A DNA stretch of 64,000 nucleotides from Desulfuromonadales bacterium (GTDB lineage: Bacteria; Desulfobacterota; Desulfuromonadia; Desulfuromonadales; JACZKF01), in the NCBI GenBank assembly GCA_029289095.1, contig JARFUG010000008.1, forward strand, positions 1 through 64,000, written 5' to 3'. The notes under the pieces are model-generated. The model did no database searches. It was not told where the DNA came from and saw only the letters and a list, made by a program, of their open reading frames with translations. Positions 1 through 64,000 of this stretch are shown here, piece after piece. The number at the start of each line of letters is the position of its first letter. Position 1 is the first letter of the stretch. Both the position numbers and the translations under genes were made by a program.

Positions 1-136
1 GCGATCCCAACCAGGGGCTCGCGGGCTTTTGCATTGACATGCCGGATTAGAAAAGTATATTGTGACCGCATTAAACTCCTTGGGGAAGGGCAGGGGGGAT
101 GCTTTTTTCACGGGCAGAGTTGAAAAGACCGATAAG

Positions 137-175
137 AAGCCGCCGGGGCCGTTGCAGAACGGTCCGGCGGCTTTT
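137..175 (+). terminator. Rho-independent terminator-like hairpin
   Basis: gccgccggggccg-ttgcagaa-cggtccggcggc followed by tttt. Confidence 0.7.
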
Positions 176-206
176 GTGTTCTTGGGGTTCCGAAGCCGAG
201 TGCGTC

Positions 207-299
207 ATTTTGCCCCCGAAAATCGCATTTTAAGCCATTTTTTAGGGCCAGAATGTGGAGAATTCAATGTTGAATCAGGTAGTTGGCTTGGTCCGACCC
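207..299 (+). repeat. ~93-bp short element copy A (attttgcccccgaaaatcg ... ttggtccgaccc)
   Basis: Both ends match copies B and C; the distance between end motifs is 81 nt, as in B. Confidence 0.55.
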
Positions 300-490
300 A
301 CGGTATGAGCACCGCAGCTCCAGCACAGCGAATGCTGACGCCGGGCGGTCAGGGGATGCGGCGGCCGCGTAAAGGTGCCCGGCGTCGTCTTAGGTGAAAA
401 TGGCCAATAGGGAAAAGGCCGCATAACATCTGTATCGACCGTAGCGCCCCACGCGGATTTCGTCAGGAAAAACACAGCAGCTATGGGGTC

Positions 491-583
491 ATTTCACCCC
501 TAAAAATTGGCCCATAGTTCTGAATAATGACCATTTTGGGGGTAATTGTCTTTAGATATCAATGGATTGGCTTGGTCCGACCC
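491..583 (+). repeat. ~93-bp short element copy B (atttcacccctaaaaattgg ... ttggtccgaccc)
   Basis: Same end motifs and spacing as copy A; interior diverged. Confidence 0.55.
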
Positions 584-653
584 CGGGACCATTGGGGTAC
601 GAGGGAAAATCAGGGGGAGCGACAAGGGATCGGAGAGTTTTTCAGGGGGCACC

Positions 654-720
654 GGGCGCTAAAATAGTTCAGCCGGTGTTCCCTACTTCGTCCGAATGGT
701 TTTTCTAAGCTCGTTAGCAC
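654..720 (+). other. Possible degenerate attC-like site preceding cassette 1 (R' GTTAGCAC at 713-720)
   Basis: GCTAA...TTAGC ends; the R' octamer GTTAGCAC is an exact reverse complement of GTGCTAAC at 1154-1161. Confidence 0.4.
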
Positions 721-734
721 ACAAAGAACTGCGC

Positions 735-1154
735 ATGCGGAAGAATCACGAAACCCTTGGGTTAAGAATGGAACTCGCTGGCCTGATCATCCTTTTTGTT
801 GCTACGTTCTGGCAGGCTGAGTTTTCTGGCTGGTGGGATAACGAATTGCCGGAATGGCAGTATTTAATCCAAGAGGGAGTGAATCTTGAGGTCCTCGGCG
901 TATTGGCGCAAATCTCGTCATTAACAGCAATAGAAGAGCCCGAAGAGCGGAAGCAGAAAGCATACGAAACCAGTACGCGAGCGAAGCAAGCTATTTCCAA
1001 CGCGATTGAAATGAGGGATGAACGATGTAAAGCACGTAAAGCCCAAGCTTCGTTGTTCTCCACAATCAGTTTAGTCCTCGCGCTTACTGGCGCATTCCTG
1101 CTGATACTCGGCAAGTACATATCTGTTCGAGCTGCTAGTACAAGTGACAAATAG
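735..1154 (+). CDS. Small two-TM hypothetical protein
   Basis: ORF with N-terminal (LAGLIILFVATFWQA) and C-terminal (LFSTISLVLALTGAFLLILG) hydrophobic helices; stop abuts attC-like R''. Confidence 0.55.
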   Translation: MRKNHETLGLRMELAGLIILFVATFWQAEFSGWWDNELPEWQYLIQEGVNLEVLGVLAQISSLTAIEEPEERKQKAYETSTRAKQAISNAIEMRDERCKARKAQASLFSTISLVLALTGAFLLILGKYISVRAASTSDK

Positions 1155-1217
1155 TGCTAACAAGGCTATCGCAGCGGATCGCAAAAACCCCGTGCTCGCT
1201 GAAGAGCAGCGTTATGC
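1154..1217 (+). other. attC-like recombination site 1
   Basis: GTGCTAACaaggctatcgCAGCG...CGCTGaagagcagcGTTATGC: R'' and R' boxes with an imperfect palindrome between two ORFs. Confidence 0.6.
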
Positions 1218-1228
1218 AGGAGAAACCA

Positions 1229-2698
1229 ATGAAGTATCCAGTAGAGGAAGTATTCCGAACGGAAGGGGTCCCCGAGTTCACCTTCGTGAAACCACCAAAC
1301 TACAACGAGATACTCGTCGACATACGGAATCCAGGCAAGCCCACGATCATTGAGGGCCAATCAGGCACTGGCAAGACAACCGTCGCGAAGAAGATCATCG
1401 AGCACGCCTTCCCGCACGGAGACTTCGGATACCTCTCTGCACGCACGGCCAGCGATATGGCACGCATCCTATCGATTGCCGACGGAACGCTTCAAGGTAA
1501 GTGGATAATCGATGATTTCCATAGGTTGGATTCTTCCGTGCAGGCCCGCATTGCCGATCTGGTGAAGGTTGCTGCCGAGAACTTTGACGCCTCCTTACAC
1601 CCAAAGTTGGTCCTCATCGGAATAAACAAGGTAGGAAGTGAACTCATCCTTCTCGTTCATGACATTGCCAAACGATGCGGCATACACAGGATACAGCCTG
1701 CAGACAAGGAAATCGCCCTTCGGATGATCAGCCGAGGAGAGGAGAAGCTGAACGTCCTTTTGGACGACAAGGACGCCATTTTCAACGAGACCAAGGGGGA
1801 CTACTGGCTGACGCAGTTGACGTGTCAGGCGATCTGCCTTAGCCACGACATCCTCGAGACCCAGGACTCCCAAAGAACACTCGCGTACCGACAAGATGAT
1901 GTCCGAGCTCGCATCGTCGCGAGACTCGACAACACGTACAGAGAACCAGTCAAGGAGTTTGCCCGCGGCAAGCGCTTCCGGCCCACGAACGACCCCTACT
2001 TCCGACTGCTTCGTTTGGTAGCGGCGCAGGGAAGTTCGATCGCAGATCTCAACGAGCTGGCAAACGCTCACCCCGACGTACGGGGAAGCATCAACAACAT
2101 CAAGGAGCGACGCATCACTATCGTATTGGAGTCGAAGCCCATCTGTGATCGGTTCTTCTACTACAATGCTGACACGAAGACATTCGCTATTGAGGACCCC
2201 GCATTCTTTTACTACTTGCAGCACCTCGACTGGGAGAGTATGCGAAAGGACTGTGGGTTCAGGAGCGATCCGCACACCTTTGATTGGGATTTTGCGATCT
2301 CGTTCGCCGGCGAAAATAGAGACCTTGCAAAGACGATCGTGGATCTGCTCGAAATTTTAGACTGCACCATCTTCTACGATCAGTACTACGAGGCGAATTA
2401 TCTCGGCACCGCTTGGTCTCAGCAGTTTAAGGAGATCTTCGGAACTAAGGCAAGGTATATTGTCTGTCTGCTCGACTTCCATCACGCAGAGAAGATTTGG
2501 CCGACGTTCGAGAGGGAGTGTTTCACGCCCCGAGTAGAGGATTCCGCTGTGATTCCAATCTATCTGGACGACACTCCTTTTGTAGGTATTCCCAAGGATC
2601 TAATAGGAATTGACTTCAAGGGATGCGATCCGAGCAACACTGACCTTGTGACAGACAAAATCGTCTACAAGCTCGAAGAGAAACTCAGGAGTGTATAA
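1229..2698 (+). CDS. P-loop NTPase with C-terminal TIR domain, candidate defence protein
   Basis: Walker A GQSGTGKTT, Walker B-like WIIDDFH, TIR-like DFAISFAGENRDLAKTIVDLL...FYDQY...WPTFERE; AGGAG 6 nt before ATG 1229. Confidence 0.8.
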   Translation: MKYPVEEVFRTEGVPEFTFVKPPNYNEILVDIRNPGKPTIIEGQSGTGKTTVAKKIIEHAFPHGDFGYLSARTASDMARILSIADGTLQGKWIIDDFHRLDSSVQARIADLVKVAAENFDASLHPKLVLIGINKVGSELILLVHDIAKRCGIHRIQPADKEIALRMISRGEEKLNVLLDDKDAIFNETKGDYWLTQLTCQAICLSHDILETQDSQRTLAYRQDDVRARIVARLDNTYREPVKEFARGKRFRPTNDPYFRLLRLVAAQGSSIADLNELANAHPDVRGSINNIKERRITIVLESKPICDRFFYYNADTKTFAIEDPAFFYYLQHLDWESMRKDCGFRSDPHTFDWDFAISFAGENRDLAKTIVDLLEILDCTIFYDQYYEANYLGTAWSQQFKEIFGTKARYIVCLLDFHHAEKIWPTFERECFTPRVEDSAVIPIYLDDTPFVGIPKDLIGIDFKGCDPSNTDLVTDKIVYKLEEKLRSV

Positions 2699-2750
2699 CA
2701 AGCCGGATGCACGCGACGGCTTTTCAGCAGCGTGTTCCGCAACGTTATGC
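2693..2750 (+). other. attC-like recombination site 2
   Basis: GTATAACaagcCGGAtgCACGC...GCGTGtTCCGcaacGTTATGC: imperfect palindrome with unpaired bases, R'' overlapping the stop codon of the NTPase-TIR gene. Confidence 0.7.
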
Positions 2751-2766
2751 TTGAAAGGGTGATCAA

Positions 2767-3867
2767 ATGGTCTCTGATGAATATGAATCGGGCGAGGAAC
2801 AGAAGTCCATAGACCTGAAAAAGCTTGCTCGAATCGAAAAGGAAAAGAAAGAGCTTCTTGCATCCCTCGCTGGTGGCAATTTCTCAACTCAAAAAGCGAA
2901 GGTCGCCGCGATTCTAAACCTTTTCCCGGATTCTCGTAACAGTGACATCAAATTGGCACTGAAGTATTGGGAGACATTTCAGCCCGACATCTACAATCCA
3001 TCGGGAATTCTTCCTAAAGACCTATTTAAGTTGGAGCGCCTTCACTACATCGTACGCGCACGGGCAAAAATACAAAACGAATACGGCCTATTTCAGGCTG
3101 ATGAGAAGATTAAACATCATCGGAAGAAACAAGAAGAAGTGATGCATGAATCGGTTCTCGAGGATGTCGCACCAAAAAGAGTAATTCATGTATTTGCCGA
3201 CGAGACAGGCAAAACTCACGATTTTGTGATTGTTGCCGCTGTTTGGGTACTTAGTGGTAGAGCAGTATTCAAGGTCACCCAGGCTATAAATGAATGGAAA
3301 GAGACTTCCGCATGGGCAGGTAGAGAGATCCATTTTGCAAAATTTGGAAAAATGGATTTCGATACGCTCAGGGACTATCTTGGCGTGATTCAACAGAATA
3401 GAGAGTTTCTTAGCTTTAAAGTAATCGCAGTGCAGAAATCAAGAACGAAACGAAAAATAGAAGAGGTTATAGAGAAGCTTCACGAGCATATGTTGGTCCG
3501 CGGTGCTGAACATGAAATTGAGCAGGGCAGAGTCGACTTGCCTAGGGAAATAGGAGTGACAATAGACGAGGAACAATCTCTTGACCCATTTATCCTTTCA
3601 GAAATGACGCGAAGAGTCGCTGCGGATTTCGCCCAGCATTATAAAGATCAATTACAAATTGAAAGTATACAAACTGTATCATCTAGGAGCAGCGCACTCG
3701 TTCAACTAGCAGATTTAGTTGCAGGTGCGGTGAATCGTCGTCTGAACCACGTCGGAGCCAAAAATTATAAAGACGAAATGGCTGACTGGATCGTGCACAC
3801 GCTTGACCTCGCTCTTGGGGAAGAAGGTGTGCCAGGACTTGATGTGTCAGCGCTTTTTCGAGTATAG
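2767..3867 (+). CDS. DUF3800 domain-containing protein
   Basis: IHVFADETGKTHDFVIVAAVWV and C-terminal VQLADLVAGAVNRR, typical of DUF3800. Confidence 0.75.
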   Translation: MVSDEYESGEEQKSIDLKKLARIEKEKKELLASLAGGNFSTQKAKVAAILNLFPDSRNSDIKLALKYWETFQPDIYNPSGILPKDLFKLERLHYIVRARAKIQNEYGLFQADEKIKHHRKKQEEVMHESVLEDVAPKRVIHVFADETGKTHDFVIVAAVWVLSGRAVFKVTQAINEWKETSAWAGREIHFAKFGKMDFDTLRDYLGVIQQNREFLSFKVIAVQKSRTKRKIEEVIEKLHEHMLVRGAEHEIEQGRVDLPREIGVTIDEEQSLDPFILSEMTRRVAADFAQHYKDQLQIESIQTVSSRSSALVQLADLVAGAVNRRLNHVGAKNYKDEMADWIVHTLDLALGEEGVPGLDVSALFRV

Positions 3868-3910
3868 GCATAACAAACCCATCCACTCGGGCGGAAGAAA
3901 GCCATTAAGA
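3868..3910 (+). other. attC-like half site (R'' GCATAAC present, R' not clear)
   Basis: GCATAAC immediately after the DUF3800 stop, exact complement of the GTTATGC at 2744-2750 that opens this cassette. Confidence 0.4.
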
Positions 3911-3919
3911 GGAGATTGA

Positions 3920-4654
3920 ATGGGATTCACACCTCAAATTAAAGAGGATGCACTGGTCGCATCAGGGCGGCATTGCTGCATCTGCCACAGATTTTGCGGA
4001 ACGAAAATAGAAGTTCACCATATCGTGACGAAAAGAGATGGGGGTGAAGATTCTTTTGAAAATGCTATCCCTCTTTGTTTCGACTGCCACGCTGACATGC
4101 GTTCATATGATCACAGCCACCCGAAGGGCTGCAAATACACTATTAAAGAGCTAAAAAGGCACAGAGATAACTGGTACCAGAAGGTGGCCGGGAATGTGGG
4201 AACGGCTAACCGCGAAGAGGTTGTTGAGACGGATAAGAAGGTATATCGAACGTTACTGAAATTTTTGCCGTGGAATGGGACCATACAATTTCTGAGAGAC
4301 AACAATTTTGCTGGTGCCTCATTTGAAAGAAGCGAAACGAAGGATTTGTCAAAATATTGGGAGCAATGCCAAAACCCTCTATTTGAATTTATCGACCCTG
4401 ATTTAGAGGGGTTGCGCGCCGATTTGACTGAAAAAATCAGAGTAATGAAAAAGGCAATTGCCCTAGAAACATTTCCTGCCCATATAAACGGTTGCAATTC
4501 GGTGCCGGCTGAATGGGAGTTTGAGCAACCAGAGCGGTTCCGCCGTGCTGTCGAGGCCCTCCATAGAAGTGCAGATGATGTTTGTGAAGCTTATGACTCC
4601 TTGGTAAGGACGGCCACACGCAAGCTGGGTATTTTACCAGATGATATGGCATAA
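3920..4654 (+). CDS. HNH endonuclease
   Basis: CCICHRFCGTKIEVHHIVTKRDGGEDSFENAIPLCFDCHADM HNH/zinc motif. Confidence 0.85.
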   Translation: MGFTPQIKEDALVASGRHCCICHRFCGTKIEVHHIVTKRDGGEDSFENAIPLCFDCHADMRSYDHSHPKGCKYTIKELKRHRDNWYQKVAGNVGTANREEVVETDKKVYRTLLKFLPWNGTIQFLRDNNFAGASFERSETKDLSKYWEQCQNPLFEFIDPDLEGLRADLTEKIRVMKKAIALETFPAHINGCNSVPAEWEFEQPERFRRAVEALHRSADDVCEAYDSLVRTATRKLGILPDDMA

Positions 4655-4733
4655 CCCTAATAACCAAAAGGGGACGGATTTATTTTCCGGGCAAGGATAA
4701 GAACTGATCGGGTTAGCCCCCCCCGCCCCCCCC

Positions 4734-4825
4734 GGGTCGGACCAACTCAAGTGGCTAGAACTAAAAGGAAATGTCCTAAAATCACCCCTTGAGACAGGCT
4801 GTAGGCCGATTTTTGGGGGTAAAAT
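4734..4825 (-). repeat. ~92-bp short element copy C, inverted relative to A and B
   Basis: Reverse complement attttacccccaaaaatcgg...ttggtccgaccc; 17/19 match to copy A at the outer end, exact 12-mer at the inner end. Confidence 0.6.
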
Positions 4826-4854
4826 CAGCCACCCCAGGGACAAACATTTTGGCA

Positions 4855-5583
4855 ATGGAATACTTCTACGAACTCTTCAAAGGTCTGCCTCGGCAGGGCC
4901 CGGGTTGCAGGGAGGCCACCCTCAGAGCCCTCGGTCTGCTGAAGGATTTGCCGTCACATCCCAGAGTGCTGGATATCGGCTGCGGAAGCGGTATGCAGAC
5001 GCAGATCCTCGCACAGGAGCTGAAGACGAAAATCCTGGCGATTGACAACTACCGGCCACTGCTGGACTCCCTGGACCGGGCCGCCGCACGGAAGGGCCTG
5101 GACATCGAGACGCGCGAGCTCTCCATGATCGACATGCCCTTTGACGAAGAGAGCTTCGATCTGCTCTGGGCCGAGGGCTCGATCTTCATCATCGGACTTG
5201 AGCGCGGTCTGAAGGACTTCAGGACCTTTCTCAAGCCAGGGGGCTATCTGGCTTTCACCGAGATGTGCTGGTTCGTGAGCGAGCCACCGGCCGAGGCCAA
5301 GGCCTACTTCGACAACGTCTACCCGGACATGAGAACTGCGGACGAAGTGCGCCGGCTGGCCGCCAGCGGCTACCGGGTGATCGGAAACTTCAATCTTCCC
5401 GAAAGCGCATGGTGGGACGATTACTACACACCGATGCTCGAGCGCCTCAAGGAACTGAGGATAAAAAACGCCGGTGCAGCCGAAGCAGAAGTGGTCTACG
5501 CCGAGTGCGAGGCCGAGATCGAGATGTTCCGGCGGCATTCGAAAAGCTACGGCTACGTGTTCTTCGTGTTGCAGAAACTCTGA
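4855..5583 (+). CDS. Class I SAM-dependent methyltransferase
   Basis: VLDIGCGSGMQTQILAQEL motif I; start chosen at MEYFYELFKG. Confidence 0.85.
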   Translation: MEYFYELFKGLPRQGPGCREATLRALGLLKDLPSHPRVLDIGCGSGMQTQILAQELKTKILAIDNYRPLLDSLDRAAARKGLDIETRELSMIDMPFDEESFDLLWAEGSIFIIGLERGLKDFRTFLKPGGYLAFTEMCWFVSEPPAEAKAYFDNVYPDMRTADEVRRLAASGYRVIGNFNLPESAWWDDYYTPMLERLKELRIKNAGAAEAEVVYAECEAEIEMFRRHSKSYGYVFFVLQKL

Positions 5584-5615
5584 TCCCGGGGCGCACCGAC
5601 CCTTGGCTCCTGGTG

Positions 5616-5725
5616 TTATTTCCCTCGCCGCTGAAGCGCCTCGAAGCTCAGGAGTGAAACCACGGCCAGACTGAAGGGGAGCAGAAAGAAGATCCCCCGG
5701 TAGACCAGCAGGGCGCCGAACAGGG
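5616..5725 (-). repeat. Exact 110-bp duplicate of the 3' end of the 7656-8585 gene
   Basis: ttatttccctcgccgctgaag...gcgccgaacaggg identical to 7656-7765. Confidence 0.95.
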
Positions 5726-5780
5726 AAGAACTCCCGGTGTCAGGCTTGACATTCAGACATCCTGTCACTAATCTCCTCCC

Positions 5781-5863
5781 ATGCCCCGCTAACCTCGCCT
5801 CCATTACCCTGGTGCTGTCTACCACGTGATGCTTCGTGGCAACGCTGGCGATCCGATCTTTTC
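5781..5863 (+). pseudogene. Truncated REP-associated tyrosine (IS200-like) transposase N-terminus
   Basis: Translates MPR*PRLHYPGAVYHVMLRGNAGDPIF: the RAYT N-terminal signature with an in-frame TAA and loss of the rest. Confidence 0.75.
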
Positions 5864-5892
5864 AAAAATTAGACGACAATTGTAATTACAGG

Positions 5893-6891
5893 CTACCCTT
5901 TCGGGGACAGATCGGTTATGCGCAGATAGACCATAGTCTGATTAAGCAACTGGTAAGCGATTTCTCCAAAAGTGGCCGGTCCGGTTAGTCCGATCTGTTT
6001 GCCTTCAAGTTCGCAGTAGAGATAGTTCAGGATGCAGTTGCAGGAGAAGAGGATCTGCTCCTGCGAGTCCTTCGGCATCAGGGTGGCAAAACGTTCTGCC
6101 GCATCAACGACCGGCTTGGCATGCCGGTAGCGTAAGCCGCTGAAGACCGGCGCATAGAAACTGACCTCCTGCACCCGCTCCTCCCCCTCCTGAAAACTGG
6201 TGTTAATCATCGCTCCACAATAATCGGCCACCAGGGGAAGTCGCTTGTCCAGACGTTTTTCATAAAGGTATTCGCCAAAGTTTTTCTTCTGGCCGTTGAT
6301 ATACGCCTCGCTGGTGCTGAAACAATCAGCCCCGAAGGTGATGTTGTCCCCATCCCCCTGTTCGAAGATGTTGACGATGCCGACCTCGGCGGTTTTGTTC
6401 CTGGGGAGAGCGACATGCATGACCACCGCCCCTTCCTCACAGGTGTGCGCACCGGAGCCACTGAAGACCTTGGCCGTCGAGCGACCGAGATCATTGAGAT
6501 GGACACCGGAAATCCAGCCGATCAGGGGGTGGATGGCGAACCCCTGGTAGTTGGGGGCATTCAGGGCAAATGAATAATGCGTTTGGCTGAGCGCCGGTAT
6601 AATGATGACGCTGAATCCGTGTTCAGGGGTATCTGAGTAGACCCTGGAGATACTCTCTTCGTCGTAGGTACGGATATCGACCCCGGTGACGAATGGCGGC
6701 AATTCCGTGACGTGGATCCGGTCACGCGCGCAGACGCCCCCCTCGGCGGTCATGAAGTACGGGATCGTCCCCCCGATCCACTCTCCAGGTGGCAACTGCC
6801 GCAATATCGCCTCGTCCCCCGCCAGGAGCAGCCTGCGGCCCTGTGTGATCTGCTGCTTGACATCCTCCAGGCTGTACATGATCTGTCCCAT
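5893..6891 (-). CDS. Conserved hypothetical protein, possibly DUF6976
   Basis: SLEDVKQQITQGRRLLLAGDEAILRQLPPGEWIGGTIPYFM; family assignment from memory. Confidence 0.55.
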   Translation of the reverse strand: MGQIMYSLEDVKQQITQGRRLLLAGDEAILRQLPPGEWIGGTIPYFMTAEGGVCARDRIHVTELPPFVTGVDIRTYDEESISRVYSDTPEHGFSVIIIPALSQTHYSFALNAPNYQGFAIHPLIGWISGVHLNDLGRSTAKVFSGSGAHTCEEGAVVMHVALPRNKTAEVGIVNIFEQGDGDNITFGADCFSTSEAYINGQKKNFGEYLYEKRLDKRLPLVADYCGAMINTSFQEGEERVQEVSFYAPVFSGLRYRHAKPVVDAAERFATLMPKDSQEQILFSCNCILNYLYCELEGKQIGLTGPATFGEIAYQLLNQTMVYLRITDLSPKG

Positions 6892-6900
6892 GGTTTGCTC

Positions 6901-7134
6901 CTAACCGAAGATTTTTTTCAGATCCCTCTGCACCTTGGGCAGATCTGCATTCTGGACAAAGATTTCCCTGAGTTCGTGCACATACGTCCAGAGATGAGCC
7001 ATCGACTGGTCACTGGCCAACTTCCTGGAGATGGTGCCGACAATGATTTTTGCAGCCAGAAAGTCGAACTCGGGCTTCAGCCTGCCTGTAGCGATATCAC
7101 TCCACACCGGATGGGTGGCGGGCGGAACATCCAT
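6901..7134 (-). CDS. Small hypothetical protein, upstream partner of the 5893-6891 gene
   Basis: 77-aa ORF 9 nt upstream in the same orientation. Confidence 0.5.
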   Translation of the reverse strand: MDVPPATHPVWSDIATGRLKPEFDFLAAKIIVGTISRKLASDQSMAHLWTYVHELREIFVQNADLPKVQRDLKKIFG

Positions 7135-7655
7135 TGCGCTCTCCTTGTCATCGAAAAAGTGTCTGGCGTGGAAAGAAAACGGCTACGGCAAGGAGCGGCT
7201 CCTCCATCCAGTTGCCGACGAGATAGCTCGCCGGTGATAATGGTGCAGTTGCGCTTTTTCGCCGTCGACGTGGCGTACAACCCTCCCAAGGGTGCAGGTC
7301 GCCATTGCAACCGAAATGCCATCCCGATAAAACATCATATTTGCGCACATTTTGTCTTCCATACAGGTTCTCAAGAGTACCAATGTCTGCTGAGTTGAGG
7401 AAAAATGGGATATCGTTCTACTGGAATGTGGCGACCCGGAGTCCCACCAGGGCGGATACTGGACTCATCCAGCAGAGCTGCCGGTTGCCGTAAGGCGGGT
7501 TGGAATGGCTGCTTTTGAGGGATGAAGGTAGAGAGGGGACCTTCGTGCAGGCGCCTGATTTTTCTTTTGGGGAGGACCTCCGCAGATGGGGAAAAACTTC
7601 TCAAGAGGGTGGGGTCAGGATCCCACGTTTGCAAGACGTGATCGGTTCGCGCCCT

Positions 7656-8585
7656 TTATTTCCCTCGCCGCTGAAGCGCCTCGAAGCTCAGGAGTGAAAC
7701 CACGGCCAGACTGAAGGGGAGCAGAAAGAAGATCCCCCGGTAGACCAGCAGGGCGCCGAACAGGGCCGGCGCCGATAGTCCCGGGGTCAGCAGGAGAAAG
7801 ACGGATTCGAAGACGCCCAGGCCTCCCGGCACATGGCTGATGACGACGGCTATCTGCGCCAGGAAATAGATCTGCAGGAAGTGCGGAAGGGACAGGTCGA
7901 CCGTGGGGGGGAGCAGGACAAAGAGCACGCTGGCCGTGAGCATCCAGTCCAGTGAGCCGACCAGGACCTGCGCCAGTGCCTGGCGGAAAGTGGGTACGGG
8001 GAGCCGCCACCCCCACAGGCGCATGGGGTTGCGGCGCAGAAAGATCAGAAGAAGGTAGATTCCTACCGACACCAGTGCCAGAGCGCCGACCGGGCGCAGG
8101 AGGTGGAGGGGGAGTTGGGGCAGATCCGGCAGGGCAGCGGTGAAAAAGAGCAGAATGCTCCCACCCATGGTGGCCATGCCGAGGATGAAGGAGAGGGCGG
8201 CAAAAGCGATCAGCCGGACGATTTCCTCAGCCTTCAGTCCCCAGGAGGAATAAAACCGGTAGCGGACCGAGCCGCCGCTCAGCAGGGCAAAGCCGACATT
8301 GCGGCTGAAGGCGTAATTGGTAAAGGACGCCACAGTGATCCGCCCCAGGCGCAGGGGGCGACCAAGATAGCGCAGGCCGAGGTGATCGTGGAGGCTCAAG
8401 GCCAGGTAGCAGACGGCCGTCATCCCCACAGCCGCCAGGATCCGGGCCGTCGGAAATTCCCTTATCTGCTGAAGGATATCGCTGAACCGGTATTCCTCCA
8501 GCGTGCTGTGCAGCGACCACACGGCCAGGAGAAAGATCGCCAGGACCAGCAGGGGCGAGAATCGCTTCAGATCCTTGCGTTTCAT
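7656..8585 (-). CDS. Lysylphosphatidylglycerol synthase TM / UPF0104 (YbhN-like) family membrane protein
   Basis: Multi-TM; HVPGGLGVFESVFLLL and SLHDHLGLRYLGRPLRLGRI motifs. Confidence 0.8.
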   Translation of the reverse strand: MKRKDLKRFSPLLVLAIFLLAVWSLHSTLEEYRFSDILQQIREFPTARILAAVGMTAVCYLALSLHDHLGLRYLGRPLRLGRITVASFTNYAFSRNVGFALLSGGSVRYRFYSSWGLKAEEIVRLIAFAALSFILGMATMGGSILLFFTAALPDLPQLPLHLLRPVGALALVSVGIYLLLIFLRRNPMRLWGWRLPVPTFRQALAQVLVGSLDWMLTASVLFVLLPPTVDLSLPHFLQIYFLAQIAVVISHVPGGLGVFESVFLLLTPGLSAPALFGALLVYRGIFFLLPFSLAVVSLLSFEALQRRGK

Positions 8586-8670
8586 CCAGATTTGGACACC
8601 CTCCCGGTCGGTAGCTTCGCCGGGGCAAAGGGAGAGCATGGCGGCACCATCCCCCCAGTTTCCACGCCGA

Positions 8671-9072
8671 TCATTTTTCCAGCTCGACCTTCAACGCTCT
8701 CAGATCACTATCGACCAGTTCCATATCCTCGGCGAACCTCTCATCCGACATGTCGGGGAGTCGGAACAGGGTGAAGATGACCTCGCTGCCGGAACCGTTG
8801 GAAAGAACGCGCATGGGGACGTAGACCTCCTGCCCGGACGGCATGGTCACATAGTGGTCCATCACTCCGAATCGGTTCTCGTCGGCGAATCGGATTTTCA
8901 TGGGTCCCTGCGGCGTTTCGACAATCCAATCGGAGCCCTGTTTTCGCACCGACCGGGCCAGCCCGTGCGCCCATTTCGTCAGATTTTCGGGGTTGGTGAC
9001 GAATTCATATGCCGTGTCGGGACTGCATTGTATGGATACGCTCAAGGTGCGGGAGGCCAACATCGTCGACAT
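8671..9072 (-). CDS. SRPBCC family protein
   Basis: SVSIQCSPDTAYEFVTNPENLTKWA typical START/SRPBCC N-terminus. Confidence 0.75.
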   Translation of the reverse strand: MSTMLASRTLSVSIQCSPDTAYEFVTNPENLTKWAHGLARSVRKQGSDWIVETPQGPMKIRFADENRFGVMDHYVTMPSGQEVYVPMRVLSNGSGSEVIFTLFRLPDMSDERFAEDMELVDSDLRALKVELEK

Positions 9073-9202
9073 CCTTGATTTCTCCTCTTCTAGCCGGTGT
9101 CGAGGCCGGCATGTCCAGTCCTGCCCTCCGCAGCGGCGAGCCAAATGGCGCGGCTGAACTCTTTGTGTACACTATGGGAGATTCTTTCCCGGGGAGGGCG
9201 CC

Positions 9203-9691
9203 ATGAAGAAACTATTGCTTATCGCGATGGTTCTCGCAACCGTCACAACGGCCGCGGTGGCATCGCTAACGAAAACGACCGATCACAACTGGTTGACGGG
9301 CGCCGATGAAGAGACCCGCGCCAAGCGCCTCGAGCATTATCTAGGAGGTTTCTCCGCCGTCATGCTGGAGACGGGTTTGCGCTACGGTCATGTCGAGGAG
9401 GCAATCGCTGGAGGGAACTGGGAACTGGCGCACTACCACTGGGAAAAGATCGCCGATGCCGTGGAGAACGGCCTGATGAAGCGCCCCGCGAGGCGCCCCA
9501 ATGCGGAGGCGCTCTTTCTCGATGCGGCCTGGGGCGAGCTCGACGCCGCCCTCAAAGAGAAGGAGCGCGGAGCGATCGAAGGAGCTTTCCGCTCGGCGCG
9601 ACGGGCGTGCATGGAGTGTCATTCCGCCGAGGGAGTCGCCTTCATCAATGACCAGCCGCTCTTCGGCGCAGGCCCTTTGGCGCGCAGGTGA
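9203..9691 (+). CDS. Secreted monoheme c-type cytochrome-like protein
   Basis: Signal peptide plus CMECH heme-binding motif. Confidence 0.7.
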   Translation: MKKLLLIAMVLATVTTAAVASLTKTTDHNWLTGADEETRAKRLEHYLGGFSAVMLETGLRYGHVEEAIAGGNWELAHYHWEKIADAVENGLMKRPARRPNAEALFLDAAWGELDAALKEKERGAIEGAFRSARRACMECHSAEGVAFINDQPLFGAGPLARR

Positions 9692-9806
9692 GTGCTGTGC
9701 CGTTTGACACGAAATTGGTGGCCCAATCCATACTTCTGAGATTTCCGTTTGCCGCTTGCTCGGGGGCGTTTTTGCACTGCGCTACCGCAGCCCCGATCTC
9801 TGCCGA

Positions 9807-10748
9807 TCAGAAGATGATCAGGTGGAGGATGCCGCGCAGCAGCACCCCGGCGAGGGCGCCGATGACGGCGGGGCGGACGATGGCTGCGACCCGGGAGCCG
9901 GAAGCCGCCAGGACGGCGACGCCGACCATGTCGAGAGGGTTGACGAGGAAGCCAGCCATGCGGTTGAATTCCTGCATGGTGATGGTCCCCTCCCGGATCA
10001 GCTCGAGGGAGACCCCCATCATGGCGGTCCCTCCGGCGAGGTACTTGGTGGCGAAAGGAAGAACCGCCGCCGAGGGGAGGTCGGCCAGGGCGAAGATGGG
10101 GGCGAGGATCTGCTCGGCGAGAGCGATGGCCCCCACCGAACGCAGGACGTTGACGAGAAAGATGGCGATGATCAGGGCCGGAACGGCAGCCAGCACGATG
10201 CGCACCGCCTCCTGCCCCCCCGCAACCAGATCCCCCCAGGTGCTTCGGCGGGTGCGGCGTTCGGCGGAGGAGAGCTCCTCCACCTCCGCCCCCTTGTCCT
10301 CACGTCCCAGAGAGCGCGTCAGAATGAAATAGGTGAGAGCGGCGGCGAAAAGTCCTCCCACGACGGAAGTCAGGAGGATGACGCCGAGGTTGAGTCCCGC
10401 CGCCGCCATCGGAAAGATGACGTTGGCCTGCGACATCGTCATGACCATGGCAAGGGTGGCGGCGATGCGGCGCTGCGCGGTGCCGTCGCGGTTCTGCAGG
10501 GAGAGGGTCGCCACCGGCCCCGCAAAGCTGACGAAGAGGATCTGCAGCATGGCGAAGGCGCCGCTCCCCGGAACGCCGAAGATCCGCAAGGGAGGGGCGA
10601 GGACCTTTGCCGCCCGTGCCAGGACGCCGCGCGATTCGAGAGCCGTCATCAGCGCGAGCATGATCACCATCACCGGCAAAAGGAGATAGAGAGCGAGATC
10701 GACCGCGGTGCGTCCGGAGGTGAGAATGATGGAGAGAACTTCCTGCAT
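9807..10748 (-). CDS. Nucleoside recognition (Gate) domain membrane protein
   Basis: Multi-TM ORF with Gate/spore maturation-like sequence. Confidence 0.65.
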   Translation of the reverse strand: MQEVLSIILTSGRTAVDLALYLLLPVMVIMLALMTALESRGVLARAAKVLAPPLRIFGVPGSGAFAMLQILFVSFAGPVATLSLQNRDGTAQRRIAATLAMVMTMSQANVIFPMAAAGLNLGVILLTSVVGGLFAAALTYFILTRSLGREDKGAEVEELSSAERRTRRSTWGDLVAGGQEAVRIVLAAVPALIIAIFLVNVLRSVGAIALAEQILAPIFALADLPSAAVLPFATKYLAGGTAMMGVSLELIREGTITMQEFNRMAGFLVNPLDMVGVAVLAASGSRVAAIVRPAVIGALAGVLLRGILHLIIF

Positions 10749-11099
10749 GACGAAAACCTGAGAAAGAGTTTTGGCGGTTTTAATACGTGCGGCCGGGTGA
10801 AGACAAGGGAAATCTATGATTGATGCGGCGGCCTGACGTGGGTGCCGCCGTCGGAGTTTTCACAAATGTTTCGAAGCAGTGACCACAAGGTGATCGCGCA
10901 ACTTCTCGCGCTGGGAGTCCCGCCGTGAGGGGTTCTGGTCGTCCATACGGCATTTCCCCGCGTCGGGCCAATCCTGGCTGGCTCTGTTCAGAATGCGATG
11001 CGGCGCGAAACAGCCTGCAAGCATTCAGGGCAGCGCTGAGCCTGATTCCCCCCGCTGAATTGACTTTCCAGTGCTGTTTTCGCGTGTTATTCTCGGCAT

Positions 11100-12266
11100 A
11101 TGCGCAATCTCATCGAGAGTCAGGGCATTGCCGTGACTGAGGAGCCGATTATCCGCTGGAGCGAAGGAGGGGAGCTTCGAAGCGCCCGCTGGCGCTCGGA
11201 GAGCGGCGCGCCGCCGCCCAGGCGGGTCGTTGTCGTCGACGACCGCACGAAGGCCGATGCGGCGTACCGCCTCGCCAGCGAGGGGACGGCTCTTCTGTGG
11301 CGGGGGGATTTCCATAATGCGCGCCAGTTGCTGCAGGCGATGGCGCGGCGCATGGAACGCAGCCTTGGCAAACGCCCGGCGCCCCCTTCCTCTTCGCCTG
11401 CCGAGGCCTTTCACCGCCATCGCCTGGCCCAGTCGCAGCGCGCGCGCACCCTGGGGATGTTGCTGATCCCCTTCGAGGCCGGACACCACATTCCGCTTCG
11501 CCGAGCGCCGGATGTGCATCGGGCGTGCGAAGAGGCGTTCGGGACGGTCGAGGGACCGTACGTCGCCCCCCTTCGGGATCTCCTTGGCGCCATCGGCGCC
11601 CACGAGTGGAGAAAGAACGGGGTGGAGATCTCCGCTCTGGGCGCGCGCATTCACCCGCACTACGGCGTCTTTTCTCCGATCCGCGGCGAATATGTGGACC
11701 TCGTGGCGAAAGCGCCCCTTCCCTCCAGGGAGCTCGCCTTCGACATCGGCACGGGAACGGGCGTCCTCGCGGCCATTCTCGCCCGTCGCGGGGTGGCCCG
11801 GATCGTCGCCACCGACCAGGACCCGCGCGCCCTTGCGTGCGCTCGAGAAAACCTCGAGCGGCTCGGTCTTGCCGGACGGGTGGAGGCGGTGCGGGCGGAC
11901 CTCTTCCCCGAGGGACGGGCGCCGCTGGTGGTCTGCAATCCGCCGTGGATTCCGGCGCGGCCGAAATCTCCACTCGAACATGCGGTGTACGACCCCGAAA
12001 GCCGCATGCTGCGAGGCTTCCTTTCAGGGCTCGGCGCGCACCTCGCCCCGGGCGGGGAAGGTTGGCTGATCCTGTCGGACATCGCCGAGCATCTGGGACT
12101 TCGCACGCGCGAAGAGCTCCTGAGGACCTTCGATGAGGCTGGGCTCCAGGTCATCGATCGTCTCGATGCGTGCCCGACCCATCGAAAGGCCTTTGACAGC
12201 GCCGATCCGCTGCACGCCGCCCGCGCATTGGAGGTCACCTCCCTGTGGCGACTTGCGCTACGCTGA
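11100..12266 (+). CDS. PrmC/HemK-like class I methyltransferase
   Basis: FDIGTGTGVLAAILARRG and NPPW motif. Confidence 0.8.
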   Translation: MRNLIESQGIAVTEEPIIRWSEGGELRSARWRSESGAPPPRRVVVVDDRTKADAAYRLASEGTALLWRGDFHNARQLLQAMARRMERSLGKRPAPPSSSPAEAFHRHRLAQSQRARTLGMLLIPFEAGHHIPLRRAPDVHRACEEAFGTVEGPYVAPLRDLLGAIGAHEWRKNGVEISALGARIHPHYGVFSPIRGEYVDLVAKAPLPSRELAFDIGTGTGVLAAILARRGVARIVATDQDPRALACARENLERLGLAGRVEAVRADLFPEGRAPLVVCNPPWIPARPKSPLEHAVYDPESRMLRGFLSGLGAHLAPGGEGWLILSDIAEHLGLRTREELLRTFDEAGLQVIDRLDACPTHRKAFDSADPLHAARALEVTSLWRLALR

Positions 12267-12313
12267 TCGCCTGTTCAGGAGCGCCACTGTTCCCATCCTC
12301 CCGGAGGTGACCC

Positions 12314-13315
12314 GTGCTCCTCATCGTTTTTCTCATCATTCTCGGTCTCGTCGTCATCCCCGCCCTCGCTCTTCTATCATTCTTCGCATATGCCACATGG
12401 ATGCCCGGCCGCTCCCGCTTCGGTCCTCTGCCGGCCTTGAGCGCCGCAGAAGCGCAAAGGGAAGGGGCGCTGCAGCGCCATGTGCGTTACCTGGCTGAGA
12501 CGATCGGCGAGAGGAACCGGGAGAACCGGGAGGGGTTGGAGGAGGCGAGCCGCTATATTGCCGAAGAGCTGCAGGAGATGGGATACGCGGTGGAGATGCT
12601 GCCGTTCGATTTTCGAGGGGAGAAATTTTGCAACATCGAGGCAATCCTCCCCGGAAGCGTCTCCCCTCGGCGATGCGTCGTCATCGGCGCCCATTACGAT
12701 TCGGTTCCCGGGTCGCCGGGAGCCAACGACAACGCTTCGGGAGTAGCGGCGCTCCTGGAGCTCGCGCGCGCGCTGCGCGCGGAGCGCTTCGCATCGGATG
12801 TGCGCTTCGTCGCTTTCGTCAACGAGGAGCCCCCCTACTTCGATACAGGGGAAGGGATGGGGAGCGTCGAGTATGTGCGCACCCTTCCGGAACGGAGGGT
12901 CGAGGTCGCTTCGATGCTTTGCATCGAAACGGTCGGTTTCTACAGCGACGAGCGGGGGAGCCAGAAGTATCCGCCCCCCTTGAGCCACTTCTATCCCTCC
13001 AGGGGCGATTTCATCGGCTTTGTCGGAAACCTCCCCTCGAGAACCCTGGTGCACCGCGCCATCGCCGCCTTCCGGGCCCAGAGGGCTCTGCCCTCAGAAG
13101 GGATCAGCATCTTCGAGGCGATCCCCGGCGTCTCCTGGAGCGATCATCGCTCCTTCTGGCGGGCGGGGATTCCGGCGGTCATGGTGACGGACACCGCCCT
13201 TTTTCGCGATCCGGCCTACCATCTGGCGAGCGACCTCCCCCACCGCCTCGACTACGGCAGGATGGCCCGGCTCGTCACCGGGCTCAAGTCCGTCGTCGCC
13301 GCTCTTGCACGGTGA
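12314..13315 (+). CDS. M28 family peptidase
   Basis: CVVIGAHYDSVPGSPGANDNASGVAALLELAR and NEEPPYF motifs. Confidence 0.9.
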   Translation: MLLIVFLIILGLVVIPALALLSFFAYATWMPGRSRFGPLPALSAAEAQREGALQRHVRYLAETIGERNRENREGLEEASRYIAEELQEMGYAVEMLPFDFRGEKFCNIEAILPGSVSPRRCVVIGAHYDSVPGSPGANDNASGVAALLELARALRAERFASDVRFVAFVNEEPPYFDTGEGMGSVEYVRTLPERRVEVASMLCIETVGFYSDERGSQKYPPPLSHFYPSRGDFIGFVGNLPSRTLVHRAIAAFRAQRALPSEGISIFEAIPGVSWSDHRSFWRAGIPAVMVTDTALFRDPAYHLASDLPHRLDYGRMARLVTGLKSVVAALAR

Positions 13316-13320
13316 AATGA

Positions 13321-13986
13321 TCACCTCTTCAGGCGATTGAACTCCTCCTCCATTTTGTTGAGCTCAACCCCCAGGTTGGAGGCGACGAGTCCCCACGACG
13401 TCTCTCCGGCGCGGACCTCGGACCAGATGTCGAGGGCGGGGCGCTTGGCCCTCCCCGAGAGGAAGGCGGCCAGTAGGATTTCCTGCGTGGTCGCACCGCC
13501 GGCGCGCAGTGCATCGAGAGCCGCCAGCTCGATATCCAGGCGACGCACGATCGCCTCGTCGGCGAGGGCGTCGGCGAGCTGCTGTTCGCTTCCGCTTCGC
13601 AGGGCCTCGGCGATCCGCGCTCCGAATGACTCGGGCTGGCGTCCGGCACCGGCAAGGGCGGCCATCCAGGAGCCTGCCGAGCGGCGAGCTCTCTGCAACG
13701 CATCGGGGGAGTTCCCCGTTTTCTGGCCGAAAGAGTAGGTGATCCAGAGGTCTTCGGCAGGCGTTCCGGACATTCGGCTGCGAACGACCTGCGAGCGGCT
13801 CACCTCGAAGGTCGAGGCGAGGAAAGAATTCTGCGTTGTCGCCAGAAGGTAAGGATCGACTTTCGAGGGCTGCGAGGGATCGAGAGTGCGGTCCTGGAAG
13901 CAGTGGCACGAGATGACCGGGTTTGCCAGAACCGGCGAGGCAATCAGCACAAGAAAAAGGAAGGCGAGCGCGGCGGCGGATTTCAT
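13321..13986 (-). CDS. Hypothetical secreted protein
   Basis: Signal peptide MKSAAALAFLFLVLIASPVLA followed by CHCFQDRTLDPSQPSK. Confidence 0.6.
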   Translation of the reverse strand: MKSAAALAFLFLVLIASPVLANPVISCHCFQDRTLDPSQPSKVDPYLLATTQNSFLASTFEVSRSQVVRSRMSGTPAEDLWITYSFGQKTGNSPDALQRARRSAGSWMAALAGAGRQPESFGARIAEALRSGSEQQLADALADEAIVRRLDIELAALDALRAGGATTQEILLAAFLSGRAKRPALDIWSEVRAGETSWGLVASNLGVELNKMEEEFNRLKR

Positions 13987-14070
13987 GGATGCGGTCCTTT
14001 CTGTCCAGAGAAAATCAGCCAAAAGAATAACCCCAATCGCCCGCACGACCTTTGACCCATGTCAATTTGG

Positions 14071-14182
14071 GAGAATCGGGAGTTGGGAGTTGGGAGTTGG
14101 GAGTCAGGAGCCAGGAGTAAACCTTGGATCTTGAATCTTGAATCTTGATCCTCCGTCCTCCGTCCTCCGTCCTCTGTCATCT
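14071..14182. repeat. Degenerate heptamer-register array (16 units)
   Basis: gagaatc|gggagtt x3|gggagtc|aggagcc|aggagta|aaccttg|gatcttg|aatcttg x2|atcctcc|gtcctcc x2|gtcctct|gtcatct. Confidence 0.85.
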
Positions 14183-14191
14183 TGCCCCTCC

Positions 14192-15274
14192 CTACTCCCT
14201 TACGCTGAGAAGGAGCCAGACGCCGAGGAGGAGAAAGAGGAGGTTGGGCGCCCAGGCGGCGACGGCGGGAGGCAGGGCGGCAGCATAGCCGAAGGCCATC
14301 AGGAACGACTGGAGCAGGTAATAGGTGAGGCCGATCGCCAGGGCAATGGAGATACCGATGGCCAGGCTCGTGCCGCGCCCCTTCTTCAGTGCGAAAGGGA
14401 TGCCGAGAAAGGCCATGATCAGGTTGGAAAAGGGGGTCGCCAGACGGGCCTGCAGGTCGACTCTGTAGCGCGCCGCTTCGTAGCCCTCCTCCTGGAGCCG
14501 CTGGGCGAGGCGGCGCAGCTCCCTGAAGGTCATTTCGTCGTTCCGGATGGCGGTCGCTTCGAACTCTTTGGGACTTCGTTCCATGGCGACGCCGGTCGTC
14601 GCGTGCCGCTCCATGGCGACGAGCTCCCCCGTGTCGGGATCGAAATGACGAATGATCGCATCTTCGGCGACCCATCCCCCTGCGCGGAACTCAGCGCGGG
14701 GCGCATCAAAACGGCTGAGGATCCGGAACTGGTCGTCCATGAGATAGGAGCGGATCCCCGTCAGCTTGTATTCTTCAGGGACGGCAATATCGACGTGGAT
14801 GATCGTCTGCCCTTCCCGGAACCAGACATTCTCCCGTTTTAGGGATTCTACGGTCTTCCCTCGAACCGAGACTTCCAGTGTATGGTTGGCCTTGGCGGCG
14901 GCCGCGGGGACGACGTATTCGGCAAGGGCCAGGACCGTTACGCTTACCGCGAGGCCGACGCCGAGCAGGGGGGCGCTGATGCGCCACAGGCTGATCCCTC
15001 CGGCGCGCATTGCTGTCAATTCGTTCGTTCGCGAAAATCCACCCAGGGTCATGAAGGCCGCCAGGAGGACGGCCAACGGCGTCACCTGCGTCAGGATCAG
15101 CGGAATCTTCGTCCCGAAGTAGACGAGGTAATCGGACGCAGGCGCGTGATGCTCGATGAAGTCGTCAACTTTCTCGAAGAACTCCACCAGGAGATAGATG
15201 CCGACGAAGGCGCCGAGAGAGAGGGCGAAGACTCGGAAAAACGCCCCCAGTATGTAGCGGTTGAGAAGGTTCAT
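14192..15274 (-). CDS. lptG: LPS export ABC transporter permease LptG
   Basis: LptF/LptG permease family, overlapping lptF by 4 nt. Confidence 0.85.
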   Translation of the reverse strand: MNLLNRYILGAFFRVFALSLGAFVGIYLLVEFFEKVDDFIEHHAPASDYLVYFGTKIPLILTQVTPLAVLLAAFMTLGGFSRTNELTAMRAGGISLWRISAPLLGVGLAVSVTVLALAEYVVPAAAAKANHTLEVSVRGKTVESLKRENVWFREGQTIIHVDIAVPEEYKLTGIRSYLMDDQFRILSRFDAPRAEFRAGGWVAEDAIIRHFDPDTGELVAMERHATTGVAMERSPKEFEATAIRNDEMTFRELRRLAQRLQEEGYEAARYRVDLQARLATPFSNLIMAFLGIPFALKKGRGTSLAIGISIALAIGLTYYLLQSFLMAFGYAAALPPAVAAWAPNLLFLLLGVWLLLSVRE

Positions 15275-16452
15275 CGTTTCTTGCGTCTATGGATCAGGCG
15301 GCGAAGGGCTTCGGGCGCGTCGACGAAGATCCTGTCGAGAAAGTGCAGACGCCGCTCTCGGGCGCTGGTATGAACGAGGTAGAGCCCTCCGGCCAGAAAG
15401 AGGATGGTCGGGGTCCAGAGGACGGGAACCGACGGAAGTCCCCCCTCCACCGCCATGGTGCCCGCGAAAGAGTGTAGAATATAGTAGACGAGAAAAACGA
15501 CCAGTCCGATGGCGAATCCTCCTCCGCGCCCCGATCGCTGGTTCTGGATGCCAAGGGGAACGGCCACAAGGGCAAAGAGGACCGGAGCGAGGGGGAGCGA
15601 GAAGCGTCGGTGGATCTCGGCGGTCAGGCTCGCTCTTCGCAAGTCGGTTTCGGCCGCGCCGCGCGCCTTCAGCAGTTCGCCGAGTTTCAGTTCCTTGTCC
15701 CGGCGGGGGCGCCCTTCCTGCACGCGCTCTCCCATGCTCAGGTTGATGTCGTAGCTGGCGAAGCGGATCGTCTGGTAGTCCTCGTGGGCGGCCGGGGGGC
15801 GCCGGTGAATCGAGCCGTCTTCCAGGTGCAGCGTCAGAGTGAGAGTGTCGCGGTCGGCGAACAGGCGTCCGCGCGCCGCATTGATCGTTGCGGGCGCCCT
15901 CTGCAGACGGTCGTCCGAAATGAAGATCCCGCTCATGACGCTGGTGCGCTCGTCCATCTCCTCGGTATAGAGGACGAGTCCATCGAAGTCGCTGTTGAAG
16001 ATGCGCGGCTGGATGCCGATGCTGGCACGGTTGGCGGCGATCTCGAAGACCTGGTTGCGAAAGGCCGTGTTGGCTCCCGGCTCGGCCCACAGCGTCAGGG
16101 CTGCGGTGACCCCCGAGACGAGGAGCGCGAAAAAGAGAACGGGGCGCAGCATGTCGTAGAGGCTGATGCCGGAGGACTTGAGGGCGACGACCTCGCCGTC
16201 GCCGGAGAGGCGCCCGAACCCGAGCAGCACGCCGAGCAGACACGAGAGCGGGAGGGTGATGACGAGAAACGAAGGGAGAAGGTAGAGAAAAAGCTGGAAA
16301 ATCTCGGTAAAGGGAACCCCCCTGGTGACCACCATCTCCACCAGTCTCAACATGCGTCCCATGAGAAGAACGAAGGTGAATACGACCAGTGCAAGAAAGG
16401 TGGGGACGGCGATTTCTCGCAGAAGATAGCGATGGATTCGGACGGTGGGCAT
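15271..16452 (-). CDS. lptF: LPS export ABC transporter permease LptF
   Basis: YLLREIAVPTFLALVVFTFVLLMGRMLRLVEMVV N-terminus. Confidence 0.87.
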   Translation of the reverse strand: MPTVRIHRYLLREIAVPTFLALVVFTFVLLMGRMLRLVEMVVTRGVPFTEIFQLFLYLLPSFLVITLPLSCLLGVLLGFGRLSGDGEVVALKSSGISLYDMLRPVLFFALLVSGVTAALTLWAEPGANTAFRNQVFEIAANRASIGIQPRIFNSDFDGLVLYTEEMDERTSVMSGIFISDDRLQRAPATINAARGRLFADRDTLTLTLHLEDGSIHRRPPAAHEDYQTIRFASYDINLSMGERVQEGRPRRDKELKLGELLKARGAAETDLRRASLTAEIHRRFSLPLAPVLFALVAVPLGIQNQRSGRGGGFAIGLVVFLVYYILHSFAGTMAVEGGLPSVPVLWTPTILFLAGGLYLVHTSARERRLHFLDRIFVDAPEALRRLIHRRKKR

Positions 16453-16507
16453 CCCCGGATATTAGTACAGGCGCAGTTGTTTGTAAACCGGAAACGCCCT
16501 TTTGTGC

Positions 16508-16536
16508 TTGCCTTGACGGGGGGGGCATGCTATAGA
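16508..16536 (+). promoter_or_regulatory. Putative sigma70 promoter for rpsB operon (TTGCCT-N17-TATAGA) with G8 tract in spacer
   Basis: ttgcct tgacggggggggcatgc tatagac. Confidence 0.45.
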
Positions 16537-16661
16537 CAGATGTTGTCCTAAAACACACGCGCCCGGACCGGTCCGAACAGGTGCTTCGCTGCGGAGGCGG
16601 AGGTTCGACGGGGTGGAAGGGCGCGGAGGAAACCAACCATTCAGAAGGAGTACGGAAGTCC

Positions 16662-17441
16662 ATGGCCCAGATCACAATGAAGCAGCTTCTCGAAGCCGGC
16701 GTCCATTTCGGTCACCAGACCAAGCGCTGGAACCCCAAAATGAAGCCCTATATCTTCGGGGCGCGCAACGGCATCTACATCATCGACCTGCAGAAGACCG
16801 TCCGCTATTTCAAGAGCGGCTATCAGTTTCTCAAGGAGACTGTTGAAAGCGGCGACAAGGTCCTTTTCGTCGGCACCAAGAAGCAGGCGCAGGACGCCAT
16901 TGCCGAAGAGGCTACGCGCGCCGGCCAGTTTTACGTGAACAACCGCTGGCTCGGCGGGATGCTCACGAACTTCGCCACCATCAAGGGGAGCATCGACCGC
17001 CTCAAGAAGATCGAGACGATGTCTCAGGACGGCACCTACGATCTGATCACCAAGAAAGAGGCCCTGGAGCTCGAGCGCGAAAAGGCCAAGCTCGAAAAGA
17101 GCCTCGGCGGCATCAAGATGATGAACAAACTCCCCGGAGCCATCTTCATCATCGATCCGAAAAAAGAGACGATCGCCGTCAAGGAAGCCCGCAAGCTCGG
17201 CATCCCCGTGGTCGCCGTCGTCGACACCAACTGCGATCCCGACGACATCGACTACATCATCCCCGGCAACGACGACGCCATCCGGGCGATCCGGCTCTTT
17301 GCCTCCCGCATGGCCGATGCCTGCCTCGACGGAGCACAGGCCCGCGAGACGTCCCTGCGCACCGACGCCGAAGGAGGAGAGGCCGAAGTCGAAGCTCCCG
17401 AGGTCGAGACGACCGAAGAAGCTACTCCGGCCCAGGCCTGA
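16662..17441 (+). CDS. rpsB: 30S ribosomal protein S2
   Basis: [46 protein letters not shown]. Confidence 0.98.
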
Positions 17442-17463
17442 TCGCCAGGCATAGATACATCGA

Positions 17464-17491
17464 AAGGCGGCCGGAGTTCGGCCGCCTTTTT
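17464..17491 (+). terminator. Hairpin with T-run between rpsB and tsf
   Basis: aaaggcggccggagttcggccgcctttttc. Confidence 0.75.
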
Positions 17492-17562
17492 CAACGAATC
17501 GCGAAATCAACACGACATGTTGGCGGCCCGTCGCGCGTCGCCAAGAACATAGGAGGTCAGTT

Positions 17563-19277
<1,715 letters not shown>

Positions 19278-19281
19278 TGCC

Positions 19282-20041
<760 letters not shown>

Positions 20042-20054
20042 TCTCAGCTTCGCC

Positions 20055-20085
20055 AGGAGGGGCGCTTTCAGCGCCCCTCCTGCCT
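20055..20085 (+). terminator. Rho-independent terminator after ferredoxin gene
   Basis: aggaggggcgctttcagcgcccctcct, weak T tract. Confidence 0.65.
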
Positions 20086-20207
20086 TTTGGCCCGCCCCCC
20101 CCCTGCCGCTTTCCTCTCTCCTTTTCCGACCTTTTCCCCTTGTTGCAGTGCAGTGTTTCATGATAGGTTAGGGATCTTTTATTCGTCTCACCACCGGGAA
20201 TCGCCGC

Positions 20208-20954
20208 ATGCAAATTCCTCGACATCTCGCCATCATTATGGATGGAAACGGACGATGGGCGCAGAAACGCCACCTCGCCCGCATTTTCGGTCATCAGAAG
20301 GGGGTTGAGACGGTCCAGCAGATCGTCAAGGAGTGCCGCTCCCTCGGAATCGGTTACCTTACCCTTTATGCCTTCAGCTCCGAGAACTGGCGCAGACCCG
20401 AGAGCGAGGTCAGCGCCCTGATGGGGCTGCTGATGCGTTATCTGCAAAGCGAACTCGATACCCTGCTGAGCCGCCGGATCCGCCTGCGGGTCATCGGTGA
20501 GATCGCCCGGTTGCCCGAAAACGTGCGACACACCCTGGAGGAGACGGTCGCACGCACGGCGCAGAATGACGAGATGGTCCTGACCCTCGCCCTTTCGTAC
20601 GGCGCCCGCAATGAACTGGTGAGGGCCGTGCGCCGGCTCGCGGGCGACGTTTCGCAGGGACGCCTCACCCCCGATGCCATCGACGAGGACGTGATCTCTT
20701 CGGCCCTCGATACGGCCGGAATCCCGGATCCCGATCTCCTTGTCCGCACCAGCGGGGAGATGCGCATCAGCAACTTCCTCCTCTGGCAGCTTGCCTACAC
20801 CGAGCTGTACTTCAGCGAAGCTCTCTGGCCCGATTTCGATGTGCATGAATTGCGGCGGGCTCTGGATGAATTCGGGCGCCGGCAGCGGCGTTTCGGTCTG
20901 ACCGGCGCCCAGATCGAGGGAGACGAGGCTCCCGATCAGGAGAACAGTCATTAA
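20208..20954 (+). CDS. uppS: Isoprenyl transferase (undecaprenyl diphosphate synthase)
   Basis: HLAIIMDGNGRWAQKR...YAFSSENWRRP. Confidence 0.96.
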   Translation: MQIPRHLAIIMDGNGRWAQKRHLARIFGHQKGVETVQQIVKECRSLGIGYLTLYAFSSENWRRPESEVSALMGLLMRYLQSELDTLLSRRIRLRVIGEIARLPENVRHTLEETVARTAQNDEMVLTLALSYGARNELVRAVRRLAGDVSQGRLTPDAIDEDVISSALDTAGIPDPDLLVRTSGEMRISNFLLWQLAYTELYFSEALWPDFDVHELRRALDEFGRRQRRFGLTGAQIEGDEAPDQENSH

Positions 20955-21747
20955 GCAGCGGATTATTACGGGGCTGATCGCTCTGCCCCTTCTGATTCTG
21001 TTCATCGCATACTCCGGTGTGCTTCTCTTCAATCTTTTCGTGCTGGCGGTGGCGCTCGTGGCCCTTCACGAGCTTTACGCCATGAGTCTGCCTTCCGATC
21101 GCCGGACGGAGGGGTGGCTCGCCGTCCTGGGAGGAGCCCTCCTTACGGCGGTCATCGCTTCGGGACGGATCGAATTCGTTCAGGCGGCGACATCCTTCCT
21201 GTTTCTTTTTTTCGCCGTCTTTTTTCTTCTGCGCTTCAAGGATCTGCGCACCGTAACGGTCCATCTTTCCATCGTTTTCTTCGGTTTCTTCTACCTTTCC
21301 CTGATGCTCGGCCATCTCGGTCTCATCCGGTTGCTCCCCTTCGGACGCGAATGGATTTTTCTCGTTCTTGTGGTTATCATGGCAGGAGATACCGCCGCGT
21401 ACTTCGTCGGTAGCGCCGTCGGGCGGCGAAAGCTCTATCCGGCCATCAGCCCGAACAAGAGCATCGAAGGGGCGCTTGGGGGACTGGTCGGGAGCCTCGC
21501 CGGAGCGTTTCTGGTCCGGGCAACCTTTTTCCCCCAGATCTCCCTTGTCGACGTTTTCTTCTTCGGAGTCGTCGTCGCTGCTGCGGGGCAGGTGGGGGAC
21601 CTGTTCGAGTCGATGCTCAAGCGCAGTTGCGGAGTGAAGGATTCGGGGACGATCATCCCCGGCCACGGCGGTATCCTCGACCGTCTTGACAGTCTGCTTT
21701 TTGCTTTTCCTCTGGCCTACTACTACGCCCTGTGGGTTTCAGGATAA
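20950..21747 (+). CDS. cdsA: Phosphatidate cytidylyltransferase
   Basis: CdsA C-terminal signature DLFESMLKRSCGVKDSGTIIPGHGGILDRLDSL; N-terminus KQRIITGLIALPLL requires a non-ATG start (ATT at 20950). Confidence 0.85.
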   Translation: MKQRIITGLIALPLLILFIAYSGVLLFNLFVLAVALVALHELYAMSLPSDRRTEGWLAVLGGALLTAVIASGRIEFVQAATSFLFLFFAVFFLLRFKDLRTVTVHLSIVFFGFFYLSLMLGHLGLIRLLPFGREWIFLVLVVIMAGDTAAYFVGSAVGRRKLYPAISPNKSIEGALGGLVGSLAGAFLVRATFFPQISLVDVFFFGVVVAAAGQVGDLFESMLKRSCGVKDSGTIIPGHGGILDRLDSLLFAFPLAYYYALWVSG

Positions 21748-21756
21748 TGTGAGTCG

Positions 21757-22929
21757 ATGAAAAATCTTGCAATTCTCGGTTCCACCGGTTCGATCGGAGT
21801 CAGCACGCTCGAGATCGTCGCCGCCTTTCCGCAACGCTACCGGGTGACCGCGCTGACCGCCGGGAACAACCTGACCCTCCTGGAAGAACAGATCCGCCGC
21901 TTCAGGCCGCGCTGTGTCGCCGTTCTCACGGAGGCCTCCGCCGAGCGGCTTCGCCGGTCTCTAGGTCCCGATGCGCCGCAGATCCTGTGCTGCGTGGAGG
22001 GGCTGATCACCTGCGCTTCCCACCCCGAGGTCGACATCGTCGTCTCGGCCATCGTCGGCGCCGCTGGACTCGTGCCGACCATGGCGGCCATCGAGGCCGG
22101 CAAGGATGTCGCCCTGGCGAACAAGGAGACTCTCGTCACGGCCGGCCCCCTCGTGATGGAAGCGGTCGCCCGGCGGGGGGTGCGTCTGTTCCCGGTCGAC
22201 AGCGAGCACTCCGCCATCTTCCAGTCGCTCGAAGGGCATCGCCACGGTGACGTGCGCCGTCTTATTCTGACCGCCTCCGGAGGACCTTTCCGGAACCGCT
22301 CGCTGGCCGAACTCAGGAACGTCACAGCGCCCGAGGCCCTGGCGCATCCCAACTGGAACATGGGGCGAAAGATCTCCATCGATTCGGCGACGATGATGAA
22401 CAAGGGGTTGGAGGTGATCGAGGCCCGCTGGCTCTTCGATCTGGAGGCCGACCGTATCGCCGTTCACATCCACCCTCAGAGCATCGTCCATTCAATGGTC
22501 GAGTACGTTGACGGCTCCGTCATCGCCCAACTCGGCATCCCCGACATGAAGATGCCGATCGCCTACGCCCTGTCCTATCCCGAGCGGCTCCCGCTCGATC
22601 TGCCTCCTCTCGATCTGTGCGCTCTGAGCACGCTGAGCTTCGAGGCCCCCGATCTGTCGCGCTTTGCCTGTCTCGGACTGGCCTACCGCGCGCTTCGCAC
22701 CGGCGGCACGGCGCCGGCGGTCCTCAACGCGGCCAATGAAATCGCCGTCGAGGCCTTTCTGAACGGCGAAATCTCCTTCCTGGACATCCCGGCGGTGATC
22801 GGAGAGGTTCTCGAAGGGCACGCCGCCCAACCTCTCGCGTACATCGACGATGTGCTTCGCGCCGATCGGGCCGCACGCACGAGCACGCGCAGACTCATCG
22901 ACAGAAATTCCCCATCGGAGGGTTCATGA
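21757..22929 (+). CDS. dxr: 1-deoxy-D-xylulose-5-phosphate reductoisomerase
   Basis: [18 protein letters not shown]...[11 protein letters not shown]. Confidence 0.96.
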
Positions 22930-24263
22930 TCACCGTCATTGCCGGTATCGTCATGCTCGGCATTCTCGTTTTTATCCACGAACTGGGACACTTCTGCGTC
23001 GCCAAGCTCTGCGGGGTGAAGGTCCTGAAATTCTCTCTCGGTTTCGGGCCACGTCTCGTCTCCCGCACCTGGGGGGAGACCGAATACATGATCTGCGCCG
23101 TCCCCCTCGGCGGATATGTGCAGATGCTCGGAGAAGGGGGAGGAGAAGAGGGGGAGGCGGCCGCGACGAAGCTCTCTCCGGAGGAGAGAATGCGCTCCTT
23201 CGACGCCCAGTCCGTCGGACGCCGAACGGCCATTATCGCCGCCGGTCCGGCGATGAACCTCCTGCTTCCGTTCATCGTTCTTCCGATCACCTACCTCGTC
23301 GGGGTCAATCTCCCCGCCTATTTCGAGCGTCCTGCCTGCGTCGGTTACGTTGTCGCCGAGTCGGCGGGGGATCGCGCCGGTTTTCTGGCGGGGGACTGCA
23401 TCTCCACTCTGAATCAGGACGAGATCGGCACCTGGTCCGATGGGAACCGGGAACTGATCACCCATATCGGAACGCCCCTCAATTTCACCGTCGAGCGCGG
23501 CCGTGAGTTGCTCACCCTCACCATCCCGGCCGAAGAGGGGAGCCTGGAGGGGCTGCAGTCGCTGGGGCTTCTGCCCTGGCAGGAGCCGATCATCGGGATG
23601 GTGGCTCCGGGGATGCCGGCCCAGACCGCAGGGATGGAAGTCGGCGACCGGATCGTCTCCATCGAGGGGGCGCCGGTCGATTCCTGGTACGACCTGCGCA
23701 GGCTCATCCAGAAGCGCGGAGGGGCGGCGCAGACCTTCACCGTCGAGCGGGAGGAGCGCCTGATCGATCTGAGCGTCAAGCCCGTCAGGGAGGAGGTCAA
23801 CGGAACCGACTACCTCGTCGGAGTCGCTCCCATGCAGGAGACCGTCTTCAAGCGTTTCGGTCTCATCGACTCGATCAAGGCAGGGGCGAACCGCACGGTT
23901 GAGCTCGTCAAGTTGACGATCGTCTTCATCCAGAAACTTTTCGCCGGCCACGTCTCCACCGACAACATCGGTGGACCGATCACGGTGGTTCAGATCGCCG
24001 GGCAGGCGGCTCAGACCGACCTTGCGGCCATCCTGACGGTTCTGGCCTTCCTCAGCATTCAGCTCGGCATCCTGAATCTGCTCCCCATCCCGATCCTCGA
24101 CGGTGGACACCTCTTCTTCAACCTCTATGAGGTAGTCGCCCGCCGCCCCATGTCCCTCCGCGCCCGGGAGATCGCCCAGCAGGTCGGCCTCATGCTCATC
24201 CTGATGCTGATGATCCTGGCGTTCTATAACGACATCGTGCGGCTGTTCGTTGGAATGCAGTGA
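22926..24263 (+). CDS. rseP: RIP zinc metalloprotease RseP
   Basis: [12 protein letters not shown] HExxH motif, PDZ region, [11 protein letters not shown]. Confidence 0.95.
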
Positions 24264-24979
24264 TGGGCGAGACGGTTCTGACGATCGATACCTCCTCCTC
24301 CGCGGGGAGCGTTGCGCTCTCCCGGGGAGAGACACTGATGGGGGAGATACTGCTCAATGTCGCCTCGACCCATTCTGACCGTCTTCTCGTGGTGGTGCGG
24401 CAACTGCTTTCCGATGCGGGGGTGGAGATCGGCGGGATCGACGCCTTCGGTGTGGTAATCGGTCCCGGCTCCTTCACCGGACTTCGCGTCGGCGTCGCCA
24501 CCGTGAAGGGGCTGGCGATGGCCACCGGCAAGCCGGCCGTCGGGGTTTCGTCGCTGCGCGCGCTCGCAATGCAGGCCCCCTTTGTGCCGTATCCGGTCTG
24601 CGCCCTGCTCGATGCCCGCAAGAAAGAGGTCTATGCAGGGCTTTTCCGCTGGGAGCAAGGCAGAGCACTCCCCGTGGACAGGGAGCGGGTCGTCTCTCCG
24701 GAGAATCTTCTTGCCGCCATGCCCGACGAGGTTCTCTTCATCGGGGGGGGGAGCCAGATTTACCGCTCCCTTATCGTTCGCCGGCTCGGCCGGGGCGCCC
24801 ATTTCGCTCCCTGGCCCCTTCATCCCCTGCGGGCTTCCAGCGCGTCTGCTCTCGTTCTGGACGAGCTGCGGCAGGGCAACACGGTCTCGCCCGTCGCCCT
24901 GAATCCGGTCTACATTCGGGCCTCGGAGGCCGAAATTCTCTGGGCGCGCAAGGCATTCGAGGGCCTGGTCGGAGGATGA
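24263..24979 (+). CDS. tsaB: tRNA threonylcarbamoyladenosine biosynthesis protein TsaB
   Basis: LTIDTSSSAGSVAL...GPGSFTGLRVGVATVKGLA. Confidence 0.92.
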   Translation: MGETVLTIDTSSSAGSVALSRGETLMGEILLNVASTHSDRLLVVVRQLLSDAGVEIGGIDAFGVVIGPGSFTGLRVGVATVKGLAMATGKPAVGVSSLRALAMQAPFVPYPVCALLDARKKEVYAGLFRWEQGRALPVDRERVVSPENLLAAMPDEVLFIGGGSQIYRSLIVRRLGRGAHFAPWPLHPLRASSASALVLDELRQGNTVSPVALNPVYIRASEAEILWARKAFEGLVGG

Positions 24980-25066
24980 GATCTTTCATTGACATCTATC
25001 ACCGGTTTCGTTATTTTTAAAATCGCGTTTTCGCTCTTTTCCAAACCCCTTTTCCGGAGGTGCGCG

Positions 25067-25297
25067 ATGGACGAAATGGAACAGGATCAGGCGCTTGTGC
25101 AGCAGATGCTCGACAGCAATCCTCGTTTTCGCCTGCTCTATGAAGAGCACCTGCTATTGGAAAAAGAACTGCAGAATATCGACTCGCAATCTTTCCTGAC
25201 CCCCGAGGCGGAGGTCGAACGCAAGAAGGTGCAGAAACTCAAACTCGCCGGAAAAGACGAGATGTTCGGAATGCTCAGAAGGGCGCAGCGCGTCTAG
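25067..25297 (+). CDS. DUF465 family small protein
   Basis: RFRLLYEEHLLLEKELQNID...EVERKKVQKLKLAGKDEMFGMLR. Confidence 0.75.
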   Translation: MDEMEQDQALVQQMLDSNPRFRLLYEEHLLLEKELQNIDSQSFLTPEAEVERKKVQKLKLAGKDEMFGMLRRAQRV

Positions 25298-25395
25298 GGG
25301 CATTTCGGCTACATATCCCGGCCGGTTCTGAAATCGTTTGAAAGACCGGCTGCCGATGAACGATCTCACCGCCGCAAACCTTCAGGGCCATCAGC

Positions 25396-25424
25396 GGACA
25401 GGGACATTTTGTCCCTGTCTTTAT
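25396..25424 (+). terminator. Hairpin with T-rich tail just upstream of ilvD
   Basis: gacagggaca-ttt-tgtccctgtc-tttatt, perfect 10-bp stem. Confidence 0.55.
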
Positions 25425-25440
25425 TGTATGAGGATGACGC

Positions 25441-27105
25441 ATGACTAAAAGAAGTGACGCCATTACCAAAGGGTTCGAACGCACTCCCCAGCGCGCCCTT
25501 CTGATGGGGACCGGGGTTCCCAGGCAGGAGATGGAAAAACCTTTCATCGGGATCGCCACCTCCTTCACCGACCTGATCCCGGGTCATATCGGCATGCGCG
25601 ACCTGGAGCGTTTCATCGAAAAAGGGGTGCACACAGGAGGGGGCTACTCCTTCCTTTTCGGCATTCCCGGAGTCTGCGACGGCATCGCCATGGGGCACCG
25701 GGGGATGCACTACTCCCTACCGACCCGCGAGTTGATCGCCGACATGATTGAATCGGTCGCCGAGGCCCATCGCCTCGACGGTCTCGTCCTGCTGACCAAC
25801 TGCGACAAGATCACCCCGGGAATGCTGATGGCCGCCGCGCGCCTCGACATCCCCTGCATCGTCGTCACCGCCGGCCCCATGATGACGGGGCGAGGCGAGC
25901 AGGGGCGGCGCTTCTCCTTCGTCACCGACACCTTCGAGGCGATGGCGCGCTACAAGGCCGGGGTCATCGACGCCAAGGAACTGCAGGTGTGCGAGGACGA
26001 GGCGTGCCCGACGGCCGGAAGCTGCCAGGGGCTCTTCACTGCAAATACCATGGCGATCCTGACCGAAGCCATGGGGATGAGCCTGGTGCGCTGCGGCACC
26101 GCCCTGGCCGTCTCGTCCCTGAAGCGGCGCATTGCGTTTGCCTCCGGGGAAAAAGTCGTCGAACTGGTGCGCCAGGGGATCACCCCTCGCCAGATCATGA
26201 CGAAGGAGGCCTTCGAGAACGCCATCCGGGTCGATCTCGCCCTGGGGGGGTCCAGCAACACCGTCCTGCACCTTCTCGCCATCGCCCGGGAGGCCGGCAT
26301 CGACCTCCCCCTGGAGGAGTTCGATCGCCTGAGCCGTGAAACGCCTCAGCTCGCCTCGATGAATCCGGGTGGAGTTCATTTCATGGAAGATCTCGATGCA
26401 GCCGGTGGGGTTCCCGCCGTTCTGTGGCAGCTTCGCGACAGGATTCTCGACAACCCGACTCTCACGGGTCCGACGATCAGGCAGATCGTCGACAGCGTCG
26501 CCTCCGTTAACGACGAGGTGGTCCATCCCGTCGAGACCCCCGTAAGGCCCGAAGGGGGGATCGCCATCCTGCGCGGAAACCTCGCCCCGGAGGGAGCCGT
26601 CGTCAAGCAGTCCGGCGTCTCCGAGTCGATGATGGTCTTCGAGGGCAAGGCCCGGTGCTTCAATTCGGAAGAGGACGCCATGGCGGCGCTGATGGGCGGC
26701 AGGATCGTCCCCGGCGATCTCGTCGTGATCCGCTACGAGGGGCCCAAGGGGGGGCCGGGGATGCGCGAGATGCTCGCTCCGACGGCAGCCCTCATGGGGC
26801 TTGGCCTCGGCGAGAGCGTTGCGCTGATCACCGATGGGCGCTTCTCGGGCGGCACCCGCGGCCCCTGCATCGGCCACATTTCTCCCGAGGCGGCAGAGGG
26901 GGGGACGATCGCTCTGGTGGAGGAAGGGGACGTGATCCGGCTCGATATCCCCAACCGTATCCTGGAGCTGAAGGTCGATGAAGCGACTCTGGCCGAAAGG
27001 CGCAGTCGCTGGCAGGCGCCCGAGCCGAAAATCAAGAGTGGATGGCTCGCGCGCTATGCCTCGGTAGTGACTTCGGCGGGGACCGGAGCCATCTGCAAGG
27101 CCTGA
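25441..27105 (+). CDS. ilvD: Dihydroxy-acid dehydratase
   Basis: [36 protein letters not shown]. Confidence 0.97.
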
Positions 27106-27179
27106 ATCTTTTTTTCTTTGCAATTTTGTTTGTTCAACCACCCGAACAGTTACAAGCAGTTTTCTGGAGGAGAACGCTC

Positions 27180-28877
27180 GTGAAGAAAACCGGATCACAG
27201 ATTCTACTGGAGTGTCTGCAACTCGAAGGGGTCGACACTATCTTTGGTTATCCCGGGGGAACCGTCATCAACATCTACGATGACCTGATGGACTATCCCA
27301 TCCGGCACATTCTGACCCGCCATGAGCAGGCGGCGGTGCACGCCGCCGACGGCTATGCCCGCGCCACCGGAAAGGTCGGCGTCGCCATCGCCACCAGCGG
27401 TCCCGGCGCCACCAACACCATCACCGGAATCGCCACCGCTTACATGGACTCGATCCCCCTGGTGGTCATCACCGGGCAGGTGCCGACTCCCCTGATCGGC
27501 AACGACGCCTTTCAGGAAGCGGATATCATCGGCATCACCCGCCCCATCACCAAACACAACTATCTCGTCAAGGACATCAAGGATCTCGCCCGGATCGTCA
27601 AGCAGGCTTTTTACATCGCCCGCACCGGGCGCCCCGGTCCGGTTCTCATCGATCTGCCCAAGGACGTCCAGATCGCCTCGGCCAAGTTCGAATATCCCTC
27701 CACCGTCGAGCTGCGCGGCTACAAGCCGACCTACAGCGGCAATGTGCGGCAGGTCGAAAAAGCCGTGAAGATGATTCTGGCCTCGCGAAAGCCAGTCATC
27801 TATGTCGGCGGGGGGGCGACCCTCTCGGACGCCTCGCAGGAGCTGCGAACCTTTGCCGAAGCCATCCAGGCGCCCGTCACCACGACGCTGATGGGGATGT
27901 CCTCCTTTCCCAAGCGTCACCCCCTTTCCTTGGGAATGCTGGGGATGCACGGCACCTACTACGCCAACATGGCGGTGACCAACTCCGACCTGCTCATCGC
28001 CATCGGCGCCCGTTTCGATGATCGCGTCACCGGAAAGATCGCCACTTTCGCCCCTCACGCCAAGATCATTCACGTCGATATCGACCCGACCTCCATCAAG
28101 AAAAACGTCCGGGTCGATCTTCCCATCGTGGGCGATCTCAAAGACGTTCTGCAGAAGATGGTCCAGAAAATCGCCGAGCACGGCGAGGGGATCGAGAAAC
28201 TCATTGATGAAACCTCCCCCTGGCGCGAAGAGATCAGTGGCTGGAAAGAACAGCATCCGATGACGTACAAGCCCTCCGAGACCGTCATCAAGCCGCAGTT
28301 CGTCATCGAGAAGCTTCGCGAACTCACCTCCGAAGACGCCATCGTGACGACCGAAGTGGGGCAGCACCAGATGTGGACCGCCCAGTTCTTCGATTTCACG
28401 CAGCCTCGTACATTTCTCACCTCCGGCGGGCTCGGCACCATGGGGTTCGGACTCCCTTCCGCGCTCGGGGCGCAGGCGGCATTTCCCGAGCGTCAAGTCA
28501 TCGACGTCTCGGGCGACGGATCGTTCCAGATGAACTCCCAGGAACTGGCGACCCTCGTCCAGTACCGTCTTCCGGTGAAGATCGTCATCCTCAACAACAA
28601 CTTTCTCGGCATGGTGCGGCAATGGCAACAGCTCTTTTTCAACAAGCGCTACAGCCAGACGTGCATGGAGCTTCCCATCGATTTCATCAAGCTGGCTGAA
28701 GCCTACGGCGCCACCGGCCTCCGCGCCACCAGGCCCGATGAAGTCGAAGGGGTCATCCGCAAGGCGATGGAAACCCCCGGTCCCGTCATCATGGAGTTCA
28801 AGATCTCCAGGGAAGAGAACGTCATGCCAATGGTTCCCGCCGGCGCCGGTCTGAACGAAATGGTCCTGGCATCCTAG
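27180..28877 (+). CDS. ilvB: Acetolactate synthase large subunit
   Basis: [23 protein letters not shown] start after ggagga. Confidence 0.96.
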
Positions 28878-28907
28878 GCCCTGGAATAGAATGAGGAGTT
28901 GTGTCTG

Positions 28908-29405
28908 ATGAAACATACGATTTCGGTGCTGGTGGAGAATGAGTTCGGCGTGCTCTCGCGGGTGTCCGGCCTTTTTTCGGGGCGCGGTTTCAATATAGAA
29001 AGCCTGTCGGTTGCGCCGACCCTCGATCCTTCCATCTCGCGGATGACGATCGTCACCTCCGGCGACGATCAGATCCTGGAGCAGATCACCAAACAGCTCA
29101 ACAAGCTTATCGACACCATCAAGGTCATCGATTTCACCGGAGAGGACTTCGTCGAGCGGGAACTGGCCCTGATCAAGGTCACCGCCGAGGAGGGGACCCG
29201 GGCCGAAGTCCTGCGCATCACCGACATCTTCCGCGGCAAGGTCGTCGACGTCACCCCCCGCTCCTATACCATCGAGGTGACCGGCGCACCGGCCAAAATC
29301 GATGCGATCGTCGAACTTCTGCGCCCCGCCGGGCTCAAGGAAATCGTGCGCTCCGGTCCCGTCGTGCTTGGGCGCGGACCGAAGGGGTGGCGTAGCGCCG
29401 ACTGA
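28908..29405 (+). CDS. ilvN: Acetolactate synthase small subunit
   Basis: MKHTISVLVENEFGVLSRVSGLFSGRGFNIESLSV ACT domain. Confidence 0.96.
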   Translation: MKHTISVLVENEFGVLSRVSGLFSGRGFNIESLSVAPTLDPSISRMTIVTSGDDQILEQITKQLNKLIDTIKVIDFTGEDFVERELALIKVTAEEGTRAEVLRITDIFRGKVVDVTPRSYTIEVTGAPAKIDAIVELLRPAGLKEIVRSGPVVLGRGPKGWRSAD

Positions 29406-29451
29406 GCCTTCTCTGCGGATGAATGCGCACCCGCCAGGTGGGCGAAAATAA

Positions 29452-30567
<1,116 letters not shown>

Positions 30568-30586
30568 TTCCCTGATCTTCGGATTT

Positions 30587-30638
30587 GAACGCGGGACGTG
30601 AATGCCGGAACGGCCCACGTCCCGCGTTTTTTTTTACT
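30587..30638 (+). terminator. Rho-independent terminator after ilvC
   Basis: gcgggacgtg...cacgtcccgc followed by T9. Confidence 0.88.
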
Positions 30639-30654
30639 ACCAGATGGGATGATC

Positions 30655-31299
30655 ATGCGCCAACAAAACCAGCCCGTTGCGGCAGAAGGCTATCCGTTTA
30701 TTGCACTGTTCGCCTTCATCACCCTCGTTTTCGCTCTGCTCGGATGGGCGTTTCTGACGGTCATCAGCCTGGCGCTGACCCTCTTTACGGTCTACTTTTT
30801 CCGTAATCCCGAGCGTCATCCTCCCCTTGATCCCGATGCAGTGATCGCTCCCGCCGACGGAAAGATCGTCTTTGTCGGCGCGGTCCAGGAAGAGCGCTCG
30901 CTGAAGACCGAAGCGATCAAGGTGAGCATCTTCATGTCGGTTTTCAACGTGCACGTCAACAGGGCGCCCTTCAGTGGAAAGGTCATCGATCTTTTCTACA
31001 ACAAGGGGGAGTTTTTCAATGCGGCCCTCGACAAAGCGAGCCTCAGCAACGAGCAGGCCGGAATTCTGCTGGAGACCGAGCGCGGCCACCGCATTCTTTT
31101 CGTCCAGATCGCAGGACTCATCGCTCGACGTATCGTGAGCTACCCGGTGATCGGGGAGCAGCTTGCTCGGGGGGAGCGTTACGGACTCATCCGTTTCGGT
31201 TCCCGCGTAGACGTCTATCTGCCGCCGGAGACCGAAGTGACGGTGCGCCTGGGTGAACGAACCGTTGCCGGAGAAAGCGTCCTGGGATATCTTAAATGA
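30655..31299 (+). CDS. psd: Phosphatidylserine decarboxylase family protein
   Basis: FRNPERHPPLDPDAVIAPADGKIVFVG. Confidence 0.92.
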   Translation: MRQQNQPVAAEGYPFIALFAFITLVFALLGWAFLTVISLALTLFTVYFFRNPERHPPLDPDAVIAPADGKIVFVGAVQEERSLKTEAIKVSIFMSVFNVHVNRAPFSGKVIDLFYNKGEFFNAALDKASLSNEQAGILLETERGHRILFVQIAGLIARRIVSYPVIGEQLARGERYGLIRFGSRVDVYLPPETEVTVRLGERTVAGESVLGYLK

Positions 31300-32051
31300 C
31301 CGAAGATCGTCGCCCATCAGGCCGCCGGGAGAGTTTGCGAAAGGGTGTCTACATCCTTCCCAATCTCTTTACGACCGGCGGCCTTTTTGCCGGTTTCTAC
31401 GGCATTGTGGCGACAATGGACGGCAAATTCCACGTGGCCGCGTGGTTCATCCTCATCTCCGCCGTTTTCGATGCTCTGGACGGCAAGGTCGCCCGCCTCA
31501 CAAACACCACCAGCCGTTTCGGCGTCGAATACGATTCTCTGGCTGATCTCGTCGCCTTCGGGCTGGCTCCGGGTCTTCTCATGTACGCCTGGGCGCTGAA
31601 GCCCTTCGGCAAGCTCGGATGGCTAGCTGCCTTTCTCTATGTGGTGTGCGGCGCCTTGCGTTTGGCGCGCTTCAATGTGCAGAGCTCGACCGTGGAGTCG
31701 AAGCGATTCGTCGGTCTGCCAATCCCCGGAGCTGCAGCGATGGTCGCCGGGTGCGTCCTTCTACTCCATCATCTCGGCTATACGGGGACTGTCCAGAAGG
31801 TATCGATACTCCTGCTGATCTACGTGCTGGCGCTTCTGATGGTGAGCAATTTTCCCTATTACGCCTTCAAGGACCCGGAACTGGTGAAGCGCCAGCCCTT
31901 CGGCTTTCTCGTCCTGGCCATCGTCGTCCTCATCGTCATCGTGGCACAGCCCGAAATCATGCTCTTCATCTTTATCTCCGCCTACGTCCTGTCCGCACCC
32001 CTCGGGTCGGCCTTGCGATGGATCAGACGGCGGGGAGCCCCTGCGCCCTGA
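31296..32051 (+). CDS. pssA: CDP-diacylglycerol-serine O-phosphatidyltransferase
   Basis: LPNLFTTGGLFAGFYGI...DALDGKVARLTNTTSRFGVEYDSLADL. Confidence 0.94.
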   Translation: MTEDRRPSGRRESLRKGVYILPNLFTTGGLFAGFYGIVATMDGKFHVAAWFILISAVFDALDGKVARLTNTTSRFGVEYDSLADLVAFGLAPGLLMYAWALKPFGKLGWLAAFLYVVCGALRLARFNVQSSTVESKRFVGLPIPGAAAMVAGCVLLLHHLGYTGTVQKVSILLLIYVLALLMVSNFPYYAFKDPELVKRQPFGFLVLAIVVLIVIVAQPEIMLFIFISAYVLSAPLGSALRWIRRRGAPAP

Positions 32052-32117
32052 AATATCGTCATCTATCGGATCAAGGATCTTGACTTTTTCGAAAGGCTCT
32101 GGTTAATTAATCGAGAA

Positions 32118-32372
32118 ACTGCAAAAGCGATGAAGAGGAGTAGTAGGGTCTCCTTCCTGTCCCAGAGAGCCGGCGGTCGCTGCAAGCCGGTACAGGAACG
32201 ATCCGAACTCGCCTCGGAGCTGTCCGGGTGAACGTCGTCTTCGGCGCTAGCCTGCACCGTGAGCCTGCGTAAAGGGAAAAACAAGGCCCGGCCATCCAAG
32301 GCGGGCGAATCAGGGTGGTACCGCGAAGCGCAAGCTCTCGCCCCTGTACGGGGCGGGGGTTTTTTTTTGCCG
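32118..32372 (+). ncRNA. T-box leader, leucine-type (specifier CTC at 32208-32210)
   Basis: AGAGAGCCGG-type stem I, gaaCTC specifier region, GTGAACG, conserved AGGGTGGTACCGCG (32312-32325), terminator cgcccctgtacggggcg-T9. Confidence 0.9.
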
Positions 32373-32490
32373 CGAAACAGAAAGGGGGTGGTTGCGTGGA
32401 ATCGGACCTTGAAGACCTTCGTCGATATCCCGAAGTTGTTTATCCGCACCTGATTGCACGGACCGCTCAGCGGCCGAAGAGGAGGTAGCC

Positions 32491-34029
<1,539 letters not shown>

Positions 34030-34065
34030 TAAATCGAAAAACAAAATCATTTTACAAGGGTGACA

Positions 34066-34133
34066 GGATATTCAGGATAAAAACCATGAATTCCGAGGAT
34101 CTTTTATCCTGTATCCTGAATATTCCTGTTGGA
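34066..34133. repeat. Imperfect inverted repeat with partial heptamer register
   Basis: acaggatattcaggata ... tatcctgaatattcctgt. Confidence 0.7.
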
Positions 34134-34270
34134 AATGGTTTTTCTGAACAACTAGAAAAAGTTTACCGTGTAAAGCAAACGGCAGGATCGGGGCGCACGG
34201 CAGTCTTGCCATGCGCCCCGTCATGCGCTAAAATCCGGCGCCGGTTTTAATTCTGCGTCAAGGAGAGAAC

Positions 34271-35551
34271 ATGGGAAAGAATATCGCGGAGAAGATTTTT
34301 GCGGCTCACCTCAGGGATGAACCGTTTCCAGGAGCCAAGGTCCTCGACATTGACCGGGTCCTCTGCCATGAGATCACCACCCCCGTCGCCATCGCCGACC
34401 TCGTCTGGCGGGGGAAAGATCGGGTCTTCGACCCCACCAAGATCAAGGCCGTGATCGATCACGTCACTCCAGCCAAAGACAGCAAGACGGCCACTCAGGC
34501 AAAAATTCTGAGAGACTGGGCGCGTCGCCACGATATCACCGATTTCTTCGATGTCGGACGCAACGGCGTCTGTCACGCCCTCTTCCCCGAAAAGGGATAT
34601 ATCCGCCCCGGCTTCACTGTCATCATGGGGGACAGCCACACCTGCACGCACGGCGCCTTCGGCGCCTTCGCCGCCGGGGTGGGGACGACGGACCTCGAGG
34701 TCGGCATCCTCAAGGGGGTGTGCGCCTTTCGCGAGCCGAAGACAATCCGCATCAATCTGACGGGCACGCTGCAGCCCGGCGTCTACGCCAAGGATGTCAT
34801 CCTCTTTGTCATCGGGCAGATCGGCGTCAACGGGGCGACCGACCGGGTCATCGAGTTTCGCGGAACGGTCGTCGACGAGATGACGATGGATTCGCGTATG
34901 ACGCTGTGCAACATGGCCATCGAAGCCGGCGGCACATCGGGCATCTGCCTCCCGGACGCTACGACCGTCGACTATCTCTGGCCCTTTATCGAGGGGGAAT
35001 ATTCGAGCCGAGAGGCTGCTCTGGAGGAGTTCCGCAAATGGCACTCCGATGAGGACGCCGAATATGAGAAAGTCCTCGACTTCGACATCTCCAATCTCGA
35101 ACCCCAGGTCACCTTCGGCTATAAACCCGATTGCGTCAAGGCCGCCAGAGATTTCGAAAGAACCCCCGTCGACCAGATCTACATCGGCACCTGCACCAAC
35201 GGCCGCCTCGAGGATCTGCGGGTCGCCGCCGAAATCCTCAAAGGGCGCCGGATTGCCGACAACGTGCGCGGCATCGTCTCTCCGGCCACCCCCAAGATTT
35301 TTTCGGACGCCATGGCCGAAGGGATCATGCAGATCTTCATGGATGCCGGATTCTGCGTGACGAACCCCACCTGCGGCGCCTGCCTCGGCATGAGCAATGG
35401 AGTCCTGGCCGAAGGGGAGGTGTGCGCTTCGACCAGCAACCGCAATTTCAACGGTCGCATGGGCAAGGGGGGGATGGTGCATCTGATGAGCCCCGCCACC
35501 GCCGCCGCAACCGCCATCACAGGCGTCATCACCGACGCGCGGACCCTGTAG
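34271..35551 (+). CDS. leuC: 3-isopropylmalate dehydratase large subunit
   Basis: MGDSHTCTHGAFGAFAAGVGTTD, IGTCTNGRLEDLRVAAEIL. Confidence 0.95.
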   Translation: MGKNIAEKIFAAHLRDEPFPGAKVLDIDRVLCHEITTPVAIADLVWRGKDRVFDPTKIKAVIDHVTPAKDSKTATQAKILRDWARRHDITDFFDVGRNGVCHALFPEKGYIRPGFTVIMGDSHTCTHGAFGAFAAGVGTTDLEVGILKGVCAFREPKTIRINLTGTLQPGVYAKDVILFVIGQIGVNGATDRVIEFRGTVVDEMTMDSRMTLCNMAIEAGGTSGICLPDATTVDYLWPFIEGEYSSREAALEEFRKWHSDEDAEYEKVLDFDISNLEPQVTFGYKPDCVKAARDFERTPVDQIYIGTCTNGRLEDLRVAAEILKGRRIADNVRGIVSPATPKIFSDAMAEGIMQIFMDAGFCVTNPTCGACLGMSNGVLAEGEVCASTSNRNFNGRMGKGGMVHLMSPATAAATAITGVITDARTL

Positions 35552-35614
35552 GGGAACCCCTGGTGGGCGCCCATCGCGCGCAAGCCACAAGATCCCGGCG
35601 GCACGCAGAGGCCC

Positions 35615-35636
35615 GGGCAGGCACAGGAGCCTGCCC
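35615..35636. repeat. Palindromic intergenic element gggcaggc-acagga-gcctgccc
   Basis: Perfect 8-bp inverted repeat between leuC and leuD. Confidence 0.7.
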
Positions 35637-35668
35637 CTACGGAAATATTGAAAGGGAGATTTTCACGC

Positions 35669-36199
35669 ATGAAAAAGACCTTCGGCGGCGCGGCGCTCTT
35701 TCTCGACCGCTCCGACATCAATACCGACGAAATCATTCCGGCCAAATACCTCACCGAGGTGACCAAGGAGGCGCTCAAGCCCCACTGTCTCGAAGACCTC
35801 AAGCTCGAGGGATTCGATCCCAAGGGTGAAGCGCTCAGGAAGGCGCGGGTCGTCGTCTCGCGTCAGAACTTCGGGTGCGGCTCCTCGCGCGAGCATGCCC
35901 CTTGGGTCTTCGAGGTCAACGATATCCACACCATCATCGCTGAAAGCTACGCACGCATCTTCCGCCAGAACATGTTCAACGGCGGGATGCTCGCCATCGA
36001 ACTGCCGCGAGAACAGATCGACCGCCTCTTCTCCATGGCCGGGCAGGGAGAGGTGGAGATCCTGGTTGATCTGTCGGGCAGCGCCATCACCGCCCGTTGC
36101 GGGGATAAGGTGGAGACGTACCCTTTCGATATCTCCCCCTTCGACAGAGCCCTGGTCGAATCCGGAGGCTGGGTCGAGTTTGCAGACGCGCGATACTGA
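35669..36199 (+). CDS. leuD: 3-isopropylmalate dehydratase small subunit
   Basis: FLDRSDINTDEIIPAKYL, NFGCGSSREHAPWV. Confidence 0.95.
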   Translation: MKKTFGGAALFLDRSDINTDEIIPAKYLTEVTKEALKPHCLEDLKLEGFDPKGEALRKARVVVSRQNFGCGSSREHAPWVFEVNDIHTIIAESYARIFRQNMFNGGMLAIELPREQIDRLFSMAGQGEVEILVDLSGSAITARCGDKVETYPFDISPFDRALVESGGWVEFADARY

Positions 36200-36212
36200 G
36201 CCATCTTTTATT

Positions 36213-36241
36213 AATTGAAAGTAATTATACCCTGTGCTATA
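36213..36241 (+). promoter_or_regulatory. Putative sigma70 promoter TTGAAA-N17-TATAGT
   Basis: Upstream of the 36296 ORF. Confidence 0.6.
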
Positions 36242-36295
36242 GTTCCTCCAAATTAAGGGCAGGTCATTTTTTTGCAAATGCCCCAAGGAGGAATC

Positions 36296-36487
36296 ATGCA
36301 GCAGCGTAACGAGATCAGCCGTGAAGAAAGGGAGCTTCTCACGTATTTTCGTGGGCTGCCGGTTCAGCAGCAGCTCGACATCCTCAGCCATGCAGAGGCC
36401 GAGTTCAATTCGTTCGAGCGCATGAAACAGCTCGCGAAACGCCAGGTCGAACAGCGCGTGACAGGCGAGGGGCATGAGTGGCACTGA
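36296..36487 (+). CDS. Small hypothetical protein (63 aa)
   Basis: Own promoter-like sequence, aggagg SD, followed by a terminator. Confidence 0.65.
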   Translation: MQQRNEISREERELLTYFRGLPVQQQLDILSHAEAEFNSFERMKQLAKRQVEQRVTGEGHEWH

Positions 36488-36504
36488 GTTGCGACGATAT
36501 CTGA

Positions 36505-36537
36505 GAAAAAACGGGCCGATTCGGCCCGTTTTTTTGT
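36505..36537 (+). terminator. Rho-independent terminator
   Basis: aaaaaacgggccgattcggcccgttttttt. Confidence 0.92.
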
Positions 36538-36661
36538 GTGAGGCGCTTAAGTCCGGTCTGCGTTTGACTTCGCCGCCGAGTATGTGTAAGATCCGGCACA
36601 GGTCCCGTGCCATGAGTGGCTCATCTCGAAGGGAGAGGCGCGGATCGGCCGGAAAAAGGAT

Positions 36662-36691
36662 TTGACACCGGCCATCGCTCCTTCCTATAGT
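36662..36691 (+). promoter_or_regulatory. Putative sigma70 promoter of leuB (TTGACA-N18-TATAGT)
   Basis: Consensus -35/-10 upstream of leuB. Confidence 0.65.
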
Positions 36692-36757
36692 GGCAACCGT
36701 TCAGAAAAGCAAGAGTTTTGACGGCCCGTTTCCGGCGCCGGATTTGTATTTCGATAA

Positions 36758-37864
<1,107 letters not shown>

Positions 37865-37892
37865 ACAACCCCACTAAAGGAAACAAGACCCC

Positions 37893-38990
37893 ATGAAAGT
37901 CGGACTCGTCGGTTGGCGCGGCATGGTCGGTTCGGTTCTTCTGCAGCGCATGCAGGAGGAAAACGATTTCGCAGGCATTGAGCCGGTCTTCTTCTCGACC
38001 TCCCAGGCCGGGGGGCCCGCTCCCATGAATGCCGGGACCCTCAGAGACGCCTCGGATATTGCCGAGCTCAAAAAGCTCGACGTGATCCTCACCTGCCAGG
38101 GTGGGGACTATACCAAGGCGATCCATCCCGAGTTGCGAAAGGCCGGCTGGCAGGGGTACTGGATCGATGCGGCGAGCACCCTGCGCATGGAGCCGGGCGC
38201 CGTTATCATCCTCGACCCTGTCAACCGCGGCGTCATCGACAAGTCCCTTGCTGCGGGCGGGAAGGACTTCATCGGCGGTAACTGCACCGTGAGTCTCATG
38301 CTGATGGCCCTGGGGGGGCTCTTCCGCGCCGAGCTGGTGGAGTGGGTCTCGTCCATGACCTATCAGGCTGCATCGGGCGCCGGTGCGCCGAACATGCGCG
38401 AACTCCTGCAGCAGATGGGCGTTCTGCATCGCTCGGTGGCCGATCTGCTCGCCGATCCGGCTTCGGCGATCCTCGATATCGACCGCGACGTGACCGCAGC
38501 CCTGCGAGGCGGCGCCCTGCCGATGAAGGAGTTCGGATTCCCCCTGGCGGGAAATCTTCTGCCGTGGATCGATCGTGAAGTCGAAGACGGACAGAGCCGC
38601 GAGGAGTGGAAGGGACTTGTCGAAACGAACAAGATCCTCGGCGCCACCTCTGTCATTCCGGTGGACGGCATCTGCGTGCGTGTCGGCGCCATGCGTTGCC
38701 ACAGTCAGGCGATCACCATCAAGCTGAAAAAGGATGTGCCGATCACCGAAGTCGAGCGGCTCATCGCCGAGGACAACGCGTGGGTTCGCCTGGTGCCTAA
38801 CACAAAGGCCGATTCCCTGGCCCATCTTACCCCGGCCGCCGTTTCGGGGACGCTGGCGATTCCGGTGGGGCGGGTGCGCAAGATGAAGTTCGGCCCCGAG
38901 TACGTCTCCGCCTTTACCTGCGGAGATCAGCTTCTGTGGGGCGCCGCCGAGCCTCTTCGCCGGATGCTGCGCATTCTGATGGAGAAGTGA
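37893..38990 (+). CDS. asd: Aspartate-semialdehyde dehydrogenase, E. coli-type
   Basis: [18 protein letters not shown], catalytic GGNCTVSLM. Confidence 0.9.
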
Positions 38991-39043
38991 TCGGAGGAAA
39001 GTAAAAAGCAGGGCACGCGCGTCGTGTGTCCATGGATTTGCGT

Positions 39044-39067
39044 GGGGGCGATTCTCGAATCGCCCCC
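39044..39067. repeat. Palindromic intergenic element gggggcgatt-ctcg-aatcgccccc
   Basis: Perfect 10-bp inverted repeat between the two asd genes. Confidence 0.8.
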
Positions 39068-39090
39068 TTACCTTTAGGACAGGTCCGATC

Positions 39091-40110
39091 ATGGGAAAAT
39101 TGTGGAATGTCGCCGTCGTCGGAGCCACCGGCGCTGTCGGCAACGAAATGCTGCGGGTGCTCGAGGAGCGAGATTTTCCGGTGGGGACTCTGCGCCTTCT
39201 CGCATCCGAACGCTCCGAGGGGAACTTTCTTGAATTCCGCGGGGAGCAACTCCTGGTGGAGAAGCTCACCGCCGATTCTTTTGAGGGGATCGACATCGCC
39301 CTTTTCAGTGCGGGGGGCGACCGGAGCCGCGAATTCTGCCCAGTTGCAACCAGGGCGGGTGCGGTCTGCATCGACAACTCGAGCGCCTGGCGCATGGATG
39401 TCGATGTCCCTCTGGTCGTCCCGGAGGTCAACCCCGAGACGATCGCGGGCTACGGGAAAAAAGGGATCATCGCCAATCCGAACTGCTCGACGATCCAGAT
39501 GGTCACGGCGCTCAAGCCCCTGCACGATGCCGGCAGGATCCGGCGGATCGTCGTCTCGACCTACCAGTCGGTCTCCGGCACGGGACAGAAGGCGATCGAC
39601 GAACTGCGCGTGCAGACGGGCGAACTCCTCAACGGCCGCCCCTGCGCCGCAAAGGTCTATCCGCACCAGATCGCCTTCAACTGTCTGCCTCACATCGACT
39701 CCTTCCTGGAGAGCGGCTATACGAAGGAAGAGATGAAGATGGTGAACGAGACCCGAAAGATTCTCGGAGACGAGACAATCGGCATTACGGCCACCGCCGT
39801 TCGTGTTCCGGTCTTCTACGGGCACAGCGAATCGGTCAACATCGAGACCGAAGAGAAGATCAGCGCCGCTCGTGCGCGCGAGATCCTCGGCGCCGCCCCC
39901 GGCATTGAGCTTCTGGATGATCCGCAGGGCCTTGCCTACCCCATGCCCATCGACGCCGCGGGACAGGATCTGGTCTTCGTCGGCCGCATCCGCGAGGACC
40001 AAAGCGTCAGAAACGGTCTCAACCTTTGGATCTGCGCCGACAACCTGCGCAAGGGGGCTGCCACCAATGCGGTCCAGATCGCCGGCATCCTGGCGCAGAA
40101 GTATCTGTAG
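39091..40110 (+). CDS. asd: Aspartate-semialdehyde dehydrogenase, second type
   Basis: VAVVGATGAVGNEMLRVL, catalytic NPNCSTIQM. Confidence 0.93.
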   Translation: MGKLWNVAVVGATGAVGNEMLRVLEERDFPVGTLRLLASERSEGNFLEFRGEQLLVEKLTADSFEGIDIALFSAGGDRSREFCPVATRAGAVCIDNSSAWRMDVDVPLVVPEVNPETIAGYGKKGIIANPNCSTIQMVTALKPLHDAGRIRRIVVSTYQSVSGTGQKAIDELRVQTGELLNGRPCAAKVYPHQIAFNCLPHIDSFLESGYTKEEMKMVNETRKILGDETIGITATAVRVPVFYGHSESVNIETEEKISAARAREILGAAPGIELLDDPQGLAYPMPIDAAGQDLVFVGRIREDQSVRNGLNLWICADNLRKGAATNAVQIAGILAQKYL

Positions 40111-40119
40111 AACGAGGCC

Positions 40120-40896
40120 ATGTCCGCATTCAACGATCTGGTTCCGGGACAGTATGTGCAGGCGGATTCACCTCTGCATCGGCTCGATCCCCGGCTGAAG
40201 CTCGCCGGTGCTCTATTGCTGATCGTCGCCGTCTTCTCCGGCGCCCATCTGCTGCGGCTATTTCTTCTCGGATCGATCGCCCTGCTGCTCGCTGCGCTCT
40301 CAGGGGTGGCTCCGGGTAGATGGTGGCGGGGAATTCGGGCCCTTCGCTGGCTCTTTCTCTTCTCCATCTTGCTGCATCTTCTCTTTTCTCCCGGGCGCAC
40401 ACTCTGGGGGATTGAGTGGCTCTCCTATGACGGACTCCTGCGGGGGGTCATTGTCTGCACCCAGATGGGGCTCGCCGTCTTCTTCTCGTCCGTTCTGACC
40501 TTTACGACGAGGGCTGAAGAGATCGCGGCGGCCTTCTCGCGCCTGTGCTCTCCGCTGGCGCGCCTGCGAATCCCGGTGGAGGAGGGAGGGCGCCTTGTGC
40601 TGCTGATCCTGCACTTCATTCCGATTCTTCGCGAGGAGGCGGCCTCTACGGTTCCGGCAGCCTCGCACGGTGTCGCCCAGGCGCGCTCGATAAGGAAGCG
40701 GATCCGCACCTTCATCGAGGCGCTTCCCCCACTGATCCTGCGCCTCGTCGAGCGTGCAGATGAGCTCGCACACGCCTGCGCGCGGGGGGAAAGAATTCCG
40801 GGGGAGGATGTCGTTCTGCCCCCCCTTCGCACCGCCGGCGTCCTCTTCGTGGCGGCGGTCGGTCCCCTTGTCTTCATCCTCATCCTGCTGCCCTGA
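40120..40896 (+). CDS. EcfT/CbiQ-type energy-coupling factor transmembrane protein
   Basis: SPLHRLDPRLKLAGALLLIVAV, ADELAHACARGE. Confidence 0.85.
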   Translation: MSAFNDLVPGQYVQADSPLHRLDPRLKLAGALLLIVAVFSGAHLLRLFLLGSIALLLAALSGVAPGRWWRGIRALRWLFLFSILLHLLFSPGRTLWGIEWLSYDGLLRGVIVCTQMGLAVFFSSVLTFTTRAEEIAAAFSRLCSPLARLRIPVEEGGRLVLLILHFIPILREEAASTVPAASHGVAQARSIRKRIRTFIEALPPLILRLVERADELAHACARGERIPGEDVVLPPLRTAGVLFVAAVGPLVFILILLP

Positions 40897-40897
40897 C

Positions 40898-41713
40898 ATG
40901 CCTCTGATCCGTCTTATTCTCGAATATGAAGGAACCGCCTATGCCGGCTGGCAGCGTCAGGCCAACGGGGTCAGCATACAGGAGGTGGTCGAAACCGCTC
41001 TCGCCAGGGTCCTTGGGGAAGAGGTGCGCCTCCATTCATCCGGAAGGACCGACGCCGGAGTGCACGCGCGCGCAATGAACGCTCATTTTTTCACGGAGCG
41101 CCGGCTCCCTGTGGAGGCGTTCCGTTTCGGGGTGAACCGCCACCTTCCCGGCGATGTCGCCGTTCTCGAGGCCTGCGAGGTCCCTGCGGGTTTCCATGCG
41201 CGCTTCAGCGCCCGGGGCAAGTGGTACCGCTACCTCGTCCAGCAGGGTCCGGTTCGCGCTCCGCTGAACGCGCGCTTCTCCTGGCACATCCGCAAACCGC
41301 TCGATCTGGAGGCGATGCGGGAAGCGGCGGCCCTTTTCGTCGGTCATCACGACTTCGCAGCCTTTCGGGGGACGGGATGCAGCGCGCGCACGACCGAGAG
41401 GGAGGTTTTTTCCTTCGACATTTCGCGTCAGGGGGATCTTCTCTGTTTCGACGTTCGCGGCGGGGGGTTCCTGCGCCACATGGTGCGCATCATGGTCGGC
41501 ACCGTCGTGGAGATCGGTCTCGGCGCGCGCCCCCCGGACGACATCGTCCGGCTTCTGCAGGATGGAACCCGGGAGGCGGCGGGCCGCACCGCTCCCCCGC
41601 AGGGGCTCTGTCTCATGGGCGTCTGGTACGACGAATCGTTCTCGAAAGCGGCGCAAGACGAAGAGAGTTTGCCTTTCGCTCCGATCCCCTGTATATTGGA
41701 GCGTCGCGGGTAA
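40898..41713 (+). CDS. truA: tRNA pseudouridine(38-40) synthase
   Basis: LEYEGTAYAGWQRQANGVSIQEVVETAL, GRTDAGVHA. Confidence 0.95.
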   Translation: MPLIRLILEYEGTAYAGWQRQANGVSIQEVVETALARVLGEEVRLHSSGRTDAGVHARAMNAHFFTERRLPVEAFRFGVNRHLPGDVAVLEACEVPAGFHARFSARGKWYRYLVQQGPVRAPLNARFSWHIRKPLDLEAMREAAALFVGHHDFAAFRGTGCSARTTEREVFSFDISRQGDLLCFDVRGGGFLRHMVRIMVGTVVEIGLGARPPDDIVRLLQDGTREAAGRTAPPQGLCLMGVWYDESFSKAAQDEESLPFAPIPCILERRG

Positions 41714-41806
41714 AAAACGCTTGACAAAGCCGCCCCCTTTCGATAACTTCTCACCTTCTGTGAGCCCCGATACTTCACAGTTTAATGATAGAGAGGAAAC
41801 GTTTAC

Positions 41807-42235
41807 ATGAGCACGCAAGTCGCAAAACCGTCAGACATCAAGAAAAACTGGTATGTTGTCGATCTCGAGGGCAAGGTTCTCGGTCGTGCCGCGGCTGAAA
41901 TCGCCCGGATTCTTCGGGGCAAGCACAAGGCCATCTACACTCCGAGCGTCGATACCGGTGATTTCGTCATCGTCCTCAATGCCGACAAGGTCAAGCTGAC
42001 CGGCAACAAGATGGCCGACAAGATGTATTATCGTCACACCGGCTATCCCGGAGGCATTCGCTCCATCAGCGCCGAGAAACTTCTTGCGCGCAAGCCCGAA
42101 ATGCTGATCGAAAAAGCGGTGAAGGGCATGCTTCCGAAGAACAAGCTGGGGCGCCAGATGTTCAAGAAGCTCAAGGTCTATGTCGGTCCCGAGCATCCCC
42201 ACGCCGCCCAGATGCCCAAAGAACTCGCCCTTTAA
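41807..42235 (+). CDS. rplM: 50S ribosomal protein L13
   Basis: [27 protein letters not shown]. Confidence 0.97.
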
Positions 42236-42256
42236 GATACGATCAGGAGACATCAG

Positions 42257-42649
42257 ATGGCCGAAGAAAGATTCTACGCAACCGGCAGAAGAAAGACCTC
42301 TGTCGCCCGTGTATGGCTCAAGCCGGGTTCCGGCAATATCATGGTGAACAAGAAGTCGATCGAGGATTATTTCGGGCGCGAAACGTCCAAGATGATCGTC
42401 CGTCAGCCCCTCGTTCTCACCGAGAACCTCGGCAAATTCGACGTTTACGTCAACGTCTGCGGCGGCGGCCCTTCCGGGCAGGCCGGTGCGATCATGCACG
42501 GCATCACCCGGGCTCTCATGGAGGCCAACGGCGAGCTGCGCGGACCTCTGAAAAAAGCCGGTTTCGTCACCCGCGACAGCCGCGCCAAGGAGCGCAAGAA
42601 GTACGGCCGCGCCGCTGCCCGCCGGAGCTTCCAGTTCTCCAAGCGTTAA
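42257..42649 (+). CDS. rpsI: 30S ribosomal protein S9
   Basis: [20 protein letters not shown]...RRSFQFSKR. Confidence 0.97.
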
Positions 42650-42678
42650 TCGGCTGCGATTCGCATCTGCATCGCTTG

Positions 42679-42706
42679 AAAAGGGGAGCCCCAGGCTCCC
42701 CTTTTC
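42679..42706 (+). terminator. Rho-independent terminator after rpsI
   Basis: aaaaggggagccccaggctcccctttt. Confidence 0.88.
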
Positions 42707-42726
42707 CGCGTTGAGGGAGGTTGTAT

Positions 42727-43764
42727 ATGGTCAAGGTTGCCGTTGTCGGAGCCAGCGGATACACCGGAGTAGAACTCGTCCGGCTTCTTGCGGCTCATCC
42801 CGAGGCCGAGATTACCTGCCTGACCGCCCGCCAGAATGCGGGGCAGGCGATGGCCTCTCTTTTTCCATCCCTGCTCGATCGCATCGACCTCATCTGCGAA
42901 GAAGCCGACGCGGGCGCCATCGCCGAGCGCGCCGACATAGCATTCACCGCGTTGCCGCACCAGGCCGCCATGGGCGTCGTCCCCGATCTTCTAAAGGCCG
43001 GCTGCAGAGTCATCGACCTGTCCGCCGACTACCGGTTGCGCGATCCCGAGGTCTACCGCGCGTGGTATTCGGAGCACGGCAGTCCGGAACTGTTGAACGA
43101 GTCGGTATACGGCCTCCCCGAAATCTATCGCGATTCGGTGAAAAAGGCACGGCTCGTCGCCAACCCCGGCTGCTATCCGACCAGCGTCGCTCTGGCGCTC
43201 GCCCCCCTGCTGGCAAATGAGCTCATCGATCCCGCCACCCTCGTGATCGACAGCAAGTCCGGGACGAGCGGGGCAGGGCGCGCAGCCAAGGTCGGCAGTC
43301 TTTTCTGCGAGGTCAACGAGGCCTTCAAGGCTTACGGCGTCGCCAGTCATCGCCACACCCCTGAGATCGAGCAGACCCTCACCGACCTGGCAGGTTCCCA
43401 GGTGCGCGTCAACTTCACGCCGCATCTGCTCCCCGTCAACCGGGGGATTCTCTCGACCTGCTACGCTACGCTCAGGCGGGAGCACTCCACGTCGGATCTT
43501 CTTGATCTTTTCCGCACGCACTACCGTGGTGAGTATTTCGTCCGGATTCACCCGCAGGGGAGTCTGCCCGATGTCGCCTACGTGCGAGGCAGCAATTTCT
43601 GCGACCTCGGCGTCGTCGCCGATTCGCGCACCGGACGTGTCATCGTTGTTTCGGTTATCGACAACCTCGTCAAGGGGGCCGCAGGGCAGGCCGTCCAGAA
43701 CATGAACGTGATCCTCGGTCTTCCCGAGCACACGGGGCTGGGCGCACTGCCTGTCTTTCCATGA
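42727..43764 (+). CDS. argC: N-acetyl-gamma-glutamyl-phosphate reductase
   Basis: [33 protein letters not shown]. Confidence 0.95.
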
Positions 43765-43786
43765 ACCACTTCAGGAGAGGTTCGCC

Positions 43787-43981
43787 ATGGACTGCACATC
43801 CGATTCTTCGCTGAAACACTGCACCTGCACCTACACCGCCTGCGACAGGCGCGGCAACTGCTGCAAATGTGTCATTTTCCACCGCAAGCGAGGGGAGATT
43901 CCAGGATGTTTCTTCACTCCCGAGGGGGAGCGCACCTATGACCGCTCCGTGGCCCATCTGTGCCGAGACCGCCTGAACTGA
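43787..43981 (+). CDS. Cysteine-rich small protein (DUF6485-like)
   Basis: [33 protein letters not shown]. Confidence 0.65.
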
Positions 43982-45777
43982 ATCGGGACGCCTCCGCCTG
44001 CTGTCTCCCCATGTCCCGCGCCGAGATGGCAAAGCGCGGATGGGACGAACTCGATGTTCTCTTCGTCTCCGGAGACGCCTACATCGACCATCCCGCCTTC
44101 GGAGTCCCTTTGCTGGCACGCCTTCTCGAGGCCGAGGGGTACCGCGTCGGCATCCTGGCCCAGCCCGACTGGAAAAACCGCGAGGCGTTCCAGGCGATGG
44201 GGCGCCCCAGGCTCTTTGCGGCCGTTTCGTCGGGGGCCATGGACTCGATGGTCAATCATTACACTGCCGCCCGCAAGATCCGGCGCAACGACGCCTATAC
44301 GCCGGGGGGGAAATCCGGCGCCCGTCCCAATCGGGCCGTTATCGCCTACACGGCCGCCCTGAAGGGGGCCTTCAAGGGACTCCCCGTCGTGATCGGCGGC
44401 ATCGAGGCGAGTTTGCGCCGCCTGGCGCACTATGACTACTGGGACGACGCGGTGCGCCGCAGCGTTCTCATCGACAGCAAGGCCGACCTTCTCATTTATG
44501 GGATGGGGGAGAGACCCCTTCTGGAGATCGCCCGACGTTGCGCAGACGGAGAGACGCCTGCCGCCATGACGGAAGTGCCAGGAACTGCCCGTGTGACGTC
44601 CCACCTTCCCGAAGGGGCGCTTGAGCTTCCCTCCTTCGACGAGGTATCCTCGGACCGGGGAGCCTACGGCCTCGCTTTTCGTCTCGCCTCACAGGAAATC
44701 AATCCTCACAGCGCGCGCACCCTTGCACAGGAGCACGCAGGGCGCTGGGTTGTCGTCCACCCCCCCGCTCTTCCGCTCAGTTCCGAAGAGCTCGACCGGA
44801 TTTACGCTCTTCCTTTCACCCGTCGCAGCCACCCTTCCTACGCGGAGCCGATCCCTGCCCTGGAGCAGGTGCGCTTCTCCATCACGACCCACCGGGGGTG
44901 TTTCGGAGGTTGCGCATTCTGCGCCATTACCCACCATCAGGGAAAGACGATCCAGTCGCGAAGCGAGGAATCGGTTCTGGCCGAGGCGGAGAGCTTCGTT
45001 CAGGATCCACGATTCCGCGGAACGATTTCCGATGTCGGAGGGCCGACGGCCAACATGTACGGACTGTCGTGCTCCAGTGACGAGGCCCGCGCGCGCTGCC
45101 GTCGTCCGGGGTGTCTTTACCCCACCCCCTGCAAACACCTGGCCACCTCCGGGCGCCGCGCCGCGCGCCTTCTCAATGCCCTGAAGCGCAGTCCCGGAGT
45201 GCGCCACGTCTTCGTCGCTTCCGGGGTGCGCTACGATCTTCTCGAGCATCAACAGGAATATTTCGAGGCGCTGCTCGCCCATCATGTCGGCGGTCTGCTC
45301 AAAGTGGCGCCCGAGTCGGTGAGCGAAAAGGTGACCCGTGTCATGCGAAAGCCGGGTCCTGCGGCCTTCGAGGCGTTTTTGCATCTCTTCCGCGCGGAAA
45401 GCCGCCGTCTCGGCCGCAGGCAGGGAATCGTCCCTTACTTCATCTCCGCACACCCCGGCTGCACCCTCGAGGACATGGTAGAGGTCGCCCTTTTTCTGCG
45501 CCGCAATGATCTTCGTGTCGAGCAGGTGCAGGAATTCACCCCGACGCCCGGGACGCTGGCGACCTGCATCTATCACACCGGTCGCGACCCCTTCACCGGC
45601 GAAGCGCTCCACGTCCCCCGTTCAGAGCGCGAGAAGCGCCTGCAGAAGGCCCTTCTTCTGTGGCACCTGCCCGAGCACCGTCGCGATGTGCTGGAGGCGC
45701 TGAAATCGTGCGCAAGACAGGAGGCGGCGCGGGAACTCCTCCCCCCCCCAGGGCCGAACCCGTCGCGCCGTCATTGA
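43960..45777 (+). CDS. YgiQ family radical SAM protein
   Basis: [17 protein letters not shown], radical [18 protein letters not shown]. Confidence 0.92.
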
Positions 45778-45850
45778 CTTGACAGCCCTTCTTTTGCGGA
45801 ATTATTATGTACGTTTGGAGTCGGTCGATTCGCAGCGTAGGTAATCATCG

Positions 45851-46036
45851 ATGAAGTTCTTCCTGGCGGTCCTCGGGACCGTTCTCATCATTGAAGGGAT
45901 TCCGTGGTTTCTCTCGCCCCGGGGAATGAAGAAGATGTATATTTCCATCTTCGCCCTTCCGGACGGCCAGTTGCGCACCCTTGGTCTCGTTTCGATGCTT
46001 GCCGGTCTTCTGATCGTCTACGTCGCCACCCGGTAA
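45851..46036 (+). CDS. DUF2065 family small membrane protein
   Basis: LAVLGTVLIIEGIPWFLSPRGMKKM. Confidence 0.8.
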   Translation: MKFFLAVLGTVLIIEGIPWFLSPRGMKKMYISIFALPDGQLRTLGLVSMLAGLLIVYVATR

Positions 46037-46104
46037 AACTCGGATGAGCGGCCCCTTCCCCGTCCTCCAAAAGAGCGAAATCAATTGACTTTACGTGACG
46101 TTTT

Positions 46105-48305
<2,201 letters not shown>

Positions 48306-48399
48306 ACCCCGGGGGGAGGACAGTCTCTGGACTTGCCCCCTTTTTGTTATTTAACAGGTAAGAGAACTTTCACCCAATTTCCTGAAGGAGGTCCGTCCT

Positions 48400-48711
48400 A
48401 TGGTTTCAGAAGCGTTTGCAATGGCAGCAAATGGCGCCCAGCAGGGTCGATCCGGCTACGAAGGGATCATCATGCTGGTCATCATGTTCGCCATCTTCTA
48501 TTTTCTGCTGATCCGTCCCCAGCAGAAGAGAGCAAAACAACACCGGGAGTTGATCGAAGCACTGAAGGTGGGCGATAATGTCGTGACCGCCGGTGGTATC
48601 CACGGAAAGGTCGTGGCCGTTCAGGATTCGGTCGTCACTCTCGAGATCGCCACCGGCGTCAAGATCAAGATCAACCGCGCCTCCATCGTGAGCGCCAAAA
48701 CGGAATACTGA
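48400..48711 (+). CDS. yajC: Preprotein translocase subunit YajC
   Basis: FYFLLIRPQQKRAKQHRELIEALKVGDNVVTAGGIHGKV. Confidence 0.95.
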   Translation: MVSEAFAMAANGAQQGRSGYEGIIMLVIMFAIFYFLLIRPQQKRAKQHRELIEALKVGDNVVTAGGIHGKVVAVQDSVVTLEIATGVKIKINRASIVSAKTEY

Positions 48712-48785
48712 TTCACGCCCACCTCGGTGTGTTCGCAAGGCGGGCCCCCCTGCGGGGCCCGCGCCTATAAAGGAGAATTCAACCT

Positions 48786-50384
48786 ATGTCCAAGAGCATC
48801 AAGCTGCGGGGACTGCTCGTCGCCGTCCTCCTTCTGCTGGCGCTCGTCTCTCTGGCTCCCACCTTCTTCTCCAAACACCTCCCTGGCTGGTGGACCAACG
48901 CCTTCGATCCCGTTCATCTCGGGCTCGACCTTCAGGGTGGCATGCATCTCGTGCTCGGCGTCGAGGTGGAGAAGGCGGTCGAGAGTCGGGTCGACGGTTT
49001 TGCCGATCAACTGGAGACCCTTTTACGGGAGAGGGACATCGTCTTTCGCAGCGTCAGTCGCGTCGCCGGCGACCGTCTCGCGGTGACCGTCTATGATCAG
49101 CAGTCGGCCTCTCAGCTCGATGCGATGGTCAGGGAGATCTTCCCGAATCTCGAATCGGTCGCCGCTCAGACCCAGACGGGGTTCATCGAGCGGCAGTACC
49201 GGCTTTCGGAGCGCGAGGTCGAACAGATCAAGGACTATGCCGTTCGTCAGGCCCTGGAGACGCTGCGAAACCGCGTCGACGAGTTCGGGGTCAGCGAGCC
49301 GACCCTGGCGCGTCAGGCCGACGACCGCATTCTTATTCAGCTTCCCGGCATCTCCGATCCCGAGCGCGCCATCGCTCTGATCGGAAGAACGGCGCGTCTC
49401 GAGTTCAAGTTTGTCGCCGAGGACGTCTCTCCGCAGGAGGCCCTCCGGGGCGTCGTCCCGGCGGGGACGCAGCTCCTCCACGAGCGTCGCGTCGATACGC
49501 GCACAGGCATCGTCACGGAAACGCCGGTCGTCGTGCATCAGCAGACGATCATGACCGGCGACCTTCTCTCCGACGCGCGGATCGGCATCGACACCCGCTT
49601 CAACGAGCCGTACGTCTCCATGGAGTTCAACGCCGTCGGGGCGAGACGCTTCGATCAGATCACGGCCGCCAACGTCGGCCGTCGCCTGGCCATCGTCCTT
49701 GACGACACCGTCTATTCGGCACCCGTCATTCGCGAGCGAATCTCGGGCGGAAGGGCGCAGATCAGCGGTTCCTTCACAGAGCAGGAAGCCACCGACCTGG
49801 CGATCGTGCTGCGTGCCGGCGCGCTGCCGGCGCCGGTCAACATCCTCGAAGACCGCACCGTCGGTCCTTCCCTCGGCCGCGACTCGATCCGGCAGGGCGT
49901 TGTTTCCGCCATCTTCGGCGGCATCCTCGTCGTTGCCGCGATGTGGCTCTATTACCGCTGGTCGGGGGTTCTCGCCACGGTGGCCCTGGCGTTCAACATC
50001 GTCTTCATTCTCGCCATCCTCTCGCTTTTCGGAGCGACGCTGACCCTTCCGGGTATTGCGGGCATCGTCCTGACCATGGGTATGGCGATCGATGCGAACG
50101 TGCTGATCTTCGAGCGAATACGCGAGGAGCTTCGCCTCGGAAAGACGGTGCGTGCCGCCATCGAAGCCGGTTACGCCAAGGCCCTTTCAAGCATCGTCGA
50201 CGCCAACGTCACGACCTTGATCGCCGCTCTGGTCCTCTTCCAGTTCGGTACAGGCCCCGTTCGAGGATTTGCCGTCACTCTCTCGGTAGGCATCGTTTCA
50301 TCCATGTTTACGGCCATTTTCGCATCTCGGGTCGTCTTCGACTATTTCCTGGAACGCCGCCATCCCAAGCGGCTCAGCATTTAA
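48786..50384 (+). CDS. secD: Protein translocase subunit SecD
   Basis: LGLDLQGGMHLVLGV; C-terminal RND TM domain. Confidence 0.96.
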   Translation: MSKSIKLRGLLVAVLLLLALVSLAPTFFSKHLPGWWTNAFDPVHLGLDLQGGMHLVLGVEVEKAVESRVDGFADQLETLLRERDIVFRSVSRVAGDRLAVTVYDQQSASQLDAMVREIFPNLESVAAQTQTGFIERQYRLSEREVEQIKDYAVRQALETLRNRVDEFGVSEPTLARQADDRILIQLPGISDPERAIALIGRTARLEFKFVAEDVSPQEALRGVVPAGTQLLHERRVDTRTGIVTETPVVVHQQTIMTGDLLSDARIGIDTRFNEPYVSMEFNAVGARRFDQITAANVGRRLAIVLDDTVYSAPVIRERISGGRAQISGSFTEQEATDLAIVLRAGALPAPVNILEDRTVGPSLGRDSIRQGVVSAIFGGILVVAAMWLYYRWSGVLATVALAFNIVFILAILSLFGATLTLPGIAGIVLTMGMAIDANVLIFERIREELRLGKTVRAAIEAGYAKALSSIVDANVTTLIAALVLFQFGTGPVRGFAVTLSVGIVSSMFTAIFASRVVFDYFLERRHPKRLSI

Positions 50385-50398
50385 AGGGAGGTTAGGCG

Positions 50399-51331
50399 AT
50401 GGAAATCATCAGACCCGGAATCAAAATCGATTTTGTCGGCAAGATGCGCCTTGCCGTTATCTTTTCACTCGTCCTGATCTTCATCGGCGTCGCATCGCTG
50501 GTGGCCAAGGGGGGGCCTGCGCTGGGGATCGACTTCGCCGGCGGAACCCTGGTCCAGGTCCGATTCGACGAGCGAACCGGCGCCCAGGAGATCCGCGATG
50601 CCCTCAGGAACGTCGATCTCGGCACGGTGACGGTCCAGCAGTTCGGAGACGATCCGACGGAGTTCCTGATCCGAGCACAGGAGACGAGCGCCGAGCTTGA
50701 GCGTCTTTCCCAGCGGATTCTCGTCGATCTCGAGAGCGCCTACGGGGCCGGAACCGTCGAGATCCGCCGCGTCGAGATGGTTGGTCCGCAGGTTGGGGCC
50801 GAGTTGCGGACGAAGGGAATTCTGGCACTCGCCTACGCCCTGGTCGGAACCCTGATCTACATCTCGTGGCGTTTCGAGTTCCGCTTCGCCATCGGTGCGA
50901 TCCTGGCGCTCGCCCATGACGTCATCCTGACTCTCGGAATATTTTCGCTGCTCAATCTCGAGATCGACCTGCCGATCATTGCCGCCTTCCTGGCAATCAT
51001 CGGATATTCGCTCAACGACACCATCATCATTTTCGATCGCATCCGGGAGAATATGGGGAAACATGCCCGAGAAGGGTTCGCGTCCGTGGTGAATCTGAGC
51101 ATCAATGAGACGCTTTCGCGCACCATTCTCACTTCGGGAACGACTCTGATGGTCCTCATCTCGCTCTTCATCTTCGGGGGGGGGGTCATACACAATTTCG
51201 CCATTGCGCTCCTGATCGGGGTCATTGCCGGAACGTACTCGACCATTTTCATCGCCAGCGCCTTCGTGATCCACTATGAGAAGAGAAAGCCCGGCAAGCT
51301 CGAAACCGCTGCTGCCGAAGGGGGACGTTGA
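50399..51331 (+). CDS. secF: Protein translocase subunit SecF
   Basis: GIDFAGGTLVQVRF, NDTIIIFDRIREN. Confidence 0.96.
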   Translation: MEIIRPGIKIDFVGKMRLAVIFSLVLIFIGVASLVAKGGPALGIDFAGGTLVQVRFDERTGAQEIRDALRNVDLGTVTVQQFGDDPTEFLIRAQETSAELERLSQRILVDLESAYGAGTVEIRRVEMVGPQVGAELRTKGILALAYALVGTLIYISWRFEFRFAIGAILALAHDVILTLGIFSLLNLEIDLPIIAAFLAIIGYSLNDTIIIFDRIRENMGKHAREGFASVVNLSINETLSRTILTSGTTLMVLISLFIFGGGVIHNFAIALLIGVIAGTYSTIFIASAFVIHYEKRKPGKLETAAAEGGR

Positions 51332-51879
51332 TGAAAAAAGAAAACATCATCCTGGGCGTTATCGTCCTGATCGTCGGACTGCTGCTGGGGATCATTATCA
51401 CCCAAAAGGGGAGCCGCTCGGTTTCACCGACGGCTGGAGCTCCCGCCGTGGTCGATGTCCAGCGCGACATCGCATTCTACGAGCAGGAGGTCGCGAGAAA
51501 TCCCTCCAACCGCAACGCCTGGGTGCAGCTCGGAAATCTTCATTTCGGATCGCGAGAGCCGATCAAGGCGATCGAAGCCTATGAAAAGGCCCTCGAAATC
51601 AACCGACGAGACCCCAATGTTCTGACCGATCAGGGGACAATGTTCCGTGAGCTCGGCTGGTACGACAGGGCGCTCGATAACTTCTACGAAGCCCAGGAGA
51701 TCGATCCGAACCACCACCAGAGCCTCTTCAATATGGGGGTGGTCTACCGCTACGATCTGAACGATTTCCCCCGCGCACACGACGTGTGGTCCAAATACGT
51801 CCGGCAGTGGCCCGACTCGCCCGGGGCCGAGAGGCTTCGCCCCGAGCTCGAATTCCTGCGTTCCCGGACTCCGCAGTAA
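51331..51879 (+). CDS. TPR-repeat membrane-anchored protein
   Basis: N-terminal TM helix then NAWVQLGNLHFGSREPIKAIEAYEKALEINRRDPNVLTDQG. Confidence 0.8.
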   Translation: MKKENIILGVIVLIVGLLLGIIITQKGSRSVSPTAGAPAVVDVQRDIAFYEQEVARNPSNRNAWVQLGNLHFGSREPIKAIEAYEKALEINRRDPNVLTDQGTMFRELGWYDRALDNFYEAQEIDPNHHQSLFNMGVVYRYDLNDFPRAHDVWSKYVRQWPDSPGAERLRPELEFLRSRTPQ

Positions 51880-51903
51880 TGTTCGTCGCAGTTTTTCTCG
51901 ACG

Positions 51904-51939
51904 CTTCACTCCGGAGCAGTGACACGCTCCGGAGTGAAG
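51904..51939. promoter_or_regulatory. Perfect 14-bp inverted repeat just upstream of recJ
   Basis: cttcactccggagc-agtgacac-gctccggagtgaag, no T tract; SD-like ggag lies in the 3' arm. Confidence 0.55.
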
Positions 51940-51946
51940 TCCGGGA

Positions 51947-53668
51947 TTGAGCGCGGTCACCCTTCGTCGCTGGAGCTGGCGAGGGGCGGAACCTGATCCT
52001 TTTTCCCTGAAGACCCTGAGCGACGCCCTCGGCATTTCCCCTCTGGCCGCCCGCGCCCTTTTTCTGCGCGGAATCTCCACCGTCACCGACGGCAGCCTTT
52101 TTCTGCAGAGCCGACTCGGCTCTCTCCCCGACCCCTTTCTCCTGCCCGACATGGAAAGGGCCGCCGTCCGCCTTGCCGATGCCGTGCAGAGGGGAGAGCA
52201 TGTCGTCGTCCACGGCGATTACGACGTCGACGGCATCACCGGGACCGCCCTGCTCGTCGAAAACCTTCGCGCGCTCGGCGGCTCGGTCGGCTATCACATC
52301 CCCCTTCGCCTCAAGGACGGATACGGTCTGTCCGCCGCCGCCCTGCGCCAGGCCGCCCAAGACGGCGCCCGGCTCGTCGTTTCGGTCGACTGCGGCATCT
52401 GCGCGCTCGAGGAGGCCCGTCTCGCCAATGAATTCGGGCTCGACCTGATCATCACCGATCACCATCAACCCCCTGAAATACTCCCCGCCGCTCTGGCCGT
52501 TGTCGCCCCCAGTCGCAGCGACAGCCTCTTTCCCTTTCGCTCCCTCGCCGGAGTCGGCGTTGCGTTCTTTCTCCTCGTCGCCTTGCGCAAAGTGCTTCGG
52601 GAAAGAGGATTCTTTTCCGAAGGCGCCGAGCCCGATCTGCGCCGAAGTCTCGATCTCGTCGCTCTCGGCACCATCGCCGACATCGTTCCGCTCCAGGGGG
52701 TCAACCGGATACTGACCCGCTATGGTTTGACCCTGCTTTCGCAATGCGAACGTCCGGGAGTAAGGGCCTTGAGGGAGGTTGCCGCCGTGAAAGAGGTGAC
52801 GTGCGGCGCCGTCGGCTTTCGCCTCGCTCCCCGTCTCAATGCCGCAGGGCGCCTGGAGGATGCGGCGCTCGGGGTCGAACTCCTGCTGGAGGGCTCCCCA
52901 GAGCGCGCCGCCGAGATCGCAGGGCTTCTCGACGGATTCAACCGTGAGCGGCAGAAGATCGAAGAAGAGACTCTGCGGCAGGCGCTGGAGCGTCTGGAGG
53001 GGGGAGAGGGAAGTGCGCATGCCATCGTGCTCGCCGACGAGCGCTGGCACCCCGGCGTCATCGGCATCGTGGCGAGCCGTCTCGTCGAGCGCTTCCACCG
53101 TCCCGTCGTCCTCATCGCGCTCGAGAACGGCAAGGGGAAAGGGTCGGCACGGTCGATCAGGGGATTCCACCTCTATCGGGCTCTTCAAGCCTGCCGCGAC
53201 ACCCTCGAGGGATTCGGCGGGCACGAGTATGCGGCGGGGCTTAGTATCGACGCCGGCGCGGTCGCGGCCTTTTCCGCGGCCATCGAAGAGGTCGCCCGCG
53301 ACACCCTGGCGCCGGACGATCTCATCCCCATGCTTTCCCATGACGGCGAGGTTCTGCTCGAGGAGATCACCGCAGAGGCGCTCGGCGACTTCGTAGCCCT
53401 TGCCCCCTTCGGGGCGGGGAACCCGGAGCCGTCCTTTGTCGCGACGGGACTGCGCATCTCTCAGATGCGCACCGTGGGGGAAAAGCACCTGCGGTTCGTT
53501 GCCCGCCAGGGGGGATACACCTTCCAGTGCATCGCCTTCGGCATGGCCCCCCGGCAGGAAGAGCTCTGCGGAGAGGTCGATCTCCTCTTCACCCCCGGCT
53601 TCAACGAGTGGCAGGGGCGAAGCGAGATCCAGTTGCGCATCCGCGACTGGCGGCCTTCGGTTCCGTAG
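51947..53668 (+). CDS. recJ: Single-stranded-DNA-specific exonuclease RecJ
   Basis: VVVHGDYDVDGITGTALL, DHHQPPE; TTG start inferred. Confidence 0.93.
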   Translation: MSAVTLRRWSWRGAEPDPFSLKTLSDALGISPLAARALFLRGISTVTDGSLFLQSRLGSLPDPFLLPDMERAAVRLADAVQRGEHVVVHGDYDVDGITGTALLVENLRALGGSVGYHIPLRLKDGYGLSAAALRQAAQDGARLVVSVDCGICALEEARLANEFGLDLIITDHHQPPEILPAALAVVAPSRSDSLFPFRSLAGVGVAFFLLVALRKVLRERGFFSEGAEPDLRRSLDLVALGTIADIVPLQGVNRILTRYGLTLLSQCERPGVRALREVAAVKEVTCGAVGFRLAPRLNAAGRLEDAALGVELLLEGSPERAAEIAGLLDGFNRERQKIEEETLRQALERLEGGEGSAHAIVLADERWHPGVIGIVASRLVERFHRPVVLIALENGKGKGSARSIRGFHLYRALQACRDTLEGFGGHEYAAGLSIDAGAVAAFSAAIEEVARDTLAPDDLIPMLSHDGEVLLEEITAEALGDFVALAPFGAGNPEPSFVATGLRISQMRTVGEKHLRFVARQGGYTFQCIAFGMAPRQEELCGEVDLLFTPGFNEWQGRSEIQLRIRDWRPSVP

Positions 53669-53781
53669 GCAGGTCAGAGGCCGAAGGGCCGCGTTCAGGA
53701 AAAGAAAAGGCGCGAAGGAAGGGGAGACCCGATTCCAATGCGCCTTTTCTGTTCGGGATAGTTTTGAAAACCTGAAGGCTT

Positions 53782-53889
53782 CTCACGCGACGACGCAACG
53801 ACGCGACGAAATGCTCGTCAGGATCTTTATTTTTCCTGGGTTTTTTAGGTTTCAGCTTTTTGCGTCGCGTCGTTGCGGCGTCGCGTGAG
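53782..53889. repeat. Large inverted repeat built of 8-bp units between convergent genes
   Basis: ctcacgcgacgacgcaacgacgcgacga ... tgcgtcgcgtcgttgcggcgtcgcgtgag, 27/29 pairing. Confidence 0.9.
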
Positions 53890-53905
53890 GCCGGTTTTGA
53901 TCTTC

Positions 53906-55102
53906 TCAGCTCCGGCCCATCCCCAGATCGGCCGCCAGCGCCTCCCATGCCTGGAAGGAGCGTCGGATGACGCCATCTTCGACGCAGTAGGCGATGCGGA
54001 AGTATCCCGGAGCGCCGAACCCCGATCCCGGGACGAGCAGGATGTTATGCTGCTGCGCCTTGCGGACGAAATCGACGTCGTCCGGCAGGGGGGAGCGGGG
54101 AAAGAGGTAGAACCCACCTCCGGGCTTGACCATCTCGAAGCCCAGAGCGCTCAGGTGATCGTAGAGCAGGTCGCGCTTGCGCTGGTAGGCGGCGATATCG
54201 ACGCTGGCGTGCTGAAGTCCGGCCACCAGGCGCTGCATGAGAGCGGGGGCGTTGACGAAGCCGAGGACGCGATTGCAGAAGACCGCCCCTTCGATGAAGA
54301 GATCGACATCGTCCATCCGGGGATTGGTCGCCAGATAGCCGATCCTCTCGCCCGGCAGGCCAAGGTCCTTGGAGTGGGAGGTGACGACGACACTGTTGCG
54401 TACGCAGGAGAATATGGCGGGAACCTCGGCGCCGTCAAAGGCGAGCCGGGCATAGGGCTCGTCGGAGATGACGGTGATCTGCCGTCCCAGTTCTTTTTCC
54501 TTGCGGGAGAGCATTTCGCCGAGGGCTGCGAGGTCCTCACGGGGATAGACGACCCCCGTCGGGTTGTTCGGGGAGTTGACGATCAGGGCACGGGTCGCAG
54601 GGCCGATGGCTTCTTCGATGGCGGGGATGTCGAGTTGAAAGGTCTTTCTGTCGGTCCACACCTCCCGGGTCGTCCCGCCATGGTTGTCGACGTAGAACTT
54701 GTATTCGACAAAATAAGGGGCCAGGATCAGGACCTCGTCCCCGGGATTGAGAATCGTCTTGAGGACGACGTTGAGAGCCCCGCCGGCGCCGCAGGTCATG
54801 ACGACGTGGCGCCCCTCGACGGCGAGCCCCGAGTGATGCGAGAGCGCCTCGGCGACCGCCGCCCGTGTCTCGTCGTAGCCGGCATTGTTCATGTAGCGAT
54901 GCATCCCCGGCAAGGGATTCAGTGCGATCTCTCGCAGCGCCTGACGGAAGGCCTCAGGCGGCTCCATCGAGGGATTGCCGAGGGTGAAATCAAAAACATT
55001 CGCATCGCCGTGAATACGGCGCAGCCGGGCGCCCTCCTCGAACATTTTGCGGATCCACGACGAGCGCTCGATGCACTCTTTGACTTTGGCGGCTATGGCC
55101 AT
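53906..55102 (-). CDS. PLP-dependent aminotransferase class I/II
   Basis: GNPSMEPPEAFRQAL, NSPNNPTGVVYPREDL, SHSKDLGLPGERIG. Confidence 0.92.
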   Translation of the reverse strand: MAIAAKVKECIERSSWIRKMFEEGARLRRIHGDANVFDFTLGNPSMEPPEAFRQALREIALNPLPGMHRYMNNAGYDETRAAVAEALSHHSGLAVEGRHVVMTCGAGGALNVVLKTILNPGDEVLILAPYFVEYKFYVDNHGGTTREVWTDRKTFQLDIPAIEEAIGPATRALIVNSPNNPTGVVYPREDLAALGEMLSRKEKELGRQITVISDEPYARLAFDGAEVPAIFSCVRNSVVVTSHSKDLGLPGERIGYLATNPRMDDVDLFIEGAVFCNRVLGFVNAPALMQRLVAGLQHASVDIAAYQRKRDLLYDHLSALGFEMVKPGGGFYLFPRSPLPDDVDFVRKAQQHNILLVPGSGFGAPGYFRIAYCVEDGVIRRSFQAWEALAADLGMGRS

Positions 55103-55255
55103 GAAGGATACCTCCTGAAATCGGTGAGAATCGAAAAACCCCGGCAGTGTAGCCGCGGGGCACGGGGGTGGTCAAGAGATATAGGCAGCCTTGCTTTTTC
55201 CCCCTGAATGGGCTACATTGCCCCTCCGATTAAAGGATGCAAAAGGATGGGGCGC

Positions 55256-56329
55256 ATGGGAAAATCAGACCTGAAGGATCTGCGCGCGCGGATCGATGCC
55301 ATCGACGATGAGATACTCGAACTGCTCAACCGCCGGGCCGAAGTCGTCGTGGAGGTCGGGCACGCCAAGGCCGGGGAAGACCGCGAGTTCTACGTCCCAA
55401 GCCGCGAGCGGGCGATCTACGAGCGCCTCTGCGAGCGCAACCGGGGACCGTTTCCGACCGAGGCGATCCGAAAGGTCTTCCGCGAGATCATCTCGGCCTC
55501 CCTCTCCCTCGAGCAGCCGATGAAGGTTGCCTTTCTTGGACCGCTGGCGACCTTTACCCATGTGGCCGCCATGCAGCAGTTCGGGTTTTCGGCGCAACTC
55601 GTTCCGCAGCGCAGCATTTCGGCCGTCTTCGAGGAGGTGCAGCGCGGACGCGCCCATTACGGCGTCGTTCCGGTAGAAAACTCCAACGAGGGGATCGTCT
55701 CCAATACCCTCGACATGTTCATGGCGTCCGATCTGCAGATCAACGCCGAGATCCTTCTCGAGATCTCCCACGACCTGCTTTCGCGCACCGGAAAGATCGA
55801 GGATGTGCGCAAGGTCGTCTCACATCCCCAGGCCCTCGCCCAGTGCCGCCGCTGGCTCGAGGAGAATTTGGAAGACGTTCCCCTGGTCGACGTGGCGAGC
55901 ACTGCCCTTGCCGCCCAGATGGTGGCCGAAGACGAGACGGCCGCCGCCATCGCCAGCGAGATGGCCGCCACTCTTTACGGCCTCGAAGTGGTGAAGAAGA
56001 AGATCGAGGACAACCCCAACAATTTCACCCGCTTTCTCGTCATAGGCCGGCGCACCCCCGATCGCAGCGGCCGGGACAAGACCTCCCTGATGTTCAGCGT
56101 CAAGGACCAGCCCGGTATTCTCTACCGCATGCTCGAACCCTTCAGCTCCCGGGGGATCAATCTCTCCAAGATCGAGAGTCGGCCGATGAAGTCCAAGGCA
56201 TGGGAGTACATCTTTTTTCTCGACATCGACGGACATATCGAGGAGGAGGGGGTCCGTGCAGCCGTGGAAGATCTCAAGGCGCACTGCCAGTTCCTGAAGG
56301 TTCTCGGCTCCTATCCGAGAGCGAGATAG
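55256..56329 (+). CDS. pheA: Bifunctional chorismate mutase / prephenate dehydratase
   Basis: N-terminal LRARIDAIDDEILELLNRRAEVV, prephenate dehydratase and ACT domains. Confidence 0.95.
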   Translation: MGKSDLKDLRARIDAIDDEILELLNRRAEVVVEVGHAKAGEDREFYVPSRERAIYERLCERNRGPFPTEAIRKVFREIISASLSLEQPMKVAFLGPLATFTHVAAMQQFGFSAQLVPQRSISAVFEEVQRGRAHYGVVPVENSNEGIVSNTLDMFMASDLQINAEILLEISHDLLSRTGKIEDVRKVVSHPQALAQCRRWLEENLEDVPLVDVASTALAAQMVAEDETAAAIASEMAATLYGLEVVKKKIEDNPNNFTRFLVIGRRTPDRSGRDKTSLMFSVKDQPGILYRMLEPFSSRGINLSKIESRPMKSKAWEYIFFLDIDGHIEEEGVRAAVEDLKAHCQFLKVLGSYPRAR

Positions 56330-56330
56330 A

Positions 56331-56372
56331 AGAGCAATTTTGAATTCTGAATTTTGAATTGTAAAACCTTGA
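56331..56372. repeat. Degenerate heptamer-register array between pheA and tyrA
   Basis: agagcaa|ttttgaa|ttctgaa|ttttgaa|ttgtaaa|accttga. Confidence 0.7.
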
Positions 56373-56389
56373 AGACACGAGGGAGTCGG

Positions 56390-57262
56390 ATGGCGGCGGT
56401 AAACAAATTCTATATCCCTGAACTTGCGGTGGTCGGCGTCGGGCTCATCGGCGGCTCCCTGGCTTTGGCTCTCAAGGCGGTAGGCGCCGTGGGGAGGGTG
56501 GTCGGGATCGGCCGCGGCCGGGCCAACCTCGAGACGGCTCTCGAACTCGGCATAGTCGATACGATCTCCACCGAACTTGGCGCTGCGTCGAACTCCGATG
56601 TCGTTTTTCTCGCGACCCCCGTCCTTTCCCTGGGCGAGGTCGCGGCAGGGCTCGCGCCTCATCTCAAGTCCGGAGCGATCCTCACGGACGGGGGTAGCGT
56701 CAAGGCGGAAGTGGTGCACGCCGTCGAACCGCACCTCCCGGCGCACGTTCATTTCGTCCCGGGACACCCCATCGCCGGGACGGAGAAGAGCGGGGCCGAG
56801 GCGGCTTTCGCCTCCCTCTACCAGGGGCGCCGCTGTATTCTGACCCCGACCGACGAGACCGATCCTGCAGCCCTGGAACTTGTGCGCCGCATGTGGCAGG
56901 TCGCCGGGAGCGAGGTCGTCCTCATGGACATCGAAAAACACGATCGCATCCTGGCTGCGATCAGTCACCTTCCACACATGGTGGCGTATTCTCTCGTCAA
57001 TGCCGTCGGCTCCTATGACCGCTATGAAGAGAACATTCTCGATTACTCGGCGGGGGGATTTCGCGATTTCACCCGCATTGCCTCCTCCGATCCGTCGATG
57101 TGGCGTGACATTGCCCTGGGCAACCGCGAAGCGCTGCTGGAAATGATGGAGCTCTTCGAGAAGTTCTTTGCCGAGCTCAAGGAGGACGTGCGCTCCGGCG
57201 ACGGCCGCAAACTCCACGATTTCTTCCTGTGCTCCAAAAAGAGCCGGGATGCGATTCTTTAA
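56390..57262 (+). CDS. tyrA: Prephenate dehydrogenase
   Basis: LAVVGVGLIGGSLALALK, GHPIAGTEKSG. Confidence 0.93.
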   Translation: MAAVNKFYIPELAVVGVGLIGGSLALALKAVGAVGRVVGIGRGRANLETALELGIVDTISTELGAASNSDVVFLATPVLSLGEVAAGLAPHLKSGAILTDGGSVKAEVVHAVEPHLPAHVHFVPGHPIAGTEKSGAEAAFASLYQGRRCILTPTDETDPAALELVRRMWQVAGSEVVLMDIEKHDRILAAISHLPHMVAYSLVNAVGSYDRYEENILDYSAGGFRDFTRIASSDPSMWRDIALGNREALLEMMELFEKFFAELKEDVRSGDGRKLHDFFLCSKKSRDAIL

Positions 57263-57264
57263 AC

Positions 57265-57348
57265 CAGGTAAAAGGTTCAAGGTAAATCTTGCACCTTGCC
57301 CCTTGAACCTTTCTCCTTGCACCTTAAATCTTGAACCAAGAGGTTCCT
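57265..57348. repeat. Degenerate heptamer-register array ending at the aroA start codon
   Basis: 12 consecutive 7-mers caggtaa|aaggttc|aaggtaa|atcttgc|accttgc|cccttga|acctttc|tccttgc|accttaa|atcttga|accaaga|ggttcct. Confidence 0.82.
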
Positions 57349-58641
57349 ATGGAATCCCGTACTGTCAACCCCTCGCGTGGTCTGCGCGGGGAGATCGTCA
57401 TCCCAGGCGACAAGTCCATCTCCCACCGTTCCATCATGATCGGCTCACTGGCCGAGGGGACGACGGTGGTGCACGGCTTTCTCCACGGCGAAGACAACCA
57501 TGCCACCCTCAATGCCTTCCGTTGCATGGGGGTCCCCATCGAAGAGGAAGCTGGGGGCGTCCTGCGCATTGAAGGGAAGGGGCTTCGGGGACTGCGTGAG
57601 CCCGGCGACGTCATCGACTGCGGCAACTCCGGGACGACGATCCGTCTCATGACGGGACTTCTTGCCGGGCAGAGCTTTTTCTCCGTCCTCACCGGCGACC
57701 AGTACCTGCGCCGCCGCCCCATGAAGCGGGTCGTTGCCCCCCTTGCAACCATGGGAGCCCGCATCTGGGGCAGGGGAGGGGGAGACCTCGCCCCTCTGGC
57801 GATCCAGGGTGGTGAACTCAAGCCGATCGCATACGACTCTCCCATCGCCAGCGCCCAGGTCAAGTCGGCCGTCCTGTTGGCGGGGCTCGGCGCCGAAGGA
57901 GAGACGACAGTGCGCGAACCGCACCTCTCGCGCGACCACAGCGAGCGGATGCTCTCGTATTTCGGCGCCGACGTGCGTCCCTTCGAAGGGGGGGTCTCCA
58001 TCCTCGGGGGACCGCGCCTTCAGGGGCGCGAGGTCCATGTCCCCGGAGACATCTCCTCTGCGGCCTTCTTTCTGGTGGCGGCGCTCATCGTCCCCGGTTC
58101 CGAACTGCTGGTGCGCAATGTCGGAGTGAATCCCACCCGGAGCGGAATCATCGATATCCTGCAGGAGATGGGAGGCTCCATCGAACTGCTCGATCAGCGC
58201 GAGGCCGCCGGAGAGCCTGTGGCCGATATTCTGGTGAAGAGCAGCGCCCTGCGTGGAATCGAGATCGGCGGAGCGGTCGTGCCGCGCGCCATCGATGAGT
58301 TCCCCGTGGTCGCCGTAGCCGCCGCCTTCGCCGAGGGGACGACCGTCATCCGCGATGCCCGCGAATTGCGGGTCAAGGAAACCGACCGCATCGCCGCCAT
58401 CACCGCCGAACTCACGGGTCTCGGTGCGAAGGTCGAGGCGCTGGAGGACGGGATGATCGTTTCGGGGACGGGGCGTCTCGCCGGCGGCCGAGCCTCCTCT
58501 CACGGCGACCACCGCATTGCCATGAGCGCCGCCATCGCTGCTCTGGCGGCCGACGCTCCCGTCATCATTGCCGATACCGGCTGCACCGCCACAAGCTTCC
58601 CGAGTTTCTGGAGTCTTCTGGAAAGCGCCGGTGGTCGTTAG
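57349..58641 (+). CDS. aroA: 3-phosphoshikimate 1-carboxyvinyltransferase
   Basis: GEIVIPGDKSISHRSIMIGSLAEG, GNSGTTIRLMTGLLAG. Confidence 0.97.
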   Translation: MESRTVNPSRGLRGEIVIPGDKSISHRSIMIGSLAEGTTVVHGFLHGEDNHATLNAFRCMGVPIEEEAGGVLRIEGKGLRGLREPGDVIDCGNSGTTIRLMTGLLAGQSFFSVLTGDQYLRRRPMKRVVAPLATMGARIWGRGGGDLAPLAIQGGELKPIAYDSPIASAQVKSAVLLAGLGAEGETTVREPHLSRDHSERMLSYFGADVRPFEGGVSILGGPRLQGREVHVPGDISSAAFFLVAALIVPGSELLVRNVGVNPTRSGIIDILQEMGGSIELLDQREAAGEPVADILVKSSALRGIEIGGAVVPRAIDEFPVVAVAAAFAEGTTVIRDARELRVKETDRIAAITAELTGLGAKVEALEDGMIVSGTGRLAGGRASSHGDHRIAMSAAIAALAADAPVIIADTGCTATSFPSFWSLLESAGGR

Positions 58642-58700
58642 GTGCGGTGCAGCAACCATTCGCGTCCGTGGTGAAGGCCGACGCAAATGACGAAGGACCA

Positions 58701-59393
58701 ATGACAAGAGAACTGATCATCGCCATCGACGGCCCCTCCGGAGCCGGAAAAAGCACCTTGAGCAGGCGTCTGGCCGCAACTCTCGGCTACATCAATATCG
58801 ATACCGGCGCGATGTACCGTGCGGTGGCGCTGGCGGCCCTTCGCACCGGGACCGATCCCGGCGACGAAGAGGCGCTCGAACGGCTCTGCGCCCGTCTCCA
58901 TATCGGCTTTGTCCGCAGCGAAAAGGGGGAGCGCGTCCTGCTCGAGGACGAGGACGTCTCGTCCGCTATCCGGACTCCGGAGATCAGTCTTCTGACCTCC
59001 CGCATCTCCGCCGTCGCCGCGGTGCGCCGCGATCTTGTGCGGCGTCAGCGCGACATGGGGGAGGAGGGGGGAGTCGTCCTGGAGGGACGCGACATCGGCA
59101 CCGTCGTCTTTCCTCATGCCGAAGTCAAATTCTTCCTCTCGGCCTCGGCAAGGGAGCGCGGCCGTCGACGTTTCGAGGAGCTGCAGGCCAAAGGGGTGGA
59201 CGTCGATCTCGAGCAGACCATCGCCGAGGTCGAAGCCCGCGACGCCGCGGATACGGCGCGTGAGCACGCACCGCTGCTGCAGGCCCCCGACGCCGTCGTC
59301 ATCGACTCCACGAATCTCGATATCGAGGAGGTTCTGGAGAAGATGCTCGAAATCGTAGAAAGCAGGCGCGTGGCGCTACGCGCCGGGCGCTAG
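58701..59393 (+). CDS. cmk: Cytidylate kinase
   Basis: IAIDGPSGAGKSTLSRRLAATLGYINIDTGAMYRA. Confidence 0.96.
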   Translation: MTRELIIAIDGPSGAGKSTLSRRLAATLGYINIDTGAMYRAVALAALRTGTDPGDEEALERLCARLHIGFVRSEKGERVLLEDEDVSSAIRTPEISLLTSRISAVAAVRRDLVRRQRDMGEEGGVVLEGRDIGTVVFPHAEVKFFLSASARERGRRRFEELQAKGVDVDLEQTIAEVEARDAADTAREHAPLLQAPDAVVIDSTNLDIEEVLEKMLEIVESRRVALRAGR

Positions 59394-59395
59394 TT

Positions 59396-59445
59396 AAAAC
59401 CAGGAGCCTAGAGCCAAGATCCTAGAGCCAAGAGCCTGAGAAGAT
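59396..59445. repeat. Degenerate heptamer-register array ending at the ispH start codon
   Basis: aaaacca|ggagcct|agagcca|agatcct|agagcca|agagcct|gagaaga. Confidence 0.8.
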
Positions 59446-60285
59446 ATGAACATCATCCTAGCCAAAAGCGCCGGTTTCTGCTTCGGCGTCAAGCGGGCGA
59501 CCGGCGTCGCCTTCGATGCTGCCGAAACCCATGACCAGATCTGCTCTCTGGGGCCCATCATCCACTCCCCCCAGGTGGTCGCCGCGCTGACCGAAAAAGG
59601 GGTCGAGGTGGTTGACCGCGTCGAGGACATTCCGGGTGGAGCCGTCATCATCCGCTCCCACGGCATCGCCGCCGACGAACTCGATGCGATCAGAAAGCGC
59701 CGGATCGAAATCGTCGACGCCACCTGTCCTTTTGTGCAGAAGGCCCAGGATTACGCCGCTTTGCTTCGCGACGAAGGTTACGTCGTCGTGGTCGTCGGTG
59801 AAGCCGAGCACCCTGAGGTGCGGGGAATCGTCTCCTTCGCCGCCGAAGGCGAGGTCTTTGTGGTGGCCGACCGCGACGAGGCGGCGAAGCTCCCTTTCCG
59901 TGGGCGCATGGGGCTCATCGCCCAGACGACGCAGTCCCAGGAGAATCTGCGCGAGGTGGTCGGCGCCTGTCTTGAAAAGTGCAAGGAGATGAGAGTCTTC
60001 AACACCATCTGCAATGCCACCTCCGAGCGTCAGAACGAAGCGCGGATCATCTCCCGGCAGGCCGATCTCATTCTGGTCATCGGCGGATACAATAGCGCGA
60101 ACACTACCCGCCTTGCCCAGATCTGCGCTGAGATCCAGCCCCGAACCCACCATGTGGAGACCGCCGACCAGATCGATCCCGTCTGGTTCGAAGGGATCGG
60201 GACGGTGGGAGTCACGGCCGGGGCATCGACTCCGAAATGGATCATCGAAGAGGTGCTGGAGAAGGTCGCCACCCTCGGGAAATAA
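59446..60285 (+). CDS. ispH: 4-hydroxy-3-methylbut-2-enyl diphosphate reductase
   Basis: ILAKSAGFCFGVKRAT, IVDATCPFVQKAQ. Confidence 0.96.
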   Translation: MNIILAKSAGFCFGVKRATGVAFDAAETHDQICSLGPIIHSPQVVAALTEKGVEVVDRVEDIPGGAVIIRSHGIAADELDAIRKRRIEIVDATCPFVQKAQDYAALLRDEGYVVVVVGEAEHPEVRGIVSFAAEGEVFVVADRDEAAKLPFRGRMGLIAQTTQSQENLREVVGACLEKCKEMRVFNTICNATSERQNEARIISRQADLILVIGGYNSANTTRLAQICAEIQPRTHHVETADQIDPVWFEGIGTVGVTAGASTPKWIIEEVLEKVATLGK

Positions 60286-60383
60286 GGTTTGCAGTTTCAA
60301 AATCATTGTGTTATCGTTCTTTTTCATGGCCATGCGCCAGTCTGTCGATACGACAGGAAATACCGCTAGGGGGTAACATCTTA

Positions 60384-62096
60384 ATGGTAAACGACAAGAC
60401 CAACCACGAGCCCGACTTCGAGATGGATGGCGAATTCGGCGACGAACAGAGCTTCAGCGAACTCTTCGAAAGCAGCATCAAGGAACTGAACGTCGGCGAC
60501 GTCGTCGAAGGCACCATCGTTCAGGTCAACCCGGATTCCGTCATCGTAGACGTCGGCTACAAGTCCGAGGGACTCATCCCTCTGCACGAATTTGCCGACG
60601 AAAGCGGGAAGGCCAATGTGAAGGTCGGCGACCGGATCGACGTCCTTTTTGAACACCGCGAAAACGAGAACGGCCTCATCGGCCTTTCCAAGGAGAAGGC
60701 TGACCGCCAGAAGGTCTGGAACGCCCTCGAGGAAGGGGCCGTCGTCGAAGGACGCATCGTCAGCCGTATCAAGGGCGGTCTCTCCGTCGATATCGGCGTG
60801 AGCGCATTCCTGCCCGGTTCTCAGGTCGATCTGCGGCCGGTGCGCAACCTCGACAAGTTGCTTGGCGATACGTTCGAGTTCAAGATCATCAAACTCAACA
60901 AGCGCCGCGGCAACATTGTTCTCTCTCGCCGGGTTCTGCTGGAAGAGCAGCGCGAAAGCCTGCGCACCGAAACCCTCAAGACTCTCGAAGAGGGGCAGGT
61001 CGTGGAAGGTGTCGTCAAGAACCTCACCGATTACGGCTGCTTCATTGATCTGGGCGGCATCGACGGGCTGCTGCACATCACCGACATGTCCTGGGGCCGG
61101 GTCAATCACCCCTCCGACATCCTGGCTGTAGGCGATAAGATCAATGTCAAGGTCCTCAAGTTCGACCGTGACAAAGAGCGCGTCTCCCTCGGGCTCAAGC
61201 AGGTTGCTCCCGATCCCTGGACCGATGTCGAAGCCAAGCATCCCGTCGGCGCCCGCGTCAGCGGCAAGGTTGTGAGCCTGACCGATTACGGCGCATTCAT
61301 CGAGCTTGAAGAAGGGGTCGAAGGCCTCATTCACGTTTCGGAGATGAGCTGGACCAAGCGCATCAAGCATCCGAACAAGATTCTGAACATCGGCGACGAA
61401 GTCGAGTCTGTCGTGCTGGCTCTCGATATCCCCAACCGCCGCATCTCCCTCGGCCTCAAACAGGCCGAATCGAATCCCTGGGATATCATCGGCGAGAAGT
61501 TCCCCATCGGAACGATCATCGAGGGGCAGGTTAAGAACATCACGGATTTCGGAATTTTCGTCGGCGTCGATGAAGGGATCGACGGGCTCGTCCACATCTC
61601 CGATCTCTCCTGGACCAAGCGTGTAAAGCACCCCTCCGAACTCTACAAGAAGGGTGACATCGTCAAGGCCGTCGTTCTCAACATCGATCGCGAGAACGAG
61701 CGCTTTTCCCTTGGGATCAAGCAGCTTCAGGAAGATCCCTGGCACTCGATCCCGGAGCGTTATGCTCCCGGAACGATCCTGAAGGGACAGGTCACCTCGG
61801 TCACCGATTTCGGCATCTTCCTCGAGATCGAGGAAGGGATCGAGGGGCTCATCCATGTCTCCGAGATCAGCAAGGAAAAGATCGATTCTCCCAAGACCTT
61901 CGCGAAGGTCGGTGAAGAGCTCGAGGCCGTCGTCCTCAACGTCGACACCGCCGACCGCAAGATCGCTCTTTCGGTCAAGCATCTGGCGGACCGCAAGGAG
62001 AAAGCCGAAGTCGACGCCTATCTCGGCGCCCAGAAGAAGGCGACTTCCAACTTCGGCGAACTTCTCCAGGGCGCACTCGGTAAGAAGGAAGATTGA
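60384..62096 (+). CDS. rpsA: 30S ribosomal protein S1
   Basis: Multiple S1 domains (e.g. VVEGVVKNLTDYGCFIDLGGIDGLLHITDMSW). Confidence 0.96.
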   Translation: MVNDKTNHEPDFEMDGEFGDEQSFSELFESSIKELNVGDVVEGTIVQVNPDSVIVDVGYKSEGLIPLHEFADESGKANVKVGDRIDVLFEHRENENGLIGLSKEKADRQKVWNALEEGAVVEGRIVSRIKGGLSVDIGVSAFLPGSQVDLRPVRNLDKLLGDTFEFKIIKLNKRRGNIVLSRRVLLEEQRESLRTETLKTLEEGQVVEGVVKNLTDYGCFIDLGGIDGLLHITDMSWGRVNHPSDILAVGDKINVKVLKFDRDKERVSLGLKQVAPDPWTDVEAKHPVGARVSGKVVSLTDYGAFIELEEGVEGLIHVSEMSWTKRIKHPNKILNIGDEVESVVLALDIPNRRISLGLKQAESNPWDIIGEKFPIGTIIEGQVKNITDFGIFVGVDEGIDGLVHISDLSWTKRVKHPSELYKKGDIVKAVVLNIDRENERFSLGIKQLQEDPWHSIPERYAPGTILKGQVTSVTDFGIFLEIEEGIEGLIHVSEISKEKIDSPKTFAKVGEELEAVVLNVDTADRKIALSVKHLADRKEKAEVDAYLGAQKKATSNFGELLQGALGKKED

Positions 62097-62107
62097 TCGT
62101 TGAACTC

Positions 62108-62132
62108 GAGCCCCCGCCCTGTGCGGGGGCTC
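62108..62132 (+). terminator. Hairpin after rpsA
   Basis: gagcccccgccctgtgcgggggctc, weak T-tail. Confidence 0.6.
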
Positions 62133-62150
62133 TGATCCTTTTGAGCCAAG

Positions 62151-63041
62151 ATGACCAAACGGCCCTTTCGCACGGCCCTTCTCGTCCTGGGCGCCATTTT
62201 TCTTGTCTTCGTGATCGGCGCCCTGGCCCTCTCCGGGTTCTCCGCGGGGGGCATCCTGTTTTCGTACAAACCTAAAGTCGGTGTCGTCGAGGTCACCGGG
62301 ATGATCGACTCCTCCCGGCAGGCCATCGAAGATCTGCACAACTTTCAAAACGACCGCTCCATCCGGGCTGTCGTCCTTCGCATCGATTCACCCGGCGGCG
62401 GCGTCGGTCCCTCGCAGGAAATTTACGAAGAGGTCCGCAAGCTCACGGAGATCAAGCCCGTCGTCGTCTCCATGGGCTCCGTAGCCGCCTCTGGCGGTTA
62501 CTACATGGCAGCCCCTGCCCAGAAGATCGTGGCCAATCCTGGGACGATCACCGGCAGCATCGGCGTCATTATGGAGATCGCGAATATCCAGGATCTTCTG
62601 GAAAAGATCGGGTTTCGCAGCCAGGTGATCAAAAGCGGCGATCACAAGGATATCGGGTCGATCGTTCGTCCTTTGAGCGACGAAGACCGCCGCATCCTTC
62701 AGGGAATCATCGACGACGTTCACATGCAGTTCATCGAAGCCGTCGCTGAAGGGCGCGGTATGAGCCCGGAGGAGGTCGCCCTGATTGCCGATGGGCGGAT
62801 TTTCACCGGAAGGCAGGCCCTTGAGGCGGGGCTTGTCGATGAACTCGGCAATCTGCAGGACAGCATCAAAGCAGCTGCCGAACTCGCCGGTGTCGTAGGT
62901 GAAGTAGAAATTGTCTATCCTCCCCGCAGGAGGACCGGGCTGTTATCGCATTTGATCGGAGACGTTGCATATCAGCTTCACCAGAGTCTGCAGGAGAGGG
63001 CTGGGGGCGGGTTGCGATTTGTATGGTCTGGAGTTTACTAG
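62151..63041 (+). CDS. sppA: Signal peptide peptidase SppA
   Basis: AVVLRIDSPGGGVGPSQEIYEEV, MGSVAASGGYYMAAPA. Confidence 0.94.
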   Translation: MTKRPFRTALLVLGAIFLVFVIGALALSGFSAGGILFSYKPKVGVVEVTGMIDSSRQAIEDLHNFQNDRSIRAVVLRIDSPGGGVGPSQEIYEEVRKLTEIKPVVVSMGSVAASGGYYMAAPAQKIVANPGTITGSIGVIMEIANIQDLLEKIGFRSQVIKSGDHKDIGSIVRPLSDEDRRILQGIIDDVHMQFIEAVAEGRGMSPEEVALIADGRIFTGRQALEAGLVDELGNLQDSIKAAAELAGVVGEVEIVYPPRRRTGLLSHLIGDVAYQLHQSLQERAGGGLRFVWSGVY

Positions 63042-63053
63042 GAGGCTTGCCAC

Positions 63054-63341
63054 ATGACAAAGAGCGAACTTATTGAGCGTCTTGCTATCACCGCCGGCAC
63101 CTTGAACAAGAAGGAGGCCGAACTGGTCGTGAACACCATTTTCGACAGCATCGGCGAAGCTCTCATCGACGGTGGCCGTGTCGAAATCCGGGGTTTCGGC
63201 TCCTTCAGCATCCGTCAACGCGACGGACGTGAAGCGCGCAATCCAAAAAGCGGGGACATTGTCAAGATCCCTCCCAAGAAAACCCCTTTCTTCAAAACGG
63301 GAAAGGAATTGCGCGAAAGGGTCAACGCCCTGGCGGTCTGA
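63054..63341 (+). CDS. ihfB: Integration host factor subunit beta
   Basis: MTKSELIERLAI...VEIRGFGSFSIRQRDGREARNPKSGD. Confidence 0.92.
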   Translation: MTKSELIERLAITAGTLNKKEAELVVNTIFDSIGEALIDGGRVEIRGFGSFSIRQRDGREARNPKSGDIVKIPPKKTPFFKTGKELRERVNALAV

Positions 63342-63360
63342 TGCCTGCTCTGAGCATCCG

Positions 63361-63401
63361 AAAAGGAAAAGGCTCCGTTGAAAGCGGAGCCTTTTCCTTT
63401 T
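63361..63401 (+). terminator. Rho-independent terminator after ihfB
   Basis: aaaaggaaaaggctccgttgaaagcggagccttttcctttt. Confidence 0.9.
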
Positions 63402-63669
63402 GGATCCCGGGGGGCGACGGGTCTCGAAATCTGGCCGTATTTTAAAATCATTGGCCCGCGCGGGTGCTTCAGGCGTCCCGCTGCCAAAGGCGGGCTGGCT
63501 CACCGCGACCCTGTTTCAGACCGTGTACTCGGAGTGTTGGCCAGTAGTTCAAGGTTCTCCGCCGCCGTCCCGGAATGCTGGATAGCCGTATCTAGAGCTT
63601 ATCAGGAGACTTTCCGGTGTCAACCAATGAAATTAGCTGGCTATAATTATTTTGCAGGTCGGTAAAAAG

Positions 63670-64000
63670 ATGCCGCTCCCGCCGCAAATTTTCCGTTTTC
63701 AGGTCTCCCCCGATGAGTCCGGTCGCCGACTCGATCAGGCCGTCGCTGCGCGTTTCGAAGAGCTCTCCAGGACGCTGATGCGCCGAATTATCGATCTCGG
63801 TGGCGTCCATGTGGCCGGACGCCGCGTGCGCAAGTCTTCCTATGCTCTGAAGGAAGGCGAGAGTGTCGAAATTCACATCGATGGCGGTCCTCTTGATCCT
63901 TTTCGTCTCACCGAAGAAGCCGTTCTTTTCCGGGACAGGCACCTGATTGCCCTGACCAAACCCGCAGGTGTCGAAACGCAGCCGACTCACGCCCGCTACA
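63670..64000 (+). CDS. RluA/RluD family pseudouridine synthase, partial (runs off window)
   Basis: MPLPPQIFRFQVSPDESGRRLDQAVAARF...S4-like domain...LIALTKPAGVETQPTHARY. Confidence 0.9.
   Translation, partial: MPLPPQIFRFQVSPDESGRRLDQAVAARFEELSRTLMRRIIDLGGVHVAGRRVRKSSYALKEGESVEIHIDGGPLDPFRLTEEAVLFRDRHLIALTKPAGVETQPTHARY

What the first reader, a model, noticed from the sequence alone, without database searches (positions are those of the whole stretch)
654..4655. Integron-style cassette array (CALIN-like) with attC-like sites between putative defence genes
Four consecutive same-strand ORFs each end at or a few nt from an R''-type motif: GTGCTAAC 1154-1161, GTATAAC 2693-2699, GCATAAC 3868-3874, GCATAAC 4649-4655. 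The first two junctions are complete attC-like imperfect palindromes ending in GTTATGC (1154-1217, 2693-2750), with next-gene starts shortly after. The boundary logic fits integron cassettes. GTTAGCAC (713-720), which would open cassette 1, is an exact complement of its own R'' GTGCTAAC. GTTATGC (2744-2750), which opens cassette 3, is an exact complement of its R'' GCATAAC at 3868. For cassette 2 the match is 6/7. No integrase ORF is visible in the window. The genes look more AT-rich than the rest of the region. The third junction lacks a clear R', so the DUF3800-HNH boundary may be eroded.
Basis: partly seen in the sequence, partly recalled or inferred. Interest (0 to 1): 0.88.

Follow-up and report, generated by a model that had tools for sequence, protein, structure and literature searches.

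The report
Decayed integron cassette array, defence-like genes
At 0.7-4.7 kb the window holds a small, decayed stretch of integron gene cassettes (genes carried with their own recombination sites), one of which moved intact between distant bacterial groups; this is a known kind of mobile DNA in a new place.

Summary
A covariance model built only from attC sites of intI-linked arrays in same-order genomes, run unfiltered over all 64 kb, put its two best hits exactly on the two proposed sites (1155-1217, 20.5 bits; 2693-2750, 18.4 bits; next best 8.8). Junction 3 (3868-3894) is the best left half of an attC in the window, with its right half lost. The fourth motif (4649) is not an attC. The decisive test is cassette 2 (AAA-type ATPase plus C-terminal TIR). 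It is 89% identical in Saccharospirillum impatiens (Gammaproteobacteria). There DNA similarity begins at the R' box, ends inside the next attC, and the gene has its own, different flanking attC sites. The block has no integrase beside it, but the genome has one integron integrase with an internal stop on another contig, a truncated second copy, and another attC. Window 15-183 matches the leader of the truncated copy. This is a CALIN, a new member of a known kind. Two of the genes match candidate anti-phage families in PADLOC, but defence activity is inferred, not shown.

The parts
15..190 (+). Relic of the leader that precedes intI elsewhere in this genome; the intI gene itself is missing here
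   Evidence: 91% identical over 15-183 to the sequence directly before a truncated intI on C12
479..585 (+). REP/BIME-type repeat on the left flank
   Evidence: repeated in G041 and G042 next to copies of the right-flank repeat
713..720 (+). GTTAGCAC, presumed start of cassette 1 (core site G^TT)
   Evidence: exact complement of GTGCTAAC 1154-1161; no attC model hit ends here
735..1154 (+). Cassette 1 gene (in-frame ATG 735 preferred over 696), small protein of unknown function with hydrophobic stretches
   Evidence: no Pfam match above cut-off, no PADLOC match; no relative in the phylum sample or plasmids
1155..1217 (+). attC 1 (R'' TGCTAAC, R' GTTATGC)
   Evidence: best attC-model hit of the window, 20.5 and 21.2 bits; 83-84% identical to attC sites in two G113 arrays
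1226..2698 (+). Cassette 2 gene: P-loop ATPase with C-terminal TIR domain
   Evidence: TIR_2 E 3.6e-6, PDC-S59 E 2.4e-7; Walker and TIR residues invariant in five relatives; dN 0.061, dS 1.40 against Saccharospirillum
2693..2750 (+). attC 2 (R'' GTATAAC, R' GTTATGC, 5-base spacers, L'' one base longer than L')
   Evidence: second-best attC-model hit, 18.4 and 17.5 bits
2767..3867 (+). Cassette 3 gene: DUF3800 protein
   Evidence: DUF3800 E 1.8e-11, PDC-M04A E 2.9e-11
3868..3894 (+). Left half of an attC (R'', spacer, L''); right half lost
   Evidence: best of 127,946 positions for the attC left-arm matrix, 21.3 bits against 12.2 for the next
3920..4654 (+). HNH endonuclease-like gene, joined to the half attC; no attC of its own
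   Evidence: HNH E 3e-8; 4649 motif ranks 1024th as an attC left arm; an HNH relative lies between attC hits in G174
4734..4829 (-). REP/BIME-type repeat on the right flank, inverted relative to the left one

Best explanation
Positions 713 to about 3894 are two complete integron gene cassettes and one truncated one, each an ORF followed by an attC site, left without a working integrase beside them (a CALIN). By the established integron mechanism, a cassette is excised as a circle when the integron integrase recombines folded single-stranded attC sites, and is inserted so that it begins at the TT of G^TTATGC. Shown here: attC sites at two junctions, half an attC at the third, cassette-shaped sharing of cassette 2 with another phylum, and one integron integrase with an internal stop plus one truncated copy elsewhere in the genome. 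Inferred: that this array descends from an integron whose intI stood near window 190 and was lost, its place now filled by REP-type repeats; and that some cassettes serve anti-phage defence (the AAA-TIR protein sensing infection and depleting NAD).
For: attC models trained on other genomes hit exactly the two junctions first in 64 kb. Site 1 is a repeated unit in cassette arrays of G113, which has three intI genes. In Saccharospirillum cassette 2 is 89% identical, DNA similarity spans 1209-2721, and other attC sites flank it; in a Desulfopila MAG it spans 1212-2700. Half attC at 3868. Low G+C and R'' box at every stop. Integron integrase over the curated cut-off on C73 and another attC on C35. 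intI leader relic at 15-183.
Against: In the whole-genome searches site 1 reached only E 0.4-0.65 and site 2 was not listed. Single-strand folding is no better than shuffles, and the predicted minimum-energy fold of site 1 is not the attC shape. No intI or attI adjoins the array, and the upstream boundary at 713 is not a detectable attC. Published attC models could not be run. Defence activity is untested.
Confidence: 0.94

Rival explanations
1. A genomic or defence island assembled by recombination between the flanking REP/BIME repeats or by another mobile element; the inverted repeats between the genes are chance or are transcription terminators.
For: REP-type repeats flank the block in inverted orientation. 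The folds are no more stable than shuffles. No integrase adjoins.
Against: attC-model hits at exactly both junctions; cassette 2 shared with Saccharospirillum from core site to core site with different neighbours; site 1 repeated in real integron arrays.
Confidence: 0.04
2. The DUF3800 and HNH genes are one two-gene unit, and the R''-like box at 3868 is chance; the last cassette would then carry both genes.
For: Only 52 bases separate the genes, and the DUF3800 protein matches PDC-M04A, whose name suggests a multi-gene candidate.
Against: The 27-base left arm at 3868 is the best attC left arm in 64 kb. In the two annotated plasmid regions inspected (Cupriavidus, Bacillus cereus) no HNH gene is annotated beside DUF3800. 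An HNH relative lies between attC hits in G174.
Confidence: 0.08
3. The array is the far part of a complete, working integron that the assembly split, rather than a decayed CALIN.
For: The window starts at a contig end, and the genome is in 154 contigs with intI on a 2.4-kb contig.
Against: The left contig end overlaps C21, whose first genes are ordinary chromosomal ones. The intI leader relic at 15-183 is followed by repeats, not intI. The integrase found has an in-frame stop.
Confidence: 0.1

Closest known systems
[quoted passage not shown]
   Same: Two attC sites in one orientation, each after a promoterless-looking ORF, no integrase beside them; thought to be degraded integrons
   Different: Very small; the third attC is cut in half; an intI leader relic remains upstream
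Chromosomal cassette arrays of same-order genomes (G113, G107, G112)
   Same: attC consensus with R''/R', L''/L' and the extra L'' base; site 1 is 83-84% identical to G113 sites
   Different: Those genomes have intI near the arrays and more sites, scoring up to 91 bits; the window sites score 20.5 and 18.4
Integrons as stores of phage-defence genes (Darracq 2025, Getz 2025, Kieffer 2025; known here only as references in PMC12444791)
   Same: Cassettes with defence-like genes in an integron context
   Different: Here defence is inferred from homology only; the host is not one of those studied as far as I know
TIR-domain NADases of bacterial immunity (e.g. AbTIR, PDB 8g83)
   Same: TIR domain with the conserved glutamate at WPTFE
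   Different: TIR at the C-terminus, behind a P-loop ATPase module; activity not tested

Membership tests
Integron attC site | R'' and R' core boxes with conserved AAC...GTT | tested here: met
   1155-1161/1211-1217 and 2693-2699/2744-2750
Integron attC site | Conserved paired architecture recognised by a covariance model | tested here: met
   Top two hits in 64 kb with models made from other genomes; the E-values are rough
Integron attC site | Stable bottom-strand fold | tested here: inconclusive
   z-scores 0.06 and -0.63 against shuffles
Integron attC site | Recombination by an integron integrase at G^TT | not testable with these tools
   Needs an assay; natural break points agree
Integron gene cassette | Gene plus attC moves as a unit with core-site boundaries | tested here: met
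   Cassette 2 in Saccharospirillum 1209-2721 and Desulfopila 1212-2700; not shown for cassettes 1 and 3
Complete integron | intI and attI next to the array | tested here: not met
   No intI in the window; the only strong match is on C73 with an in-frame TGA
CALIN | At least two attC sites without integron integrase nearby | tested here: met
   Two full sites plus half a site; rule from PMC9024848; the published program was not run
Anti-phage defence genes | Match to a defence family model | tested here: inconclusive
   PDC-M04A (E 2.9e-11) and PDC-S59 (E 2.4e-7) for genes 3 and 2, both only candidate families; HNH only weakly like several nuclease families; gene 1 none

The most novel reading that the evidence does not exclude
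The AAA-ATPase plus C-terminal TIR protein of cassette 2 is an undescribed single-gene anti-phage system that spreads across phyla as an integron cassette (89% identity in a gammaproteobacterium, 82% in Chlorobiaceae), with NAD depletion as its output.
Probability: 0.4. Interest if true: 0.55.

Novelty: new member of a known kind. Interest (0 to 1): 0.38.

Why it matters
It is an independently tested case of a decayed integron array outside the well-studied Vibrio and Xanthomonas systems. It contains a TIR-ATPase cassette whose attC-to-attC sharing with another phylum can be seen base by base. It adds to recent reports that integrons store phage-defence genes, and gives a concrete single-gene candidate to test.

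Tried and rejected
Rfam has no match in the block. A strict RYYYAAC pattern over the genome found nothing because GTATAAC and GCATAAC do not fit it. A simple stem-scoring finder was too unspecific: 8 sites at 22 or more per strand in 58 kb of background. MAFFT alignment of short attC sites misaligned the extra L'' base, so no model was built from it. Whether the genome's IntI belongs with the integrons whose cassettes run in the same direction as intI was unresolved in a tree. No cassette-free equivalent of the site could be read from G026: its methyltransferase is 89% identical but the sequence upstream is unrelated. The AlphaFold model of cassette 2 was poor (mean pLDDT 57) and was not used for a fold search. 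No DUF3800 relative was found in phages.

Full report
Observation. Every one of the four block genes has an NNNTAAC box at its stop, against 1 of 45 other ORFs of at least 150 aa in the window, and the four genes are 9-17 points lower in G+C than the rest. The R'' of the first site is best read as TGCTAAC (1155-1161).

Are the junctions attC sites? No published attC model was available, so one was made. Thirty attC sites were taken from arrays near integron integrases in same-order genomes; none came from the window. Their R''/R' and L''/L' pairing is supported by covariation (12 of 19 pairs changed on both sides; score 0.324 vs 0.135 shuffled). The model run without filters over 64 kb, both strands, gave three hits: 1155-1217 (20.5 bits), 2693-2750 (18.4 bits) and an unrelated 8.8-bit hit. 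A second model from 65 sites gave the same order (21.2, 17.5, 9.0 bits). E-values are rough (short calibration), and at whole-genome scale the two sites alone are not significant, so position matters: both hits lie exactly at gene junctions proposed beforehand by a reader with no tools. Site 1 is in addition a repeated unit: 83-84% identical copies end cassettes in two G113 arrays, on a chromosome with three intI genes. Site 2 has 5-base spacers on both sides and an L'' arm one base longer than L', as in known attC sites (read from the sequence; the extra-base rule is established knowledge). Plain folding energies are unremarkable.

Junctions 3 and 4. A weight matrix of attC left arms scores 3868-3894 highest of 127,946 positions (21.3 bits, next 12.2), while 4649 ranks 1024th. 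The HNH gene may be a cassette by origin: a relative in G174 lies between model hits at 221-283 and 974-1037 of L101.

Cassette-wise movement. The cassette 2 protein is 89% identical in Saccharospirillum impatiens, 82% in a Chlorobiaceae MAG, 78% in a Desulfopila MAG, 60-64% in two betaproteobacterial MAGs and 49% in a Marinilabiliales MAG. Only a 29% relative appears in 395 other genomes sampled from the window's own phylum, which points to horizontal transfer. In Saccharospirillum DNA similarity runs from 1209 to 2721, that is from the R' box to inside the following attC, and the gene is flanked by other attC sites and other genes. In Desulfopila it runs from 1212 (TTATGC) to 2700 (just past R''). 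These are cassette boundaries. dN 0.061 and dS 1.40 against Saccharospirillum show purifying selection. Cassettes 1 and 3 have no relatives in the phylum sample.

Where is the integrase? The genome has one strong integron-integrase match (480 bits, cut-off 265) with an in-frame TGA, on the 2455-bp contig C73. A second, truncated copy lies on C12, and the 170 bases before it are 91% identical to window 15-183. C73 shares with them only the GGCGGCTTTTGT...GGGG segment before intI. Inference: an integron stood here; its intI was lost between about 190 and 713, a stretch now filled with REP-type repeats. The left end of the window is a contig end; C21 shares 55 bases with it and continues the sequence seen before the C12 copy. 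Another attC (GCCTAACAATTCATTCAAGCC...GCGTTATGC) follows a DUF6150 ORF on C35, so cassettes are scattered in this genome.

Function. Gene 2 is a P-loop ATPase (Walker A GQSGTGKT, Walker B-like DDFH) with a C-terminal TIR; the Walker A motif and the WPTFE glutamate are invariant among five relatives, and a profile search finds the TIR NAD hydrolase AbTIR (E 7e-4). The gene stands without a constant partner in several hosts, and a 52% relative on a Pantoea plasmid is followed by another TIR gene and a gene annotated as a CBASS phospholipase. Gene 3 is DUF3800 (PDC-M04A) and gene 4 HNH. Gene 1 is unknown. Defence is therefore plausible for two or three genes and unproven for all.

Placement. [quoted passage not shown] intI pseudogenes are common (PMC2426708), and defence cassettes in integrons were reported in 2025 (cited in PMC12444791). 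It is a new member of a known kind.

Noticed in passing
L081 5343-5402 (G000:C35:19342-19401): A well-scoring attC (30.3 bits) after a DUF6150 ORF on another contig of the same genome, ending shortly before a REP repeat and the contig end; by eye it resembles class 1 integron cassette sites.
   Followed up: partly
L080 2595-2940 (G000:C12): A truncated intI with its leader, followed by a small ORF ending at GCACTAAC; perhaps another decayed integron.
   Followed up: partly
L002 1-170 (C73, downstream of intI) and L081 3259-3412 (C35): Short repeats around TTTAGACAGACTG occur both after intI and just before the C35 cassette genes; they might be an attI-like region.
   Followed up: no
window 283-299, 567-583, 4734-4750: REP-type repeats (TTGGTCCGACCC) flank the array in inverted orientation; related pairs are repeated in G041 and G042.
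   Followed up: partly
window 5616-5725 and 7656-7765: A 110-base identical duplication of the 3' end of the minus-strand membrane-protein gene at 7656-8639; next to it, 5779-5861 looks like a fragment of a REP-associated transposase.
   Followed up: no
L091 4984 (Desulfopila MAG): Cassette 2 similarity starts at TTATGC, but the base before it is C rather than the G of G^TT, and no attC was detected upstream; perhaps insertion at a secondary site.
   Followed up: no
window 32121-32348: T-box leader above Rfam's gathering score (112 bits).
   Followed up: no
L012, L014, L016, L018, L024: In several same-order genomes attC sites lie downstream of intI on the same strand instead of diverging from it; these did not separate into one well-supported IntI clade including the window's genome.
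   Followed up: partly

Follow-up and report, generated by a model that had tools for sequence, protein, structure and literature searches.

A compact NTPase-TIR protein on a predicted integron cassette in Desulfuromonadales as a probable single-gene anti-phage effector

Overview

The gene at positions 1229–2698 of the window (the whole 64,000-nucleotide stretch of Desulfuromonadales DNA analyzed here) encodes an AAA+/STAND NTPase joined through a winged-helix module to a C-terminal TIR domain. Judging from sequence comparison and structure prediction, the protein is probably a stand-alone, abortive-infection type of anti-phage sensor-effector that degrades NAD+. The computational analysis established its domain order, its folds, the intact and conserved active sites, selection on the gene, its single-gene organization and its carriage by mobile elements. 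The features of the gene and its flanks are as follows.

1229–2698, forward strand: AAA+/STAND NTPase, winged helix and TIR protein, 489 aa (profile matches, AF2 model)
1229–1891, forward strand: P-loop NTPase core and lid, residues ~1–221 (AF2 model, VIA matches, RuvB hhalign, conservation)
1892–2263, forward strand: helical and winged-helix module, residues ~222–345 (secondary structure of the model; 2qen coverage of residues 7–332)
2282–2692, forward strand: TIR domain, residues 352–488 (7uxu structural match, TIR_2)
2498–2512, forward strand: WPTFE, with W424 and the candidate catalytic E428 (codon 2510–2512) (alignment with AbTir W204xxxE208; 28/28 homologs)
1155–1217, forward strand: attC-like site on the 5' side, R'' GCTAAC and R' GTTATGC (pattern and homology edge; fold weak)
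2693–2750, forward strand: attC-like site on the 3' side, the cassette's own attC, GTATAAC...GTTATGC (pattern, hairpin)
1211–2744, forward strand: predicted mobile cassette, G^TT to G^TT, +/- 1–2 bases (Saccharospirillum homology confined to 1209–2721)

Gene and Protein Architecture

The open reading frame begins at ATG 1229, closely preceded by a ribosome-binding-like AGGAG, and ends with TAA at 2696–2698. All motifs quoted in a preliminary description of this DNA are present in the 489-aa translation, namely GQSGTGKTT (residues 43–51), WIIDDFH (92–98), DFAISFAGENRDLA (354–367), FYDQYYEAN (from 382), and WPTFERE (424–430). The domain order proposed there, with an NTPase followed by a helical/winged-helix region and a C-terminal TIR, agrees with the AF2 model (mean pLDDT 85.9, pTM 0.70; built on an alignment of 23 homologs) and with its matches to 2qen and 7uxu. 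In this model, the middle region is predicted to consist of a helical lid and a winged helix. Both the Pfam search and the model place the TIR at the C-terminus and lack a repeat domain; no sensor domain such as TPR or LRR is visible in the 489 residues.

Comparison with the homolog in Saccharospirillum gave a dN of 0.061 and a dS of 1.40 (dN/dS about 0.04), and the ratio is low in the NTPase and TIR parts alike. The protein is under purifying selection and has been kept rather than left to decay. The copy in a Desulfopila MAG (L004) has a frameshift.

TIR Domain and Candidate Active Site

The preliminary description had made the TIR fold a point to be checked by structure prediction, and the fold is present in the AF2 model, which places the domain in the TIR superfamily. 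Residues 352–487 match AbTir in complex with the NAD+ analogue 3AD (7uxu) with a Z score of 14.3 over 126 residues at 2.5 A (VIA-align). In the Pfam search, TIR_2 matches residues 355–465 of the window protein with 27.9 bits, slightly below the cut-off of 28, and matches all 23 aligned homologs (best E-value 6.9e-11). Because searches with the single sequence were weak (phmmer against PDB, best E-value 0.23), a family profile was used. This profile found bacterial TIR proteins as its top PDB matches, among them the NADase AbTir and the related TIR 7uxr, with E-values from 1.8e-8 to 1.3e-7.

In the profile alignment, W424-P-T-F-E428 aligns with W204-T-N-Y-E208 of AbTir, such that the glutamate of FERE that had been suggested as catalytic falls on the TIR active site; specifically, it is the first of the two glutamates. 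Mutations of AbTir at S140, D167, W204, E208, or R215 inhibit the NADase activity (PMC11374754). Counted along the printed alignment, these residues correspond to S358, D384, W424, E428, and R435 of the window protein, of which the first four are invariant in 28/28 homologs (identity down to ~27%) and R435 is kept in 27. The WxxxE glutamate and its companion residues are thus those of NADase-type TIR proteins. Based on the alignment to AbTir E208 and this conservation, E428 is the candidate catalytic glutamate, and the TIR domain is a probable NAD-destroying enzyme.

NTPase and Winged-Helix Module

Residues 7–332 match the archaeal STAND-like ATPases 2qen (Z score 15.6) and SSO1545 (2fna; 14.1), and also clamp-loader subunits (Z score ~14.5), in VIA-align comparisons. 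Clamp loaders also predominate among the matches in the Foldseek viral library. The NTPase part contains Walker A (43–51), Walker B (93–96), a sensor-1-like N133, and an arginine-finger-like R149. All 28 homologs share K49, D95, D96, H98, and R149, and 24 of them have N133. In an hhalign comparison with the RuvB of the host genome (E-value 7e-8), R149 aligns with the arginine of the 'RDRFG' box VII, which suggests that R149 may be a working arginine finger and, hence, that ATP hydrolysis may be oligomeric.

For the class assignment, the three hallmarks of AAA+ proteins (Walker A, Walker B, and a box-VII arginine finger) are all found, and the NTPase-helical-winged-helix arrangement of STAND proteins is likewise found in the matches to 2qen and 2fna over residues 7–332. 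At the level of Pfam families, nSTAND3 matches nine of the 23 members weakly and the ATPase_2 match is weak (14.3 bits versus a cut-off of 33.2). An intrinsic arginine finger is typically absent in STAND proteins, unlike in classic AAA+ proteins. Since R149 resembles such a finger, the NTPase looks like one on the border between AAA+ and STAND.

attC Sites and Integron Cassette

The gene had been described as bounded by attC-like sites, and two observations uphold this. The pattern TAACAAG-N25-55-CGTTATGC occurs at only two sites in the 3.5-Mb genome, 1158–1217 and 2696–2750, and the reversed control has none; this pattern was derived from the same two sites and is hence not independent support. 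DNA homology to the gammaproteobacterium Saccharospirillum impatiens is confined to 1209–2721, a 1.5-kb cassette with 81.5% identity. The homology begins at the core GTT of the 5' attC and ends within the distal attC, and the flanks are unrelated on both sides. This cassette boundary is the best independent support for the attC sites. An attC-like hairpin also follows the Saccharospirillum homolog.

The region 2693–2750 folds into an imperfect hairpin in which the core boxes pair, and the fold of the 5' site is weak. Folding energy was rejected as proof of attC identity, given z values of -0.64 and +0.31 (DNA parameters) and shuffle p values of 0.05–0.07. Taken with the homology that stops at them, the attC-type sites at both ends make the gene an integron cassette. 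A search for attC sites farther along the array, behind the genes for DUF3800 (3867) and HNH (4651), showed only the R''-like half clearly.

A complete integron, with intI and attI, was not found in the genome, in which TIGR02249 has no intI match above the cut-off and only Xer-like partial matches occur. The assembly has 154 contigs, and position 1 of the window is also the first base of its contig, so the array is cut by the contig end. This array probably represents a CALIN-type remnant, i.e., a cassette cluster lacking an integrase. Alternatively, the integrase may lie beyond the contig end at which the array begins. In both the host and Saccharospirillum, the ATG lies only ~11 nt from the 5' attC core, which indicates that the cassette carries a ribosome-binding site and no promoter of its own; a consensus scan found no promoter inside the cassette. 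The promoterless cassette may be silent in the host genome.

Distribution and Mobility of the Family

Homologs were found in Chlorobiaceae, Desulfopila, Rhodocyclaceae and other Betaproteobacteria, and Marinilabiliales. Within the phylum of the host, the gene is present in two of 297 genomes, the host genome included. Plasmid-borne homologs occur in Pantoea (51% identity) and in Azospirillum, Gloeothece, Curtobacterium, and Acetobacter (~31–33%). In the Pantoea plasmid, the gene lies with three more TIR-domain genes and a CBASS-annotated phospholipase gene (L008, 5995–13461), and this region is a TIR-rich defense island.

In IMG/VR, 17 contigs carry full-length or near-full-length homologs with 27–55% identity. 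These genes are located between a tail-completion gene (phrog_26) and baseplate genes, adjoining TerL, or directly before the tape measure gene. Because the terminase family PF03354 was found in only one of 16 IMG/VR records, the prophage nature of these contigs was judged from neighboring genes and from annotated Escherichia coli genomes. Among 5,426 complete E. coli genomes, the gene is present in two, each time within an annotated P2-type prophage, flanked by baseplate gene V and a gene for virion morphogenesis, and is annotated only as 'AAA family ATPase' (ortholog WP_047644722.1). Across P2-like prophages (L023, L024, L025, L029, and L042), the gene occupies differing nearby positions, between the S and V or the V and W homologs. 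These differing positions suggest repeated insertion at a cargo hotspot.

No partner gene recurs within 3.5 kb of the homologs; recurring neighbors are phage structural genes, one integrase pair, and a small number of isolated matches with two members each. A search of these neighbors for a conserved two-gene system found none, and the gene therefore works as a single gene, whatever its role. The suggestion that it can move alone is accordingly supported, with single-gene mobility by way of integron cassettes, plasmids, and prophages.

Relationship to Known Defense Systems

The family corresponds to phrog_6841, which is listed in PHROGs with 'unknown function' and matches 23/23 aligned members (best E-value 5e-144; window protein 4.2e-22). 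To this entry, the present analysis adds a probable TIR NADase assignment and the integron context. A PADLOC search had been proposed as a check. PDC-S59 matches the NTPase part in 22/23 members (best E-value 6.9e-21), in the window protein only partially (residues 91–253, 28.2 bits), and PDC-S66 matches the window TIR domain weakly; no curated defense model names the full protein. No NCBIfam model names the family, for which NCBI labels are limited to 'AAA family ATPase' or 'TIR domain-containing protein', and literature searches for the NTPase-TIR architecture or for PDC-S59 found no report.

A close comparison by architecture is the TIR-NLR of P4-like satellites, a single gene with an N-terminal TIR, a STAND domain, and C-terminal TPRs that was shown to defend (Rousset 2022, PMC9122126). 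Both combine a TIR effector with a STAND-like NTPase in a single gene on a phage-related element. However, the window protein has its TIR at the opposite end and lacks repeats within its 489 aa, and thus is not a TIR-NLR member. Judged by architecture, the gene is a reversed-order relative of TIR-NLR defense and involves no new principle. Thoeris was rejected, as the window has no ThsA-like neighbor and the homologs have no recurrent partner, and CBASS and Pycsar membership was ruled out by the absence of partner genes. The structures of AbTir (7uxu and 8g83) share the TIR fold and catalytic residues, whereas these solved TIR chains have no NTPase domain and are 18% identical in the structural alignment. 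Conversely, 2qen and SSO1545 (Pfam ATPase_2) share the NTPase-lid-winged-helix fold over residues 7–332 and are archaeal ATPases with no TIR.

Integrons are described as established reservoirs of defense genes in the searched text of PMC12409362. Like the defense cassettes of Vibrio and mobile integrons in that text, the gene studied here is a compact, attC-bounded, one-gene candidate. In contrast to those cassettes, the host genome has no detected integrase, and the NTPase-TIR family is not named in the text searched.

Proposed Mechanism and Alternative Explanations

In the resting state, the N-terminal AAA+/STAND ATPase and the winged-helix module would be held inactive. A phage-derived trigger, either a protein or a nucleic acid, would be sensed by this part, after which the ATPase would bind or exchange ATP and oligomerize through the R149 arginine-finger interface. 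Oligomerization would gather the C-terminal TIR domains into an assembly that cleaves NAD+ using E428, and the infected cell would halt growth or die ahead of phage release. We infer the trigger, the oligomerization, the NADase activity, and the protection from phages. Anti-phage use of the family is argued from its carriage by prophages. AAA+ proteins, for example clamp loaders, also have non-immune roles.

One alternative is that the TIR domain makes a signaling nucleotide, such as a ThsB-like cyclic ADP-ribose isomer, that activates a separately encoded effector and leaves the NAD+ pool unemptied. The same catalytic residues of TIR proteins serve NAD+ depletion and signaling-nucleotide synthesis, and two members of the family weakly match the PADLOC ThsB model. 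Nevertheless, the homologs have no recurrent ThsA-like or membrane effector next to them, the neighbors in the window match no such effector, and integrons and prophages carry the gene without a partner, which leaves this explanation unlikely. The occurrence on plasmids, integron cassettes, and prophages would also fit a toxin that stabilizes these elements or blocks rival plasmids, with phages not being the main target. This is distinctly unlikely given that no antitoxin gene recurs and that the cargo position in prophages is typical of lysogenic-conversion genes; moreover, an ATPase switch would better suit regulated activation than an addiction toxin.

Many TIR domains are scaffolds, and the clamp-loader/ORC-like fold has DNA-handling roles, such that the protein may instead be an AAA+ regulator with a catalytically inert TIR for protein interaction. 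The invariance of S358, D384, W424, and E428 across homologs as distant as ~27% identity and the profile matches to NADase TIRs make this very improbable. Finally, earlier work described TIR proteins encoded by integron cassettes and read them as host-immunity effectors; they were the main 'host immune regulation' class among plant-microbiome integron cassettes (PMC11089894). That the window protein is likewise a secreted effector disturbing eukaryotic host immunity is hardly credible, as no secretion context was seen, the TIR is fused to an ATPase switch, and the gene is carried within the tail operon of P2 prophages.

Neighboring Features in the Window

Upstream of the TIR gene, 696–1154 forms its own cassette and encodes a protein of 152 aa that has no clear family and is hydrophobic in stretches close to its two ends. 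Downstream, the next cassette gene (2767–3867) encodes a 366-aa DUF3800 protein that matches the PADLOC candidate PDC-M04A (2.9e-11); by this match, it is another defense-like gene in the cassette cluster. It is followed by an HNH endonuclease gene (3920–4654) with weak likeness to the HNH part of IscB and PtuB and with degenerate attC-like half sites on either side. The inverted repeat TTGGCTTGGTCCGACCCCGGG at 567–587 and 4730–4750 brackets the entire low-GC cassette cluster (GC 49% versus 61% elsewhere). An additional direct copy of the repeat is located at 283–299, and TTGGTCCGACCCC is also present on two other contigs. The cassette cluster may sit within a small mobile element.

Farther along the window, the end of a membrane-protein gene (7656–8639) is present as a ~100-bp direct duplication (~5625–5725 and 7660–7760), which looks as if a methyltransferase/DUF6976 block had been inserted with duplication. 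A T-box leader (RF00230, 112 bits) is located at 32121–32348, upstream of a 2-isopropylmalate synthase-like gene.

Implications for the Family

An NLR-like switch is plausible given that the TIR-NLR of P4 satellites defends (PMC9122126) and that integrons hold defense genes, as stated in the text searched of PMC12409362. A bolder reading, which we offer tentatively and consider possible rather than probable, is that the compact (~490–510 aa) family represents an 'inverted, repeat-free NLR' that circulates in several bacterial phyla among integrons, plasmids, and P2 prophages. An ORC/clamp-loader-like AAA+ module with a true arginine finger would then directly sense some feature of the phage, possibly a replication structure or a phage DNA-binding protein, and gate the C-terminal TIR NADase.

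If true, these findings would provide a function for phrog_6841, a phage protein family listed as unknown, and would extend the defense genes carried by integrons with an NLR-like NADase switch that is very small and consists of a single gene, with the same module serving prophages against competitors. Because the protein is small and lacks a repeat sensor, minimal NLR-like phage sensing would become directly testable.
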